Source of the DNA: Lactobacillus panisapium
GTDB lineage: Bacteria > Bacillota > Bacilli > Lactobacillales > Lactobacillaceae
Direction: 5' to 3'
Length of the DNA stretch: 64,000 bases
Assembly: GCF_019469265.1 (NCBI RefSeq)
Contig: NZ_CP048268.1
Coordinates: 1,209,501-1,273,500, forward strand
This document shows, in pieces, positions 1 through 64,000 of the stretch. How positions within the stretch are numbered: the first letter of the stretch is position 1; each line of letters begins with the position of its first letter. Below the pieces are notes generated by a model that was not told the DNA's origin, did not search any database, and saw only the letters and a list, made by a program, of their open reading frames with translations. Made by a program: the position numbers and the translations under genes.

Positions 1-1122
1 TGTTTCAATCCCTAATGAAAGTGGTGTAACATCAAGTAATACGACATCTTTAACGTCACCAGAGATAACCCCACCTTGAATAGCAGCACCTAAAGCTACA
101 GCTTCATCTGGGTTGATTGAATGGTCAGGTTCCTTACCAGCCCACTTTTTAACTGCTTCTTGAACAGCAGGTATACGAGTTGAACCACCGTTTAAAATAA
201 CTTTATCAATATCGCTAACAGTTAAATCGGCATCCTTCAACGCATTATCAAATGGGATCTTGGTACGATCAACTAAATCAGCAGTCAATTCATCAAACTT
301 AGCACGAGTTAAGTCAGCTTCAAGGTGAAGAGGACCAGACTCACCAGCAGAAATGAACGGAAGAGAAATATGAGTTGATGATACACCTGATAAATCTTTC
401 TTAGCTTTTTCAGCAGCATCCTTTAACCGTTGTAAAGCCATCTTGTCTTTAGAAAGGTCAACGCCATTTTCATCTTTAAAGTTCTTGATAAGCCAGTCAA
501 TAATCTTATTATCAAAGTCATCCCCACCAAGGTGAGTATCACCGTTAGTCGAAAGAACTTGGAAGACGCCGTCACCTAGTTGCAATACAGAAACATCAAA
601 TGTACCACCACCAAGGTCGTAAACTAATACTTTCTCGTCTTCGGCATCTTTATCAAGACCGTAAGCAAGTGATGATGCAGTAGGCTCATTGATGATCCGT
701 TTAACTTCTAAACCGGCAATCTTACCAGCGTCCTTAGTAGCTTGACGTTGTGCATCGTTGAAGTATGCAGGTACGGTGATAACTGCTTCCGTAACTTTTT
801 CACCTAAATAATCTTCAGAAAACTTCTTGATGTATTGTAAAATCATGGCAGAAATTTCTTGTGGAGTATAAGACTTGTCGCCAATTTTTACCTTGTAATC
901 AGTCTCACCCATATGACGCTTAATTGATGAAATTGTGTTAGGGTTAGTGATTGCTTGTCTCTTAGCAACTTCACCTACTTGAATTTCACCATCTTTAAAT
1001 GCGACAACGGATGGAGTGGTACGGTTACCTTCTGGGTTAGTAATAATCTTTGGTTCTTTACCCTCTAAAACTGCTACTGCTGAGTTAGTGGTTCCGAGGT
1101 CAATACCGATAACTTTTGACAT
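1..1122 (-). CDS. dnaK: Chaperone DnaK (Hsp70), N-terminal part
   Basis: ATP-dependent cytosolic chaperone that binds unfolded polypeptides and works with DnaJ and GrpE. The reading frame opens with [16 protein letters not shown], the Hsp70 phosphate-1 motif, and runs without a stop to the window edge. That gives 374 codons, essentially the whole actin-like ATPase domain; the substrate-binding domain lies outside. The ATG at 1122 follows an AAGGAAG-type ribosome-binding site. It is the third gene of hrcA-grpE-dnaK, 18 bases after grpE, with no promoter or CIRCE of its own in that gap, so it depends on the CIRCE-controlled promoter upstream of hrcA. Identity is certain; only the 3' part is missing. 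Confidence 0.98.
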
Positions 1123-1140
1123 TAATAATCTTCCTTTCAA

Positions 1141-1734
1141 TTATTGTGCAACAACAACCATTGCTGGTCTTAGTGTACGATCTTTATATGAATATCCTTT
1201 TTGTAAAACTTGAACAACGTGATCTTTTTGTTCATCATTTTCAGCTTCTACAGTTTGTACTGCTTGATGTAAATTAGGATCAAATTTAGCTCCCTCAGCT
1301 TCAATTTCACTGATACCATGATCCTTCATCGCCTTAATCAAAGAATCCAAAGTCATTTGGACACCCTTTTTAAGTTGTTTAGAAGCTTCATCATCTACTT
1401 TAGTATTCAAGGCACGTTCAAGGTTATCCATTGCTGGTAGAACATCCTTTGCTAAAGATTGTGATTCATACTTGATTAATTGTGCACGCTCATTATTGTA
1501 GCGATTTTGCATATTTTGCATTTCCGCTTGACTACGAAGGAATTTGTCCTCCAAGTCTTTCTTTTCTTCTTGAGCTTTGGCTAAATTTTCCGCAAGCTTT
1601 TTTTCTGCGGATTTTTGATCTTTGTGTTCGTCAACCTTAGTACTTACTTTGCTTTTTTCATCTTTTTTAGCTTTTTCTGTTTGACTTTTATCTTTGGCCA
1701 AATCTTTTTCGCTAACATATTTTTCCTTACTCAC
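1141..1734 (-). CDS. grpE: Nucleotide exchange factor GrpE
   Basis: Cochaperone that releases ADP from DnaK. The 197-residue protein has a very charged Lys/Glu/Asp-rich N-terminus (about 1-50), a helical coiled-coil stretch (about 50-100) containing [10 protein letters not shown], and the C-terminal beta head ending in [11 protein letters not shown], all typical of GrpE. The start is GTG at 1734, preceded by a strong AAAGGAGG site. It sits 12 bases downstream of hrcA and 18 bases upstream of dnaK, so the three are clearly cotranscribed. The lysine-rich head region is somewhat longer than in Escherichia coli GrpE, as is common in lactobacilli. Confidence 0.97.
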
Positions 1735-1746
1735 GGCTAACCTCCT

Positions 1747-2796
1747 TTATTTAAACCTACCATAATATTCAAGTAGTTTCTTAGCCAATTCATTTCTAAA
1801 GTATTCCAAAAGGCCAATAACTTGTGAATATGGCATATTATTCGGGCCAAGTAAAGCAATTATGCCCTTGCCATGGGAGCCAACGCTATACTCTGCCGTA
1901 AGCAGACTATAATCTCTTAACAAATCATTTGACAATTCAGAACCCAAACTTACACGTACCGGATATTTGCCACCATCTGAATTAGTCTTGTCATCAACAA
2001 AATTAGAAATCAAATCATTGTGATCAATCAATTCATATAGTGAACGCAAGCTAGAAACATCATCAAACGAACTATTATTCAATAAGTTGATTTGACCATC
2101 AACGTACATCTGCTCACTAGCAGCATCGTTAATAACATCTTCAACTAAATCAATTAGTTCGCTTACATGATTACTCGTTAGCTTTTTACCCAAGGTCTGA
2201 TTAAGCAAGGTAGGAGTTATCTCACTTAAAGCTTTTCCTACGAGCTCATCGTTAATCATCCGCACAGCTTTTTCTACTTCATCACCGTGAACATTATAAG
2301 GTAAGCTGTAAACTTGGCTATGGACGTTACCATCACTAGTTACCAAGATTGCCATAATTTGGCGATTAAATAACGGTACGATTCGAAAGCCAGTGATAGT
2401 TAAATCACTATTTTCGGGTCCCTCTGCAAAAGCAGTGTAATTAGTCAAGTCAGAAAGAATTTTGGCAGCTTCCTGTACAATCTCGTTGACTTGGTGAAAA
2501 GGCTGATCTAATTGACTAACAATTTTCTGGTAAACAGACGACGGGATTTGAAGAGGTTCAAGTAAATTATCTAAGTAATACCGATATCCTTCAGTAGACG
2601 GTACGCGTCCACTTGAAAGGTGTGTTTTCTCAAGTAATCCCTTGTCTTCCAAAGCAGCCATTTCATTACGAATAGTTGCACTAGAAACTTTAATTGGCAA
2701 CTGATTCATGACCGTTTTAGATCCAACCGGTTCATGCGTTTGCGTAAAATCATTAATAATTGTCTTTAAAATTAATTCTTGACGTTCGGTCAACAT
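1747..2796 (-). CDS. hrcA: Heat-inducible transcription repressor HrcA
   Basis: Repressor that binds CIRCE operators and switches off class I heat-shock genes in the absence of stress. The N-terminal winged helix contains [20 protein letters not shown] followed by [14 protein letters not shown], the HrcA signature; the GAF-like dimerisation part follows. I place the start at ATG 2796 (349 residues), because GAGGG lies 8 bases upstream and the protein then begins [10 protein letters not shown] like other HrcA proteins. An in-frame GTG at 2820 would add eight residues, but that codon is inside the CIRCE operator and has no ribosome-binding site. It is the first gene of hrcA-grpE-dnaK and represses its own operon. 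Confidence 0.96.
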
Positions 2797-2813
2797 AAAA
2801 ATCGCCCTCACTT

Positions 2814-2840
2814 TTAGCACTCATACTTATCAGGTGCTAA
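2814..2840 (-). promoter_or_regulatory. CIRCE operator 1 (HrcA binding site)
   Basis: TTAGCACTC, nine bases, then AGGTGCTAA (plus-strand view). The left arm matches the CIRCE consensus perfectly and the right arm has two differences. The site lies between the hrcA -10 box and its start codon, where a bound repressor would block transcription. Confidence 0.93.
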
Positions 2841-2848
2841 CAATTATT

Positions 2849-2876
2849 ATGATACTAGTTTTTAGCAGAATGTCAA
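2849..2876 (-). promoter_or_regulatory. Sigma-A promoter of hrcA-grpE-dnaK
   Basis: On the minus strand TTGACA (2876-2871) is followed after 16 bases by TATCAT (2854-2849). The -35 box is perfect and the -10 has one mismatch. The -35 lies in the spacer of the upstream CIRCE, and the second CIRCE follows the -10, so both operators flank the promoter core. Confidence 0.8.
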
Positions 2877-2888
2877 GTCGAGTGCTAA
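2862..2888 (-). promoter_or_regulatory. CIRCE operator 2 (HrcA binding site)
   Basis: TTAGCAGAA, nine bases, then a perfect GAGTGCTAA arm. The left arm differs from consensus at three positions, so this copy is probably weaker than operator 1. Its spacer contains the -35 box of the hrcA promoter. Tandem CIRCE sites before hrcA are common in lactobacilli. Confidence 0.88.
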
Positions 2889-2935
2889 ACTTTTTTATGA
2901 CAAAATGCAGTTTTCTAATTAACCGGAAGAATTTA

Positions 2936-3868
2936 TTAGTTTCTCTGGGCAAAATAAGCCTTTATTTCAGCTTCATCTTGTTTCATCTGCATTTTTAGCT
3001 CGTTCAAGTTAGCAAACTTAATCTCACCACGTGTATACTTGTACCACTTTATAACCATGTCCTCGTCATAAGCTTCTTCATTAAACCCAAATAAATTAGA
3101 TTCAATAAAAATCTTCTTATTATCATTAATAGTTACATTATAGCCAACACTAGTCATTGAGTCATACCATTGACCCTTAATTTTAGTTCGGGTTGCATAC
3201 ACGCCAACCTTTGGCACCACTTTGTTAGTATCCCATACTAGATTAGCTGTAGGAAAGCCCAATTTATGCCCATTACGCAGACCATGACCTACTGTCCCAG
3301 ACATAACATATGGCGCACCCAAAAGTTTTTGTGCTAAGTCCATCTGACCAGCAGTAATTGCCTTTTTAATTTCCGTCGAGCCAATCTTTTGACCATCATA
3401 AGATTGTTTCGGAACATCAATTATTTCAAATCTGCCTCTAGCAAATTTAGGAAAATTTTTCATATTAGCAATATCTTTAGGACCATAAGTATAATCAAAG
3501 CCAGCCACTACCGTGTCAGCACCCAGTTTGACGACAATGTTATCAACAAATTCTTGTGCAGTTAACTGGCAAAATTGCTCATTAAAATGCATGACCAATA
3601 AATAGTCGACACCAAGTTTTTGCATTTTATAGGCTTTTTCACCTAAATTATCTATATAGGTAACTTGTGAATTTTGGTAAACCTCTTTAGGATGACGGTC
3701 AAAGGTCATTACAACCAAAGGCAAGTGCTTGTCGTCTGCCTTTTTTTTGGCAATTTTAATTAACTGCTGGTGTCCGAGATGGACGCCATCAAAAAAACCA
3801 AGCGCTAAGATAATATTAGTTGGAAATAGCTTTTCGCCGATGGGGTAAGTTAAATGGATAATGTGCAC
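2936..3868 (-). CDS. ribF: Bifunctional riboflavin kinase / FAD synthetase
   Basis: Makes FMN from riboflavin and ATP, then FAD from FMN and ATP. The N-terminal FMN adenylyltransferase domain shows GFFDGVHLGH (residues 24-33), a nucleotidyltransferase HxGH motif. The C-terminal riboflavin kinase domain shows GTVGHGLRNGHKLGFPTANL at about residue 190. The length (310) is normal for the bifunctional enzyme. The start is GTG at 3868 with AAGG nine bases before it. It directly follows truB (21 bases), the usual order truB-ribF, and is the last gene of the rimP/nusA/infB operon before the heat-shock promoter. Confidence 0.96.
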   Translation of the reverse strand: MHIIHLTYPIGEKLFPTNIILALGFFDGVHLGHQQLIKIAKKKADDKHLPLVVMTFDRHPKEVYQNSQVTYIDNLGEKAYKMQKLGVDYLLVMHFNEQFCQLTAQEFVDNIVVKLGADTVVAGFDYTYGPKDIANMKNFPKFARGRFEIIDVPKQSYDGQKIGSTEIKKAITAGQMDLAQKLLGAPYVMSGTVGHGLRNGHKLGFPTANLVWDTNKVVPKVGVYATRTKIKGQWYDSMTSVGYNVTINDNKKIFIESNLFGFNEEAYDEDMVIKWYKYTRGEIKFANLNELKMQMKQDEAEIKAYFAQRN

Positions 3869-3889
3869 GATAAATAACCTTCATTTCAC

Positions 3890-4783
3890 CTATTCGTTTT
3901 GTAACAGCATCAAATCAGGGCGATAAACAGCATCATCCTTTTGATAGATTGCTTTAACGCTATTATTGTACCTTAATGCAACCTTTTTTGCATTCGTTTT
4001 CAAAGGGATTGAATTGCCATTTTTTACTTTCAGCCATTGACCACTAGTTAAATCGCAAGTTTCATAGTCCTTAAAAAAGGCATCAATTGGTTGAATAAAG
4101 TTGGTCACTTCATCAGGATGAGCAATAATTTGATCAAGTTTAACCGCTTGATCAATGGTAAAACCAGAACTTGCAGTCCGGCGTAATGTTTTCATCACGG
4201 CTGGAACCCCGAGCCGGGTGCCTAAGTCATTAACAAGGGATCTTACATATGTACCTTTACTGCATTCAATTTGAAAATCAAATTCTTGAAAACCGGTTTT
4301 TGAATCAAATACCGGTTCAGACATAGTATCATAGGCAAAAATTTGCACTTGCCTTTTTGGCCGGTCTACTTCGATACCCTCACGAGCGTATTCATATAGA
4401 TGCTTACCATTAACCCGGACAGCTGAATAAATTGGTGGTACTTGTTCAATTTGGCCAACAAATTTTTTCATTTGCTGTTCAATTTCTTCTTTTGCAATCG
4501 GATCAGTCAACTTCTGACTCTTGAGAACCTTGCCACTTATATCATAGCTATCAGTAGCATAGCCTAAAATAGCTGTTCCCACATATTTCTTATTTTGCGT
4601 ATGCATTAGTTCAATTAACTTGGTAGCCTGACCAATCGCTATTGGCAAAACACCAGTTACATCGGGATCCAAAGTACCAGCATGACCGATTTTCCTAATA
4701 TGAAGGGCTTTACGTAAATGGTAGACGACGTCAGCACTGGTCATGCCTTTGTCTTTATCAACCACTAAAATTCCATTTATCAT
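3890..4783 (-). CDS. truB: tRNA pseudouridine(55) synthase TruB
   Basis: Isomerises U55 to pseudouridine in the T-loop of tRNAs. The catalytic motif [14 protein letters not shown] is present with Asp39 as the expected nucleophile, followed by the family motifs [11 protein letters not shown] and [15 protein letters not shown]; 297 residues is the usual bacterial length. ATG start at 4783. It lies between rbfA (42 bases upstream) and ribF (21 bases downstream) in the conserved infB operon. A terminator-like hairpin at 4800-4823 sits between rbfA and truB and may lower expression of truB and ribF. Confidence 0.97.
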
Positions 4784-4799
4784 TTTACCTTACCCACTA

Positions 4800-4823
4800 A
4801 AAAAGCGCCCAACAGCGCTTTTT
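4800..4823 (-). terminator. Intercistronic hairpin between rbfA and truB
   Basis: AAAAAGCGC, six bases, GCGCTTTTT. Read on the minus strand the stem is followed by a run of U, as in an intrinsic terminator. The GC part is only four pairs, so it may be leaky. It starts three bases after the rbfA stop codon. Confidence 0.6.
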
Positions 4824-4825
4824 GG

Positions 4826-5188
4826 TTAATTATTTCGATCTTCATCTTGCTTTTTAACTTCAGCAATTAGTCGATCAATTTTACTACCATATTTTACTGA
4901 ATTGTCTCGCTTGAAAATTAATTCAGGCACTTTATAAACTGTTAAAATTTGACCAAGCAAATGACGCATCATGCCCTTTGCTTTTTCAAGTCCTGCAGCA
5001 GCTTCTTCTTCCTTTTTTGGATTTTCAGAAAGAATGCTGTAGTAAACAGTTGCATACGACAAATCATTAGTACATTCAACTGCAGTAATTGTAACATCGC
5101 TTACGCGTGGATCACGAATATTTTTCCGCAGAATTTTGGTTAATTCACGGAGGATCTCTCCTTCAACACGACCTACTCTGTGTTTCAT
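4826..5188 (-). CDS. rbfA: 30S ribosome-binding factor RbfA
   Basis: KH-like RNA-binding protein needed for late 30S subunit maturation and 16S rRNA 5'-end processing. The 120-residue protein begins MKHRVGRVEGEILRELTKILRK and contains RDPRVSDVTITAVE and the C-terminal KVPELIFKRDNSVKYGSKID block, all characteristic. ATG start at 5188 with GGGAGGA just upstream. It follows infB by 18 bases in the standard order nusA-ylxR-ylxQ-infB-rbfA-truB. Confidence 0.96.
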   Translation of the reverse strand: MKHRVGRVEGEILRELTKILRKNIRDPRVSDVTITAVECTNDLSYATVYYSILSENPKKEEEAAAGLEKAKGMMRHLLGQILTVYKVPELIFKRDNSVKYGSKIDRLIAEVKKQDEDRNN

Positions 5189-5206
5189 GTTTTCCTCCCC
5201 GTCAAA

Positions 5207-7852
5207 CTAGTTAGGCTTAACTTCTTGCTGTTCAACTGCTTCTAATTCATCACCAATTTTAATGTCATTATAGCCTTCAATTGTCAAACCACAGTCAAAA
5301 CCTTGCTTAACAATTTTAGCATCATCCTTAAATCGCTTAAGTGAAGCAACTTTACCGTTATAAATGACCACACCGTCACGAATTAAGTTGACATCAGAAT
5401 CGCGTGTGATGTAACCCGAGTCAACAAAAGCACCAGCAATAGTTCCAACTTTAGAAACTTTCCAAGTTTCACGAACTGTTAAGTTGCCGACAACCTTGTC
5501 CTCGTATGTTGGCTCAAGCATTCCTTGCATAGCTGCCTTAACATCATCAATCGCCTTGTAAATAATACTGTATAAGCGAATATCGACACCATCAGCCTCA
5601 GCTTGCGACTTAGCAGTTGCCGTTGGTCGAACATTAAAGCCGATGATGAAGGCATTGGAAGCACCAGCCAATGTGACATCAGATTCATTAACGGCACCTA
5701 CGCCTGCGTGAATAATGTTAACGCGAACGCCCTCTACCTCAATCTTTTCTAGAGATTGTTGCAAAGCTTCTGTCGAACCTTGAACATCTGCCTTTAAGAC
5801 AACATCGACTTCCTTCATATTCTCTTTCTTCATTGTGTCAAACAAATTATCAAGAGTAACATGAGTAACATTTTCACGTGATTGTTGTAATGCTTGTTGA
5901 GCTCTTTGCTCACCAACACTTCGAGCAGTCTTTTCGTCATCAAAGACAACGATCTTATCGGCTGATTCAGGAACATCATTCAAACCAGTAATTTCAACTG
6001 GCATTGAAGGTGTTGCCTTTTCAACCTGCCGACCACGATCATTGGTCATTACCCGAACACGACCAAACCGGTTACCAACAACAATTGGATCACCAGTATG
6101 AAGCGTACCTTGTTGAACTAACAAGTCGGCAACTGGACCACGTCCACGAGATAACCGAGCTTCAATAACAGTACCGATAGCTTTTTGTTTTGGATCAGCC
6201 TTTAATTCCATCACATCAGCTTGAAGTAAAATCATTTGCAATAATTCATCAACATTTTCACCAGTTTTGGCAGAAATATTAACAAAGATGGTATCGCCAC
6301 CGTAATCTTCTGGAATAAGATTATACTTCATCAATTGCTCAGTAACATGTTGTGGGTTGGCGCCTGGAGCATCCATTTTATTGATTGCAACAATAATTGG
6401 AACTTTAGCGCTTTTAGCATGATCAATCGCTTCAATTGTTTGTGGCATTACACCGTCATCAGCAGCTACGACCAAAACAACAATATCAGTAATCTCTGCA
6501 CCACGTTCACGCATATTTGAAAAGGCCGCGTGTCCAGGGGTATCCAAGAAGGTAATCAAATGATTATCAATTCTAACCTGATATGCACCAATCTTTTGCG
6601 TAATACCGCCAGCTTCATGGTCGGTAACATGAGTATGACGTAAACGATCAAGTAAAGTCGTCTTTCCGTGGTCAACGTGACCCATGATTGTTACTACAGG
6701 TGGACGCTTAATCTGATGCTTAGATTCCTTAGAGGCTTCCATTCTCTTATTGTATAAGTTATCAATATCAGACATGTCCTCATGAACTTTTTCTTCAGCA
6801 TTAATTCCGTATTCAGCCGCTACTAGTTCAATTGCGTCCTTATCCAAAGATTGATTTTGATTAGTCATTACACCAAGCATGAATAACTTTTTAACAATTT
6901 CTGCTGGTTCACGGTGAAGAATTTTACCCAAATCTTGTGCATTCATCCCAACTTCATAAACTAAAGTTTCTGGTAATGGACGCTCTTTTCTTTGAGTTGG
7001 CTGCTTTTTCGGCATTTGTTCATATTGCCGTTTCTTATTCTTGCGCTTACGCTTCTCTTGGTGCTTAGAATAAGTATTGTTGTTATTGCCAAATGCTTGA
7101 TTCTTTCCTTTGCGACCTGGTTTACCATTATTACGTGAATTATGGCCATTACCACGACGCTTTTCTTCTTTGGCAGGCTCTGGAACAGAATTATTGTCGA
7201 TAGCCTTTGGCCGCTCTGAAGTAGCAGTTTGGTTCTGCTTCATTCTAGCTGGCGAGGGCTTAATAATTTTAGGACCGGTCACTTTAGGAGCAGAAGTTTC
7301 AACTTTCTTTACTTTAACAACTTCTTGCTTCTTGGCACTGGTTTCTTCCTTAGTTTCTTGTGGTTTACTTGTATTATTCTTATAAGACTCACGAGCCTTT
7401 TCAGTTTGACGATTCAGCGTACTCTCTTCAACTCTCTGTTTTTGTTTTAATTGCTTCAAAAGATCTTGTGCAGCGGGTTTCTGTGTTCTTGTGGATTGTT
7501 CTCGGTTAGAACGTTGCTGTGAATGATCTTGCTCTTTGCGATTGCGGTTGTTTGAACGGTGATTATTATTGTGCCGATTGTTCTTATTACTTTTACCGTC
7601 TTCATGGTTTTTCTCATTTTTACGGATGGAAGTAACAGAAATCTTAATCTTGCTACTCTTTTTAGCAGCTTTTTCTTGCTTTTTGGCGGGAGCGGGGTTA
7701 CGAAAACTACCCTTTAACTGATTCACTTGTGAATCCTCTAGTGATGACATATGATTTTTTACATCAAAGCCAAGGTCTTTCGCCTTATTGACCACATCTT
7801 TATTATCGATGCCTAAATCTTTTGCAATTTCATAGATTCTTTTCTTAGCCAT
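5207..7852 (-). CDS. infB: Translation initiation factor IF-2
   Basis: GTPase that brings fMet-tRNA to the 30S P site and promotes subunit joining. An N-terminal IF2-N domain ([15 protein letters not shown]...) is followed by about 250 residues of highly charged, Asn/Lys/Arg/Gln-rich linker. After that come a second IF2-N-like segment, the G domain with [20 protein letters not shown] and NKMD, and the beta-barrel/C-terminal domains. I choose ATG 7852 (881 residues), because AAGGAG lies nine bases upstream and the protein then starts like other IF-2 proteins. The ATG at 7870 is inside the 3' end of ylxQ and overlaps that ribosome-binding site. Confidence 0.97.
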
Positions 7853-7856
7853 CAAA

Positions 7857-8168
7857 TCACACTCCTTCATTTATCTTTTGTATTAACGCTTTGCAAAAAC
7901 CTGTATCAGTAATCCCCAATACCTTACGGTTTTTACCTATTGCATGCGATATCTCGCTACTGCTGAATTCAGAAATGACAGTAACATCATTTTGCTTAGC
8001 AATTCGAGTAAGCTTTTCGCTTGTATCCGCGTGACTATCATTAGCCAAAATTACTATTTTAACTTTTTTTGCCTTTAAGCCAACTGATACGATTTCCAAA
8101 CCGGAAACAAGCTTACCAGCTCGCTCAGCAAGCCCTAGCAAATTCAATGCCTTTTGTCTATTTTGCAA
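7857..8168 (-). CDS. ylxQ: Ribosomal protein L7Ae-like K-turn RNA-binding protein YlxQ
   Basis: Small RNA-binding protein of the L7Ae/L30e family that recognises kink-turn RNA. The 103 residues start [23 protein letters not shown], the family's diagnostic beginning, and keep the [18 protein letters not shown] core. The start is TTG at 8168, two bases after the ylxR stop, so translation is probably coupled. The stop is four bases before the infB start. The conserved position between ylxR and infB supports the assignment. The cellular function is not well established in this family. Confidence 0.92.
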
Positions 8169-8170
8169 CT

Positions 8171-8467
8171 TTAATCATCACCAAACAATTCTTTTCTTGC
8201 TTTTTGATGATCAACATAGGAATATAATTCTTCATAAAATGAAGCGGCAATTTTAACACCTAAGCTTCGCTCAAGAACTCCTTTTTCTTTTGCTTGCTCA
8301 ATTTTATCAGGATCAAGCGATACATATGCACCACGTCCTGGCTTTTTCCCTGTAGGATCAACAGAAATGTTTTTTTCCTTATCAATTACAATCCGAACTA
8401 ACTCTTTTTTCGGTTGCATGGTATTGGTTAATAAATCTTTCCGCATCGGAATTTTTCTTTTTTTCAA
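8171..8467 (-). CDS. ylxR: YlxR/RnpM family RNA-binding protein
   Basis: A 98-residue DUF448 protein. Its Bacillus relative has been reported to modulate RNase P, and the family carries a GRGAY(V) motif, seen here as KKPGRGAYVSLD. It begins MKKRKIPMRKDLLTNTMQPKKELVRIV; the expected R(K)C of the motif 'RxCxxC' type is replaced by K-D, so no metal-binding cysteine pair is seen. The start is TTG at 8467 with GGGGGTGA upstream. It lies 18 bases after nusA in the standard operon. Confidence 0.92.
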   Translation of the reverse strand: MKKRKIPMRKDLLTNTMQPKKELVRIVIDKEKNISVDPTGKKPGRGAYVSLDPDKIEQAKEKGVLERSLGVKIAASFYEELYSYVDHQKARKELFGDD

Positions 8468-8485
8468 AAGAGTTCACCCCCTGCC

Positions 8486-9751
8486 TTATTCGTCGACAGT
8501 ATCTTCACTTTCAGTAGAAGTTAGTTCAGCATCTTGCTCTGTTTCTTCATCTTCTTGAGTAGAAGTAGCGGCATTCTCATCTTCATCATCAACTGAAGAA
8601 TCATCGTCAGCTGAAACGGAATCAGCAATATCTTCAGCGGCTTCATCTACTACATCGTTTAAAGCGGCATCTTCATTTTCCTGATTGGCTTCGTTTGAGC
8701 TTTCATCGACAAACTCAACTTCTGATTCTGGCCTGATGTCAATCTTGTAGCCCGTTAGCCGAGCAGCTAAACGAACATTCTGACCCTTTTTACCAATGGC
8801 AAGCGATAACTGGTAATCCGGAACAATTACCAATGCACTTTTTTCATCTTCTTCATCGCCAAATTGAACCGCAATAACTTCTGCAGGGTTCAATGCATTG
8901 GCAATAAAATCAGACGGATCTTCTTCATACTTAACGACGTCAATATTCTCGCCACCTAGTTCATTAACTACGTTTTGAACTCGGGCACCGCGTTGACCGA
9001 CACAAGTACCAACAGGATCAATGTTTGGATCGTTAGACTTAACGGCAATCTTAGTTCTGTCTCCCGCTTCACGCGCAATCGAAACAATTTCTACCGTCCC
9101 ATCGTAAATCTCAGGAACTTCTTGTTCAAAAAGACGCTTAACCATATCAGGAGCTGTCCGTGAAACAGTAATTTGTGCGCCCTTGGTATCAGAACCAACA
9201 TGAGTGACAAGTACCCGAATCTGGTCTTGAGGGTTATAAGTTTCGTTAGGCATCTGGTCGTTTCTAGGCATAACAGCTTCAACATTACCAATTTTAACAT
9301 AAACAAAGCGGTTGTCGCGCCGTTCAACTGTACCCGTAATCAATTCATCTTCATATTGTGAATATTCGTTAATGATATGGTTTCTTTCAGCTTCCCGCAA
9401 ATGTTGCATAATAACTTGTTTAGCTGTTTGTGCAGCAATTCGACCAAAGTTCTTAGGTGCAACTTCAAATCTGATTTTATCGCCCAATTCGTATGCTTTA
9501 TTAATGGCTAAGGCATCTTTCAAACTGATCTCCAGTCTGTCATCGTGAACTTCTTCAACAACAACTTTCTCAGTCATTAATTTGAAATCGCCTCGGCGTT
9601 CATCAAATTCAACAACAACATTGGTTGCCTGATTATAATTCTTTTTATATGCCGCAACAAGCGCTGCCTCGATAGCTTCAACAATCACATCTTGTTTGAT
9701 ACCCTTTGTTTTTTCTAAAGTAGCAAACGCCTCTAGCATTTCTTTAGACAT
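8486..9751 (-). CDS. nusA: Transcription termination/antitermination factor NusA
   Basis: RNA polymerase-binding elongation factor that affects pausing, termination and antitermination. The N-terminal polymerase-binding domain begins MSKEMLEAFATLEKTKGIKQD. An S1 domain (about 135-200) and two KH domains with VGTCVGQRGARVQ and SLAIGKKGQNVRLAARLTG follow. The last 75 residues are an acidic Asp/Glu/Ser tail, which is common in lactobacilli and unlike the Escherichia coli AR repeats. ATG start at 9751. Part of rimP-nusA-ylxR-ylxQ-infB, 18 bases after rimP. Confidence 0.97.
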   Translation of the reverse strand: MSKEMLEAFATLEKTKGIKQDVIVEAIEAALVAAYKKNYNQATNVVVEFDERRGDFKLMTEKVVVEEVHDDRLEISLKDALAINKAYELGDKIRFEVAPKNFGRIAAQTAKQVIMQHLREAERNHIINEYSQYEDELITGTVERRDNRFVYVKIGNVEAVMPRNDQMPNETYNPQDQIRVLVTHVGSDTKGAQITVSRTAPDMVKRLFEQEVPEIYDGTVEIVSIAREAGDRTKIAVKSNDPNIDPVGTCVGQRGARVQNVVNELGGENIDVVKYEEDPSDFIANALNPAEVIAVQFGDEEDEKSALVIVPDYQLSLAIGKKGQNVRLAARLTGYKIDIRPESEVEFVDESSNEANQENEDAALNDVVDEAAEDIADSVSADDDSSVDDEDENAATSTQEDEETEQDAELTSTESEDTVDE

Positions 9752-9769
9752 AAGTTTTAATCAGCCTTT

Positions 9770-10243
9770 CTAAAATTCAATTGCAAAACGTATATTTGCA
9801 ATTAACTTACGGGGAATAGTTAATTGTTTCCGCCTTGTTTTTATCTTTACTTCTAATTCGATTTCATCAGTATTAAATGACTTTAACGTACCTTCGTATT
9901 CTTTTTCACCGAGAACTTTTTGGTAAAGGCCAACGTGAACGTAATTATTCAATGCTTTTTGCCAATCCTTCTCAGATTTTAAAGGTCGTTCGATACCAGG
10001 AGAAGATAATTCTAAAACGTAAGGATCAGGGAATGGATCAGGCTCGATTTCATCTAACTTGGCGGAAATTAATTCGCTAAGTCCAGCTATTTCGTCCATA
10101 TCAATTCCATTTTCGCGGTCAACATATATTCTTAAATAATTTTGACCTTTTTCTTTTACGTATTCAATATCTACAAATTCATCATTGCGTTGTTCAATGA
10201 TTGGTTTGATCTCTGCAAGTACAGAATCTTTAACTTTCGTCAA
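9770..10243 (-). CDS. rimP: Ribosome maturation factor RimP
   Basis: Needed for assembly of the 30S subunit head. The 157-residue protein shows the two-domain YlxS/RimP pattern: [30 protein letters not shown], then the family motif [19 protein letters not shown]. The start is TTG at 10243 with a perfect GGAGG seven bases upstream. It is the first gene of the nusA-infB operon. A strong terminator-like hairpin at 10266-10288 ends only a few bases before its ribosome-binding site, leaving no room for a promoter between them. Confidence 0.95.
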
Positions 10244-10258
10244 GTACTTTCCTCCGTA

Positions 10259-10288
10259 ATAAAAAGAGTGAGCAAAACTTGCTCACTC
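10259..10288 (-). terminator. Intrinsic terminator or attenuator between polC and rimP
   Basis: Perfect 10-bp stem GAGTGAGCAA / TTGCTCACTC with a three-base loop, followed on the minus strand by a U-rich tail. It would terminate the polC transcript. Because it abuts the rimP ribosome-binding site (10251-10255), rimP and nusA must be expressed either by read-through or from a promoter upstream of the hairpin. Confidence 0.85.
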
Positions 10289-10348
10289 CGAATCATTTAT
10301 TCGAACTTCTTTAAGAAGTATACCATAATTATATTAATACTGCAAAAT

Positions 10349-13300
10349 TTAAAAGAGTGAAAGTTGATTTTGGTCAGGCATCCCTTCCAAAACTTCATTT
10401 TCTTCTAAATAATCCATAATTGTTTGCGAAACTTTTCCTCTCTTAGATAAGTCTTCTTTGGAGAGAAATTCTTGCTCGGTCCGAGCAGCCACGATTTGCT
10501 TTGCGGCATTATTTCCTAGACCGGGAACAGCGTTAAACGGAGCCAAAATAGTGTGCTTATCAATAATCTTAAAATTAGTTGCTTCCGAATTATTGATATC
10601 AACCATTTTAATCTTAATTCCCCGCTCAAGACACTCATTTGCAATTTCTAAAACAGTTAATAAGCTTTTATCCTTTGCTGAGGCATCATTACCCTTTTCT
10701 TGAATATCCGCCATTGCTTTCTTGACAGTATTTTTACCATGACTCATTGCAACTAAGTCAAAGAGGTCAGCCCGCACAGAAAAGTAAGCAGTGTAGTAAA
10801 TTTCAGGGTAATATACTTTAAACCAAGCAATCCGCAAAGCCATTAGAATATAAGCAGTCGCGTGGGCCTTCGGGAACATATATTTAATCTTCAAACAAGA
10901 CTCAATATACCAGTCGGGGATTTTATCATTTTTCTTCAAAACTGCCATGTCATCATCACTAATACCACGACCGTGACGAACAGATTCCATCGTGGAAAAT
11001 GCAACCTCTGGTTTTACCCCCCAGTGAATCAAGTCCATCATGATGTTATCCCGACACCCAATTACATCTTTCAACTTGCAAGTTCCATCATTGATAAGTT
11101 CTTCGGCATTGCCTAGCCAAACATCAGTACCATGAGAAAGTCCAGAAATCTGTAACAATTCAGAAAATGTGGTTGGCTTGGTTTCTTCCAGCATTCCACG
11201 AACAAATCTAGTTCCAAATTCTGGCACCCCTAGCGTTCCAGTTTTTGACTGAATTTGTTCAGGAGTTACTCCTAATATTTTTGGACTTGAGAAGAGTGAC
11301 ATGACACCTGGATCATCTGGTGGAATAGTCAGTGGATCAACTCCAGATAAATCTTGCAGCATTCTGATCATCGTCGGGTCATCGTGTCCTAAAATATCAA
11401 ATTTTAAGATATTATCATGAATTGAATGGAAGTCAAAGTGCGTGGTTTTCCAAGCAGCGTCAACATCATCGGCTGGATATTGAACAGGCGTGAAATCGTA
11501 AATGTCCATGTCGTCAGGAACAACGACGATTCCCGCTGGGTGCTGGCCCGTCGTTCTTTTTACTCCACTGACGCCAGCGGCCAACCGATCTAGTTCGGCT
11601 TTTCTTAAATTAAGTTCTTTTTCTTCATCGTAATGCTTAGCATAGCCATAGGCCGTTTTATCAGCCACAGTAGCAATAGTACCAGCACGATATGAATTGC
11701 CTGGGCCAAACATAACCCGAATAAAATTATGGGCAACAGGCTGATAGTCACCGGAAAAATTCAAATCGATATCTGGGACCTTATCGCCGTGAAAGCCTAG
11801 GAAAGTTGCAAACGGAATATCTTGACCATCTTTAACGAGTTCGGCACCACATTTAGGACATTTTTTGTCGGGCAAGTCATAACCAGAACCATATTCACCA
11901 TTTTCAAAAAACTCTGAATACTGGCACTCGGGACATCGATAATGCGGCGCCAAAGGATTAACTTCAGTAATACCAGACATTGTTGCAACTAGACTAGATC
12001 CAACCGATCCCCGTGAACCAACTAAATAGCCATCTTTATTTGACTTAGCTACTAGTCGTTGAGAAATCAAGTAAATAACGGCATAGCCGTTAGATATAAT
12101 CGAATTTAATTCCATATCCAAACGATCTTGAACAATTTTTGGAAGTGGCTTGCCATAGAGTTCATACGCTTTATCGTAAGTTAGCCGTTTCATTTCCTCG
12201 TCGGAATTTTCAATATGAGGTGGATACAGTCCATCCTTAATCGGCGCAATTTCTTCAACGGATTCAGCAATCTTGTTTGGATTAGTAATTACAATCTCTT
12301 TTGCTGCTTCTTCACCTAAAAAGCTAAACGCATCAAGCATTTCTTGCGTTGTATAAAAATGCAAATCGGCTTGTTTCTTGTTTCGTTCAGGATTACTACG
12401 CTGAGCAGAAATTAAAATTGTCCGGTAAATAGCATCATGTTCTTCCAAATAATGAGCATCGCCAGTTGCAACAACTGGTTTATCTAGTTCATGCCCCAAC
12501 TTATAGATATTGGTTAGGATTTCTTCCAATTCTGCTTGGTCGGCAATTAAATGATCCTCAATTAACTGCGAATAATTTGCTGGTGGCTGCACTTCAAGGT
12601 AATCATAAAATTTAGCTTTTTTCCGTGCTTCGTCATACCCTTTCTGCATCATTGCAACAAAGACTTCGCCTTCAGAGCAACCGGAACCATATAGTAACCC
12701 CTCATGATTTTTAACTAAATCTGATTTAGGTGTACGTGGAATGCGGTAAAAGTATTTGGTACTGGCTATTGATACCAAACGATACATATTTTTTAAACCT
12801 GCTTGGGTTTTAGCTAAAATGGTCATATGCTGCGGTCGCGCCCTCTGAAAGACTTGTCCGTGGGCAGCATAATCATTCATTTTACCAAGATCATCCTCAC
12901 CATACTTTTTAGTAAAAGCTTCTAAAAGCTTAAACATTAAGTAACCCGTTGCCTCGGCATCTTGATTAGCACGGTGGTGATGTTCAAGAACAACATTATA
13001 TTTCTTTGCAAGAGAATCTAACGTATGACGCGTTTGTTCTGGGTGAAGCAGCCTCGAAACTTCAAGTGTATCAACAACTGGTTGCGTAATTTCTGCTAAG
13101 TCCGCACGCCGTAAAGCGGCATTAACAAAGCCGACATCAAACTGAACATTATGACCACACAACGGACGATCGCCATAAAAATCTTGAAATTGCTTAATAA
13201 CAACAGCTTCATCATCGGCAGCCGTGACCATTTCATCAGTAATCGAAGTTAAATTAATAGTTTGTTCACTTAATGGATGATGCGGATTAATAAATTTATC

Positions 13301-14659
13301 AAAACGCTCAAGGACTTCACCGTCCTTCATTTTGACAGCACCAATTTCAATAATAGTGTCATAAACAGAAGACAAACCAGTTGTTTCAACGTCAAAAATC
13401 ACAAATTCCCGGTTTTCGTAAGTCATAGGAGCTGGATTTAGTACTAACAAAGCATGATCATCAATCATGTTGGCTTCCAGACCATAAACAATTTTGACAC
13501 CATTTTTCTTACCAGCATTATATGCTTCAGGGAAGGCTTGGACATCTGCGTGATCAGTAATTGCAATTGCCTTTTGACCAAATTTCTTAGCTGCGGCAAC
13601 AAAATCCGAAGCAGTATTAGTTGCATCAAGCTGACTCATATTAGTATGAAGATGCAATTCTACCCGCTTTTCTTCACCATCGTATTTTTCTTGCCGGCCG
13701 ACATGTTCTACTGCTTCAAAGCTGGCAACATTGAAAACCACATCATGACTCCATTGATCTTCTGAAGCTGATCCCTGCATTTTTGCCCAAGTGCCAGGTT
13801 TTAACTCTGAGATGCTATTCATTTGTTCTTTGTCAGAAATAAATTTTTTGAAAGAAATTGAATCTGAATAGTCAGTAATTTCACCGGTAAAAATCACGGT
13901 ACCCGTCTTTAATTCGCGACTTTCAATATTAAAAATGTTACCTTCAATTACAACATTACGCGTTCCGTCAATTACCTCTTTTATTTGAGTGATTGGTAAA
14001 CTCTCGTCAAGTTGTCGGCTGCCATAGCGTGTTTTCCTAGTCGGATAATTATTTTGCTGCTTCGGTTTTTCTTTAGGCGGAGCGGCATTGTATGCCTCCT
14101 GCATAATTTGCTCATGTTGTTCTTGTAACTGCTGTAAGCTGGCCAAGTTACTCTGTGAATTTGCTTCATCTATTTCAGTCACAAATTTAAGATTAAAAAA
14201 GCCATAGTCGCGCATTTCTTCAGCAAGCTGGTCCAGCATTTTTTGCTCAATTAGACCATCAACAACTAAATTATCGACTGGAATAATCCAACGACCATCC
14301 TCTTTTTTGGGTTTATGGCTAGAAATAAATTCGCGTGCAACCGGTTGTAAAACTTGCGAATTTTGCACAACAAAATGCCAATAGTCCGTGAGATAGTCGT
14401 CTAATCCATCTTTCGTACGCACAAATAGACGGGTTTTAACAAAAGATGAAAAAGTAGCATTTATCGCCTTATTTAATGCGTCATATGTTTCAAATTTAAG
14501 GGGTGTAGTAAAAAGAACGTGAATATCCCACCTATGTTCTTTAGCGTAAACATCCACGTTCTCAATTTCGCCTTTTTGCAACAAATCATTATCTGAAAAT
14601 TGATTTGGAAAATTAATTTGTTGTAAAAGTCGTAAGAAAAGTTCGTTTTTATTAGTCAC
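10349..14659 (-). CDS. polC: DNA polymerase III PolC-type alpha subunit
   Basis: Replicative polymerase of low-GC Gram-positives with built-in 3'-5' proofreading. Order seen: N-terminal domain; OB-fold; PHP domain with ELHLHTNMSQLDATN; inserted DEDD exonuclease with FVIFDVETTGLSS; second PHP part; zinc-finger segment CPECQYSEFF...CPKCGAEL; palm and fingers with DIDLNFSGDYQPVAH; and a C-terminal QLSLF that fits a sliding-clamp-binding motif. Length 1436, normal for PolC. The start is GTG at 14659. It follows proS by five bases, ending the pyrH-frr-uppS-cdsA-rseP-proS-polC gene string. Confidence 0.98.
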   Translation of the reverse strand: MTNKNELFLRLLQQINFPNQFSDNDLLQKGEIENVDVYAKEHRWDIHVLFTTPLKFETYDALNKAINATFSSFVKTRLFVRTKDGLDDYLTDYWHFVVQNSQVLQPVAREFISSHKPKKEDGRWIIPVDNLVVDGLIEQKMLDQLAEEMRDYGFFNLKFVTEIDEANSQSNLASLQQLQEQHEQIMQEAYNAAPPKEKPKQQNNYPTRKTRYGSRQLDESLPITQIKEVIDGTRNVVIEGNIFNIESRELKTGTVIFTGEITDYSDSISFKKFISDKEQMNSISELKPGTWAKMQGSASEDQWSHDVVFNVASFEAVEHVGRQEKYDGEEKRVELHLHTNMSQLDATNTASDFVAAAKKFGQKAIAITDHADVQAFPEAYNAGKKNGVKIVYGLEANMIDDHALLVLNPAPMTYENREFVIFDVETTGLSSVYDTIIEIGAVKMKDGEVLERFDKFINPHHPLSEQTINLTSITDEMVTAADDEAVVIKQFQDFYGDRPLCGHNVQFDVGFVNAALRRADLAEITQPVVDTLEVSRLLHPEQTRHTLDSLAKKYNVVLEHHHRANQDAEATGYLMFKLLEAFTKKYGEDDLGKMNDYAAHGQVFQRARPQHMTILAKTQAGLKNMYRLVSIASTKYFYRIPRTPKSDLVKNHEGLLYGSGCSEGEVFVAMMQKGYDEARKKAKFYDYLEVQPPANYSQLIEDHLIADQAELEEILTNIYKLGHELDKPVVATGDAHYLEEHDAIYRTILISAQRSNPERNKKQADLHFYTTQEMLDAFSFLGEEAAKEIVITNPNKIAESVEEIAPIKDGLYPPHIENSDEEMKRLTYDKAYELYGKPLPKIVQDRLDMELNSIISNGYAVIYLISQRLVAKSNKDGYLVGSRGSVGSSLVATMSGITEVNPLAPHYRCPECQYSEFFENGEYGSGYDLPDKKCPKCGAELVKDGQDIPFATFLGFHGDKVPDIDLNFSGDYQPVAHNFIRVMFGPGNSYRAGTIATVADKTAYGYAKHYDEEKELNLRKAELDRLAAGVSGVKRTTGQHPAGIVVVPDDMDIYDFTPVQYPADDVDAAWKTTHFDFHSIHDNILKFDILGHDDPTMIRMLQDLSGVDPLTIPPDDPGVMSLFSSPKILGVTPEQIQSKTGTLGVPEFGTRFVRGMLEETKPTTFSELLQISGLSHGTDVWLGNAEELINDGTCKLKDVIGCRDNIMMDLIHWGVKPEVAFSTMESVRHGRGISDDDMAVLKKNDKIPDWYIESCLKIKYMFPKAHATAYILMALRIAWFKVYYPEIYYTAYFSVRADLFDLVAMSHGKNTVKKAMADIQEKGNDASAKDKSLLTVLEIANECLERGIKIKMVDINNSEATNFKIIDKHTILAPFNAVPGLGNNAAKQIVAARTEQEFLSKEDLSKRGKVSQTIMDYLEENEVLEGMPDQNQLSLF

Positions 14660-14664
14660 GAAAA

Positions 14665-16365
14665 TTATCCTAACTCTTTATTTACAAAATCGGCAAGTTC
14701 AGCAACCGAAATTTCGCTAGCCTTATCATCTGTTGGTCGCTTAACTTCCACAATACCTTCACTAGCCTTTTTACCGATAGTAATTCTAATTGGGGCTCCA
14801 ACTAAATCTGCATCAGCAAATTTAACACCAGCCCGTTCGTTACGATCATCATATAATACATCATAATTAGAACTAAACATTTTCTCAAGTTTTTCAGCTA
14901 ACTCGGTTTGTTCTTCATCCTTCATTTTCATTTGAACAATGTGCAAATCAAACGGAGCAATTTCCTTTGGCCAAGCAATGCCAAATTTAGTAAGATGTTG
15001 TTCAATAACAGCAGACAAAACTCTGGTTACACCAATGCCATAGGAACCCATGATTACGGGTTGTGTCTTACCATTTTGATCTAAGAAATCTGCACCCATT
15101 TTTTCGGTGTAGTACGTTCCCAACTTAAAGATGTGTCCTACTTCAATTGAAGTCGTAAATTTTAATGGTAAGTGATCAACTGGATCAGGTTCGCCCTCGT
15201 TCGCAACCCGAAGGTCAGCAAATTCATTTACTTTAAAGTCGCGGTCAAGGTTAGCATTCTTATACTGATAGCCCTCTTTGCCTGCACCAACAATGACGTT
15301 AATCAGACCTTCAACTGTCTTATCGGCAATCACTTTATCTGCCCAATCAGAAGCAACTGGGCCTACACTTCCCTTGCCAACTCCCGTGATTTCCTTTAAT
15401 TCATCGTCAGAAGCAACACGGACAGAATCTGCATCAAGAGCATGAGTTAACTTGACTTCATTAATTTGTTTATCACCGCGAATAAGAACCAATACTTTTT
15501 CTTGTTCATTTACAATGTATAAAACGCTCTTAACAATTTTAGTCTTAGGAACAGCTAAAAACTCAGCTAAATCAGCAATTGTTTCTTGTCCAGGTGTAGC
15601 AACTTCTGTTAATTCAGCTTCATCTTCAGGCTCTGGTTTAAAAGTATCTTCGCTAACTGCCATTTCCAAATTAGCAGAATATGTTCCTGTTTCATTGGTC
15701 GCAATAGTATCTTCACCAATTGCAGCAGGTGCTTGAAATTCAGTTGAGTTTTTGCCACCCATTGTTCCTGAGTCTGCAATTACTGGAGTTACTTTTACAC
15801 CGCAGCGCCGAAAAATTGCTTCAAACGCCTTTTTTTCATCATCAAATTGTTGATCAAGTTGTTCTCTAGTTGCTGCAAAGCTATATGCATCAAGCATAAT
15901 AAATTCTCTGGTCCGTAGTAAACCAAATCTTGGGCGATTTTCATCCCGAAATTTAGTTTGAATTTGGTAAAGAGCAATTGGCATTTGCTTGTAGCTCTTA
16001 AGATTTTTGGCAACAATTTCTGTAAATGTTTCTTCATGAGTTGGGCCTAGCAGGCTCTGACGACCGTGACGGTCTTTTAACCTGAACATTTCTGGACCAT
16101 ATTTTTGCCATCTACCAGAATCCTCCCACAAAGTTGCAGGTAAAAGTTCAGGCATTGCCATTTCTGGCACATTAATTTTAGCCATTTCTTCTTCCATTAT
16201 TCTTTCGGCCTTTTTTAAGACACGATAGCCTAATGGTAAATAAGCATAAACACCAGCTGTTACTTGACGGACATATCCGCCACGAAGCATCAGCTTATGA
16301 CTTTCAGCAACAGCATCTGCTGGTGCTTCTTTTGACGTAGGCATAAATAATTTAGATTGACGCAT
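14665..16365 (-). CDS. proS: Prolyl-tRNA synthetase
   Basis: Class II aminoacyl-tRNA synthetase charging tRNA-Pro. It has the bacterial ProS architecture: catalytic core with LLGPTHEETFTEIVA and RFGLLRTREFIMLDAYSF, a YbaK-like editing insertion (about 240-400), motif 3 with MGSYGIGVTRVL, and an anticodon-binding domain. I start at ATG 16365 (566 residues, MRQSKLFMPTSKEAPADA), preceded by GGGAGAG. An in-frame TTG two codons upstream is less likely. It lies 35 bases after rseP and five before polC. Confidence 0.97.
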   Translation of the reverse strand: MRQSKLFMPTSKEAPADAVAESHKLMLRGGYVRQVTAGVYAYLPLGYRVLKKAERIMEEEMAKINVPEMAMPELLPATLWEDSGRWQKYGPEMFRLKDRHGRQSLLGPTHEETFTEIVAKNLKSYKQMPIALYQIQTKFRDENRPRFGLLRTREFIMLDAYSFAATREQLDQQFDDEKKAFEAIFRRCGVKVTPVIADSGTMGGKNSTEFQAPAAIGEDTIATNETGTYSANLEMAVSEDTFKPEPEDEAELTEVATPGQETIADLAEFLAVPKTKIVKSVLYIVNEQEKVLVLIRGDKQINEVKLTHALDADSVRVASDDELKEITGVGKGSVGPVASDWADKVIADKTVEGLINVIVGAGKEGYQYKNANLDRDFKVNEFADLRVANEGEPDPVDHLPLKFTTSIEVGHIFKLGTYYTEKMGADFLDQNGKTQPVIMGSYGIGVTRVLSAVIEQHLTKFGIAWPKEIAPFDLHIVQMKMKDEEQTELAEKLEKMFSSNYDVLYDDRNERAGVKFADADLVGAPIRITIGKKASEGIVEVKRPTDDKASEISVAELADFVNKELG

Positions 16366-16400
16366 TAACAATTCTCTCCCAAGAAATAAATTTCTAGATT

Positions 16401-17657
16401 TTATTTTATAAAGTAGCGGTAAATATCATTACCGGTAACTGCGATTATTAATAGTAATAAAAGGCCAAAACCAATTAATTCAACTATTGCTTCATGATCT
16501 TCCGATATCGGTTTGCCACGGAAAATCTCAATGAGATTAAGCAAAAGCTTTCCCCCATCAAGGCCAGGAATTGGCACTAAGTTCACAATTCCTAGATTTA
16601 TTGAAATCATTGCCAAGAATGCTAATAAGTAGGTAAAGCCCATTTGTGATACCTGTGAAGTTTGTGAATAAATACCTACAGGTCCAGACAGCTTATTTAA
16701 GCTAAAGTGCCTAATCAAGCCGCCAAGTGCATTAAAAATCATTCCGGTTGTTGATACAGCTGTATCCCAACCACGCTTAGCCTTTGCAAGGACACGGTCA
16801 TCACTTTTGGCTTTGATACCAATTTGATAAACTTTTTGGCCTTGTATTTTCACCGTTTTGGGTTTAACAGAGACCGTCTTAGTTTTACCATGACTTGTTA
16901 AAACAATACTTAAAGCTTTGCCTTTACTGGCATTTATTTGATTAGAAATTTCATTAAAAGTAGTTGTTTTATGACCATTAATTGAAACAAATTTTGATCC
17001 AGGTTCAACCGCTGCTTGTTCAGCTGGTGAATTGGCTTCAACAGCTCCAATCGTAGTTGTTGCCGGACCGGGAATAGTAAAGGTCCAAATTAGAAAGACA
17101 ACGAATCCCAAGATAATATTCATTAGGGGACCCGCAACATTAGTTGCAAGCTTTTGCCAAACATTAGCTTCTTGAAATTGGGTGTCACGAGGAGCAATGA
17201 TTAATTCCGTATTGGATTGATCAATAACAGTTGCATCGTGATTAACCTGATAAGAAACTAATTTATCCTCTTCCCCATTTTCATAGCCTTTAATAACGAG
17301 TTGATCCACTAAATCAACTTCTGTTATTTGAAGCGGCAAGCCCTCAATTGGAATGTCTGATCCAGAAGCATCAATCCGAACGACTTCATTTTGCTCATTA
17401 GTCTGCAAAATTACGGTCATTCCAGGTTTAAGCTCAGCTTCATCGTCTTTACTAGCTAAACGAACATAACCACCAAGTGGTAACCAACGAATAGTATAAG
17501 TTGTAGGATTACGACGAACTTGGAATAATTTTGGTCCCATACCAATAGAAAATTCGCGCACTAAAATACCGCATTTTTTTGCGACGATAAAGTGCCCGAA
17601 TTCATGGACAAAAACCAAAAGACCAAATACAACTAAAAAGATTAGTATTCCCTTCAT
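16401..17657 (-). CDS. rseP: RIP metalloprotease RseP/RasP
   Basis: Membrane-embedded site-2 zinc protease for regulated intramembrane proteolysis of anti-sigma factors and signal-peptide remnants. The first transmembrane helix carries HEFGH (residues 18-22), the zinc-binding and catalytic motif. A PDZ-like domain lies in the middle (about 190-270), and LDGGKLLLNL near the C-terminus provides the second zinc-ligand motif. Length 418, usual. ATG start at 17657 with AGGAG. Genes cdsA (9 bases upstream) and proS downstream match the conserved Firmicutes order. Confidence 0.96.
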   Translation of the reverse strand: MKGILIFLVVFGLLVFVHEFGHFIVAKKCGILVREFSIGMGPKLFQVRRNPTTYTIRWLPLGGYVRLASKDDEAELKPGMTVILQTNEQNEVVRIDASGSDIPIEGLPLQITEVDLVDQLVIKGYENGEEDKLVSYQVNHDATVIDQSNTELIIAPRDTQFQEANVWQKLATNVAGPLMNIILGFVVFLIWTFTIPGPATTTIGAVEANSPAEQAAVEPGSKFVSINGHKTTTFNEISNQINASKGKALSIVLTSHGKTKTVSVKPKTVKIQGQKVYQIGIKAKSDDRVLAKAKRGWDTAVSTTGMIFNALGGLIRHFSLNKLSGPVGIYSQTSQVSQMGFTYLLAFLAMISINLGIVNLVPIPGLDGGKLLLNLIEIFRGKPISEDHEAIVELIGFGLLLLLIIAVTGNDIYRYFIK

Positions 17658-17666
17658 GGAATTCTC

Positions 17667-18464
17667 CTAATGCACGATTCCTAATAAAGCAGCAAAGACG
17701 GGTAAAACAAATAGCATACTATCAAACCGGTCTAAAATACCACCATGTCCCGGCAGAATTTTACCTGAATCTTTAACGCCATAATACCGCTTATAAGCAG
17801 ATTCAACTAGGTCGCCCATTTGACCTACAATGGATAATACAAAGGCAAAGATAACCATTTGCCAGAATGGATAATTAACATTAACAAAGTAAACGTAAAT
17901 TGCGGCACATATTACAGCACAAATAGTTCCGCCAATTGAACCCTCCCAGGTTTTATTAGGACTAATTACAGGCCACAACTTATGTTTACCAATTTGCCTT
18001 CCTATCATATAGGCACCAGTATCTGTTAGCCATACTACAACAAAGACATAGCATAAAAGTGCTAACCCATTGCTGCTATTTCTAATACTTGCCATATAGT
18101 GAAAACCGGTACCAATATATAGTGAACCTAACGTGTAAACTGAAACATCGTCAAAAGTTGTCTTGTTTTTTGACAAAACTGTCCAAGTTAGCATCATCAT
18201 GATTAAGGCAAAATAAATTCCATATTTAGTCCAATGGAATGGCATTGACTTAATAAAGCTATCTGGAACCGCCCAAGTAATTGTTGCAAGCAGTGCCAAC
18301 AAAAAGTTAACAGAAACCAGTATCTGTTTTTTCATTAAAAAGATTTCACTGATGCCGACTGCAGCAAAGGCCACGGTCAGCCAGTCCATCCACAATCCAC
18401 CCGCAATAACGATTGGAATAAATAAAATTAAAGCAATAACTGCTGTGATTATCCGTTGTTTCAT
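17667..18464 (-). CDS. cdsA: Phosphatidate cytidylyltransferase CdsA
   Basis: Integral membrane enzyme forming CDP-diacylglycerol from CTP and phosphatidic acid, the branch point of phospholipid synthesis. The 265 residues contain about eight hydrophobic segments and, near the C-terminus, the CDP-alcohol signature YKRYYGVKDSGKILPGHGG followed by LDRFDS. ATG start at 18464. It sits between uppS (11 bases) and rseP (9 bases). Confidence 0.96.
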   Translation of the reverse strand: MKQRIITAVIALILFIPIVIAGGLWMDWLTVAFAAVGISEIFLMKKQILVSVNFLLALLATITWAVPDSFIKSMPFHWTKYGIYFALIMMMLTWTVLSKNKTTFDDVSVYTLGSLYIGTGFHYMASIRNSSNGLALLCYVFVVVWLTDTGAYMIGRQIGKHKLWPVISPNKTWEGSIGGTICAVICAAIYVYFVNVNYPFWQMVIFAFVLSIVGQMGDLVESAYKRYYGVKDSGKILPGHGGILDRFDSMLFVLPVFAALLGIVH

Positions 18465-18475
18465 ATCAAAATTAC

Positions 18476-19210
18476 CTAACTATCCGATTCATCTAGTTTG
18501 CCAAAACGGCGATGACGGTTCTGAAAATCAATGACAATTTTTTCTAAATCTTCTTTAGTAAAATCAGGCCAATTCTTCTGACTAAATGCAAGTTCAGAAT
18601 AAGCCAGCTGCCATAACATAAAGTTGGAAATACGCTGTTCACCAGAAGTTCGTATTAATAAGTCTGGATCACTAAATTCTCCAAAACTAGCAGTCATCAA
18701 ACGTTGAGAAATCATTTCTTCATCAATTTGATCACTATTAATCGCTCCTGTTTCAATTAGCGTTCCAATCTCTTTGACAGCTGAAGTAATTTCACTTCTT
18801 GAACCGTAATTAAAAGCAAAGTTCAAAATTAGTCCAGTATTATCTGCCGTTTCAGCCATTGCACGCTGAACAACATCATAAGTTTTACGTGGCAATTTGT
18901 CCAAAAAGCCCATGATATTGACCTTAACGTTATGCTCCATCAAGGTAGGCATAAACTTGTCAAAAAAACGGACAGGCAGATTCATTAAGTATGCGACTTC
19001 TTCTTTGGGACGAGCCCAGTTTTCTGTCGAAAAAGCATAAAGTGATAAAACTTTAATTCCCAATTCATCTGCTGCTAAAGTAATCCGTTCAACGTTATTC
19101 ATACCTTCATAATGACCTGCTACACGAGGCTTACCCTGCTTAGTAGCCCAGCGGCCATTGCCATCCATGATAATGGCAAGATGATTTAATTGATTCTTTT
19201 TTACTGCCAT
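18476..19210 (-). CDS. uppS: Undecaprenyl diphosphate synthase UppS
   Basis: Cis-prenyltransferase that makes the C55 lipid carrier for peptidoglycan and wall polymers. The substrate-binding signature [12 protein letters not shown] has the essential Asp at residue 16. ALSTENW-type motif [14 protein letters not shown] and the C-terminal [19 protein letters not shown] complete the family pattern. 244 residues, normal. ATG start at 19210, four bases after frr. Confidence 0.97.
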
Positions 19211-19213
19211 ATG

Positions 19214-19771
19214 TTAGCCTTGAGTAATTTCTTTACGTTTTTGCTCAGCCAGTTCATCAATTTTCTTGGTTGCTTGATCAGTTACCTTTTGAACTTCTTT
19301 TTCTAAATTGCGTTGTTCATCTTCGGTAATTTCATCGTCTTTTTGTTGCTTTTTAAGGGTATTCATAGCATCACGGCGGACATTTCTAATCGCAATTTTA
19401 CCCTCTTCAGCCATTTTATTGACTTCTTTAGCAATCTCTTGTCTTCTTTCACCAGTCAATTGAGGAATTACCAATCTGATAACTTTACCATCGTTTGCTG
19501 GAGTTAATCCTAAATTGGATGCTAGTAAAGCATGTTCAATATCATCCACACTGTTTTGATCATATGGCGTAATTAATAAAACACGTGGTTCAGGAATAGT
19601 GACACTAGACATCTGGGTTAAAGGTGTTGGTGCACCATAATAATCAACTTTAACTCCATCTAGCAATGCGGCATTAGCAACACCAGCACGGATAGTACCC
19701 AAGTTTTTCTCAAAAACAGTGATTGACTTGTCCATGTTTTGTTTTGCTTTTTTAATTGTTTCGTTATTCAT
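19214..19771 (-). CDS. frr: Ribosome recycling factor
   Basis: Splits post-termination ribosomes together with EF-G. The 185-residue protein has the all-alpha/beta RRF pattern with GTIRAGVANAALLDGVKVDYYGAPTPL and the C-terminal helix DDEITEDEQRNLEKEVQKVTD. ATG start at 19771 with GGAGG. It follows pyrH immediately, the canonical pyrH-frr pair. Confidence 0.97.
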   Translation of the reverse strand: MNNETIKKAKQNMDKSITVFEKNLGTIRAGVANAALLDGVKVDYYGAPTPLTQMSSVTIPEPRVLLITPYDQNSVDDIEHALLASNLGLTPANDGKVIRLVIPQLTGERRQEIAKEVNKMAEEGKIAIRNVRRDAMNTLKKQQKDDEITEDEQRNLEKEVQKVTDQATKKIDELAEQKRKEITQG

Positions 19772-20497
19772 TTATTTGCCTCCTTCAATTACTGTTCCAA
19801 TATGCTCGCCCATAACAACTTTCTTAATGTTACCTTCAGTATTTACGTTAAATACAATTAGCGGAATATTGGTATCCATTGAAAGCGAGCTAGCGGTCCG
19901 ATCCATAACTTTTAAATCTTTTGAAATAACGTCGAGTTGAGTCAGTTCGCTAAACTTCTTTGCCGTTGGGTCTAATTTTGGATCGGCAGAGTAAACCCCG
20001 TCAACACCATTTTTGGCCATCAAAATAACATCGGCATTAATTTCCGCTGCGCGTAAAGCTGCAGTAGTATCAGTAGAGAAGTAAGGATTACCAGTACCTC
20101 CGCCCATGATAACAACGCGTCCTTTTTCTAAATGACGAATTGCTTTTCTTCTTATATAAGGTTCAGCAATTTGTCTCATTTCGATTGAAGTTTGCAATCT
20201 AGTTGGGACACCGACATGTTCCAGACCATCCTGAAGAGCTAAACCATTCATGATAGTGGCTAACATGCCCATATAATCTGCTTGTGAGCGTTCCATGCCA
20301 AGTTTTTCACCAGTCTCACCACGCCACATATTACCGCCACCGCAGACTATTCCAATTTGAACTCCTAAATCGTGCACTGATTTGATTTCTTCAGCTAAAT
20401 GACTAATAACTGTCGGATCTATCCCTGTTCCGTTGTTACCGGCCAATGCTTCTCCAGAAATTTTCAAAACGACACGTTGATATTTAACTTGAGTCAT
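19772..20497 (-). CDS. pyrH: UMP kinase PyrH
   Basis: Converts UMP to UDP; amino-acid-kinase fold specific to bacteria. Motifs: [12 protein letters not shown] near the N-terminus, [12 protein letters not shown], and [20 protein letters not shown]. 241 residues. ATG start at 20497 with GAGGAGG. In most Firmicutes pyrH directly follows tsf; here tsf lies 16.8 kb away, so pyrH must have its own promoter in the 258-base gap upstream. A TAGAAT -10-like box (minus strand, around 20524-20529) is visible, but I find no convincing -35 box for it. Confidence 0.97.
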
Positions 20498-20696
20498 GAC
20501 AACCTCCTCTATTAACTTAAATTATTCTAACATATTAAATACGCAAATGTGGGGCAACAAAACAAAAGAGAATAATTTTATTTTAAAAAAGTAAATTTCG
20601 CTAAATTTTTCTACATTACCACCTATATTTCTTTTTTACTTTTACTGTAGATAAAAAGTAACAGCACATTTCTGGTTCAATTCTAAATTTTTATGT

Positions 20697-20746
20697 AAAA
20701 AAATGCTTCGTTAAGATTATTAATTTATCCTAATAAAGCATTTTTC
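20697..20746 (-). terminator. Terminator after the flavoprotein gene
   Basis: AAAAATGCTT (20699-20708) pairs with AAGCATTTTT (20736-20745) around an A/T-rich loop. On the minus strand the stem ends in a U run. It lies just downstream of the flavoprotein stop and separates it from pyrH. The rest of the 258-base gap is A/T-rich without an open frame. Confidence 0.65.
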
Positions 20747-20755
20747 TATTTCTTT

Positions 20756-22213
20756 TTATTGTAAATATCTTTGTGCATGTTGAGCAGCATTTCTGCCGGA
20801 ATAAAAGGCATAACCAGCACAAGTACCCGGCATGTTAGGGCCATAGGTGTCACCTGTTAATCCTGCTGCATCATTACCGGTTGCATAGATACCAGAAATT
20901 GGTTTACCGTATTTATCTTCAAGCTCATTATCAGGGGTCACCTTTAAACCGCCCATTGTACAAAAAGCACCAACACTCAATTTGAAACCATAAAACGGTC
21001 CTTTTTCTACCGACCTTAGATATTGGGGATCCTTACCAAAGAATTGATCCTCACCATTTTCAACAAACTGGTTGTATTGTCCAATCGTCTTTGTTAACTT
21101 TTCTTGAGGAAGATTCATTTCTTTTGCTAAATTTTCAATAGTGTCGGCTTTAAAAATAAATGGTTTGTTATCAATAAGAGCTTGATCAATTTCATCTTGT
21201 AAATGAGTCATTTTTTGCCCACGTTTAACATAGACGCCTAGGCCCATAAAATTCCCTTTTTCAATCATCTCGGTAATATTTTTTTGATCTAAAATACTAT
21301 ATACACTATTTTGACTATACAAAGCATTTCCAGCATAAGAGAAATTATAAATTACTGATTCATCAACAAAACGCTCGCCGTTTTCATTAACCCAAAGTAG
21401 TGGCTGCTGCCCAGCAGCAACGTTCATCTGACTGTTCATCATTTTAAAAGATGGTTCTTCAGGGTCTTTTAAATAGCCACCAAATAGCATTGCCATGCCC
21501 ATTCCTGCTTTTTGTCCGCCTACTTGCCAACCTAAGCGTAAACCATCACCAGTACCTTTACCAGAAGAAACGGTAACTAATCTCGTCAAATCATAGTCAG
21601 TATCATGAGCCATCATTTCTGAATTGTTCAGATAACCACCAGCAGCTAGAATAACCACCTTAGCAGTAACTGTCTCAGTTTGACCATCAGCCTCGCTTTT
21701 AAGAGTTATTTTTTTCTTACCCCCGCGACAAATTTCCAAATCAATTGCAGAAACCGAAGTCAACAATTCGCCACCTAATTTTTTAAATTTAGGCTGTAAC
21801 GCTTTATGCATCACTGCGTCCCCAAAGCCTTCATAAATATGCCAAGTAGCCTCTCCTGCTCCCATTGCTTGAACGTTTTCATACTTAACACCTTCATCAT
21901 GGAGCCATTGGACATTTTCTGCACTAGCATCTAAATATTTGCGCCAAATTCTTGAATCAGCTTTATACTTTGAATATTCGACTTCTTCTTGCAAAACATC
22001 AATTGTTGAAACGTCAATTCCTTGCTTTTTCTGTAAATATGAATCAACTGCAAATAAACCCTCGCTATAATTAGCCGACCCACCTGTATGACGTCCTTTT
22101 TCGAGCATTAAAACTTGATTGCCATGTTCAACGGCGGTTAAGGCAGCAGCCTGACCTGCAGCACCCGAACCAACAACGACTACATCATAAGTTGATAACT
22201 TTGTTAAACTCAT
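20756..22213 (-). CDS. FAD-dependent fumarate-reductase-like oxidoreductase
   Basis: Member of the FAD-binding-2 family (fumarate reductase flavoprotein / 3-ketosteroid dehydrogenase / urocanate reductase). The Rossmann motif VVVVGSGAAGQAAALTAVEHG is at residues 11-31, followed by the family's GGSANYSEG. A capping domain fills the middle, and the C-terminal FAD motif GIYATGNDAAG...YGPNMPGTCAGYAF closes the protein. Length 485: the catalytic flavin part only, with no FMN-binding or haem domain and no export signal, so it should act in the cytoplasm. Electron donor and substrate cannot be read from the sequence. ATG 22213 has GGAGG. It is divergent from a LysR gene, the likely regulator. Confidence 0.85.
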   Translation of the reverse strand: MSLTKLSTYDVVVVGSGAAGQAAALTAVEHGNQVLMLEKGRHTGGSANYSEGLFAVDSYLQKKQGIDVSTIDVLQEEVEYSKYKADSRIWRKYLDASAENVQWLHDEGVKYENVQAMGAGEATWHIYEGFGDAVMHKALQPKFKKLGGELLTSVSAIDLEICRGGKKKITLKSEADGQTETVTAKVVILAAGGYLNNSEMMAHDTDYDLTRLVTVSSGKGTGDGLRLGWQVGGQKAGMGMAMLFGGYLKDPEEPSFKMMNSQMNVAAGQQPLLWVNENGERFVDESVIYNFSYAGNALYSQNSVYSILDQKNITEMIEKGNFMGLGVYVKRGQKMTHLQDEIDQALIDNKPFIFKADTIENLAKEMNLPQEKLTKTIGQYNQFVENGEDQFFGKDPQYLRSVEKGPFYGFKLSVGAFCTMGGLKVTPDNELEDKYGKPISGIYATGNDAAGLTGDTYGPNMPGTCAGYAFYSGRNAAQHAQRYLQ

Positions 22214-22257
22214 TAGACTTTTCCTCCAAAATAAATAATTTATGCTTTAATCCTAGC

Positions 22258-22273
22258 TTCTATCTGCGTAGAA
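22258..22273. promoter_or_regulatory. Candidate LysR operator between flavoprotein and lysR
   Basis: Inverted repeat TTCTA-N6-TAGAA in the 109-base gap between the divergent genes, of the T-N11-A type favoured by LysR proteins. A second TAGAAT copy follows at 22281-22286. This is inference from position and symmetry only. Confidence 0.45.
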
Positions 22274-22322
22274 TGACAGGTAGAATATTTTGCGTCAGGC
22301 GAAGATGGAGGTTCGGGTAAAA

Positions 22323-23210
22323 ATGAATTTTGATCAACTAAATACTTTTATATCAGTAGTTGAAACGGGCAGTTTCCAAAAGACTGCAAAGACTAAATAT
22401 GTTAGCCAGAGATCTGTTTCTCAATCAATGCAAAAATTGGAAGAAGAATTAGGCTTTGAACTTTTTAAGCGTGGCAAAAACAAAATTATTGTTACTGATC
22501 AGGGACAAGCATTCTTCTTAAAAACTAAGGAAATGCTTCATAGCTACTTTGTTGAAATTAATTCTTTACGTCATCAAACTACATCAGTTCACCAAGAATT
22601 TAAAATTGGTTATTTTTCACCATTTGAAGGAGCATTAATGCGAAAGCAAGTTTATGCTTTCAGTAAGAAGTATCCGAACATAAAATTTAAAATTACTGAA
22701 GAAAGTATTGAGCACCTTATTTCTGATGTATCTCTAGGTATTCTAGATATGGCTTATATATTGGACTACGGTTCACAAGAATTTTTGACAAAAAATCTAA
22801 CTAGCAAAACCGTATTTCAAAGCACCATGGTTATTGGCGTCAGCAAACTCAATCCCTTAAGTCAGAACAATACCTTTCCTATTAAAGCATTGAAAGATAA
22901 GCCGATGCTCTACTATAGTCCAGAAAAAACTAATTATCTAAAACATGCTTTCCTGGCAACTTTGCCAGAAGCATATCAAAACATTCCAGTTGCACGTGTT
23001 TCAACAATTGAGCAAATGCAAACTTTAGTTACAGCTAATCAAGCTAATGCATATTATCCCGATGGTCTAATTCAATTAGGTTCTAATACCGAATCAGAAA
23101 TTAGCTACCTACCTTTGCAAGGAAATGAAAACAGTCAAAAATTTAAAATTCAGTCTATTTATCCTAAGCAAAGCAAAAAGTGTAACTTAATTAAACAATT
23201 TTTAGGTTAA
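22323..23210 (+). CDS. LysR-family transcriptional regulator
   Basis: N-terminal winged helix-turn-helix (MNFDQLNTFISVVETGSFQKTAKTKY-type, then VSQRSVSQSMQKLEEELGFELF) followed by a periplasmic-binding-like effector domain. With the start at ATG 22323 it has 295 residues, usual for the family. An upstream in-frame extension to 22290 is unlikely, because the protein then lacks the conserved beginning. The gene is divergent from the flavoprotein gene at 20756-22213, which suggests it controls that gene; the inducer is unknown. Confidence 0.88.
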   Translation: MNFDQLNTFISVVETGSFQKTAKTKYVSQRSVSQSMQKLEEELGFELFKRGKNKIIVTDQGQAFFLKTKEMLHSYFVEINSLRHQTTSVHQEFKIGYFSPFEGALMRKQVYAFSKKYPNIKFKITEESIEHLISDVSLGILDMAYILDYGSQEFLTKNLTSKTVFQSTMVIGVSKLNPLSQNNTFPIKALKDKPMLYYSPEKTNYLKHAFLATLPEAYQNIPVARVSTIEQMQTLVTANQANAYYPDGLIQLGSNTESEISYLPLQGNENSQKFKIQSIYPKQSKKCNLIKQFLG

Positions 23211-23533
23211 AATCCTGTCATTGCATCTTGGGTTCAATTAAGCTCGATCTAATTAAACGTAATCTTGGCATGATTCTCTCAGAGCATAAACTATATTCAA
23301 TAGTTACAAGACTTACATATTATCCATTATTGATCGTAGTGATTACCTACAGCATTCCTTATCTTCCAATTTAAACAGACTAAAGATATGCTTTGCACTA
23401 GTATCCAGATGAAAGCTGCTGTTTAAATGACTATCAAAAATTTAGGTTTAAACTAAAGCAAAACATGGTAAAAAGCAACAAATAGTTGACACCGTTTTAT
23501 GCATAGCGGTTGAATTAATCATTATCTAGACTA
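23211..23533. other. Gene-free stretch with a possible short remnant
   Basis: This gap between lysR and the terminator at 23534 holds no complete gene. On the plus strand an open frame of 49 codons from a TTG (23228-23374) encodes a basic stretch and then a strongly hydrophobic end (YYPLLIVVITYSIPYLPI). It has no ribosome-binding site and may be the scrap of a membrane protein, or chance. I cannot assign it. Confidence 0.3.
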
Positions 23534-23579
23534 AGAAAAGGACCAACTCCAATTAAATTTTGGGAGTTGGTCCTTTTCT
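23534..23579. terminator. Strong bidirectional terminator
   Basis: Perfect 17-bp stem AGAAAAGGACCAACTCC / GGAGTTGGTCCTTTTCT around a 12-base A/T-rich loop, with U-rich tails on both strands. It can end both the lysR transcript (plus) and the ROK kinase transcript (minus). Confidence 0.92.
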
Positions 23580-23639
23580 AAAATCTAATAAATTGTTTTC
23601 ATTTGCAACAGATAGCGATTTTTACGGATCGCATTTATC

Positions 23640-24545
23640 TTAAACAGTTTCGTGATCTGTTTGTAGCAGTAAATTATATAGCGAACCGTACAAATTAGAA
23701 TCATTTCTAAACTTAGCAGCAACAATTTCCGGTTTAGTTAAAGTTTGACCGATAATCGAATTATCATCATTAACTAGTTGATCATAAGCCTGCTTAATTC
23801 CATCAATCAAGCATGATTGGGCACTAATTCCACCACCAATGGCAATTTTATTAACGTCAACCACAGTTTGCATGTTAAGAATTAAAGTAGCAATCTGCAA
23901 ACAATACTGTTCAAAAATAGCAACTGCCTCGGGAACATGGTTTTTAATTGCTTCAAAAGCGTGAACACCATCGCTTACATCCTCATAACCTAATTGTTCA
24001 TTTACCTGGCCAACAAAGCGAACGGCCGAACATAACTTGCCGATACTACCCTGCATATCCTTAGGATTAGAAATATCAGCAATCATGAAGCTCATTTCTC
24101 CGGCTTGATTATGCGTACCTTGAAGAAGGTGACCGTTGACTATAATACCGCTACCCACTCCGGTACCCAAGGTAATAGCAGCACAGTTTTTTTCGTCTTT
24201 TAAGTTTCCTAACCAATTTTCTGCTAAAATGCTTGCTTTACCATCATTAATTACGGCAACAGGAAAATCTTCTGCTTCATAAATTTGACCAAAATCTATT
24301 CCATCTAAAAAAGGAATAGCACCACCAAACCTAATTTTCGTTTTGTCAATTTTACCTGGTGCACAAAAAGCTAAGCCTTTAATTGAACCGGAATATTTTT
24401 GAACAATTTGATCAATTTGTGCCAGAAACTTGTCTTTGCCATCTGGCGTGCTCACTTTACCTTTTTCAATTATATGACCAGATACATCAATTTGTGCGTA
24501 CTTGATTTCAGTACCGCCAATATCAATACTTAAATAATTTTTCAT
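23640..24545 (-). CDS. ROK-family sugar kinase
   Basis: Cytoplasmic ATP-dependent sugar kinase of the ROK family (glucokinase, beta-glucoside or N-acetylhexosamine kinases). The phosphate-1 motif DIGGTEIKYAQID lies at residues 8-20, and ITLGTGVGSGIIVNG and GEMSFM are the middle motifs. I see no CxCGxxGC zinc motif, which the classic ROK glucokinases and repressors carry; zinc-less members include beta-glucoside kinase-like proteins. 301 residues and no helix-turn-helix, so an enzyme rather than a regulator. ATG start at 24545; monocistronic, followed by a strong terminator. The substrate is not deducible. Confidence 0.85.
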   Translation of the reverse strand: MKNYLSIDIGGTEIKYAQIDVSGHIIEKGKVSTPDGKDKFLAQIDQIVQKYSGSIKGLAFCAPGKIDKTKIRFGGAIPFLDGIDFGQIYEAEDFPVAVINDGKASILAENWLGNLKDEKNCAAITLGTGVGSGIIVNGHLLQGTHNQAGEMSFMIADISNPKDMQGSIGKLCSAVRFVGQVNEQLGYEDVSDGVHAFEAIKNHVPEAVAIFEQYCLQIATLILNMQTVVDVNKIAIGGGISAQSCLIDGIKQAYDQLVNDDNSIIGQTLTKPEIVAAKFRNDSNLYGSLYNLLLQTDHETV

Positions 24546-24875
24546 ACTAACCCTTCAAGAAAAAATTTAGTCAAAAACCAAATAACTATCAAAACTTAAA
24601 TTTAACATGGAATCATCTTGAAACAATGTCTGATGAAATTTCCTTTTAAAATTATAACTTAAAAAAATTTCTTTTTTGATAAAATTAGATTTTATTTGTT
24701 TCTTTGCAAGATTTTAAAAAATTTTTTGTCTTTGAGAATATCTGACTAAGCAAAAAAACTGACTTCAATAAGTTTGAAATCAGTTTTAAGAAAAGTTTTT
24801 AAACAATTTGATAATGTTTAGTACCAGCAGTCATCCTAATTAATCTTGCGAAACACTATCAATTATAATTAGCGT
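24546..24875. other. Gene-free stretch upstream of the ROK kinase
   Basis: Mostly A/T-rich DNA. It contains the ROK promoter region (a TATAAT-like box on the minus strand at 24651-24656), the terminator at 24753-24787 and, upstream of that terminator, decayed sequence continuing from the flavoprotein remnant. A 17-codon minus-strand frame ending in MTAGTKHYQIV is seen at about 24797-24850 and could be another scrap. No complete gene. Confidence 0.5.
24753..24787 (-). terminator. Terminator downstream of the flavoprotein remnant
   Basis: AAAACTGA-C-TTCAA pairs with TTGAA-A-TCAGTTTT around a short loop, with a U run on the minus strand. It lies after the remnant and the esterase gene, so it now probably ends the mdc/MFS/esterase transcript. 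Confidence 0.7.
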
Positions 24876-24962
24876 TTAGTTTTTTGCAGCGTTTATTCCG
24901 GCTAAACGGCCAAACGTTTGAGCATGACTTGATGCTAGTCCGGGAACACGATCATTATATGA
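24876..24962 (-). pseudogene. C-terminal remnant of a fumarate-reductase-like flavoprotein
   Basis: The minus strand reads SYNDRVPGLASSHAQTFGRL then AGINAAKN and a TAA stop. This resembles the FAD-contacting C-terminal end of FAD-binding-2 flavoproteins (a 'PG..S..A..FGR.AG..AA' pattern), the same family as the intact gene at 20756-22213 but clearly a different member. There is no start, no ribosome-binding site and no upstream body: the fragment begins within nine bases of the esterase stop codon. It looks like the tail left after a deletion or replacement. Identification rests on about 28 residues. Confidence 0.65.
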
Positions 24963-24970
24963 CCCCCTTT

Positions 24971-26023
24971 TTATTTGTGTTGCTTAAAAAGCCATGGTAA
25001 TAACTCTGGGGTATTAAAAGCTCTCGCCCAACTTGCATGCGGATTAGGCTTAACAGTGTTCTTAGGATAAATAGTGACCTTCAGCTGCTTGCCCCCTGCT
25101 TTGTGAATGGCCTCTTCAGCTTTCTTAGTTCCGAGTACCCCAACAGTTGGATCATCTTCGGCATGAAAGGCCCAAATTGGTAATTGTGCCAAAGTCTTAC
25201 CTTCTTCAGGGCTTGCAAGCATATACCGTCCTTTTCCTTGATCACCATAACCTTTTTTGCCATCATCATAAACATAACCGGAACAAGGCACTAGAGCTGC
25301 AAAAATATCTGCATGATGTACGCCCATATACCAGGTTGTCGAAGCACCATTTGATAAGCCAGTTAAATAAATGCGCTTCGTGTCAATGTTGTACTCAGAT
25401 TCTGTTTGTTTAAGTAAAATGAACAGTGCTTTGCGAAAATCTTTTCTAAACCACCCATTTAGAGTTGGTGCCCAAGTAGCTTGCGGAACTAAAATAACAG
25501 CATCTTCTTTAGTTTTAGCATAATCATGCAAGGTCTTTGGCACATCATTGGCCAGTAGCGGCATGCCATTGTTAAAACCACGCTCGCCAGAACCATGTAA
25601 AAACAATACTAACGGCCGCTTTTTCCGATTGGTACCAGAAGCATAAATTGAATAGCTTAATTGAATTGTATCCGTTTGAATAATTTTTTGCTTAAAATCT
25701 GCTAAAAATGGATCTGGTTGGAACGCAACTTCAATTTCAGGTTGCATCCCGTTAACGTGAAGCATTATTTGTGGCAAAGCTACCTGATTAATAAACTTAG
25801 CCGGATCAAAACTTAAGGCTAACAATTCCTTGGTCAATTTAAAATAATAGATTATCTGATTTTGCTCTTTCTCAATCCTAGTTATTTGTAATTCTTTACC
25901 TTCTATTGTAAAAGAAATTCGGTTTTGTAAATCTTTGGTCATTTGACTTGGCGTAATCTTGGCGCTGGTTACGAAATAACCATTGTCAGTAACTTCTTCT
26001 TGATACACTACATTTAATTTCAT
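24971..26023 (-). CDS. Alpha/beta hydrolase (COG4099-type esterase/peptidase)
   Basis: Predicted intracellular serine hydrolase. An N-terminal beta-rich domain (about 1-115) precedes an alpha/beta-hydrolase domain. That domain has the oxyanion-region motif FLHGSGERG, the nucleophile elbow GLSNGAS (Ser224), AEDDPTV (Asp290 region) and NPHASW (His329), a full catalytic triad. This layout matches the predicted peptidase/esterase family that includes feruloyl- and acetyl-esterase-like enzymes. No signal peptide. I choose ATG 26023 (350 residues) because AGGAG is eight bases upstream; ATG 26029 would be only two bases from it. It follows the MFS gene by 11 bases, so the two are cotranscribed and probably share a substrate. 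Confidence 0.85.
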   Translation of the reverse strand: MKLNVVYQEEVTDNGYFVTSAKITPSQMTKDLQNRISFTIEGKELQITRIEKEQNQIIYYFKLTKELLALSFDPAKFINQVALPQIMLHVNGMQPEIEVAFQPDPFLADFKQKIIQTDTIQLSYSIYASGTNRKKRPLVLFLHGSGERGFNNGMPLLANDVPKTLHDYAKTKEDAVILVPQATWAPTLNGWFRKDFRKALFILLKQTESEYNIDTKRIYLTGLSNGASTTWYMGVHHADIFAALVPCSGYVYDDGKKGYGDQGKGRYMLASPEEGKTLAQLPIWAFHAEDDPTVGVLGTKKAEEAIHKAGGKQLKVTIYPKNTVKPNPHASWARAFNTPELLPWLFKQHK

Positions 26024-26034
26024 GCTCATAACTC

Positions 26035-27246
26035 CTATTTTGTTGTTTTTCTTAACCTATTGTTTCTAATAATTGCCAAAATCACAAAAACAATTCCGAC
26101 AAATACTAAATACCACATTGCAATTCTGATAATGTTCATTGGTCCCGACAAATGTAAAATGGATGCTGTAAGTGCCATCGTGTATGGTGAAATAAAAGCT
26201 CCACCATTGTTAAATACTTTTGCCAAAGATAAGAAGAAATCCTTGGAAGTTGCTGGCACATCTTCCATTACCGCACCATAAATATACGGAAAAATAATAT
26301 TCGTGGCAGAAATTACCATCATTGATATCGTGAATACCAGCATATTAGGCGAATGAAGCACGCCCCAATAGCCAATAACCCCTAACAACATCGTAAATAC
26401 TGGTGTGTAATGTCCTAGTAACTGGTAAATTTTGCCATAAAAAGCTGTAAAAACTGCGCCAGCCAGTCCTGCTAACGCTAACGCAGTTGAGAAAAACTCT
26501 TGGTGTACTAAATTTAGTTGCTGAATTACAAGCGGAGTATCGGTTTGTTGTGGCATAATTGCATTGAAATATACAAATGACATTAATATTGCTACTAACG
26601 CTAAGATCGGCACATTAGTAGTTTTCTTTTCGGATTTAGCTTTAACTAGTTCTTCTTTTTGCCGAGATTTAATTTGTGCTTCAGTCTCTTTGCTATAGCC
26701 TAAAGCAAATAACAAAATGATTGGGATAAACAGCAGGTAAACTAAATAAGCTGCTTGCCAATTAATTTCAAGTAGTAAACCAGCAACAAAAACCGCCAAG
26801 CTTTGACCAAATGTTTGAATTGCTGATTGATACCCAAGTAAGGTCCGTTGCTCATCCCCACTCCAAATATCTCCAATTAAACTGGCCGTTGAAGTTGAAT
26901 ATAAACCGTTACCTGCTCCTAATACAAAACGCGCAATTTGAATCAGGTGAAAGTTGGTGCTAAAAAATGGCGCAACGCCCCCAATTAAACCGCAAAACAA
27001 GCCAAGCAAAACGGTTTTTCTTTTACCCAAGTATTTAATAAATAACGTTGACAAAAGGACAAAGATTACCATACCAATTGAAGGAATAGTCACTAATGCT
27101 TTCACATTCGCTACGCTTTCATGGGTAAAGTGCTTTGTCATCATTGGTAAAGTGCCCGAAACCGCACTAGCTGCAGTTAACAAGGTTGAAATTGATAAAA
27201 TACCTACTTTTAAAAGTGGACTTTTTTGCTTAATATTCTGAGTCAT
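26035..27246 (-). CDS. MFS transporter
   Basis: Major-facilitator protein of 403 residues with about 12 hydrophobic helices, a central hydrophilic Lys/Glu-rich loop (about residues 190-210) and GKRKTVLLG between helices 2 and 3, the family's loop motif. It belongs to the AraJ-like sugar-efflux/drug group by general appearance; direction and substrate cannot be read. ATG 27246 has GGAGAGG. It lies 90 bases after the interrupted araC gene and 11 before the esterase. A cre-like site at 27262-27275 stands just before its start. It is the only transporter near the mdc genes and could be a malonate or malonyl-ester importer, which is speculation. Confidence 0.88.
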   Translation of the reverse strand: MTQNIKQKSPLLKVGILSISTLLTAASAVSGTLPMMTKHFTHESVANVKALVTIPSIGMVIFVLLSTLFIKYLGKRKTVLLGLFCGLIGGVAPFFSTNFHLIQIARFVLGAGNGLYSTSTASLIGDIWSGDEQRTLLGYQSAIQTFGQSLAVFVAGLLLEINWQAAYLVYLLFIPIILLFALGYSKETEAQIKSRQKEELVKAKSEKKTTNVPILALVAILMSFVYFNAIMPQQTDTPLVIQQLNLVHQEFFSTALALAGLAGAVFTAFYGKIYQLLGHYTPVFTMLLGVIGYWGVLHSPNMLVFTISMMVISATNIIFPYIYGAVMEDVPATSKDFFLSLAKVFNNGGAFISPYTMALTASILHLSGPMNIIRIAMWYLVFVGIVFVILAIIRNNRLRKTTK

Positions 27247-27261
27247 TTTCCTCTCCTTCCA

Positions 27262-27275
27262 TGTAATCGCTTACT
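27262..27275. promoter_or_regulatory. cre-like catabolite-repression site before the MFS gene
   Basis: TGTAATCGCTTACT fits the degenerate cre pattern TGNAANCGNTNNCW. It lies 16 bases upstream of the MFS start codon, so CcpA binding would block transcription of the MFS-esterase pair. Confidence 0.5.
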
Positions 27276-27336
27276 AAGATATTATAAAAGAAGAATATTG
27301 ACTAAATATTGCAATTATTTTTATTAAATAGGTAAA

Positions 27337-28173
27337 TTATTGACTTTTTAACCTTTTCCGATAAGTGGAAGGTGTTGCACTATAGACATCTTTAAATATT
27401 TTTTGCAGGCTTCGAACATTGGCAAAACCGCATTGGTCGGCAATAACGGTAACAGGCAAGTCAGTATTAACTAGTAAATCATAGGCATGTTGTAAACGAA
27501 TCAGCTGCAAGTAATGAATCAAGCTTGTTTGTACTTCGGTTTTAAATAAGCGATCCAAATATGCCTTTGAAAGGCCAAAGTGATCAGCAACTTCGTCTAA
27601 AGTTAAGCTATCTCGATAATTGGCGGTTAAAAAATTAATGATATCTTTAACCTTGTCCTGCTTTCTGGCATCATTAAAGCAAATAATATTCTTTTTTGGT
27701 ACAACAAAATTTCTGAGAAGAAGCGCCATTAAAAGATAAAAATGTCCTAATATTTCAATCTTATTTTCATGATTATGTTGATTAGTCCAAAGCTGATAAA
27801 TCCTTGTTAGCTCAGTTTTTACCTTCAGCATTATTTCCTGATCAGTGATTTGAGAAATAAAATACAAATGATTAATTTCAGGCAGCAATTCATTCAAGAA
27901 CTCAAATGGAACAAGAATGGTAATTGATCAACGAGCATTACCTGGACAAATATTTTCGACACCATGAACTTCACCAGAATTAATAATTATGAAATCGCCG
28001 TCACTCAAGTGCGTTTTGTGCCCCGAAGTTAGGTAATCGCCTTCACCATGAATAGTAAAATCAATTTCTAGGGCACGGTGCCAGTGTTTAGTAATTTGAA
28101 GTGCTGAAGAATTATGAATAATAATCTTAAACGGTAAGATTCCCTTAGTAACAATAATTTCATGACGAAACAT
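27337..28173 (-). pseudogene. AraC-family regulator interrupted by an in-frame TGA
   Basis: One reading frame of 278 codons with a single TGA at 27928-27930. The first part (81 residues, MFRHEIIVTKGILPF...) is the cupin-type sensor domain ending GDFIIINSGEVHGVENICPG. After the stop the same frame continues SITILVPFEFLNELLPEI and ends in two AraC helix-turn-helix motifs (ADHFGLSKAYLDRLFK and ADQCGFANVRSLQKIFK). Without the TGA this would be an ordinary AraC activator. The stop probably replaces TGG (Trp) or CGA. It may be a genuine null mutation, a readthrough case or a sequencing error. It stands 12 bases after the hydrolase and 90 before the MFS gene. Confidence 0.85.
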
Positions 28174-28185
28174 CTTTATCTTCCT

Positions 28186-28986
28186 TTACTGTGGTAGATA
28201 ATGATTAAGTAATAAAAAATGGCGTAGTAATTGATTAAATTGTTGCGGTACTTCTGCCATTATATCGTGACCACAATTTGGCACAATGGAAGCGGTAATT
28301 TGAGGATTTTGTTCTGCCATCCAGTTTGCGAACTGAAAAGGATAATATGGACTCTTTTCAGCCGCAAAGATAATCATCTTCTGGCTGCTACGTTTAATTA
28401 TTTTCCGCCAGTCTAGCTGAACATGCTCTTGCAATAAGTCCAAATTTGCTTTTCGATCAAATGGGTAAGCAATTTTGGCTGGTAATAATTCCGTCATAAC
28501 AGAACTATCGATGCCATGAAGCGTTTCATGCACCTGCGGAGCTAATAGGGTCAAGTCTTGGTAATTTTCCAAAGTAAAATTCATAAAGCCATAGTGCCAA
28601 GACTTCGTATTTAGCATATATGGGCTTTGATCAATAATAACTGCTATATCAATAATTTGCGGTTTAATTTTTAACAAGTTATAAATAATACTCCCGCCCA
28701 TTGAATGGCCAATAAACGTGGCCCGAGTTATTTTTAGAAAACTTAATAGCTCAATTAGATCCTTAGTTAGTCTTTCAAGTGATTGTCCTTTGGCTGTACG
28801 CTGGCTTTTACCCATATTACGGTGATCATAAGTTAAAACGCTATAACCCATTTTTCTAAGGTAGGAAACTTGTTTTGTCCAAACTTCTTGATAGCCACCA
28901 AAACCGGTTATTAGAATCAGTGGCTTACCGGTGCCATAAAAATGAAAATTAAGTTCTACGTTATCGCTTGTTTTAAAAATACTCAT
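28186..28986 (-). CDS. Alpha/beta hydrolase
   Basis: Compact 266-residue alpha/beta hydrolase. LILITGFGGYQEVW forms the oxyanion region, FIGHSMGGS is the nucleophile elbow (Ser95) and NCGHDIMAEVP carries the catalytic His (240); the acid residue is not certain. No signal peptide. Its ATG overlaps the mdcG stop codon by four bases, so it is translationally coupled to the malonate decarboxylase genes. Substrate unknown. Such hydrolases act on esters, lactones or thioesters, and the context makes a malonyl ester a reasonable guess only. Confidence 0.85.
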   Translation of the reverse strand: MSIFKTSDNVELNFHFYGTGKPLILITGFGGYQEVWTKQVSYLRKMGYSVLTYDHRNMGKSQRTAKGQSLERLTKDLIELLSFLKITRATFIGHSMGGSIIYNLLKIKPQIIDIAVIIDQSPYMLNTKSWHYGFMNFTLENYQDLTLLAPQVHETLHGIDSSVMTELLPAKIAYPFDRKANLDLLQEHVQLDWRKIIKRSSQKMIIFAAEKSPYYPFQFANWMAEQNPQITASIVPNCGHDIMAEVPQQFNQLLRHFLLLNHYLPQ

Positions 28987-29648
28987 TTATTTTCCTGTAA
29001 AAATTGCCAAGGATCGACAACTAGAAGTGGTCCCGCAGCGGTTTTTACCAAAGTTTTTTTACTACGATTAGCAGCATATTCCTCTAATGAAAAACCGTTT
29101 TGACCTTTGACTACTTGTACATCAGCGTGCACATGATACTGATTCAGCTTTTGCAAAAGTTCTTGGGCCTGACTTCTGTTTAACGTAGGAGTTTGATAAA
29201 GTAGCAAATCTAAGTCACTGACATGTTCCGTCGTGCTTTTAACCATTTTTACACCGGTTGCCATTTCATATCCTAACGAGCCTCCTATTCCCCACTGAAA
29301 ATTGTTTAATAGCGGGACTATCTTTTGTAATGCCTGAAAAGGTGGAAGTTTTTGTCTATCTTCAGATAAACCTTCCCAACTTTTATGTTGAATAAAGTAC
29401 TGGGGATGATATTGCTTTTTAATAGCTGCAACATTTAAGTAGCAAGCAAACCTTTGCTTTCTTTCGTAACCTCTTATTCCAACTGGGATCAGATTATCGT
29501 TGATTAAGCCCCGTCTAACCACCACTGTTTTTGTCTCAGACAAAGAATCCTTTGCCCAGCCAGGTAAAGGATTCTCGGTTAAAACTAGATCTTGCAAACT
29601 AGTGAATTGCAGTAAATCATTGGGCCATATTGCCGTTAATCGTTCCAT
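28983..29648 (-). CDS. mdcG: Malonate decarboxylase holo-ACP synthase MdcG
   Basis: Transfers the phosphoribosyl-dephospho-CoA prosthetic group from its triphosphate precursor to Ser of the apo acyl carrier protein MdcC. The 221 residues show the MdcG pattern: N-terminal PNDLL and PGWAKDSL, VVVRRG...IPVGIRGYERKQRFA, and the nucleotidyltransferase-like GGSLGYEMATG...SDLDLLLYQ. The start overlaps the mdcDE stop by 13 bases. The precursor is normally made by MdcB, whose gene is not in this window; a CitG-type enzyme elsewhere may supply it. Confidence 0.88.
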   Translation of the reverse strand: MERLTAIWPNDLLQFTSLQDLVLTENPLPGWAKDSLSETKTVVVRRGLINDNLIPVGIRGYERKQRFACYLNVAAIKKQYHPQYFIQHKSWEGLSEDRQKLPPFQALQKIVPLLNNFQWGIGGSLGYEMATGVKMVKSTTEHVSDLDLLLYQTPTLNRSQAQELLQKLNQYHVHADVQVVKGQNGFSLEEYAANRSKKTLVKTAAGPLLVVDPWQFLQENK

Positions 29649-31303
29649 TGGTCAAACACAGCTTTACGCATCTCATTAGTTGCCTTCCGGCCACTTGCAA
29701 TGGCAACTGGATTTTCATACCTATAATGTAAATCGGTCGAGTGCTTCTTGGTACTTGTAATGGCCTCATTAATAATTTGCTCAACTTCTGAAACGGCCGC
29801 ATCATTTGCGTCCCAAGAAGAAACATCAGGGACTAATTTATACAAAGCACCCAATTTGGCATAATTTTTAATGTCATAAGCCATTGCCGGAACGTGCTTC
29901 GTAGCCTCTTCTAGTTCTGGAATTGATCTTTGGGTAATTCGAGCAGCCGAAGCTTTTGACATTGCCTGAATGGTAATTGAATCATCAGCTAAGGCAATCA
30001 TTCTGTTGGATTGCAAACCGTGGGCTAAAAAGCCGCCTGAAACTGCATCCCCTGGAATAAAGGCAATAACTGGATGACCGGCCTGCCGAGCCTTTGCATA
30101 GGCGGCTGCCGCAGAAGCTAAACTAATGTGAATACCTATCAATTCCTCCTTATACCCATAAGCTTGGCTTGGAACATCAACGATTAAGATAAGCGGACGT
30201 TTAACATCATTATTTTGATCTTCAGCAACAATTTGATTAACGATTTTTGCGACTAAAAATCCTTCTTGCAACCCCACCTCACCGTGACGTACACGAGGAA
30301 AGCGGTTATTTTCATTAGGAACAATCGCAATAAATTCTTTGCCATCTTTTTCCGCATGAAGAACTGTTGGATAATCTGATTTTGCATTCGGTAAACCAGT
30401 TAGTTTTTCAAACCACAAGCGGCCACGAGACTTGGCAGTTGCCTTATCCCCAGCTACCGCTTGGTTTATATCATGCTTATTAGCCTGATTTTTAGCATAA
30501 AGAGAACAATATTGCTTTGTAGTAAGGGGCTTAGCAAAATCAATTTGATCAAGTAAAGATAGATAAAAATCAGATTGCTCAGTCCGATGAGCATCCTTTT
30601 TTTCTTCGATTGCTCTATCAATAGCTTCTTTAATAGTCGTGATATCATCTTCGTCAACTTCATCTGCAATTCCTGTAGCTACTCTTTGACGAGTTCCAAG
30701 CGTATTCCAAATTAAGTCCTTATCACTAGAATCAAATTCACGTACACCAGCTTCTTGTTCGATAACTTCGGGACCATTTAAAGCAATTCTAGCTTTTGGT
30801 GTTGTAATTAAGTATGACATAATTGCACTAGTAATTGACATTCCGCCAAAGCTGCCGACCCTTCCCGGTACTAGTCCAATTACGGGAACATATTGTTTCA
30901 AGGCAATAATGGCATTTTGAATTTCAGAAATAGACAATAACCCGTAATTAGCTTCTTGCAGACGAACACCACCAGTATCAAGAATAATTATTGGGTATTC
31001 CTTTATACCTTGCTTGTTATCATCTAAGGTTTTTTCTAAAGCTGCAACTATTTTGGCGCCAGATACTTCACCAATTCCACCACCTTGAAACTTTCCTTCG
31101 ATAGAAATAATTACGACCCTTTTACCGTTTAGTTTACCTTTGACAAGAACAACACCATCATCACTTTCTGGAACAATTTTTTGCGGCTCAAGATGTGGTG
31201 AAATCATATCATATTCTGGTCCAACTAATTCTCGACCAGTGCCTTTATCAATTAAAGCATTTGCTCGTTGACGACCATTTAATTCTACAAAACTATTCTT
31301 CAT
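29636..31303 (-). CDS. mdcDE: Malonate decarboxylase beta/gamma subunits (MdcD-MdcE fusion)
   Basis: Decarboxylates malonyl-ACP to acetyl-ACP in the biotin-independent malonate decarboxylase. The N-terminal half (about 1-290) is the MdcD-type carboxyltransferase fold with GGGIGEVSGAKIVAALE and ILDTGGVRLQEAN. The C-terminal half (about 300-555) is MdcE-like with LILIVDVPSQAYGYKEELIG and the crotonase-type GDAVSGGFLAHGLQSNRM. In proteobacterial clusters these are two proteins; here they are one 555-residue chain without a stop or frameshift. ATG 31303 overlaps the mdcC stop by 11 bases. Confidence 0.92.
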   Translation of the reverse strand: MKNSFVELNGRQRANALIDKGTGRELVGPEYDMISPHLEPQKIVPESDDGVVLVKGKLNGKRVVIISIEGKFQGGGIGEVSGAKIVAALEKTLDDNKQGIKEYPIIILDTGGVRLQEANYGLLSISEIQNAIIALKQYVPVIGLVPGRVGSFGGMSITSAIMSYLITTPKARIALNGPEVIEQEAGVREFDSSDKDLIWNTLGTRQRVATGIADEVDEDDITTIKEAIDRAIEEKKDAHRTEQSDFYLSLLDQIDFAKPLTTKQYCSLYAKNQANKHDINQAVAGDKATAKSRGRLWFEKLTGLPNAKSDYPTVLHAEKDGKEFIAIVPNENNRFPRVRHGEVGLQEGFLVAKIVNQIVAEDQNNDVKRPLILIVDVPSQAYGYKEELIGIHISLASAAAAYAKARQAGHPVIAFIPGDAVSGGFLAHGLQSNRMIALADDSITIQAMSKASAARITQRSIPELEEATKHVPAMAYDIKNYAKLGALYKLVPDVSSWDANDAAVSEVEQIINEAITSTKKHSTDLHYRYENPVAIASGRKATNEMRKAVFDQWND

Positions 31304-31586
31304 TATTTAATGCCTCCATTGCCTGTGTTAATCGTAAATTAACGACACCCGGTGTGGCTCCAAAATCATGAATAACAAACCTGCCTTGTAAAGGATACCT
31401 TGCAAAAAAGCGGTCAAGGACATTTTGCCAAACCTGTTTGAAACCGTCACTACCAGTCACAATTTCTAATGAAGTTTTGTCATCAGGATAAATTAATACT
31501 TCTAAATCTCCGGAGGCAACGACACCAACATGAACAAATTTAGTCACTGGCTGAGTGTTTTGATAGCTAAAATTAAGTTTTTCCAT
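31293..31586 (-). CDS. mdcC: Malonate decarboxylase acyl carrier protein MdcC (delta subunit)
   Basis: Carries acetyl and malonyl groups on a phosphoribosyl-dephospho-CoA arm. With the start at ATG 31586 (perfect AAGGAGG upstream) it has 97 residues and reads MEKLNFSYQ...HVGVVASGDLEVLI. Ser25 in ASGDLEV lies exactly where the prosthetic group is attached in characterised MdcC. The C-terminal HDFGATPGVVNLRL segment is also typical. A longer frame to 31646 is spurious, as it overlaps mdcA and ignores the ribosome-binding site. It lies 16 bases after mdcA. Confidence 0.92.
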   Translation of the reverse strand: MEKLNFSYQNTQPVTKFVHVGVVASGDLEVLIYPDDKTSLEIVTGSDGFKQVWQNVLDRFFARYPLQGRFVIHDFGATPGVVNLRLTQAMEALNNEE

Positions 31587-31602
31587 TTTATTAACCTCCT
31601 TA

Positions 31603-33243
31603 TTATGACCATGACCTAAACTTGGCAGGTGGATTGTACAAGCCATGTGACCATTGCACTAAATCGTCCATTGTTTGAGCAGCCAGTAATGAACGTTTTG
31701 CATCCCGGCGGGCAACACCAATATCTTCTGGTAAAGCAACGATCCCTTGATCGCGCAGTTTTTGGACCTCTTTTGGCTTTGAGCGCAAGCCAACCGGTGT
31801 CACACCTGCTACTGCTTCAATTGCAGCTTTTCTTTGTTCCATACTGTCAGTTTTATACAGATATGCGATTCCTTCTTCAGTCACGATATGGGTCGTATCC
31901 TCGGTATAAATCATAATTGGAACGTTAGCTAATTTAGCTTCTTTACGTACCTTTTCAGCATCTAAGTGATCAACAAAAACGGGCTTTTTATTAGAACCAA
32001 ATGTTTCAACCATCTGCACAACGAGCTTTTGCCCTTTTGCCAATGGGTTATCTTCGGGCTTCAAGCTTTGCCAAGCAGGAGTTGAATGACGCCGACCGGT
32101 TGGATTAGAGCCCATGTTAGGCGCACCACCGAAACCAGATAAACGACCATTGGTGACTGTTGAAGAATTACCCCATTGATCGATTTGTAAAGTAGAACCA
32201 ACAAACATATCACAAGCATATTGTCCGGCAACTTGGCCTAGGGCACGATTCGACCGCATTGTTCCGTCATTACCTACAAAGAAAATATCTGGCCGCGCCA
32301 TAATGTACTTTTCCATCCCTACTTCACCACCAAACGAGTGAATTGATTCCATCCAGCCGCTTTCGATTGCTGGTATTAAGGTTGGGGTTGGATTTAGTTC
32401 CCAGTTACGACAAATTTTACCTTTTAAGCCCAGTTGCTCACCATAAGTTGGTAAGAGAAGTTCAATTGCGGAAGTGTTAAAACCTACACCGTGGTTTAAA
32501 GTTTGAACATTGTGTTTTTCATATATTCCCCGAATTGCCATCATGCCCATTAAAATTTGCAGTTCGCTAATTGCTTGTGGGTCACGGGTAAATAGTGGCT
32601 CAAGCTGGTAAGGCTGATCAGCGGGAATAACCACATCAACCCAACCGGCGGGAATATCAACTCTTGGTACTTGATCAACGATTTCGTTAGCTTGAACGAT
32701 TACAATGCCATCATGAAAAGCTGCTGCTTCGACAATAGTCGGTGTTTCTTCAGTATTAAAGCCCGTATATAAATTGCCTTCATGGTCTACTTTATCAGCG
32801 GCTACTAAAACAACATTAGGAATTAAATCGATAAATAGACGGCCAAAAAGTTCCAAGTATGTGTGAATGTCGCCAACTTCCATGGTGCCATCAGAAATCA
32901 TTTGCGAAACGCGAGTGCTCTGAGGACCTGCGTATGAAAAATCCATTTTGGCAGCAATTCCTAAGTCAAAAATGTCTAAGTGCTCTGGCCTAGAAATACT
33001 TGACATAATCATATGTAAGTCATGAACTTTTTCCGCATCTACTTTTGTCAGTGCTTCTGACAAAAATGAAGCTTGCTTTTGATTATCGCCTTCCAAAACA
33101 ACCTTGTCTCCAGGTTTAATTAGTGTCTCAAGGACCTTAACAACATCCTCTGTTTTAGCAAATTTCCCCTCGAGCAGTGTCGCCGCTTTTGCTAAGCGTG
33201 CATTTTTAGCATCCCGATGGGTGTGCCAATTTCTTTCAGTCAT
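31603..33243 (-). CDS. mdcA: Malonate decarboxylase alpha subunit MdcA (acetyl-ACP:malonate ACP-transferase)
   Basis: Swaps acetyl for malonyl on the carrier protein, releasing acetate. The 546-residue protein starts MTERNWHTHRDAKNARL, the family beginning, and keeps LKPGDKVVLEGDNQKQASFL-like N-terminal, GVGFNTSAIELLLPTYGE and NMGSNPTGRRHSTPAW blocks of the MdcA family. ATG 33243 has an AAAGGA site; a 15-residue upstream extension overlaps mdcH and is unlikely. The start overlaps the mdcH stop by eight bases. Chain length matches known MdcA. Confidence 0.94.
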   Translation of the reverse strand: MTERNWHTHRDAKNARLAKAATLLEGKFAKTEDVVKVLETLIKPGDKVVLEGDNQKQASFLSEALTKVDAEKVHDLHMIMSSISRPEHLDIFDLGIAAKMDFSYAGPQSTRVSQMISDGTMEVGDIHTYLELFGRLFIDLIPNVVLVAADKVDHEGNLYTGFNTEETPTIVEAAAFHDGIVIVQANEIVDQVPRVDIPAGWVDVVIPADQPYQLEPLFTRDPQAISELQILMGMMAIRGIYEKHNVQTLNHGVGFNTSAIELLLPTYGEQLGLKGKICRNWELNPTPTLIPAIESGWMESIHSFGGEVGMEKYIMARPDIFFVGNDGTMRSNRALGQVAGQYACDMFVGSTLQIDQWGNSSTVTNGRLSGFGGAPNMGSNPTGRRHSTPAWQSLKPEDNPLAKGQKLVVQMVETFGSNKKPVFVDHLDAEKVRKEAKLANVPIMIYTEDTTHIVTEEGIAYLYKTDSMEQRKAAIEAVAGVTPVGLRSKPKEVQKLRDQGIVALPEDIGVARRDAKRSLLAAQTMDDLVQWSHGLYNPPAKFRSWS

Positions 33244-34153
33244 TATCTTTTCCTTTCCATTTATGTAATAAAAAATCTGCGTCATCAATCGTCATATTTG
33301 CCAAAGTTATATTAGCTAGTTGATTCGTTTTTGCCTTTAATAATTTAGTAAAAGCAGTTCCTGGAGCAAATTCCACGCTTACTTGTGGGTTGTATTCAAG
33401 AGCCACATTGATCATTGTTTCCCAAAAAACAGGATGAGTTAGGTTATTGGCCAAATCATAGCTAATTTCAGCTATGCTTTTAACCGGATGTCCATTATTA
33501 TTTGCTAAATAAATACAGGTAGGAGAATGCAACTCTAACTGCCCAATCTGTTTGGTCAATTTATCCGCCACGCTTTGCATCAATGGTGAATGCGAAGGAT
33601 TCGGAACTTGTAAAAGTTTAGCCTTGGCTGCACCGCTTTCTTTAGCTAATTGGAGTACGGCTTGAATAGCAGTTATTTTGCCAGACAAAGTGTTTTGCAA
33701 TTCAGAATTTTGGTTTGATAAAAAGACCGGATCTTTTTCCGTGTTCACTTGTTGCACCAAGTTCCCAACTTCTTGACGAGATAGGCCTACAACGACACCC
33801 ATGCCATAACCTATTGGAAATGATGATTGCATTAGACTTGCTCGCAAACTTACAAGTTTAAAAACATCCTCTCTATTAATAACGCCGGCAGCATAGGCGG
33901 CGGCAAAAACTCCAAGTGAATGCCCCGCTACGATATCTGGTAGCCAGCCTTTTTCTTTGAGCTGATCAATTTGCTGAACTTGCAACAACAAAATACTAAG
34001 CTGAATTTGTTGCGAATTTTGATAGCCCTTTTCACTGTCTACAAGCTTCACACCTGTCCAACTTTCAACCTTACTTTTTAATGTCGGGTCAATCTTTTGA
34101 AGCATCCCGGCCTTTTGACCCCCTTGACCGGGAAATAACCATAAGTATTTCAA
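33236..34153 (-). CDS. mdcH: Malonate decarboxylase malonyl-CoA:ACP transacylase MdcH
   Basis: Loads malonyl groups onto the carrier protein to prime the decarboxylase. A FabD-fold protein of 305 residues: FPGQGGQKAGM at residues 7-17, GHSLGVFAA with nucleophile Ser79, and NPSHSPLM with catalytic His188. It could be mistaken for fatty-acid FabD, but it is directly coupled to mdcA, so MdcH is the better call. TTG start at 34153 with GAGGTGA four bases upstream. First gene of the mdc operon; divergent from the LysR gene. Confidence 0.88.
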   Translation of the reverse strand: MKYLWLFPGQGGQKAGMLQKIDPTLKSKVESWTGVKLVDSEKGYQNSQQIQLSILLLQVQQIDQLKEKGWLPDIVAGHSLGVFAAAYAAGVINREDVFKLVSLRASLMQSSFPIGYGMGVVVGLSRQEVGNLVQQVNTEKDPVFLSNQNSELQNTLSGKITAIQAVLQLAKESGAAKAKLLQVPNPSHSPLMQSVADKLTKQIGQLELHSPTCIYLANNNGHPVKSIAEISYDLANNLTHPVFWETMINVALEYNPQVSVEFAPGTAFTKLLKAKTNQLANITLANMTIDDADFLLHKWKGKDND

Positions 34154-34197
34154 GTTATCACCTCTTTGGATCTCACAAAAACAGTTTAACCCTAATC

Positions 34198-34248
34198 GAT
34201 AACCATTTATAATAGATAATAGGAATAATAGTTAACTAAAAGGTTATC
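34198..34248. promoter_or_regulatory. Intergenic control region of mdc and lysR
   Basis: GATAACC (34198-34204) and GGTTATC (34242-34248) are a perfect 7-bp inverted repeat flanking A/T-rich DNA with AATAG repeats. A plus-strand promoter for lysR fits TTTAAC (34185-34190), 17 bases, TATAAT (34208-34213); its -10 lies between the arms. Probably the regulator's binding region, by position and symmetry. Confidence 0.5.
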
Positions 34249-34262
34249 AATTGGTGTAAAAA

Positions 34263-35135
34263 ATGAATTTAACCGGATTAAAATATTTTGTTAGTGTCGC
34301 AAGTATAGGTTCAGTGACTGAAGCAGCTAAGCTAGCATACGTAAGTGAATCAGCAATTAGTAAAACCATCAGGCAATTAGAAGAAGAAATAGGCGTTAAA
34401 TTGTTTGACCGGCAAGGAAGAACAATTCAGCTTAACCAACAAGGAAAGATTTTTTATTCATATGTTTCCGATAGCTTAAATTTACTAAACCGTGGAATTA
34501 AGGCTGTCCAAACTAATAAAGACCAAGAAAATAGCCAAATTAATGTTCTTTTTACTGTTGGCTCACCGCTCATCCCACTTGTTGCCCTTAAAATGCAAAA
34601 ATTACTGCCTAATGTCAGTCTAAATATTCATCAACGGACAACCTTCGCTAAGGATTTAAAGCAGTTTGATTTTATTATCTCTTCCAATAAAATTGACCAT
34701 TTTACCGCAATTCCGTTATTAAAAGAAGAAATAGTAATTGGCTGGCAAAAGAATTTTATGCAAGGTAAACATAATTTAGATGTTAAAGATTTACCGAATT
34801 TTACTTTTGTCGGCGAAAGTGATGAAACTGAATTGCAACAAACAATTAATCAGTTTTTAGCTAAAAATGAATTAAAACTCAATTTTAAATATCAATCTGA
34901 TGAACCAGCTACGGTGCGAGAAATGATTGCAGCAGGTCTAGGCATGGGCTTTATTTCCAAAGTTACTTGGGGAAGCTTTTTTACCAATTTTCATTTAATC
35001 GACAGTGCAAGAATTTTCCCCAATTCGCCGCAAAGAACAATTTATCTAAATACGCCCTACCAAAATTTAACTGATAACCAAAGATTATTTAGTAACGAAA
35101 TCGCTGCAGTACTAACGGGTGCACAAAATAGATAG
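34263..35135 (+). CDS. mdcR: LysR-family regulator of the mdc cluster (MdcR-like)
   Basis: LysR protein of 290 residues: N-terminal helix-turn-helix (MNLTGLKYFVSVASIGSVTE then AYVSESAISKTIRQLEEEIGVKLFDRQGR) and a two-lobe effector domain. It is divergent from mdcH with 109 bases between them. Malonate decarboxylase clusters of proteobacteria are also controlled by a LysR protein (MdcR) sensing malonate, so the same role is inferred here. The name rests on context, not on a sequence signature. Confidence 0.7.
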   Translation: MNLTGLKYFVSVASIGSVTEAAKLAYVSESAISKTIRQLEEEIGVKLFDRQGRTIQLNQQGKIFYSYVSDSLNLLNRGIKAVQTNKDQENSQINVLFTVGSPLIPLVALKMQKLLPNVSLNIHQRTTFAKDLKQFDFIISSNKIDHFTAIPLLKEEIVIGWQKNFMQGKHNLDVKDLPNFTFVGESDETELQQTINQFLAKNELKLNFKYQSDEPATVREMIAAGLGMGFISKVTWGSFFTNFHLIDSARIFPNSPQRTIYLNTPYQNLTDNQRLFSNEIAAVLTGAQNR

Positions 35136-35240
35136 AATATAATTACTAAAAATGGGCTTGCGTTTTTACCAAAAAGCGCATATATTGAACTGGAACTTCT
35201 TAGGGATCTCACGAATCTTCTAAGAAAGGTCTTAATTAAA

Positions 35241-36344
35241 ATGGATAAATATCCTTATCCCACCTATAAAATTGCTGACATTGGTGACTACTTAAAAGTA
35301 TTTGCTTGTACAGCAGTGATGTCTCAACCAATCATGTCCTTAATCATGGGAAATGGTCAGCCTATAAGAACACAAGACATTTTTGGTATTCTGTATAATT
35401 TAGTCAAATATACTGCTCCAGCCTTTATTTTTGGCATTTTATATACCACCATTAGAACTAATGATTTAGCGGGAAACTTTTCTTACCGCAAGCATCTGCG
35501 TTCAAGTTGGTCGAACTTGTTTGTACCAACTATTTGGTGGACTTTGATTTATTTACTAGGAATGCCTTGGCTCCAACAGATTAATCAATTTCATAATTTT
35601 GGTTCTTTTTGTTGGCATTTTATTAATGGTAACGCTGCGCCACATTTGTGGTACAACACAATGATGTTGCAATTTATCATCTTAATGCCACTTTTCTGGG
35701 CAATCAGTCGCTTTGTCGGCAATAACGTGAAAAAAGGAATTGCTGTAGCATTAATCACGCTAGTTTTATATTTAGCTTGGCTCTTGTTTTACGACACAGA
35801 GGTATTTCACGGTGCGCATGAAAAAACGTGGTATCTGCTTGATCGCGTGTTTATTTCGTTTTTTATCTACGGAGTCTTTGGTGTCCTCTGCTGGCAATTG
35901 CGGAATCAAGTTAACAACTTTTTACAAAAATTTTGGTGGCTGATCTTAATTACTTTTGTTGCTTGTTTCATTTGGACCAACTTTGAATTATATCAGTTCG
36001 GTCATCCCGTTCTTTTTGCCAATGCACCGTATTATAAGCCATCAATGACATTTTATTGCTTAGCGGTTATTGCATTAATCGCTGCACTTTGCTTATATCA
36101 AGTACGAAAAAATTCAGAAACAGCTTTAACAGTTTTCCATTTTCTTGCTACTTATGCCTATCGTGCCTATTTATCAAATGTTTTTTGGAATCAACTGGTC
36201 TGGCGCGGACTAAATATGCAATTCCACGCAACATACCACCCATTCTTAACTTTCTTTGGCACATGGATATTAACATGGATTTTGTCATTCACGTCAGCTT
36301 ATTGTCTGCATATTTGGTGGACGAAAATAAAACAAATAATCTAA
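35241..36344 (+). CDS. Acyltransferase-3 family membrane protein
   Basis: Integral membrane protein of 367 residues with about ten hydrophobic helices. IADIGDYLKVFACTAVMSQP at the N-terminus and HLWYNTMMLQFIILMPLFW in the middle match the acyltransferase-3 family, which moves acyl groups onto cell-surface sugars. No extracellular SGNH domain, so it is not an OatA-type full-length enzyme. The substrate is unknown. ATG 35241 has AAGAAAGG upstream. It is 105 bases after the LysR gene on the same strand and ends at a strong terminator. Confidence 0.8.
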   Translation: MDKYPYPTYKIADIGDYLKVFACTAVMSQPIMSLIMGNGQPIRTQDIFGILYNLVKYTAPAFIFGILYTTIRTNDLAGNFSYRKHLRSSWSNLFVPTIWWTLIYLLGMPWLQQINQFHNFGSFCWHFINGNAAPHLWYNTMMLQFIILMPLFWAISRFVGNNVKKGIAVALITLVLYLAWLLFYDTEVFHGAHEKTWYLLDRVFISFFIYGVFGVLCWQLRNQVNNFLQKFWWLILITFVACFIWTNFELYQFGHPVLFANAPYYKPSMTFYCLAVIALIAALCLYQVRKNSETALTVFHFLATYAYRAYLSNVFWNQLVWRGLNMQFHATYHPFLTFFGTWILTWILSFTSAYCLHIWWTKIKQII

Positions 36345-36351
36345 CTAGATA

Positions 36352-36390
36352 AAAAGGCTTGGTTCGGTAGTCAACTGAATCAAGCCTTTT
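36352..36390. terminator. Terminator after the acyltransferase gene
   Basis: AAAAGGCTTGGTTC pairs with GAATCAAGCCTTTT (one G-U pair), loop about 11 bases, with a U-rich tail on the plus strand. Confidence 0.88.
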
Positions 36391-36442
36391 ATGTTTTACT
36401 AATATGCTAAAATTACGTAATAAATAATTGAGTTTGAAAACT

Positions 36443-37068
36443 TTACTTTTTGACAATAGAAGCTAATCCGGCCATGATGTTTTCATATTGCTGCTCATTT
36501 TCAACAAATTTGTCATTATTAACGATAATATCTGCAATTTCTTTAACCCTCAATGCCCCATGTTTTATCTTAAACTGGTCTTTTTTCTTGGTTCGTTCAA
36601 CTATTTCATCAAAGGTATAGTTTTCCCCATTATCGATAGTTTGTTTCTTAAATTCGCGTTTCGCTCTAACCTCAAGAGGAGCTTCAATATAAATATTAAG
36701 CATCTTTTCTCCTAGTTCCTTTTTCAGGTATGCCCCAAGTTCTGAGCGATACAAACTTTCAATGAAGCGTAATGAGTTCCTGCCTCCTGCATTTTACCAA
36801 TTAGACGATACAAGAATTCACGAAAAATCTGTTCAGGGTTGTTTGCATATAACTTTTTGAAATCATTTTCCGTTGGATGTCCGCTAAATTGATAGTTTCG
36901 TTCAAGCATCATCTCTTTTTCAATTGCAATGATTTTCATTCGTTTTATGCCAATACTATCGAAATAAAATCCAGCTGCTGATTTACCGCATTCACTTAAG
37001 CCACCTAATGAGAACATTCCCTTAACATATTCTTTTCTCTTAGTAAATTGCTTATCGGTTATTTTCAT
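36443..37068 (-). pseudogene. Frameshifted P-loop nucleotide-kinase-like protein
   Basis: Two overlapping minus-strand frames are halves of one protein. The first (37068-36724) starts MKITDKQFTKRKEYVKGMFSL with a Walker A motif GLSECGKS. The second (down to 36443) contains LNIYIEAPLEVRAKRE, the substrate/lid pattern of small kinases, and a Lys-rich C-terminus. A one-base indel near 36779-36790 joins them: read through, the sequence becomes QEAGG-RNSLRFIESLYRSEL, which is more protein-like than the 114-residue frame's own tail. The whole would be about 208 residues. Resembles dephospho-CoA- or cytidylate-kinase-type NTPases; substrate unknown. A proper ribosome-binding site and a cre-overlapped promoter suggest recent loss or a sequencing error. 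Confidence 0.75.
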
Positions 37069-37128
37069 GATAATCTCCTTTCATGAACGAAATGGTTTGT
37101 TACCATTTAATTGACAGTGCAATTGTAT

Positions 37129-37166
37129 ATGTTACCAGAAATAAGCTTTTTTAGCAAGCGCTTTCA
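37129..37166 (-). promoter_or_regulatory. Promoter with overlapping cre site for the kinase gene
   Basis: Minus strand TTGCTA (37157-37152), 17 bases, TAACAT (37134-37129). The cre-like AGCAAGCGCTTTCA (37153-37166) covers the -35 box. Two copies of TGGTAACA downstream (minus strand) may be a further operator. Confidence 0.55.
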
Positions 37167-37292
37167 GTAATAAGATAGGAAGGATACCAGAATTTTTTAA
37201 CTATTTTTAGTCCAGACTTCGAACTAAAAAGATATAGTTTCGATATTTTATTAATCTATTTTGGTAAGTTTTGTTTTACCTATTTTTCTAAT

Positions 37293-37330
37293 AAAAAAGA
37301 ATCTTATCATCACTGATAAGATTCTTTTTT
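37293..37330 (-). terminator. Terminator of the rpsB-tsf operon
   Basis: Perfect 17-bp stem AAAAAAGAATCTTATCA / TGATAAGATTCTTTTTT with a four-base loop, just after the tsf stop. It ends the operon before the place where pyrH would normally follow. Confidence 0.93.
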
Positions 37331-37349
37331 ACTTATATTATAATTTTAA

Positions 37350-38225
37350 TTATTTCATTTGTTCTTGAACTTCAGCAGCAAAGTCTTCTTGCTTCTTTTC
37401 AATACCTTCGCCAACTTCATAGCGAGTGTATGCAACAACTTCACAGCCTTCTGACTTAGCATATTCAGCTACTGTCATGTCGCCATCCTTAACGTAAGGT
37501 TGGTCAACTAAACAAATTTCACTTAAGTACTTGTTGACACGACCTTCAACAATCTTAGGAATAATGTTGGCAGGTTTACCTTCATTCTCAGTTTCCTTAG
37601 TGAAAACAGCCTTTTGGCGATCAAAGTCAGCCTTTGGAACAGAATCCTTATCAAGGTATTCTGGGTTAATTGCAGCAACATGCATTGCAATGTTCTTTGC
37701 TGCTTCTTCGCTGTCACCCTTTAAGGTAACAACAGCAACAATTGCACCGCCATTATGCTTGTAAGCACCAAAAACTTCATCATCGTTCTTATTAATTAAA
37801 TCAAATCTTCTTAAAGTGATCTTTTCACCAATAACAGCAGTTAAGTTAGTGATTTCTTCACCAATAGTTGAATCACCCATTGGTGCCTTTAAAGCTTCTT
37901 CAACGTTAGCTGGCTTTGCAGCAAGAATAGCCTTAGTTACATCATCAACCAACTTAATGAACTTATCATTTGATGAAACGAAATCAGTTTCTGAGTTGAT
38001 TTCAACAAGAGCAGCAGTGTTACCTTCAAAAGCGTATTCTGCTAAACCTTCAGCAGCAATTCTACCACTCTTCTTAGCAGCTTTAGCAACACCATTTTCT
38101 CTTAAGATATCAATTGCCTTTTCAATGTCTCCGTTAGCTTCAACCAAAGCCTTCTTGGAGTCCATCATTCCGGCACCAGTACGATCACGTAACTCTTTAA
38201 CTTGTTTAGCAGTAATATTTGCCAT
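37350..38225 (-). CDS. tsf: Elongation factor Ts
   Basis: Guanine-nucleotide exchange factor for EF-Tu. The N-terminal UBA-like domain MANITAKQVKELRDRTGAGMM is followed by DSKKALVEANGDIEKA and the core with ALVEINSETDFVSSN, the EF-Tu contact signature. The length of 291 residues is ordinary. ATG 38225; 35 bases after rpsB. A strong terminator follows, and pyrH is not next, unlike the usual rpsB-tsf-pyrH-frr order. Confidence 0.98.
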   Translation of the reverse strand: MANITAKQVKELRDRTGAGMMDSKKALVEANGDIEKAIDILRENGVAKAAKKSGRIAAEGLAEYAFEGNTAALVEINSETDFVSSNDKFIKLVDDVTKAILAAKPANVEEALKAPMGDSTIGEEITNLTAVIGEKITLRRFDLINKNDDEVFGAYKHNGGAIVAVVTLKGDSEEAAKNIAMHVAAINPEYLDKDSVPKADFDRQKAVFTKETENEGKPANIIPKIVEGRVNKYLSEICLVDQPYVKDGDMTVAEYAKSEGCEVVAYTRYEVGEGIEKKQEDFAAEVQEQMK

Positions 38226-38260
38226 TGATGTATCCTTCCAAATAAAAGCTAATTATTAAA

Positions 38261-39046
38261 TTAATCTTCTTCTGAACTTTCTTCAGTTTCAGCTGCTTGT
38301 TCTGCGTCATCAGCTGCAGCGTCTTTAGCCATTTCAGCTTCAACGTTTGCATCGCTGTCATCTTGGCCTTGTTTTCCTTCGATAACTGCATCAGCCATTG
38401 CACCTGAAATTAAGCGAATAGCACGGATTGCATCATCGTTTGAAGGAATAACAACATCAACTGGATCTGGATCAGTATTAGTGTCAACCATAGCAACAAC
38501 AGGGATACCTAAAATGTTAGCTTCGTGAACAGCAATCTTTTCCTTCTTAGGGTCAACTACGAACATAACATCAGGAATTCTAGGCATATCTTCGATACCA
38601 CCTAAGAATCTTTCAAGTTTGTCCATTTCTTTAGTCAAAAGTGAAGCTTCCTTCTTTGGTAATACATCAAAGGTACCATCTTCTGACATCTTCTTTAAAT
38701 CTTTTAATCTTTGAACTCTACTTTGGATAGTCTTCCAGTTAGTCAAAGTACCACCTAACCAACGTTGGTTAACGTAGTATTGACCTGCACGAGTTGCTTC
38801 TTCAGCGATTGAATCTTGTGCTTGCTTCTTTGTACCAACAAACAAGATAACTCCACCGTCTTGAGCAACGGCTCTAACAAAAGCATAAGCGTCATCCAAC
38901 ATCTTGATAGTTTTTTGCAAATCAATAATGTAGATACCGTTTCTTTGAGTGAAGATATATGGAGCCATCTTAGGGTCCCATCTTCTAGTTTGGTGACCGA
39001 AGTGGACACCAGCTTCAAGTAATTGTTTCATTGAAACTACTGACAT
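38261..39046 (-). CDS. rpsB: 30S ribosomal protein S2
   Basis: Structural protein of the 30S subunit. [27 protein letters not shown] and [21 protein letters not shown] are S2 signatures; the C-terminal 35 residues are an acidic tail. 261 residues. ATG 39046 with AGGAGG. Its mRNA has a structured leader (39079-39167) and a clear promoter (39173-39201). Confidence 0.98.
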
Positions 39047-39078
39047 AATAAATTCCTCCTATGGTTTTAGTCCTCTCA

Positions 39079-39167
39079 AGCGGTCATTTCAACGCTTCAC
39101 CAATGTTTGGCACCAAAACGTTGATCGCTCTTGATGTTTTCTAACTGTGTATTCACACAACACACAG
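39079..39167 (-). ncRNA. Structured 5' leader of rpsB mRNA
   Basis: Two hairpins between promoter and gene. The outer arms AGCG-x6-TCAACG (39079-39094) and CGTTGA-x-CGCT (39119-39129) pair with an internal bulge, and CTGTGT / ACACAG (39145-39167) forms the 5' stem. A leader that binds S2 for autogenous control is known upstream of rpsB in bacteria; this placement and pairing fit, but I cannot test it against a covariance model. Confidence 0.55.
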
Positions 39168-39172
39168 ATAAA

Positions 39173-39201
39173 ATCATACTAAATTTAAGGCTAAGAATCA
39201 A
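39173..39201 (-). promoter_or_regulatory. Promoter of rpsB-tsf
   Basis: Minus strand TTGATT (39201-39196), 17 bases, TATGAT (39178-39173). Both boxes are near consensus with ideal spacing. Confidence 0.8.
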
Positions 39202-39203
39202 GT

Positions 39204-40235
39204 CTAAAAATTAACAGCATGCTCATGTAAAAATTTTTCTTTCCATTGGCGTGTATGGTGTTTAAACCAATATTCTCTTTTTAAAGCTAAGCGTTTATCA
39301 CTAAATTCTTCATGATAGATCATTTTGACCGGTCGCCTATTTTTAGTATATTTGGCACCCTTCCCCGTATTATGGGCCTCAAGCCTTTTAGTTAAATTGT
39401 TAGTAAAGCCGCCATAAAAACTTCCATCGCTGCACAATAAAACATAAAAGTAATATTTTGCTTGTTGATCGTGCTTGGCTTTTTCTTCTGGTGTTTCGCG
39501 AATGATTTTTTGAATCGCTGGTAAAAATGAGCCATCGTGATCGTGAACTTCAATAGCATCTTTTAAAACTAAGCCATCACTAGCAGTGTGCCTGACAGCT
39601 TCAATTATAATCAAGTTTGTATCTTCGCCGCGATGAGAAACATAAGGCTGAATGAACTTAATACTTAGGTCATGTTTTAAACAAAAATAGGCAATTTCAT
39701 TTAACCGTTCGGGTCGATGAACCATGTACATCTTGCCCTTCATTTTTAATAAACCACTAGCAACTGCAATAATTTCTTCTAAAGTAATCATTATTTCATG
39801 GCGGGCAATTGCCTTTTTAGGATCAGGATTAACCTTGTGATCTTTGGCAACTTTAAAATAAGGTGGATTGATGACAATCACATCATAAGAATCTTTTCGC
39901 AAAAACTGGGCGGCATCCTTAACGTTTTTTTGAAAAACATGGATCCGATTTTCCATTTGATTCAATTGGACAGAACGCATAGCCTGTGAAGCCGCTTCTG
40001 GTTGAATTTCAACTGCATCATACTTTGCTCGGTTAAAATAAGCCATATAAATGCTCGCAGCACAATTGCCAGAACATAAGTCTGCAACTTTAGAGCTATC
40101 TTTAATCGCGTCTTTGGCCGTAGCCGCCAATAATAAGGTATCAAGTGAAAAACTAAAGGCATCTTTATCTTGAATAATTTTCAAATTATCGCTATACATA
40201 TAGTCGATTCGTTCATTTTTGCTCAAATTTACCAT
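39204..40235 (-). CDS. tRNA1(Val) (adenine37-N6)-methyltransferase-like protein fused to a GIY-YIG domain
   Basis: Residues about 1-245 are a TrmN6/YabB-type SAM-dependent N6-adenine methyltransferase: [30 protein letters not shown], a divergent SAM loop [14 protein letters not shown], and the catalytic NPPY in VIVINPPYF. Residues about 265-343 are a YazA/UPF0213-type GIY-YIG domain: [20 protein letters not shown]...[20 protein letters not shown]. In Bacillus yabB and yazA are separate neighbours; here they form one continuous frame. I start at ATG 40235 (343 residues, [13 protein letters not shown]). The GIY-YIG domain's role is unknown. Divergent from plsC. Confidence 0.88.
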
Positions 40236-40293
40236 AAATATTTTATCCCTTCGCAAAGCTTTGCTATAATATTTTACATCATTGGAGGAAAAT

Positions 40294-40908
40294 ATGTTTT
40301 ATCACATTATACGGCCCATCGCCCGCTTCATTGTGTGGGTGTTAAACGGGCATTTACATGTTAATCATCAAGATCGTATTCCCGAGGGAAATTATATCTT
40401 GGCTGCACCTCACCGTACTTGGTGGGAGCCGATTTTATTTGCACTAGCTGCTAGCCCTAAGGAATTTATGTTTATGACTAAAATTGAATTATTCAAAAAT
40501 CCAATTTTGCGCTTTATTTTAAAGCACGCACATGCATTTCCAGTTGATCGTAAAAATCCAGGTCCATCCGCTTTAAAAACCCCAATAAAGGGATTAAGAA
40601 AAGGCAATTACTCACTGATCATTTTCCCATCCGGTACCCGTCATTCCGCTGAACTTAAAAGTGGGACAATTGCCATTGCTAAATTATCTGGTAAACCAAT
40701 TGTTCCGGTTGTTTATCAGGGGCCGTTAACTTTTACTGGGCTATTGAAAAGGGAACCGTTAGAAGTTTGTTTTGGGCACCCATTTCGGGTAGATCCAAAA
40801 ATAAGGTTAACCCACGAAAATGAACATCTTTTAGATAATCAGCTAAAAGATGCTTGGAAAAAAATTGATCAGGAACAAAACCCTGCTTTTCACTATCATG
40901 CAAAGTAA
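40294..40908 (+). CDS. plsC: 1-acyl-sn-glycerol-3-phosphate acyltransferase PlsC-like
   Basis: Acylates lysophosphatidic acid to phosphatidic acid at the membrane. The 204-residue protein has the PlsC fold: N-terminal hydrophobic segment, acyltransferase motif 1 as [31 protein letters not shown] and motif 3 IFPSGTRHS. Two positions differ from textbook PlsC: Glu instead of Asp in HX4D, and Ser instead of Glu in 'PEGTR'. ATG 40294 has GGAGG; a TTG at 40282 lies inside that site. A TATAAT box is at 40265-40270. Ends at a terminator. Confidence 0.88.
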
Positions 40909-40942
40909 AAAGATTGAATTCGAAAGAGTTCAGTCTTTTTTT
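40907..40942 (+). terminator. Terminator after plsC
   Basis: AAAAAGATTGAA / TTCAGTCTTTTT stem (one mismatch) with a 10-base loop and a T run, overlapping the plsC stop codon. Confidence 0.8.
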
Positions 40943-40991
40943 GTAGTGTTAAAATAAATTACAACAGTAATTGAATGGAGGAATTCTAAAA

Positions 40992-42170
40992 TTGTTAGAA
41001 AAGTCGTTTTATAAGAAGATGCTAAGCAAGTCATTTCCTTTTCCAATTAAGGTAAGTTATTGGGATGGCAAAAGTGAAATTTACGGCAATGGCACTCCCA
41101 ATATTGAAATTGTTTTTAATGAAAAAATTCCAATTAGTGATATAACGCGCAATGCTTCCCTAGCTTTAGGAGAAGCATATATGGACAAAAAAATCGAAAT
41201 AAATGGTAGTTTGCAGAAGCTGATTTTTGGTGCTTATGAAAGTGCTGATAGTTTTATGCGTTCCAGCAAGTTTCGTAAATTTATGCCTCACCAAAAACAC
41301 ACTGAAGAACAAAGTGAAAAAGACGTTCAAAGTCATTATGATATCGGAAACGATTTTTACCGTCTTTGGTTAGATCCAACCATGACATACTCATGTGCCT
41401 ATTTTAAAAAGGACAATGAGGATGACTTAGAAAAAGCACAAATTGACAAAATTAAGCATATTCTTGAAAAGCTGAATCCTGAAAAGGGTAAAACATTGCT
41501 AGATATCGGTTGTGGTTGGGGAACCTTAATGCTCACCGCAGCTAAAGAATATGGTTTAAAAGTCACTGGTGTTACTCTCAGTGAAGAACAATACAAGCTA
41601 GTTCAAAAGAAGATTTATGATGAAAACCTGCAAGATGTAGCTGAAGTTAAGCTTGAAGATTACCGTGAACTTGGCAATGAGCAGTGGGATTATATTACAT
41701 CTGTTGGGATGTTTGAGCATGTTGGCAAAGAAAACTTGGGTCAATATTTCGCTGATGTTGCCAAATACCTTAAAAAGGATGGCGTTGCGTTAATTCACGG
41801 CATAACTCGTCAGCAAGGTGGAGCAAGTAACGCATGGATTGACCGTTACATTTTCCCAGGTGGTTATATCCCCGGCTTAGAAGAAAACGTTCATCACATC
41901 GTTGCAAGTGGCTTGCAAATTGATGATATGGAAATGCTTAGACGCCATTATCAAAGAACTTTGGAAATTTGGGACAATAATTTTAATAAGCAACGTGATG
42001 TTATTGAAAAGAAAATGGGTGAACGCTTCACCCGAATGTGGGACTTGTACTTACAGGCCTGTGCAGCCTCTTTTGAATCAGGTAACATTGATGTTGTCCA
42101 ATATTTACTAACAAAAGGTGCTTCAGGTAAAAACTTACCAATGACACGCGATTATATGCTAGGTCAATAA
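40992..42170 (+). CDS. cfa: Cyclopropane-fatty-acid synthase
   Basis: Methylates unsaturated phospholipid acyl chains with SAM to form cyclopropane rings (for example lactobacillic acid), stiffening the membrane under acid stress. Motifs: [26 protein letters not shown] site [16 protein letters not shown], and [12 protein letters not shown] start at TTG 40992 (392 residues, [11 protein letters not shown]), preceded by GGAGG at ten bases; the TTG at 40971 lies upstream of that site and would add seven unlike residues. Single gene followed by a terminator. Confidence 0.95.
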
Positions 42171-42180
42171 ATAGCGCAAA

Positions 42181-42210
42181 AAAAAGAATGAGTTACCTCA
42201 TTCTTTTTTT
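42181..42210. terminator. Bidirectional terminator between cfa and the FAD oxidase
   Basis: Perfect 12-bp stem AAAAAGAATGAG / CTCATTCTTTTT with a four-base loop and T tails on both strands. It serves the two converging genes. Confidence 0.93.
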
Positions 42211-42221
42211 ATTGCCAAAAT

Positions 42222-43622
42222 TTACCTTTCAAAGATTTTTCCTGGATTAACAATGTCATTTGGATCAAATAACTTTTTAACCTCACGCAATAGCTCTGTA
42301 TAATCATGACCATAGAACTCTTCGTAGTAATTTGCTCGTGCATAACCAATTCCGTGTTCACCAGACATATTGCCATCTAATGACTTAGCCGTCTTATAGA
42401 GTTCTGAAATGACTTTATCACTAGTTTTAGCATATTCTTCTGGTGTCATTTCATCAGAGCAGAGATAGATGTGCAAATTACCGTCGCCAGCATGACCAAA
42501 ACTAGGTATTCTGATCTTTAACTCTTTTTCTAACTCTTCAATTCGGTCCAGCACATCAGGAATATGATTAATTGGCACGCAAACATCAATTTCATCCATT
42601 TTTGGCGTTGATTTCTGAATTGCCAACAATAGCTCTTCCCGACACTTCCAAATCTTTTTAGCTTCTTCAGAGTCTGCACTTAAAACAATTGCTTCTTCAG
42701 CTTTAAACTTTTTAACAGTTTCTAGTGCTTGATCCAATTCTGCACGCCATTCTCCCTCAGTGAATGAGTCTAGGCCCATAATGATAAAACCATCACCATT
42801 CTTGATTGGAAATTCATCATTAGCATATTTTTCCCATAACTTAATTACTTTTCTGCCCATAAATTCAACGGTTGTTGGTACAACTCCAGAAGCTAAAATT
42901 GCTGGTACTGATTTAATAGCATCATTTAAAGTTGGGAAAGGAATGATAGCATTGATTGTCTTATGTGGTTTAGGATATAGTCTCAATGTTACTTCCGTTA
43001 CCACACCAAGCGTTCCTTCCGCTCCAATAATTAAGTCTTTTAAAGAGTAGCCGGAAGATGATTTTACCGCTTTAGAACCAAACTTATATAATTTGCCATT
43101 CGTTAAAACCACTTTTAACTCACGAATATGTTCTCTGGTTACGCCGTATTTAATTGCCTTTAACCCACCAGCATTAGTTGACACATTACCACCAATTGTT
43201 GCCCAATGCATTGCAGGTGCTGGCATATAAGTAAATGGCTTATCAGCCAAATATTCTTCGATATCCTTTAATCTTATTCCTGCTTGTACGGTCATTGTTA
43301 AGCCATCTGGATCATATTCCAAGATCTTATTCATTTTAACCATATCAAGAGAAATACCGCCGTCAACAGATAAATTGGCTCCCATCAAGCCGGTTGAATT
43401 ACCCCGTGGTACCAGAGGAATGTGCTTTTCATTCGCATACTTAACTACTTGGATAACTTCTTCATTATTAACCGGTTGAATAACCAAGTCCGGCAGAGCG
43501 GTTACTGTCCGAAATTGATCGTGATCCCAGTGCTTTGTAGGTTGATTAATAAAACGTTCTGGATCGGAAATAAATTTACTTAAGTTTGTCCGATCAGTTT
43601 GATCTATTTTATGATATTCCAT
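42222..43622 (-). CDS. FAD-linked oxidase (GlcD / D-lactate dehydrogenase family)
   Basis: FAD-dependent 2-hydroxy-acid oxidoreductase of the vanillyl-alcohol-oxidase fold. FAD-binding-4 domain: VPRGNSTGLMGANLSVDGGISLD and MHWATIGGNVSTNAGGLKAIKYG. C-terminal domain: PSFGHAGDGNLHIY and SGEHGIGYARANYY. 466 residues, the normal length for GlcD-like D-lactate or glycolate dehydrogenases. No iron-sulphur partner is adjacent, and the electron acceptor is unknown. ATG 43622. It has its own promoter overlapped by a cre site, so expression should fall on preferred sugars. Confidence 0.9.
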   Translation of the reverse strand: MEYHKIDQTDRTNLSKFISDPERFINQPTKHWDHDQFRTVTALPDLVIQPVNNEEVIQVVKYANEKHIPLVPRGNSTGLMGANLSVDGGISLDMVKMNKILEYDPDGLTMTVQAGIRLKDIEEYLADKPFTYMPAPAMHWATIGGNVSTNAGGLKAIKYGVTREHIRELKVVLTNGKLYKFGSKAVKSSSGYSLKDLIIGAEGTLGVVTEVTLRLYPKPHKTINAIIPFPTLNDAIKSVPAILASGVVPTTVEFMGRKVIKLWEKYANDEFPIKNGDGFIIMGLDSFTEGEWRAELDQALETVKKFKAEEAIVLSADSEEAKKIWKCREELLLAIQKSTPKMDEIDVCVPINHIPDVLDRIEELEKELKIRIPSFGHAGDGNLHIYLCSDEMTPEEYAKTSDKVISELYKTAKSLDGNMSGEHGIGYARANYYEEFYGHDYTELLREVKKLFDPNDIVNPGKIFER

Positions 43623-43676
43623 GATATTTTTCTTCCCATTCCTAAATCATAAACTTAATTAATATCTGACATAAAT

Positions 43677-43705
43677 AATCTACTCTTTTATGTAAACGCT
43701 GTCAA
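43677..43705 (-). promoter_or_regulatory. Promoter with cre site for the FAD-linked oxidase
   Basis: Minus strand TTGACA (43705-43700), 17 bases, TAGATT (43682-43677). TGTAAACGCTGTCA (43691-43704) is a near-perfect cre overlapping the -35 box, the geometry for CcpA repression. Confidence 0.82.
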
Positions 43706-43720
43706 TACTATATTGGAAAC

Positions 43721-43749
43721 AAAAACACGAGCTATTTGTGAACTCGTGC
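43721..43749 (-). terminator. Terminator of the ABC exporter operon
   Basis: CACGAGCT / AACTCGTG stem (seven pairs plus a mismatch) with a seven-base loop, followed on the minus strand by TTTTTGTTT. Confidence 0.8.
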
Positions 43750-43755
43750 ATAAAG

Positions 43756-45555
43756 TTAATTTTGGTTATTTTGAAGGGTATATAAGTTATAATAATAACC
43801 CTTTTGGGAAAGCAGTTCCTCGTGGTTACCACGTTCAATAATCTTACCATCATTTAGAACAATAATCTGGTCAGCATCGACGATAGTTGATAAACGGTGA
43901 GCAATCGCTAAAGTTGTTCTTCCCTTTCGTAAGCTCTTCAATCCCTGTTGAATCAAGGTTTCTGTTTCGGTATCAACATTTGCAGTAGCTTCATCTAAAA
44001 CCAAGATTTTAGGATCAGTTACTAAAGTTCGTGCAAAAGAAATCAATTGTCGTTGCCCTTGACTAAATTCGCTGCCATTCTCGCCAACCTTAGCGTGATA
44101 TTTGCCAGGCAATTTTTCAATAAAACTGTCAGCCTGGACAGTTTTTGCGGCAGCCTTAATTTCGTCATCAGTAATGTTTTGATTATACAGCCTAATATTA
44201 GAATTAATATCACCATAAAACATGAATGGTTCTTGTAAAACTAGACCTAATTTTTGCCGTAATTCCTTTTTCGGGTACTTCTTAATATCTACGCCGTCAA
44301 TTAAAACTTCACCCTGGTAGAATTCATAAAAGCGCATCATAACATTAATGATTGAACTTTTACCGGAACCTGTATGACCTACGATTCCAAGAGTTTCTCC
44401 TGAATTAACGGTAAAGGAAATATCGTGTAAAATTTCATTTTTTCCATCGTAGGAAAAGCTTACGTGCTTAAATTCAATTTTCCCTTGTGTGATTGTTAAT
44501 CCCGGTTGTTCTTGCTGCTTAGGTTCATAATCAGTATTATCTAAAATTCGAAAAATTCTCTTACCAGCAACTATTCCGTCTTGGAAAAAGGTCATCTGAT
44601 CCATCATGTTTGCAATCGGATTAAAAAACTGTGAGATATATTGTGAAAAAGCGTACACAACACCCGCAGGCACAAAAGTCTGGCGTAGTGGAAAGCCAAA
44701 GTACATTAAAGTTAAAGCAAGTGCAAGAGAATAGAGCAAACTAGTTAAGGGCGAAAGTAAAAGCGAATTAAGATTGATCATGTTAAAACGGGTTTTCATT
44801 AGTGCCGTGTTTTCACTTTCAAAATGGCCAGTCATTCGTTTTTCTTGCTTGAATTGCTGAATCAGAGAAACACCTTCAATTGATTCATTTAAATTAGTGT
44901 TTATCCGGCTTAACCGCTCACGGTAACTACGATAGAGTTTGGAACTTCTTTTAGAATATTGCCAAATAATAAGTAATAAAATTGGCAAAAAAGCCAGTAC
45001 GATTAGTCCAGCTAAAAAATTAGTTGTAAACATTGCTACTAGCGCTGAAATAATCGAAAAGAAAGAGATAACGACACTAGATAGGACCGTTAAAAAATTG
45101 CTCAAAGTCATTGTATCATTTGTTACTCTTGACACAATTGAGCCTGCTGGCGTTTGGTCAAAATAACGCATTCCCAACTGATGGAGTTTTTGGTACAAAG
45201 CCGACCGTAGGCCCTCCAATGACTTTTCGGATCCAAGAGCAAAAAAGTATTCGTAGGTAAATTGTAGAATACCCTTAATTACTGAGCCAAAAGCATATAA
45301 AAAACCGGCAAATAAAATCACTTGTGTCGTAACATTGGCTTTGACTAAATAATTATCCAAGAAATACTGCAGACCATACGGTAACAGCATATTAATGACG
45401 CTGACAAGAAATGCACCCACACCAGCAATAATCATTTCATTTTTAAAGTGCATCACAAAACGAAGTAGTCGCTTGAAGATGCCAATTTGTTCCTTGACAG
45501 GTATTTCTTTGGACCAGACTGATCCATAATTATTTTGTTCTTCCAAGCTATTCAC
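43756..45555 (-). CDS. ABC exporter half-transporter, catalytic subunit (LmrD-like)
   Basis: Half-transporter of 599 residues: six transmembrane helices (about 30-330), then an ATPase domain with Walker A GHTGSGKSS, signature FSQGQRQL and Walker B ILVLDEATANVD. The Glu after Walker B is present, so this subunit carries the intact catalytic residue, while its signature (FSQGQ) departs from LSGGQ. It overlaps the partner gene at 45548 by eight bases. Together they look like a heterodimeric multidrug or lipid exporter of the LmrCD/BmrCD type; the substrate is unknown. Confidence 0.9.
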   Translation of the reverse strand: MNSLEEQNNYGSVWSKEIPVKEQIGIFKRLLRFVMHFKNEMIIAGVGAFLVSVINMLLPYGLQYFLDNYLVKANVTTQVILFAGFLYAFGSVIKGILQFTYEYFFALGSEKSLEGLRSALYQKLHQLGMRYFDQTPAGSIVSRVTNDTMTLSNFLTVLSSVVISFFSIISALVAMFTTNFLAGLIVLAFLPILLLIIWQYSKRSSKLYRSYRERLSRINTNLNESIEGVSLIQQFKQEKRMTGHFESENTALMKTRFNMINLNSLLLSPLTSLLYSLALALTLMYFGFPLRQTFVPAGVVYAFSQYISQFFNPIANMMDQMTFFQDGIVAGKRIFRILDNTDYEPKQQEQPGLTITQGKIEFKHVSFSYDGKNEILHDISFTVNSGETLGIVGHTGSGKSSIINVMMRFYEFYQGEVLIDGVDIKKYPKKELRQKLGLVLQEPFMFYGDINSNIRLYNQNITDDEIKAAAKTVQADSFIEKLPGKYHAKVGENGSEFSQGQRQLISFARTLVTDPKILVLDEATANVDTETETLIQQGLKSLRKGRTTLAIAHRLSTIVDADQIIVLNDGKIIERGNHEELLSQKGYYYNLYTLQNNQN

Positions 45556-47302
45556 CTACCTTTTCTTCTAATTCTTGCCGTTGCCACATATCAGCGTACC
45601 AGCCATTTTCTGCTAATAATTGATCATGTGTGCCTCGTTCAACAATTCGTCCGTCTTTTAATACCAAAATCAAATCTGCTCCCATTACGGAAGTTAATCG
45701 GTGAGTTGCAATTAAGGTTGTTTTCCCTTTTCTCTCCTGCCGAAGTGATTTCAAAATAGCCATTTCTGTTCTGGCATCGACTGCTGATAGCGCATCGTCC
45801 AAAACCAAAATTTTACTTTGCTTTAAAAGCGCCCTAGCAATAGACATTCTTTGTTTTTGACCACCAGATAAGGAAACGCCATTTTCGCCAATTAGCGTAT
45901 TATATCCGCCAGGCATTTGTAGAATATCATTGTGCAAATCACTCTTTTTCGCAGCAGAAATGACCGCACTTTCATCGGAATTTGCATCAGAAAAAGCAAT
46001 ATTTTTTTGAATACTAGTAGAAAAGAGGTAATTGTTTTGCGGCACGTAAGAAATTTGTCTTAATAGAACATTCAGAGGAATTTCCCGAATATCATGACCG
46101 TTTAAAGTGATTTTGCCATCATATTGATCAAATTCGCGCAGCAAAAGTTGAATGATGGTCGTTTTACCAGCACCAACTTTACCGACCAAGCCAAGAGTCT
46201 GACCCGTTTTCAAAGTGAAATCAATATTGTGCAAAACCGGAATTTGTGGTTCATCCGGATAAGCAAAGGATTTTACTTCATATTTTAAGTCGCCATCAAT
46301 ATCTTGGGCATGAATGCTTTGATCAGCATTTTGATCAGTAATTGCAGGCTTTTCATCCAGTAACTTTTCAACACGGTCGTAACTGGCACTACCACGTTCT
46401 AGAATATTAAATAAATAGCCAATTGCAAACATTGGCCAAACCATGTTCCCAATATACGCAATGAAAGAAACTAATTGGCCAATTGTAAGAGCCCGGTTAC
46501 TAACCAATAACCCACCATAGATAATTGTAATTGTGTAAGTTAAACCGATTAGTAAAGTACCTAGTGGATCAAACAACGAATCCCACTTGAAAACACGTTT
46601 ATTGATTTTGATCGTATTAGCAATCATATCATTGAATGCTTGCGTATCTTCTTTACCCTGACCAAAAGTTTTTAGGACCTTAATTCCTGAAACAGATTCT
46701 TGTGTTTTATTATTGAGGCGGGAAAAAGCAGCCTGTGATTCATCAAAGGCATCATATAATTGATCGCCCAACTTCCAAGCTCCCCAAGCTAAGAATGGTA
46801 AGGGAATTAAAGCAACTATCGTCAACCGCCAGTCAACAAAGATGATCATTGCAATCATGGTTGAAACACTCATTAATAAAGAATCGACCAAAGTCAAAAC
46901 ACCTTCACCAGCAACTTCTTGAATAGCTGAAACATCATTGGTTGCGTGCGCCATTAAATCACCTGTTCGGTGGCGTTGATAAAAAGTGCGATCCATTTCC
47001 ATAAAATGCCGAAATAATTTCGAGCGCAACTGCAGTTCTAGTTCTGCCGCTCCACCCCATATTTGCCTGCGCCACAAGTAACGAAAGCCATATAATAGTA
47101 GTGCCGCGAAAATGATTGTCAAAATTAACAAGCCATATTCTTGCCAAGAAATATGTCCTTTATCGAGCTGATCAGCCATTAGTCCTAATATTCGCGGTGG
47201 AACCAAATTAATTACAGACGTTAAAGCCAAGAAGGTCACACCAATTAGGTACCGTTTTTTCTCCTTTTTAAAAAACCATCCAAGCTTAAAAAATATACCC
47301 AT
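45548..47302 (-). CDS. ABC exporter half-transporter, degenerate-site subunit (LmrC-like)
   Basis: Half-transporter of 584 residues: six transmembrane helices, Walker A GKVGAGKTT, canonical signature LSGGQKQR and Walker B ILVLDDALSAVDARTE. Asp replaces the catalytic Glu after Walker B, the hallmark of the non-catalytic site in heterodimeric exporters such as LmrC. The first gene of the pair; a terminator separates it from yneF upstream. ATG 47302 with GAAAGG. Confidence 0.9.
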   Translation of the reverse strand: MGIFFKLGWFFKKEKKRYLIGVTFLALTSVINLVPPRILGLMADQLDKGHISWQEYGLLILTIIFAALLLYGFRYLWRRQIWGGAAELELQLRSKLFRHFMEMDRTFYQRHRTGDLMAHATNDVSAIQEVAGEGVLTLVDSLLMSVSTMIAMIIFVDWRLTIVALIPLPFLAWGAWKLGDQLYDAFDESQAAFSRLNNKTQESVSGIKVLKTFGQGKEDTQAFNDMIANTIKINKRVFKWDSLFDPLGTLLIGLTYTITIIYGGLLVSNRALTIGQLVSFIAYIGNMVWPMFAIGYLFNILERGSASYDRVEKLLDEKPAITDQNADQSIHAQDIDGDLKYEVKSFAYPDEPQIPVLHNIDFTLKTGQTLGLVGKVGAGKTTIIQLLLREFDQYDGKITLNGHDIREIPLNVLLRQISYVPQNNYLFSTSIQKNIAFSDANSDESAVISAAKKSDLHNDILQMPGGYNTLIGENGVSLSGGQKQRMSIARALLKQSKILVLDDALSAVDARTEMAILKSLRQERKGKTTLIATHRLTSVMGADLILVLKDGRIVERGTHDQLLAENGWYADMWQRQELEEKVGE

Positions 47303-47322
47303 TTTTCACCTTTCTTTCCAAA

Positions 47323-47357
47323 TAAAAAGGCGGAGAAATAATCCTCCGTCTTTATTT
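47323..47357 (-). terminator. Terminator after yneF
   Basis: AAAGGCGGAG / CTCCGTCTTT (one mismatch) with an eight-base loop and a U-rich tail on the minus strand, 20 bases before the ABC gene start. Confidence 0.78.
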
Positions 47358-47375
47358 TCAATTCAGTAAGATTGA

Positions 47376-47591
47376 CTATTTTTGATGCTTCATCATGTTC
47401 ATCACCTGGTTAACCTTCTTAGCGGAAGGCTTTTGCCCCATTTGTGACATCATGGCAACGATCATATCCTCACTGATTGGTGGATTATCTTTAAAGTATT
47501 TCTTCATGTATGCTCTTGCACCATAAAAACCGCCAACAAGGCCAATTAATAATGCAACAATAATTAAAACAATCGCTAATCCTAATTTCAT
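47376..47591 (-). CDS. yneF: YneF family (UPF0154) small membrane protein
   Basis: A 71-residue protein with one N-terminal transmembrane helix (LAIVLIIVALLIGLVGGFYGARAYM) and a cytoplasmic tail with KYFKDNPPISEDMIVAMMSQMGQKPS, the UPF0154 signature. Function is unknown in the family. ATG 47591 with GAGGTG. Near lexA and ynzC, as in many Firmicutes. Confidence 0.93.
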   Translation of the reverse strand: MKLGLAIVLIIVALLIGLVGGFYGARAYMKKYFKDNPPISEDMIVAMMSQMGQKPSAKKVNQVMNMMKHQK

Positions 47592-47660
47592 AAAATAATC
47601 ACCTCAATTTGTCCAATAGATATATCTTACCGAAAATTTAAGTAAATTTAAAGACGTAAA

Positions 47661-47909
47661 TTAGTCTTTTCGTAAACCTTTCTTCCGCTGAGCTTTCTTT
47701 GCTTTTTCAGAAGTAATTTCCTTGCCATTCTTATCAATTATGACAAGGTTTTCAACATCTTGCTTAAAACCGGCACGAAAGTTCTTGATAAATTCTTGAT
47801 GAAGTTTTTCACGTTCTTTTTCTTCTTCATCAGACAAACCTTCTTTTTCTTTCTTATGATATAGTTCGTTTATCCGATTAATCATCTTTTTTTCATTGTC
47901 TTCTGTCAT
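47661..47909 (-). CDS. ynzC: DUF896 family protein (YnzC-like)
   Basis: A short, highly charged cytoplasmic protein of about 82 residues. INRINELYHKKEKEGLSDEEEKE... and LHQEFIKNFRAGFKQDVENL are the DUF896/UPF0291 pattern: a two-helix N-terminal hairpin. I prefer ATG 47909 (AGAGGTG seven bases upstream) to the GTG at 47918, which is part of that site. Divergent from lexA, as ynzC is often near lexA. The role is not established. Confidence 0.92.
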   Translation of the reverse strand: MTEDNEKKMINRINELYHKKEKEGLSDEEEKEREKLHQEFIKNFRAGFKQDVENLVIIDKNGKEITSEKAKKAQRKKGLRKD

Positions 47910-47984
47910 TTTTTGCACCTCTTTCGCACTTCTTAATAAAAAGAGTCTACCCTATTTCAGCTAAGAAAAAAAGTTTAATTTCTT

Positions 47985-48024
47985 AGAACGCTTGTTTGTA
48001 TTATGACTTAATTTCTGTTAGAAT
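47985..48024 (+). promoter_or_regulatory. lexA promoter with LexA box
   Basis: AGAACGCTTGTTTG (47985-47998) matches the Gram-positive SOS box CGAACRNRYGTTYC at all but the outer bases. A TAGAAT -10 box lies at 48019-48024, and the -35 region (about 47996-48001) overlaps the box. LexA would repress its own gene. Confidence 0.7.
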
Positions 48025-48061
48025 ATGTTTATCAACAAATAGACTATCATGGGAGCTAAAG

Positions 48062-48685
48062 ATGACTAACAAACAAAGTTCAAAACAATTACAAATTTTA
48101 CGTTATATCTATGACACAGTTGAAAAGCGCGGATTTCCGCCAACTGTGCGAGAAATCTGCCAAGGAGTTCAACTTTCTTCGACTTCGACTGTTCACGGTC
48201 ATTTGTCACGGTTGGAACGCAAAGGCCTTATTGTTAAGGATGCCACCAAGCCGCGAGCATTGGAAATAACAGACGAAGGTAAGAAAGCCATTGGCGTTAA
48301 GCCAACTGAAATACCTGTTGTCGGTGTTGTTACTGCCGGTCAGCCAATTTTGGCGGTTGAAGATATCGAAGATTACTTCCCTCTTCCACCAGATTTAGAA
48401 AATGATGCTGGTGACCTGTTCATGCTACGTGTTCACGGAGAAAGTATGATTAATGCTGGTATTTTAAACGGTGACAATGTTATTGTTCGTAAACAAAGCT
48501 CAGCAACAAATGGTGAAATTGTTGTTGCCATGACAGATGAAAACGAAGCAACTGTTAAACGTTTTTATAAGGAAAAAGATCATTATCGTCTTCAACCTGA
48601 AAATGATAACATGGCACCGATTATTCTTAATAGTGTTCATATTTTAGGTAAAGTTGTTGGTCTTTACCGCAATAATATTAATTAG
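48062..48685 (+). CDS. lexA: LexA repressor
   Basis: SOS repressor that cleaves itself when RecA filaments form. With ATG 48062 (GGGAGC upstream) it has 207 residues. N-terminal winged helix with [21 protein letters not shown]; cleavage bond Ala92-Gly93 in VVTAGQP; serine/lysine dyad Ser128 (HGESM) and Lys166 (ATVKRF). A frame extended to 47996 runs through the promoter and is not used. Has its own LexA box and a terminator shared with the convergent merR gene. Confidence 0.97.
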
Positions 48686-48723
48686 CTTAAAAAGTTTTTA
48701 GTCTGTTAGATCGTTTAATTAAT

Positions 48724-48755
48724 AACTGTTCATTTACTTAATGAGCAGTTTTTTT
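48724..48755 (+). terminator. Terminator of lexA overlapping the merR 3' end
   Basis: AACTGTTCATT / AATGAGCAGTT stem with a short loop and a run of seven T on the plus strand. It overlaps the last codons of the convergent merR gene (stop at 48734). Confidence 0.82.
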
Positions 48756-49093
48756 AGTGCTTTTTTCAATGCCACTAAAGCTTTTTTTCTGTGACGCAGT
48801 TCTCTGATTGCAGCATCATTTTCTGCTATTTTTTCTTCGATTAGCCTAAGATTTTGCTCATGCTGCTTTTTTGTGCCACATGATTGGTCATGCAATTCTT
48901 TGATTGCGCAAATTTCTTTTAGTGAAAAACCCAATTCTTGTAAGTTTTTTATTTCCTGAAATGATTCTACTTCATTATCAGTAAACCAATAATTTTTTCC
49001 CTTTCGTATTGGCGTTAATAAACTTAATTCAAGATAAAACCTAACTGTATCCTTAGTAGTATTCATTTTAGTGATAAATTCTTTTAAATACAT
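48734..49093 (-). CDS. MerR-family transcriptional regulator
   Basis: A 119-residue regulator: N-terminal MerR winged helix (MYLKEFITKMNTTKDTVRFY then LLTPIRKGKNYWFTDNEV), a GFSLKEICAIKELHD segment, and a C-terminal coiled coil (about 75-115). One Cys (SCGTKK) is present, but there is no clear metal-binding set. ATG 49093 with AAGGAG. It is divergent from a small membrane-protein gene, with a perfect inverted repeat between them, so it probably controls that gene and itself. The inducer is unknown. Confidence 0.88.
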   Translation of the reverse strand: MYLKEFITKMNTTKDTVRFYLELSLLTPIRKGKNYWFTDNEVESFQEIKNLQELGFSLKEICAIKELHDQSCGTKKQHEQNLRLIEEKIAENDAAIRELRHRKKALVALKKALKKLLIK

Positions 49094-49104
49094 GTATATT
49101 CTCC

Positions 49105-49119
49105 TTGACGTTGGGTCAA
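49105..49119. promoter_or_regulatory. Candidate MerR operator
   Basis: TTGAC-N5-GTCAA, a perfect inverted repeat 11 bases upstream of the merR start codon and in the divergent promoter region. A TATAGT box follows at 49125-49130. Symmetry and position suggest the regulator's binding site. Confidence 0.5.
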
Positions 49120-49155
49120 CCCCCTATAGTTAACTAGCGTTAGGAGGAAAGAAAA

Positions 49156-49452
49156 TTGAAAATTTCAACTAATTTATTGACTATTATTTACGGAACAATA
49201 ATGATAATTGCGGCCGTAGCTAGCATCCCCAAAATTCCTGTTTGGTTAATCTGCTTAAACGTTATCGCAAGCGCTTTCTTAATACTGACCTGCTTAATTG
49301 GTTACCATAAATATGCGCCAATTTGTTTATTTGCACTCTTACTCATTGCGTTAATTAATGGCTATTGCCTAAACGGAAAAATCAATTGGCTTCACTGGTT
49401 TATCAGACTGACCATAACTATTGCTTTAAGTTGGTTAAACTGGTGTTTCTAA
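49156..49452 (+). CDS. Small hydrophobic membrane protein, unknown function
   Basis: A 98-residue protein with three or four predicted transmembrane helices filling nearly the whole chain (LLTIIYGTIMIIAAVASIP, LICLNVIASAFLILTCLIGY, ICLFALLLIALINGYCL, LTITIALSWLNW). I do not recognise a family. TTG start at 49156 with GGAGG. It is divergent from merR, which is typical of a regulator with its target, perhaps a stress-response or small efflux component; that is inference only. Confidence 0.7.
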   Translation: MKISTNLLTIIYGTIMIIAAVASIPKIPVWLICLNVIASAFLILTCLIGYHKYAPICLFALLLIALINGYCLNGKINWLHWFIRLTITIALSWLNWCF

Positions 49453-49726
49453 AATAATGGCATTATTTAATTTACAAAAGAGATCTTCTGTTTGCTATTT
49501 AATTCCACTTCAATATATTTGTTACCATTTTTAACGTTAAGTCAAGTATAATCGCTTTCATAAAAAGAATCTGATGACTTTCCACATCAGCTATGCTTTT
49601 TCACTTCACAAAGTTTTTGGTGATTTTTAGCAATAAATACCGATATTACAATATTTTTATTTTACATTGTGAATTATTTAGATGTTTCACTTTGGTTTCA
49701 CAGCACAACTTTTCACAAAGTAAAAA
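49453..49726. other. Gene-free stretch with regulatory-looking motifs
   Basis: 274 A/T-rich bases with no open frame of note. It contains TTTGTTACCATTT (49518-49530), a 13-base match to the kinase promoter region at 37096-37108, and a cre-like CGCTTTCA (49553-49560). There is a CTGATG...CATCAG hairpin (49571-49590) and repeated TTTCAC/CACAAAG words near 49605-49720. No minus-strand gene lies downstream for such a promoter, so it may be left over from a lost gene. Confidence 0.4.
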
Positions 49727-50491
49727 CTACAATTGATCGAGTATGCTTGTTGCTAGTTCCAGTCCTTTACCATGCGCATCTTTACCCCAGCCACGTTCTT
49801 GATGATCCTCAATATCATTAAGTGAATCGGCAGTAAACAGAATTTGCGCAAAATAAGCTTGCCGAAATTGTGCACAAGCAGCCATTGCGGCACATTCCAT
49901 TTCAACGCATGCAGCACCAAGTTTCTTAAATTGCTTGACCTTTCTAGCAGTTTCCCTGAAAAAACCATCAGTAGTCCAAGTCGTTACCTCTTTGACTTTA
50001 AAACCATTTTGCACCATCAAATTTTCAGTTTTAGTTAAAAAAGCTGAACGCAAATCAACGAAGTTGCCTGGCTCCATGTAATGAAAAGATGTTCCTTCAT
50101 CACGAATGGCTTTGGTCGGAACCAAAAAATAATTTTCTGGCAGATCAACAAGTGTCCCTGCTGAACCGATTGCTAAAATCTGCTTGACACCATAGCTGAT
50201 GAGCCAGTCTAGCATTTGAACCGCAGCAGGAGCGCCAAGTATTGCCTGACACAAAGTGATTTTTTCTTTGGGCATCTCCACCTCATAAATTAAGGTCACT
50301 TTACCAAAGCAATCGAAGTGACCCAGAACTCGGTGCGGATGCTGAGCTAAGAAGTCATCAATTGCTTCTTGCGTTAAAAAGGCAAAGAGCAATTTTGCAT
50401 GAAAGTGATAATGCGTTTCATTTCTTTCATGATCTGGTTCTAAAACCGCACGCGGAGTTGAGTCAAAATCTAATAAAAATGGTTTGCTCAT
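49727..50491 (-). CDS. Nucleoside phosphorylase
   Basis: Phosphorolytic nucleoside-cleaving enzyme of the PNP/UDP family. LAIGSAGTL is the phosphate-binding glycine region, AACVEMECAAMAA is the family's nucleoside-binding VEME motif, and FTADSLND has the catalytic Asp. With ATG 50491 (GAGG seven bases upstream) it has 254 residues, in the range of uridine phosphorylase-like enzymes. Base specificity cannot be decided. It stands alone after the rplS terminator. Confidence 0.88.
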   Translation of the reverse strand: MSKPFLLDFDSTPRAVLEPDHERNETHYHFHAKLLFAFLTQEAIDDFLAQHPHRVLGHFDCFGKVTLIYEVEMPKEKITLCQAILGAPAAVQMLDWLISYGVKQILAIGSAGTLVDLPENYFLVPTKAIRDEGTSFHYMEPGNFVDLRSAFLTKTENLMVQNGFKVKEVTTWTTDGFFRETARKVKQFKKLGAACVEMECAAMAACAQFRQAYFAQILFTADSLNDIEDHQERGWGKDAHGKGLELATSILDQL

Positions 50492-50542
50492 CAAATTACC
50501 TCAAAATTAAGATATTGATTAAAATGCTATCATAAAAAGCAC

Positions 50543-50583
50543 AAAAAAAGAACCATCTCTTAAATGCGAGATGGTTCTTTTTT
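50543..50583 (-). terminator. Terminator of rplS
   Basis: Long stem AAAAAAGAACCATCTC / GAGATGGTTCTTTTTT with an eight-base loop, directly after the rplS stop. Confidence 0.93.
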
Positions 50584-50592
50584 AACAGTGAA

Positions 50593-50940
50593 TTAACGAC
50601 GTTTTTCCGCAATTCTTGCAGATTTACCGTGACGTTCACGTAAGTAGTAAAGTTTAGCACGACGAACACGACCGTGACGTAATACTTCAACTTTAGCTAC
50701 ACGAGGGTCGTTAACTGGGAAGGTACGTTCAACACCAACACCAGAAGCAATCTTACGAACAGTGTATGTAGCAGCAATGCCTGCACCCTTACGCTTGATT
50801 ACGACACCCTCAAACATCTGAATACGTTCATGACTACCTTCAACAACACGTACGTGAACACGAACTGTGTCACCAGCACGGAAGTCAGGAATATCATCAC
50901 GTAATTGTTCTTTAGTCAATTCTTGAATTAATGGATCCAT
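50593..50940 (-). CDS. rplS: 50S ribosomal protein L19
   Basis: Protein at the 30S-50S interface. [22 protein letters not shown] and the C-terminal [23 protein letters not shown] are L19 signatures. 115 residues. ATG 50940 with AGGAG. It has its own promoter and structured leader although it follows trmD. Confidence 0.98.
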
Positions 50941-50958
50941 AATTTTTCTCCTTCTGCG

Positions 50959-51008
50959 GCATTCATCAACGTCCTATGCGCCAGCGGAACACCCATAACT
51001 ATTAATGC
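50959..51008 (-). ncRNA. Putative L19 mRNA leader
   Basis: GCATT (51008-51004, minus) pairs with AATGC (50963-50959), closing an inner structured element between the promoter and rplS. An L19 leader is known in Firmicutes upstream of rplS; position and closing stem fit, but the inner fold was not tested. Confidence 0.5.
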
Positions 51009-51028
51009 AAAAAAATTGCACCTCAATC

Positions 51029-51057
51029 ATCTTAGCAAAATAAAGTTATTAAATCAA
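51029..51057 (-). promoter_or_regulatory. Promoter of rplS
   Basis: Minus strand TTGATT (51057-51052), 17 bases, TAAGAT (51034-51029). The -35 overlaps the last codons of trmD. Confidence 0.72.
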
Positions 51058-51779
51058 GCTTCATCATCTTCATGCTTAATTTCTGCGAGCAATTTCTTTT
51101 CTTCATCACTTAAGTGGTAATCTGCTAATAAATCCGGGCGATATAATGCAGTAGCACGCAAAGATTCTTTCTTTCGCCATTCAGCAATTTTTTGGTGATT
51201 GCCAGAAGTTAATACTGCAGGAACTTTCATCCCCTCAAAATCTTCTGGCCTGGTATATTGCGGATATTCAAGCAGACCATGTGCAAAACTTTCTTCAATT
51301 GGTGAGGCAGCATTCCCTAAAATTCCTGGAAGCAAACGAACAGTAGCATCGATCATGCTCATTGTTGGCAACTCACCACCAGTTAAAACATAATCCCCAA
51401 TCGAAACAGTCTCGTCTGCTAAGTCATAAATCCGCTGATCAAAACCTTCATAGTGACCACAAATAAAGGTCAAATTCTCTTCTTGGGACCAATTTTGCGC
51501 CATCTTTTGGTTAAAAGTTTTACCCTGTGGAGCTGTTATAATGACTTTGCCCTTATTTGCCAGAGAATCCAATGCCTTTTTGATTGGCATAATTTGTAAA
51601 ACCATGCCTGCACCACCACCGTATGGCGTGTCATCAACGTGATGATGGACATCGCTTGTGAAATCTCGAAAATCTACTAAGTTAAGATCCCATTTTCCAT
51701 CTTCCAGTCCACGTCCTAACATTGAAGTTGTTAATGGGGTAAACATATCAGGAAAAAGAGTTAAAACATTAATCTTCAT
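51054..51779 (-). CDS. trmD: tRNA (guanine37-N1)-methyltransferase TrmD
   Basis: SPOUT methyltransferase making m1G37, which prevents frameshifting. Starts [31 protein letters not shown] and the knot region with [31 protein letters not shown] are diagnostic. With ATG 51779 (GGAGGG upstream) it has 241 residues, the usual length. A frame extended to 51851 runs back into rimM and is not used. It overlaps the rimM stop by 11 bases, so coupled. Confidence 0.97.
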
Positions 51780-52284
51780 CGCGTAAGCCCTCCAATAACT
51801 CAACATAAACTTTTTTATTGGCAATATCGACTTGCTTAACGACCTCATCAATATATGGAATTAAATATTCATTGCCCGAGTCTTCGGTTATTTCCCAGAC
51901 ATCGTTTGCACCAGGAGTTTCAATACCCGTAATTTTGCCTAGGTCTTGGTTGGTTTCGTTATCCAAGACTTGGCAACCCAAAATATCGCGGTAATAGTAG
52001 GCGCCAGCAGGTAATTCGTGTTGGTTTTCCTGACTAATTACGATTGTTTCTCCCTTTAATTTTTCGGCATCATCAATCGTACTAACTTCTTCAAACTGCA
52101 ATAGCCAGAATTGTTTAAATGGTCGACTGCTTTTAACGGTTAGGACAAAATTAGGATTGTCTTTTAAAGAAAGTTCACTCCCCGGTGAAAAACGTTCTTC
52201 AGGAAAATCAGTAATTACTGTTACCTTAACTTCCCCATTTAGACCATGTGTGTTCAGTATGCGTGCGACATCGTAATATTGCAT
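51769..52284 (-). CDS. rimM: Ribosome maturation factor RimM
   Basis: Assists late 30S assembly near S19. N-terminal RimM domain [21 protein letters not shown]; the PRC-barrel domain (about 95-171) has [15 protein letters not shown] and [14 protein letters not shown]. Start ATG 52284 (AGGAG five bases upstream; 171 residues). A strong terminator-like hairpin separates it from rpsP, with no room for a promoter. The khpA (KH-domain) gene often found between rpsP and rimM is missing here. Confidence 0.96.
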
Positions 52285-52309
52285 TTCTTCTCCTAAATTC
52301 AACAAAGAA

Positions 52310-52340
52310 AAAAGTTTGAAGCAAACTGCTTCAAACTTTT
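52310..52340 (-). terminator. Intercistronic terminator or attenuator between rpsP and rimM
   Basis: Perfect 14-bp stem AAAAGTTTGAAGCA / TGCTTCAAACTTTT with a three-base loop and a U-rich tail on the minus strand, ending about 15 bases before the rimM ribosome-binding site. Confidence 0.9.
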
Positions 52341-52356
52341 AAAGTAAACAAATCAA

Positions 52357-52629
52357 TTATTTGTTAAATTTTGATTCATGCAGCTTCTTCATTAAGCCGG
52401 CACCAGAAAGAAGTGACCGAACAGTGTCTGAAGGTTGTGCACCCTTCTTTAACCATTCAAAGATTTTATCTTCATCAAGCTTCAATTCTTTTGGTTCTGA
52501 AACTGGGTTGTAGTAACCAACTTCTTCGATAAAACGACCATCACGAGGCATTCTTGAGTCTGCTACAACTATTCTGTAGAAAGGCTTTCTCTTGGCACCC
52601 ATGCGGCGCATACGAATTTTAACTGACAT
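52357..52629 (-). CDS. rpsP: 30S ribosomal protein S16
   Basis: [26 protein letters not shown] is the S16 signature; 90 residues. ATG 52629 with AGGAGG. It follows ffh by 85 bases and precedes a strong hairpin. Part of ylxM-ffh-rpsP. Confidence 0.98.
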
Positions 52630-52714
52630 ATTAAATTCCTCCTAAAAACTTACGAATAATAATATAGCACTTTTCAAAATAGGTGTAAAGTGTTTTTCCT
52701 TAACAGATATTTTT

Positions 52715-54142
52715 TTAAGAATGATAACGCTTGACTTTCATTCTCTTCTTCTTGTTCTTCTTAAACTTTTTACCCATGCGGCGCATTGCAATCTTGCCCA
52801 TTGGTGAATCCATTCCAGGAAGATTGCCCATGCCCTTTAGATTACCCTTTGTAATCTTGCTCATCATATCACGGGCTTGTTTGAATTGCTTAATCATTCG
52901 GTTAACTTCAACGATTGGTCGTCCAGAACCTGCAGCAATTCGCCGGCGCCGACTTGGGTTAAGCAATTCGGGATTTTCCCGTTCTGCTTCTGTCATTGAA
53001 GAAATGATTGCTTTGACGTAAACAATCTGTTTCTTATCAAAATTCATGTTCTTCAATTGCGGGTTATTGGCCATGCCTGGAATCATTTTAATTAACTGAT
53101 CAAGCGGACCCATCTTTTCAACTTGTTCAAGCTGGTCTACGAAGTCATTAAAATCGAAGGTATTCTCCTTCATTTTCTCTGCAACTTCTTCAGCCTTTTT
53201 GGCATCGTAATCTTGCTGCGCCTTTTCAATTAAGGTCAGCATGTCTCCCATGCCTAAAATTCTTGAAGCCATCCGGTCAGGGTGGAATTGTTCCAGATCA
53301 CTTAACTTTTCACCTTGACCAGTATAAATAATTGGCTTACCAGTGACAGCTCGAATTGATAAAGCTGCACCACCACGGGTATCACCATCAAGTTTAGTTA
53401 AAATTACCCCAGTAATATCTAGTCGACTATCAAAACCTTTAGCCACATCCGTAGCGGCTTGACCTGTCATGGCATCGACGACAAGCAAAATGTTGTCTGG
53501 TTGAGCAACCTTTTTAACTTGCTCAAGCTCTTCCATTAATGGTTCATCAATTTCTAGTCGACCAGCAGTATCGATAATTACATAATCATTTTTATTGTCA
53601 TCAGCCTGCTTTAAGCCGTTTTCAACTATTTTGGCAACATTTTTTTCATCGTGTTCACTATAAACAGGAACATTTAACTGCTCACCAATTTGTTCAAGTT
53701 GATCAATTGCGGCGGGACGATAAATATCACCGGCAATTAGCAATGGACGAGCTTTATCCTTATCAATTAACCGCTTAGCTAATTTACCCACCGTAGTCGT
53801 CTTACCGGTACCCTGAAGACCAACCATCATAATGATCGTCGGAATATGCTTGGACTTGTTAAGAGTGGCTGCACTCTCACCCATCATCTTGGTCAGTTCA
53901 TCGTTAACAATCTTAATTACTTGCTGACCAGGATTCAGGCTTTCCTGAACTTCTTTGCCCAGAGCCTCTTTCTTAATCTTTTTAATGAAGTCTTTGACAA
54001 CTTTAAAATTAACATCGGCCTCTAACAATGCCAATCTAATTTCTCGGCTAGCAGTATTGATATCTTCTTCGGAAATTTTACCTTTGCCAGTTAGGTTGCG
54101 TAACGCTTTTTGAATTCGTTCACTTAAATTTTCAAAAGCCAT
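52715..54142 (-). CDS. ffh: Signal recognition particle protein Ffh
   Basis: SRP54-type GTPase that binds signal sequences and 4.5S RNA and delivers ribosomes to FtsY. NG domain with GLQGTGKTTTVGKLA, DTAGRLEID and TKLDGDTRGGAALS. The Met-rich M domain ends in a basic tail with KKNKKKRMKVKR. 475 residues. It follows ylxM by three bases. The M domain's GSGR motif (RRRRIAAGSGRPI) marks RNA binding. Confidence 0.98.
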   Translation of the reverse strand: MAFENLSERIQKALRNLTGKGKISEEDINTASREIRLALLEADVNFKVVKDFIKKIKKEALGKEVQESLNPGQQVIKIVNDELTKMMGESAATLNKSKHIPTIIMMVGLQGTGKTTTVGKLAKRLIDKDKARPLLIAGDIYRPAAIDQLEQIGEQLNVPVYSEHDEKNVAKIVENGLKQADDNKNDYVIIDTAGRLEIDEPLMEELEQVKKVAQPDNILLVVDAMTGQAATDVAKGFDSRLDITGVILTKLDGDTRGGAALSIRAVTGKPIIYTGQGEKLSDLEQFHPDRMASRILGMGDMLTLIEKAQQDYDAKKAEEVAEKMKENTFDFNDFVDQLEQVEKMGPLDQLIKMIPGMANNPQLKNMNFDKKQIVYVKAIISSMTEAERENPELLNPSRRRRIAAGSGRPIVEVNRMIKQFKQARDMMSKITKGNLKGMGNLPGMDSPMGKIAMRRMGKKFKKNKKKRMKVKRYHS

Positions 54143-54145
54143 GAA

Positions 54146-54487
54146 TCATTCTCCCCTCATTTTACTTAATAATTGTTCTATTTGACTAAGCGCACATGCT
54201 GGTTGATTTTCTTTAATCGTTACAGAAATTTTAGTTAGTTTTTGTTCAATGTCATTATAATCTCTTTGCATATGCAATTTTTCTTCATAATTCGTCAAAA
54301 GCTTGCGGCAGCGCCGAAGGTTATCATAAACTGCCTGTCTTGATACCTGATGATTAAGGGCGATTTCTCCCAAGGATAGATCATTATAATAGTAGTCTTC
54401 GAAATAGTCTTGCTGATTTTTGGTTAGCAATTTTCCGTAATAGGCATATAAATCACCTAATATTTCATTTTTTACGAGTTCATCCAT
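54146..54487 (-). CDS. ylxM: YlxM/p13-like DNA-binding protein
   Basis: A helix-turn-helix protein of 113 residues (MDELVKNEILGDLYAYYGKLLTKN...) with sigma-70 region-4-like DLSLGEIALNHQVSRQAVYDNLRRC. In streptococci the homologue modulates SRP function, and it is regularly cotranscribed with ffh. Start ATG 54487; a frame extended to 54514 lacks a ribosome-binding site. A TATACT -10 box lies just upstream (near 54509-54514, minus). In the usual order this gene follows ftsY, but 7.7 kb of accessory DNA intervenes here. Confidence 0.93.
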   Translation of the reverse strand: MDELVKNEILGDLYAYYGKLLTKNQQDYFEDYYYNDLSLGEIALNHQVSRQAVYDNLRRCRKLLTNYEEKLHMQRDYNDIEQKLTKISVTIKENQPACALSQIEQLLSKMRGE

Positions 54488-54514
54488 TACTTTCACCTTG
54501 AACCAGTATAGCAA

Positions 54515-54832
54515 AAATACGGGTAATTGACGATCGAGAAAGCTAATATTGTCTGAAAATCTCCTACTGCGAAACTTGCTTTTTGATATTAATGCCTGTA
54601 TTATTACGAATGTTTATTTCACATAGAAATATAGTAGAATAATTACAAAATTATTTGATAGGACTTAACTTTTTTAAAAACAACTATCATAATAGATAAG
54701 TAATATTAAAATCAATTTTAAAGCGATCCAAAGTAGTTTGATTATCAACTAGCAGCTTTGCTTGAACAACTAGCTGAACTTGGATCATTTTAAGTCCTCT
54801 GATTTCGGAAAAAATAATAAGGAGATTTTAAC
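54515..54832. other. Gene-free leader region of the amino-acid permease
   Basis: 318 A/T-rich bases between ylxM and the permease. On the plus strand, CAAAGTAGTT / AACTA-gcag-CTTTG can form a hairpin (54729-54760). An alternative CAGCT/AGCTG pairing using the same 3' arm is possible, so the leader could switch between folds. A TAGAAT -10-like box is near 54637. No T-box, riboswitch or complete gene is recognised. Confidence 0.4.
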
Positions 54833-56260
54833 GTGAATTTATGGAAAAAAATGAATCGAAAAGAAAATCCTAGTATTTATCAAGAAAAAGACGGACATTT
54901 AGTTCGAACATTAAAAGTACGGGATTTCTTAGCACTTGGTGTTGGGACCATTGTCTCTACGTCGATTTTCACTTTACCAGGTGAAGTGGCAGCTTTACAT
55001 ACGGGCCCAGCTGTAGCAATTTCCTGTGTGATTGCCTCAATCGTCGCTGGACTTGTTGCCTTTGCCTACGCTGAAATGGCAGCAGCGATGCCATTTGCAG
55101 GTTCAGTTTATTCCTGGATCAATGTTATTTTTGGCGAATTTTGGGGTTGGTTCTCAGGTTGGGCTTTATTAGCGGAATACCTAATCGGTATGGCTTTTGT
55201 TGCTTCTGGATTATCAGCTAACTTTCGTGCCTTAATTTCTCCCCTAGGTTGGCGCCTGCCGAATGCTTTAGTCAATCCTCTTGGAGTTAACGGCGGAGTC
55301 TTAGATTTAGTTGCCCTAATCGCTATTTTTTTGTGTGCTATTTTAGTAAGCTTCGGCGTTTCAAAAGCCTCCAAAGTAGAAAACTTTTTAGTGATAATTA
55401 AAGTCTTGGCAATTATTTTGTTTGTTGTGGTTGGTTTAACTGCAATTAAAAAAGCCAATTTTCTACCTTTTGTGCCGCAATACCGGGCAACAAGCCATGG
55501 TCCTTTCGGTGGTTGGCAAGGTATCTACGCTGGTGTCTCAATGATTTATATTTCTTTTTTAGGCTTTGACACAATTGCTTCAAATTCAGCTGAAGCCGTT
55601 AATCCGCAAAAAACAATGCCACGAGGTATTATTGGTTCATTATTAATTGCTGTCGTTTTATTTGTTGCAGTTAGCCTCGTATTGGTTGGAATGGTACCAT
55701 ATCACCAATACCTTAATTCAGCCGAGCCCGTTGGTTACGCTTTGCGGCATACTGGACATGGCGTAATTGCTGTAATCGTTCAATCTGTCGCCGTTTTAGG
55801 GATGTTTACGGCATTAATTGGTTTATGCATGGCCAGCTCACGCTTAGTGTATTCTTTTGGCCGAGATGGGATGTTACCTAAAAAATTAGGAAAATTAAAT
55901 AGTGATCATCGTCCTGCCAATTCACTCTGGACAGTTGCAATCGTAGCTATTATCATTTCTGCCTTTATTCCTTTTTCATTTTTAACACAACTAGTTTCCG
56001 CAGGTACTCTGATTGCTTTCATGTTTGTTTCAATTGGAATTTATCGTCTGCGTCCTAGAGAAGGTCATGATATTGTGGATCCTGCATTTAAGATGCCTCT
56101 TTATCCCGTCCTACCGTTCCTAGCCTTTTTAGGTTCTTTCGCAGTTTTCTGGGGATTAGATTTACAAGCCAAAAAGTATATGCTCTTCTGGTCAATCATC
56201 GGGATACTAATTTATTGCTTTTACGGTATCAGACATTCCAACATTAATAATAGAAAATAA
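54833..56260 (+). CDS. APC-family amino-acid permease
   Basis: Amino acid-polyamine-organocation transporter, 475 residues with about 12 helices. LGVGTIVSTSIFTLPGEVA near the N-terminus, where the family has a GIG(A)IIGTGIF motif, and FIGFDTIA-type IYISFLGFDTIASNSAEAVNPQKTMPRGI in the middle suggest the cationic amino-acid/YfnA-like group. GTG start at 54833 with AAGGAG. The substrate is not certain. It is monocistronic with a strong terminator, in the accessory block between ylxM and ftsY. Confidence 0.9.
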   Translation: MNLWKKMNRKENPSIYQEKDGHLVRTLKVRDFLALGVGTIVSTSIFTLPGEVAALHTGPAVAISCVIASIVAGLVAFAYAEMAAAMPFAGSVYSWINVIFGEFWGWFSGWALLAEYLIGMAFVASGLSANFRALISPLGWRLPNALVNPLGVNGGVLDLVALIAIFLCAILVSFGVSKASKVENFLVIIKVLAIILFVVVGLTAIKKANFLPFVPQYRATSHGPFGGWQGIYAGVSMIYISFLGFDTIASNSAEAVNPQKTMPRGIIGSLLIAVVLFVAVSLVLVGMVPYHQYLNSAEPVGYALRHTGHGVIAVIVQSVAVLGMFTALIGLCMASSRLVYSFGRDGMLPKKLGKLNSDHRPANSLWTVAIVAIIISAFIPFSFLTQLVSAGTLIAFMFVSIGIYRLRPREGHDIVDPAFKMPLYPVLPFLAFLGSFAVFWGLDLQAKKYMLFWSIIGILIYCFYGIRHSNINNRK

Positions 56261-56332
56261 AAAAGCCTCTCGCTAACTAAATGATCCGTACCGTGTCAAG
56301 TAGACGGTCGAAATATTAGCGGGAGGTTTTTT
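56258..56332. terminator. Terminator between permease and glucosidase genes
   Basis: AAAAAGCCTCTCGCTAA pairs with TTAGCGGGAGGTTTTTT (one mismatch) around a 40-base loop that contains its own smaller CCGT/ACGG stem. T-rich on both strands, so it can serve the converging genes. Confidence 0.82.
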
Positions 56333-56352
56333 ACTTACCACACATTTTTGAC

Positions 56353-57849
<1,497 letters not shown>

Positions 57850-59715
57850 CTATGCTAAAACTAAAACAGGATCATCTATTGTAACTTTCTTTGCTTCATC
57901 TGAAGTAGTTTGTACAGGTAAAACTTGCAAAAAATCCTGGGTGTTAGTGATAATCATCATGATTGTTGGATCATAGCCAGCTTCCTTAATCTTATCTAGG
58001 TCAAACTCAATTAGTTCCTGACCTGCTGTAACTTTTTGTCCTTTTTCAACTAGCTGCCTAAATCCCTGACCCTTTAATTCAATCGTATCAATACCAATAT
58101 GGAGTAAAATATCAGCGTTATTATCGAGGTGAAGGCCAATAGCATGCCCGGTTTTAAAAGTTGCTGTCACAATACCATTGCCAGGTGCATAAAGCCTTCC
58201 GCTGGCGGGAATAATCGCTATACCTTGTCCCATTACGCCACTAGCAAAAGTGGTATCATCAACCTTCGAAAGATCCTCAATTCGACCATATGCCGGTGCA
58301 TTGAGAGCATGCTCTGATGACTTATTTACAGCATCATTTTGCTTTTCTTGCGACTTTGTTTTTTCATCTGCTGGATCATCAAAGCCAATGAGCCAAGTAG
58401 CAATGAAGGTAACAATCGTGGCAACAATCATAACAATAATAGCCTGAATAACAAAGTTTTCTGTCTTTGAAACCCACATAGGTAAACTCAAAATCGCAGG
58501 CGTCACATAAATATAGGCTTTAAGTTTGAGAAAGCTAGCCACTAAGCCAGCAACAGCACCACCAATCATTGCTCCGTACATTGGCTTCTTAAGTTTTAAA
58601 TTAACCCCAAATAATGCCGGTTCGGTGATACCACCCAAAAAGGCTGTTGCACTTGAAGACAAAGCCAGTGATTTTAATTTTTGATCTTTACTTTTAAGTC
58701 CGACAGCTAAAGCTGCAGAAGCTTGAGAAATATTAGAGCAAAGAGCTACAACACGAATTATCGGATCAAATCCTTGTTCCGCAACGAGTTGAATACTAAT
58801 CGGAGATAGTGCCTTATGAATCCCTACTGAAACTAACCAAGGATAAGCCGCAGCTAGGATAGGAATAGCAATGAATCCTGCGTGATGGAAAAGCCACATT
58901 GAAATAAACGCGATTCCCTGAGAAATCCAATTAGACAGCGGCCCAATAATTAAGAAAACTAACGGTGCAGTTATAAGCATTGTTAGCATTGGCTCCATAA
59001 AAACTTTAATCATTCCTGGAGTAATTTTCTTAACCCACTGATAAATATAGGACATAATCCAAACGGACAGAATTGCTGTGATTAAAGTTGATGAATACTG
59101 GATTAAGGGAACTTGTATTCCAAAAAACTTAAATGGTTTATTCGCAGTGACGATTTGTACCCAGTTAGGATTAACAGTTACCAGGCCAATAAAAGCACCT
59201 AACATACTATCCGTATTAAAAATTTTTGCTGCCGAAAAGCCAACATAAGCGGGAATAAAATAATAGCCAGTATCAAAGATTAGGTTTAGCAGCTGATAAG
59301 TTTGGCTTTTATCTGATAAAACATTTGTGATCGTTAGAATGAGCAATAAGACTTTCCCCATCCCGGCTCCTGCCAATAAAGGAATGGCAGGCGCAATAGA
59401 TCCAGTAATCGCACCAATAATTTTATCAAATAGATGCCCTCCAGTTTGCTTGGTACCCTCAGCTGGCTTAAATTTAATCATTGATATTAGCTCATTATAA
59501 ACTTCGTCAACATTGTTACCGATTACTAGCTGATATTGACCGCCCTTCTTGACCACTTGTAAAATGCCCGATATTGATTCGGCTTTTTGATCATCAGCTT
59601 TATTTTCATCTTTTAAAACAAAGCGCAGCCGAGTCGCACAATGAACGACTGACTGAATATTATCTTCTCCTCCGATTGCTTGCAAGATCTGCTGAATCAT
59701 TGCCTGATATTTCAT
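57850..59715 (-). CDS. PTS beta-glucoside transporter EIIBCA
   Basis: Membrane permease and phosphotransferase: EIIB (about 1-85) with Cys26 in VVHCATRLRF, EIIC (about 105-450) with about ten helices and GGITEPALFG, EIIA (about 475-621) with His539 in DILLHIGIDT. All three domains are in one 621-residue chain, in the BglP/BglF order. It overlaps the antiterminator gene by four bases. ATG 59715. Its EIIB would also phosphorylate the LicT protein, linking transport to regulation. Confidence 0.95.
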   Translation of the reverse strand: MKYQAMIQQILQAIGGEDNIQSVVHCATRLRFVLKDENKADDQKAESISGILQVVKKGGQYQLVIGNNVDEVYNELISMIKFKPAEGTKQTGGHLFDKIIGAITGSIAPAIPLLAGAGMGKVLLLILTITNVLSDKSQTYQLLNLIFDTGYYFIPAYVGFSAAKIFNTDSMLGAFIGLVTVNPNWVQIVTANKPFKFFGIQVPLIQYSSTLITAILSVWIMSYIYQWVKKITPGMIKVFMEPMLTMLITAPLVFLIIGPLSNWISQGIAFISMWLFHHAGFIAIPILAAAYPWLVSVGIHKALSPISIQLVAEQGFDPIIRVVALCSNISQASAALAVGLKSKDQKLKSLALSSSATAFLGGITEPALFGVNLKLKKPMYGAMIGGAVAGLVASFLKLKAYIYVTPAILSLPMWVSKTENFVIQAIIVMIVATIVTFIATWLIGFDDPADEKTKSQEKQNDAVNKSSEHALNAPAYGRIEDLSKVDDTTFASGVMGQGIAIIPASGRLYAPGNGIVTATFKTGHAIGLHLDNNADILLHIGIDTIELKGQGFRQLVEKGQKVTAGQELIEFDLDKIKEAGYDPTIMMIITNTQDFLQVLPVQTTSDEAKKVTIDDPVLVLA

Positions 59716-60566
59716 TTTTGATTCCTCGTTTCTGTAGTTATTTTATTAATATGAATGGCTAAATACATAACTTCTTCATTACTCAGGTTATATGAGTAAT
59801 TTTGGTGAATAAATTTTTTAATTTCTAGTGCGCATTCGTAAGCTGCAACATCACTATTTTTGATAACTGCCAAAATTTCTTTACTTAAATCGCCAAAGCC
59901 ATGGCTTTTTTGCCCATACATCATGTATTTCCAGAAAAATTTTAGGTGTAAAACAAAACGGTTATAGCTCAGAGATTGACAATCAAGGTCTAAGTCAAAA
60001 TAGAAACGGACTAGTTTGGTAATTTCCTTAATGAAATTAACCGATTGACGAAAATCATTGATATCATTGCCTAACTCCCCACTAATAATATGGACCGCAA
60101 TAAAACCTGCCTCATCCTCTGGAAATTTTAACTTAAATTGATCATTTAAGAGCTTCAAAGCCCAAAGCCCATAATGATATTCCTTGGGATAATAATTTTG
60201 AATTTCCCATAAAAAATTATTATTCAAATATAGCCCCTTCTTCCCCCTCTCAACACTGGTGGCCAAGTGATCCGTCAAAGTTAGATAAACACTATCGGCT
60301 AATTCAATGTTTTCTTCTTTTTTTAAGCGATCAACAATTTTCTGGGCTATTTGGAAAAAGATTGGCTCAGTTTCATGAATTGTTTGTAATAAAAGCTTTT
60401 TCTCTTGGTTATTAAAAGCCGTAAAAACTTTATAAATTTTTGTTCGATCAATTTCATCTCCTATCTTTTTGCCATAGGCAATTCCCTTACCCAAAACGAT
60501 CATTTCCGCTCCTTCTTTATTATTAACGATGACACTGCCGTTATTGAGTATTTTCCTAATCCTCAT
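59712..60566 (-). CDS. licT: LicT/BglG-family transcriptional antiterminator
   Basis: RNA-binding antiterminator that stops a hairpin from forming in the operon leader when beta-glucosides are present. N-terminal CAT domain (MRIRKILNNGSVIVNN, residues 1-55) then two PRD domains with conserved His residues (LTDHLATSVER, HYGLWALK, FIAVHIISGELG, YLAIHINKI). With ATG 60566 (AAAGGAG upstream) it has 284 residues. The frame extended to 60587 lies in the leader terminator. A RAT site and terminator precede it, so it controls its own transcription. The symbol is given by family. Confidence 0.92.
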   Translation of the reverse strand: MRIRKILNNGSVIVNNKEGAEMIVLGKGIAYGKKIGDEIDRTKIYKVFTAFNNQEKKLLLQTIHETEPIFFQIAQKIVDRLKKEENIELADSVYLTLTDHLATSVERGKKGLYLNNNFLWEIQNYYPKEYHYGLWALKLLNDQFKLKFPEDEAGFIAVHIISGELGNDINDFRQSVNFIKEITKLVRFYFDLDLDCQSLSYNRFVLHLKFFWKYMMYGQKSHGFGDLSKEILAVIKNSDVAAYECALEIKKFIHQNYSYNLSNEEVMYLAIHINKITTETRNQK

Positions 60567-60585
60567 TCCTACTCCTTTTAAAAAC

Positions 60586-60627
60586 AAAAAGGCCCACCTA
60601 TCCCATATTTGGGGATAAGCGAGCCTT
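60586..60627 (-). terminator. Leader terminator controlled by LicT
   Basis: Read on the minus strand, AAGGCTCGCTTATCCC and GGGATAGGTGGGCCTT form a stem with a short loop and a U-rich tail (TTTTTG), just before licT. Its 5' arm overlaps the RAT site. Confidence 0.85.
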
Positions 60628-60653
60628 GCACCGTCTTAGCGGTTAACAATTTC
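60619..60653 (-). promoter_or_regulatory. Ribonucleic antiterminator (RAT) site
   Basis: The minus strand reads GAAATTGTTAACCGC, six bases, GGTGCAAGGCTCGC, matching the family RAT pattern (ATTGTTACTGC...GCAGGCAAAACC) in the ATTGTTA and GCAAGGC parts. It overlaps the 5' arm of the terminator, the geometry required for antitermination. Confidence 0.75.
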
Positions 60654-60676
60654 ACTTTTTTCACTTGTCTTAATCA

Positions 60677-60690
60677 TAATAACGCTTACA
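60677..60690 (-). promoter_or_regulatory. cre site of the beta-glucoside operon
   Basis: Minus strand TGTAAGCGTTATTA fits the cre consensus WGWAARCGYTWNCW at all but one position. It lies upstream of the RAT/terminator, where catabolite repression is expected. Confidence 0.7.
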
Positions 60691-60776
60691 GCTATCTAAA
60701 GCAAGGTAATTTGCTAGATTTGCCGAGTAAAAAACTTGTATTTCACAATCTGTGTCATACAAGTTTCTTCTAAAGA

Positions 60777-62201
60777 TTATAAATTAGCATCCATGTTAAA
60801 AGTTAATTTTGACATGTTAATAGAATCAATCATCATTTGTGCCCATAATTTTTCTGAACGCTTACGAGTATAAGCAACTGTTTCTTGGTTCGCCTTTGTT
60901 AAGTATTCAGTTAAGGCAGCACCGGACTTATCGCCAGCACCATCAATTATTTCGTGTACACGACGCCTGAAATATTGATTCAATTCATTTAAATAATCAG
61001 TATCCAACTGAACAAATTGTGGATAATGGCTTTCAACTAGTGCAGCAAGAGATTTGTAATACCACCATGCATCATTCATGTTATAGTCCATTGATGTATT
61101 GTTATAGGAAGGATCAGTATCACTCATATTTGCAAAGAATGGTACAAATGGCGTAAAAGTAGGTCCACCAATACATAGCCACATGATAGCTGCCTTATCA
61201 GCAGCAACATCATTTCTAATTTGTAAAATATGCGCATTTTGGGTCCGATTTAAACCAATTGGACGGAAACGGTGCTTTTCTTCTTCTGTTCCCTTACCAA
61301 AAGGATCAAACGGAGTATTTTGATAATGGCTTCCTAAGACAAATTCGATATCTTCACGGGTAATTTTCTTAGCAGCCTGGCGAATAAATGGCAAATCACC
61401 ATCAGTTGGTTCTTGTTCAATTTCAGGATTAAAATACTTTTGCCCATACCATACACGATTAGTGTTGTAATAACGATCTTGTTGACTGTAAGTACCAAAA
61501 ATATGACGGAAATTCCAACCTTCATGGTCAACATTTAGGTGGTGATCAGCAACAAATTCTCGTATACCGTCACTCCACATGAAGTTATCTGAATCAGTGA
61601 AGTCAACCTGCTCAATTGAAACCCGATTAGCCGCAACAGCGTATGCATCATCTGGGATACGCTGTGCAACCCAATGATGACCAGTTACAATTTCCATGTA
61701 CCAAATTTCATCTTTGTCACCGAATAAAACAGAGTTGCCCGCAGGTGATCCGTATTTGGCAATTAATTTGCCTAAAAATTGGACACCGTCTTTGGCCGAA
61801 TGAATGTATGGTAAAACAACCGACTGCATACAATCTTCATCTAAACCATCCTTCACCAAGGGATCATAGGCCAAAGCACGTTCATTACCATAGGTTGATT
61901 CCGTACAAGACATTGCAACATTATCTTGGTTAATACCACTTTCATCGTAATAACCCCGGTGCTTGTAATCAACATTAGGTACTGCAGGCACACGTTGTGC
62001 ATCTTCTGGAAGATCCATTTCAAACTTATTAAGCCATGATTTTATCTTCCGCCCCTTTTCGCCTTTTGCCTCTGGGTGAATAATAAATTTTTGCGGGGTA
62101 ATTGGTCGAAAAGTATCGTCATTTCGAGCAATCATCGTTGAACCGTCAACGGATGCTTTTTTCCCAACCAAAATAGTTGTACATGCGCTATATTCTTTCA
62201 T
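60777..62201 (-). CDS. pepD: Dipeptidase, peptidase family C69 (PepD)
   Basis: Cytoplasmic dipeptidase with broad specificity. N-terminal CTTILVGKKASVDGSTMIARNDD, where Cys7 is the catalytic cysteine (an Ntn-hydrolase, so the first six residues may be removed), then VAANRVSIEQVDF and the C-terminal body of the C69 family. 474 residues, normal for lactobacillar PepD. ATG 62201. It stands alone, with the divergent-free LicT leader on one side and ftsY on the other, and helps use milk or gut peptides. Confidence 0.93.
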   Translation of the reverse strand: MKEYSACTTILVGKKASVDGSTMIARNDDTFRPITPQKFIIHPEAKGEKGRKIKSWLNKFEMDLPEDAQRVPAVPNVDYKHRGYYDESGINQDNVAMSCTESTYGNERALAYDPLVKDGLDEDCMQSVVLPYIHSAKDGVQFLGKLIAKYGSPAGNSVLFGDKDEIWYMEIVTGHHWVAQRIPDDAYAVAANRVSIEQVDFTDSDNFMWSDGIREFVADHHLNVDHEGWNFRHIFGTYSQQDRYYNTNRVWYGQKYFNPEIEQEPTDGDLPFIRQAAKKITREDIEFVLGSHYQNTPFDPFGKGTEEEKHRFRPIGLNRTQNAHILQIRNDVAADKAAIMWLCIGGPTFTPFVPFFANMSDTDPSYNNTSMDYNMNDAWWYYKSLAALVESHYPQFVQLDTDYLNELNQYFRRRVHEIIDGAGDKSGAALTEYLTKANQETVAYTRKRSEKLWAQMMIDSINMSKLTFNMDANL

Positions 62202-62230
62202 TAATAAACTCCTTTTGTTTTTTCTTTATC

Positions 62231-63532
62231 TTAAACCAAATCATGGAAAAGACCAACTGCATAATCAGCCGCGTCAAAATCGGCTAAGTCGCTAGCTTTT
62301 TCGCCTAAGCCAACCAATTTTACCGGTAATTTCATTTCATTTCTAATTGCTAAAACAACACCACCCTTTGAAGAGCCGTCTAACTTGGTTAACACCAAGC
62401 CAGTCAATTTAGTCGTTTTATCAAAGTCCTTGGCCTGCAATAATGCATTTTGTCCAGTTGATCCATCTAAAACTAATAAAGTTTCGGTTGGTTCATCTGG
62501 CGCCTGCTTTTTGATTGTTCGCTCAATTTTTTCGAGTTCACTCATCAGATTCTTTTTGTTTTGAAGACGGCCGGCTGTATCAACCAACAAGTAATCTGCA
62601 TGTTCCGCAATTGCTTTTGTTGTTGCATCAAAGACAACAGAGGCTGGATCGGCCTGCTCTTTTCCAGTAACTACTGGGACATCAACTCGTTTGCCCCATT
62701 CGACTAATTGTTCAACTGCTCCAGCCCTAAAGGTATCAGCTGCCGCTAACAAAACAGATTTTCCTTCATCTTTGAATCGTTTAGCCAATTTGCCGATCGT
62801 TGTTGTTTTACCAGCACCATTTACACCGACAAATAAATAAATATTTGTTTTACCGTCATCGTGAGAGCGCAATTTTTCATTAGCTGCATCCCCATTTTGA
62901 TCGTAAAGTTCAACTAATTTTTCAACGATCACTTTTTTCAAATCATCACGTGACTTCGCTTTTTGCAATTTGGCTTCGTCTCTTAGTGCAGTCGTTAATT
63001 GTTCAGCCGTCTCGTAACCAACATCTGACTCTATTAACAGTTCTTCCAAATCGTCAAAGAAATCTTCATCAACTGTTCTAAATTGAGCAAAAAATTTATT
63101 TAAACGCGCTCCAAAGCCCTGGTTGGTCTTTTCTAGCCCTTTTTCATAAAGCTCAGTTTGGCTATCAGATTGATCAGTTTCTTCTTCAGCTTCATCTGCT
63201 TCAGACTTTGCCGTTACGTCACTTGAAGCGGTATCGTTGTCCTGAGACTGGTTTTCAGTTTCAACCGCAACCGGCTTTTGTCCATCCTCCTCTTCTGCCT
63301 TATTTGCAGCTGAACTTTTTGCTGAAATGTCGGACTGACTGTCAGCATCACTTTCATTTAGCTGACTATTTTCTTCTTCTTGCTCAGATTCAGACGGCTT
63401 TTCAGAATCGCTATCTGCCTGATCGTCATCTTGAGCCTCTTTGTCTTGGGATTCCTCTTCAGATTTTTTATTCTTTTCCTCTTCTTCATTGTCGCCAAAC
63501 AATGATTTTTTTATTTTATCAAATAAACCCAA
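62231..63532 (-). CDS. ftsY: Signal recognition particle receptor FtsY
   Basis: Membrane-associated SRP receptor GTPase. The first ~130 residues are a highly acidic Glu/Asp/Ser/Gln linker (A domain). Then come the N domain and the G domain with GVNGAGKTTTIGKLA, DTFRAGAVEQL, DTAGRLQNK and TKLDGSSKGGVVL. 433 residues; the acidic linker is long but normal for lactobacilli. It is translationally adjacent to smc (two bases). Normally ylxM-ffh follow; here pepD and the beta-glucoside operon come next. Confidence 0.98.
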   Translation of the reverse strand: MGLFDKIKKSLFGDNEEEEKNKKSEEESQDKEAQDDDQADSDSEKPSESEQEEENSQLNESDADSQSDISAKSSAANKAEEEDGQKPVAVETENQSQDNDTASSDVTAKSEADEAEEETDQSDSQTELYEKGLEKTNQGFGARLNKFFAQFRTVDEDFFDDLEELLIESDVGYETAEQLTTALRDEAKLQKAKSRDDLKKVIVEKLVELYDQNGDAANEKLRSHDDGKTNIYLFVGVNGAGKTTTIGKLAKRFKDEGKSVLLAAADTFRAGAVEQLVEWGKRVDVPVVTGKEQADPASVVFDATTKAIAEHADYLLVDTAGRLQNKKNLMSELEKIERTIKKQAPDEPTETLLVLDGSTGQNALLQAKDFDKTTKLTGLVLTKLDGSSKGGVVLAIRNEMKLPVKLVGLGEKASDLADFDAADYAVGLFHDLV

Positions 63533-63534
63533 TG

Positions 63535-64000
63535 TTAATTTACCTCATTTTTTAGTTCTTTTAATGAAACGGAAAGTACCTGCGATACACCAGACTCCTG
63601 CATCACAACGCCATATAATTGGTCAGCACGCTCCATCGTGCCCCGCCTGTGCGTGATTACAATAAATTGCGTATGCATATCGTAATCTTCTAAAAACTTA
63701 GCAAAACGCGTTACATTAGCATCATCAAGTGCGGCTTCGACTTCATCTAATACGCAAAATGGTACTGGTTTGTATTTCAGCATAGCAAATAATAATGTAA
63801 TGGCAGTCAGTGCCCTTTCTCCTCCCGAAAGTAGGCTTAGTCGCTGCAATTTCTTGCCAGGCGGTTGCGCAATAATTTCGACACCCGTCGTTAACATATC
63901 ATCTGGATTGGTTAAAACAAGTTTCGCATTCCCTCCGCCGAAGACTACAGGGAATAATTGCGTGAAACTCGCAGATACAGCGCTAAACGTGGCGTTAAAC
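63535..64000 (-). CDS. smc: Chromosome segregation protein SMC, C-terminal end
   Basis: The 155 C-terminal residues of SMC run to the window edge. LSLLSGGERALTAITLLFA is the ABC signature, FCVLDEVEAALDDANV is Walker B plus D-loop and FIVITHRRGTMERAD is the switch region. The rest of the gene lies outside. It is followed by ftsY after two bases, as in most Firmicutes. Confidence 0.97.
   Translation of the reverse strand, partial: FNATFSAVSASFTQLFPVVFGGGNAKLVLTNPDDMLTTGVEIIAQPPGKKLQRLSLLSGGERALTAITLLFAMLKYKPVPFCVLDEVEAALDDANVTRFAKFLEDYDMHTQFIVITHRRGTMERADQLYGVVMQESGVSQVLSVSLKELKNEVN

Follow-up and report, generated by a model that had tools for sequence, protein, structure and literature searches.

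Organization of the malonate decarboxylase operon

The window analyzed here, a stretch of 64,000 nucleotides, spans positions 1209501-1273500 of the single contig (2,188,116 bases) that forms the 2.19-Mb genome of Lactobacillus panisapium. Within this window, mdcH, mdcA, mdcC, mdcDE, mdcG, and an alpha/beta hydrolase gene form a single minus-strand run from position 34153 down to 28186 (Table 1). All junctions within this run are overlapping or abutting, with true overlaps at H/A, C/DE, DE/G, and, through ATGA, G/hydrolase. An earlier, sequence-only reading of this DNA had described mdcH to mdcG as a tight set of overlapping genes, and the genes were found as it placed them. The operon continues past mdcG into the hydrolase gene, which that reading did not include. 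Judged by its sequence, the locus is assigned as an mdcB-less operon for biotin-independent malonate decarboxylase, with the Lactobacillaceae layout (mdcH-A-C-DE-G-hydrolase and a divergent LysR gene).

Table 1. Predicted genes of the malonate decarboxylase locus, in window coordinates
Gene and predicted product	Position	Strand	Basis
Alpha/beta hydrolase, last operon gene	28186..28986	-	ATGA overlap with mdcG; Ser95-Asp119-His240
mdcG, holo-ACP synthase (phosphoribosyl-dephospho-CoA transferase)	28983..29648	-	NF002332, TIGR03135
mdcDE, fused decarboxylase beta-gamma, 555 aa	29636..31303	-	TIGR03133 + TIGR03134
mdcC, acyl carrier protein (delta), 97 aa	31293..31586	-	TIGR03130
mdcA, acetyl-ACP:malonate ACP transferase (alpha)	31603..33243	-	TIGR01110, PF16957
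mdcH, malonyl-CoA:ACP transacylase (epsilon)	33236..34153	-	best match TIGR03131
LysR-type regulator, divergent (mdcR position)	34263..35135	+	PF00126/PF03466
TmAT-fold integral membrane protein, candidate permease, behind the LysR gene	35241..36344	+	PF01757 match, TmAT fold

Most gene calls exceeded curated cut-offs. MdcA scored 897 bits against TIGR01110 (cut-off 789), and MdcG scored 170 bits against NF002332 (cut-off 126) while also passing TIGR03135. MdcC scored 109 bits against TIGR03130 (cut-off 84) and fell just below the cut-off of NF002293 (111.7 versus 115). The weakest call of the operon was MdcH, for which TIGR03131 is the right model but the score was 229.7 bits against a cut-off of 297.9. 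Among 50 clusters containing mdcDE, mdcH was present in all and the LysR gene in 44. Longer open reading frames are available for mdcA (31603-33288, from an upstream TTG) and mdcC (31293-31646, from an upstream ATG). An AGGAGG motif precedes the mdcC ATG used here. With this start the key serine, in the context VASGDLEVL, is Ser25, so that the prosthetic-group residue is retained under the numbering previously given to it. The role of this serine is described in the accessible text of the Pseudomonas structure paper (PMC5534430).

MdcDE matched TIGR03133 over residues 3-273 (345 bits) and TIGR03134 over residues 294-553 (272 bits), both above cut-off. The protein is therefore a complete beta part joined to a complete gamma part in one frame. 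Separate D and E genes were ruled out, as the same fusion occurred in all 50 Lactobacillaceae clusters able to show it, the present one included. It was not visible in two of the 52 mdc loci in all, namely L076, which ends with its contig, and L084, a lone mdcA-like gene.

Two further genes flank the locus. An AraC-family regulator gene (27337-28173, minus strand) is interrupted by an in-frame stop, leaving pieces of 81 and 186 aa; the gene at this position in locus L129 is an open frame of 278 aa. It precedes genes for an MFS transporter, an esterase-like protein, and a ROK-family protein, a trio that recurs in L078 and L129. On the other side, a short gene (36443-37068, minus strand) is split between two frames, 114 and 103 aa long, that overlap; the second has a weak cytidylate-kinase match below cut-off.

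Active-site residues of MdcA, MdcD, and MdcE

Residue positions from the Pseudomonas structure paper (PMC5534430, accessible text) were compared on alignments. Seven of seven were kept in MdcA (Asn59, Tyr134, Asn292, Phe312, Arg341, Gln345, and Gly381 in P. aeruginosa numbering). MdcDE retained all three MdcD residues (Val121, Gly162, and Arg180) and all three MdcE residues (Gln100, Tyr102, and Ser142), the latter under an assumed offset of 16 in the MdcE chain numbering that suits each of them. Thus, 13 of 13 checked residues are conserved.

A single CitG encoded apart from both operons

The sequence-only reading had reported that MdcB, which makes the prosthetic-group precursor, was absent from the window, and had proposed a search of the remaining genome. 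A profile search for the CitG/MdcB family (PF01874) across the whole genome returned one match, C1:124196-124975, which lies outside the window. This gene passed the CitG model TIGR03125 (314.3 bits, cut-off 272.3) and failed the MdcB model TIGR03132 (219.4 bits, cut-off 282.35). Run over the whole genome, the MdcB model recovered only this same gene, below cut-off. The single PF01874 match rules out an mdcB elsewhere in the 2.19-Mb contig. The genome thus encodes one triphosphoribosyl-dephospho-CoA synthase of this family, a CitG, and no MdcB. An mdcB gene beside the cluster, the finding named earlier as contrary evidence, did not occur.

The orphan citG lies ~1.1 Mb from the mdc operon. A LysR gene and a shortened gene lie upstream of it, and it is convergent with a flavocytochrome-c-type reductase gene. 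By eye, the shortened gene (L002:10500-11273) is nitronate-monooxygenase-like; it had no NCBIfam match at E 1e-30. It encodes 257 aa here, compared with 331-363 aa in four loci of the genus, and a 69-aa piece lies upstream. Also near citG, the region L002:12787-18203 encodes two acyl-CoA dehydrogenases, a CaiB-type CoA-transferase, and an electron-transfer-flavoprotein pair, the last assigned by eye and by one weak-model match. These genes are nearest to acryloyl-CoA reductase parts, below cut-offs, and the set is unusual for a fermenting Lactobacillus.

The citrate lyase genes citC, D, E, F, and X were found at ~1133-1137.5 kb, each over its cut-off. No citG is present in this citCDEFX operon, which rules out the citrate cluster as the home of the gene. 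The earlier suggestion that a CitG from a citrate lyase cluster supplies the precursor therefore stands in part: the genome has one CitG by curated cut-offs, but the citrate cluster lacks citG and the gene stands apart. Because the citrate operon has no citG either, the orphan CitG is the only supplier identified for MdcG and CitX, the two loading enzymes, and its product most likely goes to both MdcG/MdcC and CitX/CitD.

The citrate operon also encodes an RraA-like protein (L004:15348-16046; over cut-off for NF004850, with relatives that include oxaloacetate decarboxylases) and an L-lactate/malate dehydrogenase-family protein (L004:16065-16994; over cut-off for L-lactate dehydrogenase). Both genes lie upstream of a DASS transporter gene.

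Distribution of CitG and MdcB across Lactobacillaceae

We surveyed 397 Lactobacillaceae genomes, with five short 25-29-bit matches omitted from mdcA counts. The CitG/MdcB family was present in 191 of 193 genomes with citF or mdcA, compared with 5 of 204 with neither. It occurred in 42 of 43 genomes with full mdcA; the sole miss was G116, in which an mdcA-like gene stands alone, with neither a cluster nor a CitG. A family member was located within 9 kb in 35 of the 50 clusters with mdcDE. For the remaining 15, 14 genomes carry one elsewhere. The exception is G440, an mdc-bearing Lactobacillus whose genome is 68% complete.

Full mdcA was found in 15 of 75 Lactobacillus genomes, as an open frame in every case. 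CitG in these 15 was encoded at the cluster end (3), just past the membrane protein gene (1), or away from the cluster (10), and was not found in one. An arrangement solely in trans is firm for nine of the 15; a tenth, G438, was set aside, as its cluster is cut by a contig end and it has a second CitG with unseen surroundings. Besides the present genome, seven of the nine others with a distant gene have citG beside a flavocytochrome-type gene, while G406 and G428 fell outside this comparison. In five Lactobacillus clusters (L126, L130, L131, L133, and L135), H-A-C-DE-G is kept, but genes for LysR, the hydrolase, the membrane protein, and CitG are all missing from the vicinity. By eye, these carry instead a peptide-binding-like lipoprotein and a 345-aa membrane protein.

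A tree of 79 CitG/MdcB sequences resolved into two deep clades (support 100/99). The MdcB clade contained all 21 genes sited between mdcA and mdcC, plus three of genus g26, where long branches meet as the g26 sequences join the tree. The CitG clade contained citrate-linked genes, Lactobacillus orphan genes, and genes inside mdc clusters of three Lactobacillus species (G210, G311, and G351) and four genomes of genus g12. The present CitG grouped with the Lactobacillus orphans, outside the MdcB clade. In its simplest reading, this tree suggests that in Lactobacillus CitG, whether encoded inside the cluster or in trans, has assumed the role of MdcB, such that a citrate-type CitG would replace MdcB across the genus.

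Six genomes (G296, G325, G335, G345, G350, and G354) have mdcA, no citF, and a single family member, which belongs to the CitG clade. A CitG-type synthase thus goes with mdc alone, and these genomes are the best sign that such a synthase may serve malonate decarboxylase.

Proposed supply of the prosthetic group

Gene content, motifs, synteny, the tree, and the presence of a single CitG are direct observations. Together they suggest that the lone orphan CitG very probably makes the precursor for both malonate decarboxylase and citrate lyase in this mdcB-less genome. CitG, encoded ~1.1 Mb apart, would make 2'-(5''-triphosphoribosyl)-3'-dephospho-CoA. MdcG would put this precursor on MdcC Ser25, and CitX would put the same precursor on CitD of citrate lyase, so that one synthase would supply two acyl-carrier enzymes. 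MdcH would prime the carrier, MdcA would swap acetyl for malonate, and the fused MdcDE would decarboxylate malonyl-ACP. Here, we infer expression, modification, activity, and the sharing of the precursor. Given its separate neighborhood and perhaps separate regulation, citG might be silent while mdc is expressed.

The sequence-only reading had offered a second option, in which the complex is inactive. Under this explanation the loss of mdcB would leave the carrier permanently apo and the operon a decaying remnant. MdcB is indeed encoded in neither cluster nor genome, MdcH scores below its curated cut-off, and the adjacent AraC-family gene is interrupted. Nevertheless, every gene of the operon is open and overlapping, the checked active-site residues are kept, and the genome does have a CitG. 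Nine Lactobacillus genomes retain the operon with CitG in trans only, mdcA being open in 15 of 15, and this pattern, together with the six mdcA-bearing genomes lacking citF, makes inactivity highly unlikely. We do not favor it.

A further alternative is that CitG serves citrate lyase alone, with MdcG taking another nucleotide or apo-MdcC being loaded otherwise. The gene is of the citG lineage and is needed by citrate lyase, and use of the CitG product by MdcG is itself deduced. This account is harder to reconcile with the six mdc genomes without citF whose only family member is of the CitG clade, or with CitG-clade genes inside mdc clusters of Lactobacillus and genus g12. We regard it as the least probable of the explanations considered. 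With CitG shared and standing in for MdcB, both malonate and citrate breakdown may hang on one gene here. Judging by mdcB beside the cluster alone would label the pathway incomplete.

The operon-encoded alpha/beta hydrolase

Older work reportedly described a citrate lyase deacetylase activity in Rhodopseudomonas. This activity corresponds to EC 3.1.2.16 and is not known to have been assigned a gene. As an addition to the shared-CitG explanation, the hydrolase is a tentative candidate for such a function, though a doubtful one: it could cleave acetyl-S-MdcC, and its paralogue acetyl-S-CitD, turning the enzymes off. The link is one of association. The genome has two matches to the hydrolase in all, one in the mdc operon and one, at 31% identity, in the citrate lyase operon. 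Homologs occur in 34 of 50 mdc clusters and in 22 of 30 citrate clusters examined. The hydrolase tree splits in two: mdc accounts for 35 of the 46 rows of one clade (the mdc clade) and cit for 20 of the 33 rows of the other (the cit clade). Ser95, Asp119, and His240 are invariant in 47 of 47 sequences, and the AF2 model has a pLDDT of 97.7.

Several observations weigh against this role. The hydrolase is absent from 16 of the 50 mdc clusters (one, L136, cut by its contig). It is present in 78 of 204 genomes with neither citF nor mdcA, where 20 loci showed mixed contexts, so that it cannot be a part always needing a carrier enzyme. Among such genomes is the L. johnsonii group, whose copy nests within the mdc clade. 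Foldseek's matches, among which a missing family is uninformative, were general esterases and haloperoxidases. Nothing direct on the role of the hydrolase was found in the literature covered, which largely excluded subscription journals.

The neighboring membrane protein

No known malonate carrier was detected among the 40 window proteins scanned with Pfam. MdcLM was not seen in clusters bearing the membrane protein; MdcF is the other known malonate carrier. The membrane protein gene lies beside 42 of 50 mdc clusters, two of these with a very divergent version. Over 256 genomes (taken to be G000-G255), it was found in 22 of 24 with mdcA, compared with 52 of 232 without. The protein is therefore not strictly mdc-bound, and 20 loci from genomes without mdcA showed mixed neighbors. 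A search of PDB sequences gave no credible match (best E 0.99).

AT3 acyltransferases carry R/K-X10-H in helix 1 and RXXR in helix 3, according to the accessible text of PMC7448272. In the present family, R/K-X10-H is absent from all 48 aligned proteins, which have an invariant Gln at K+10 and, at K+11, P, T, S, or I. The present protein lacks RXXR, which one of the 48 has in the region of helix 3. The protein might be the Lactobacillaceae malonate carrier, a TmAT acyltransferase fold turned carboxylate permease, a possibility we hold only loosely and think unlikely. Nothing direct on such a carrier role was found in the literature covered, again with subscription journals largely outside it.

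Two genomes of the L. johnsonii group, G037 and G171 (loci L184, L185, L011, L014, L186, and L187), show neither mdcA nor CitG. Both keep an mdc-clade hydrolase and a membrane protein that closely resembles the mdc-linked ones, encoded at separate places.

Comparison with known systems

The malonate decarboxylase itself is ordinary, and what is new, the probable sharing of a citrate-type cofactor gene, is a modest variation. A search of titles and abstracts, with partial journal coverage that gives no proof of novelty, found no report of CitG shared with malonate decarboxylase. The hydrolase and the membrane protein are the better leads for surprise, and as conserved neighbors they are targets for studying acyl-carrier control and malonate uptake. 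In having neither R/K-X10-H nor RXXR, the membrane protein differs from the TmAT superfamily (AT3 acyltransferases, HGSNAT, and GWT1) as portrayed in the accessible text of PMC7448272 and PMC12423673.

As far as its accessible text describes it, the Pseudomonas holoenzyme (PMC5534430) has MdcA, MdcC Ser25, MdcD, and MdcE in common with the present system, down to the active-site residues, as well as the accessory proteins MdcG and MdcH. In contrast, MdcD and MdcE are fused here, MdcB is absent with CitG in trans, MdcLM was not seen, and a hydrolase and a membrane protein are added.

Malonate clusters in Lactobacillus have been published for L. pentosus KCA1 (PMC3602190) and later for L. pentosus TBRC 20328 (PMC12427679). 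The KCA1 cluster shares mdcR, H, A, C, D, and E, and the number beside that of mdcR belongs to an integral membrane protein. Its five subunit names fall on four locus tags, which would fit a D-E fusion. The accessible text of the KCA1 paper reports no malonate experiment, and that of neither paper mentions mdcB, CitG, or the hydrolase.

The citrate lyase system of lactic acid bacteria (CitC/D/E/F/X/G), as outlined in the accessible text of PMC10798043, uses the same CitG-made precursor. In the present genome, however, citG is not part of the citrate operon, and two systems most likely depend on it.
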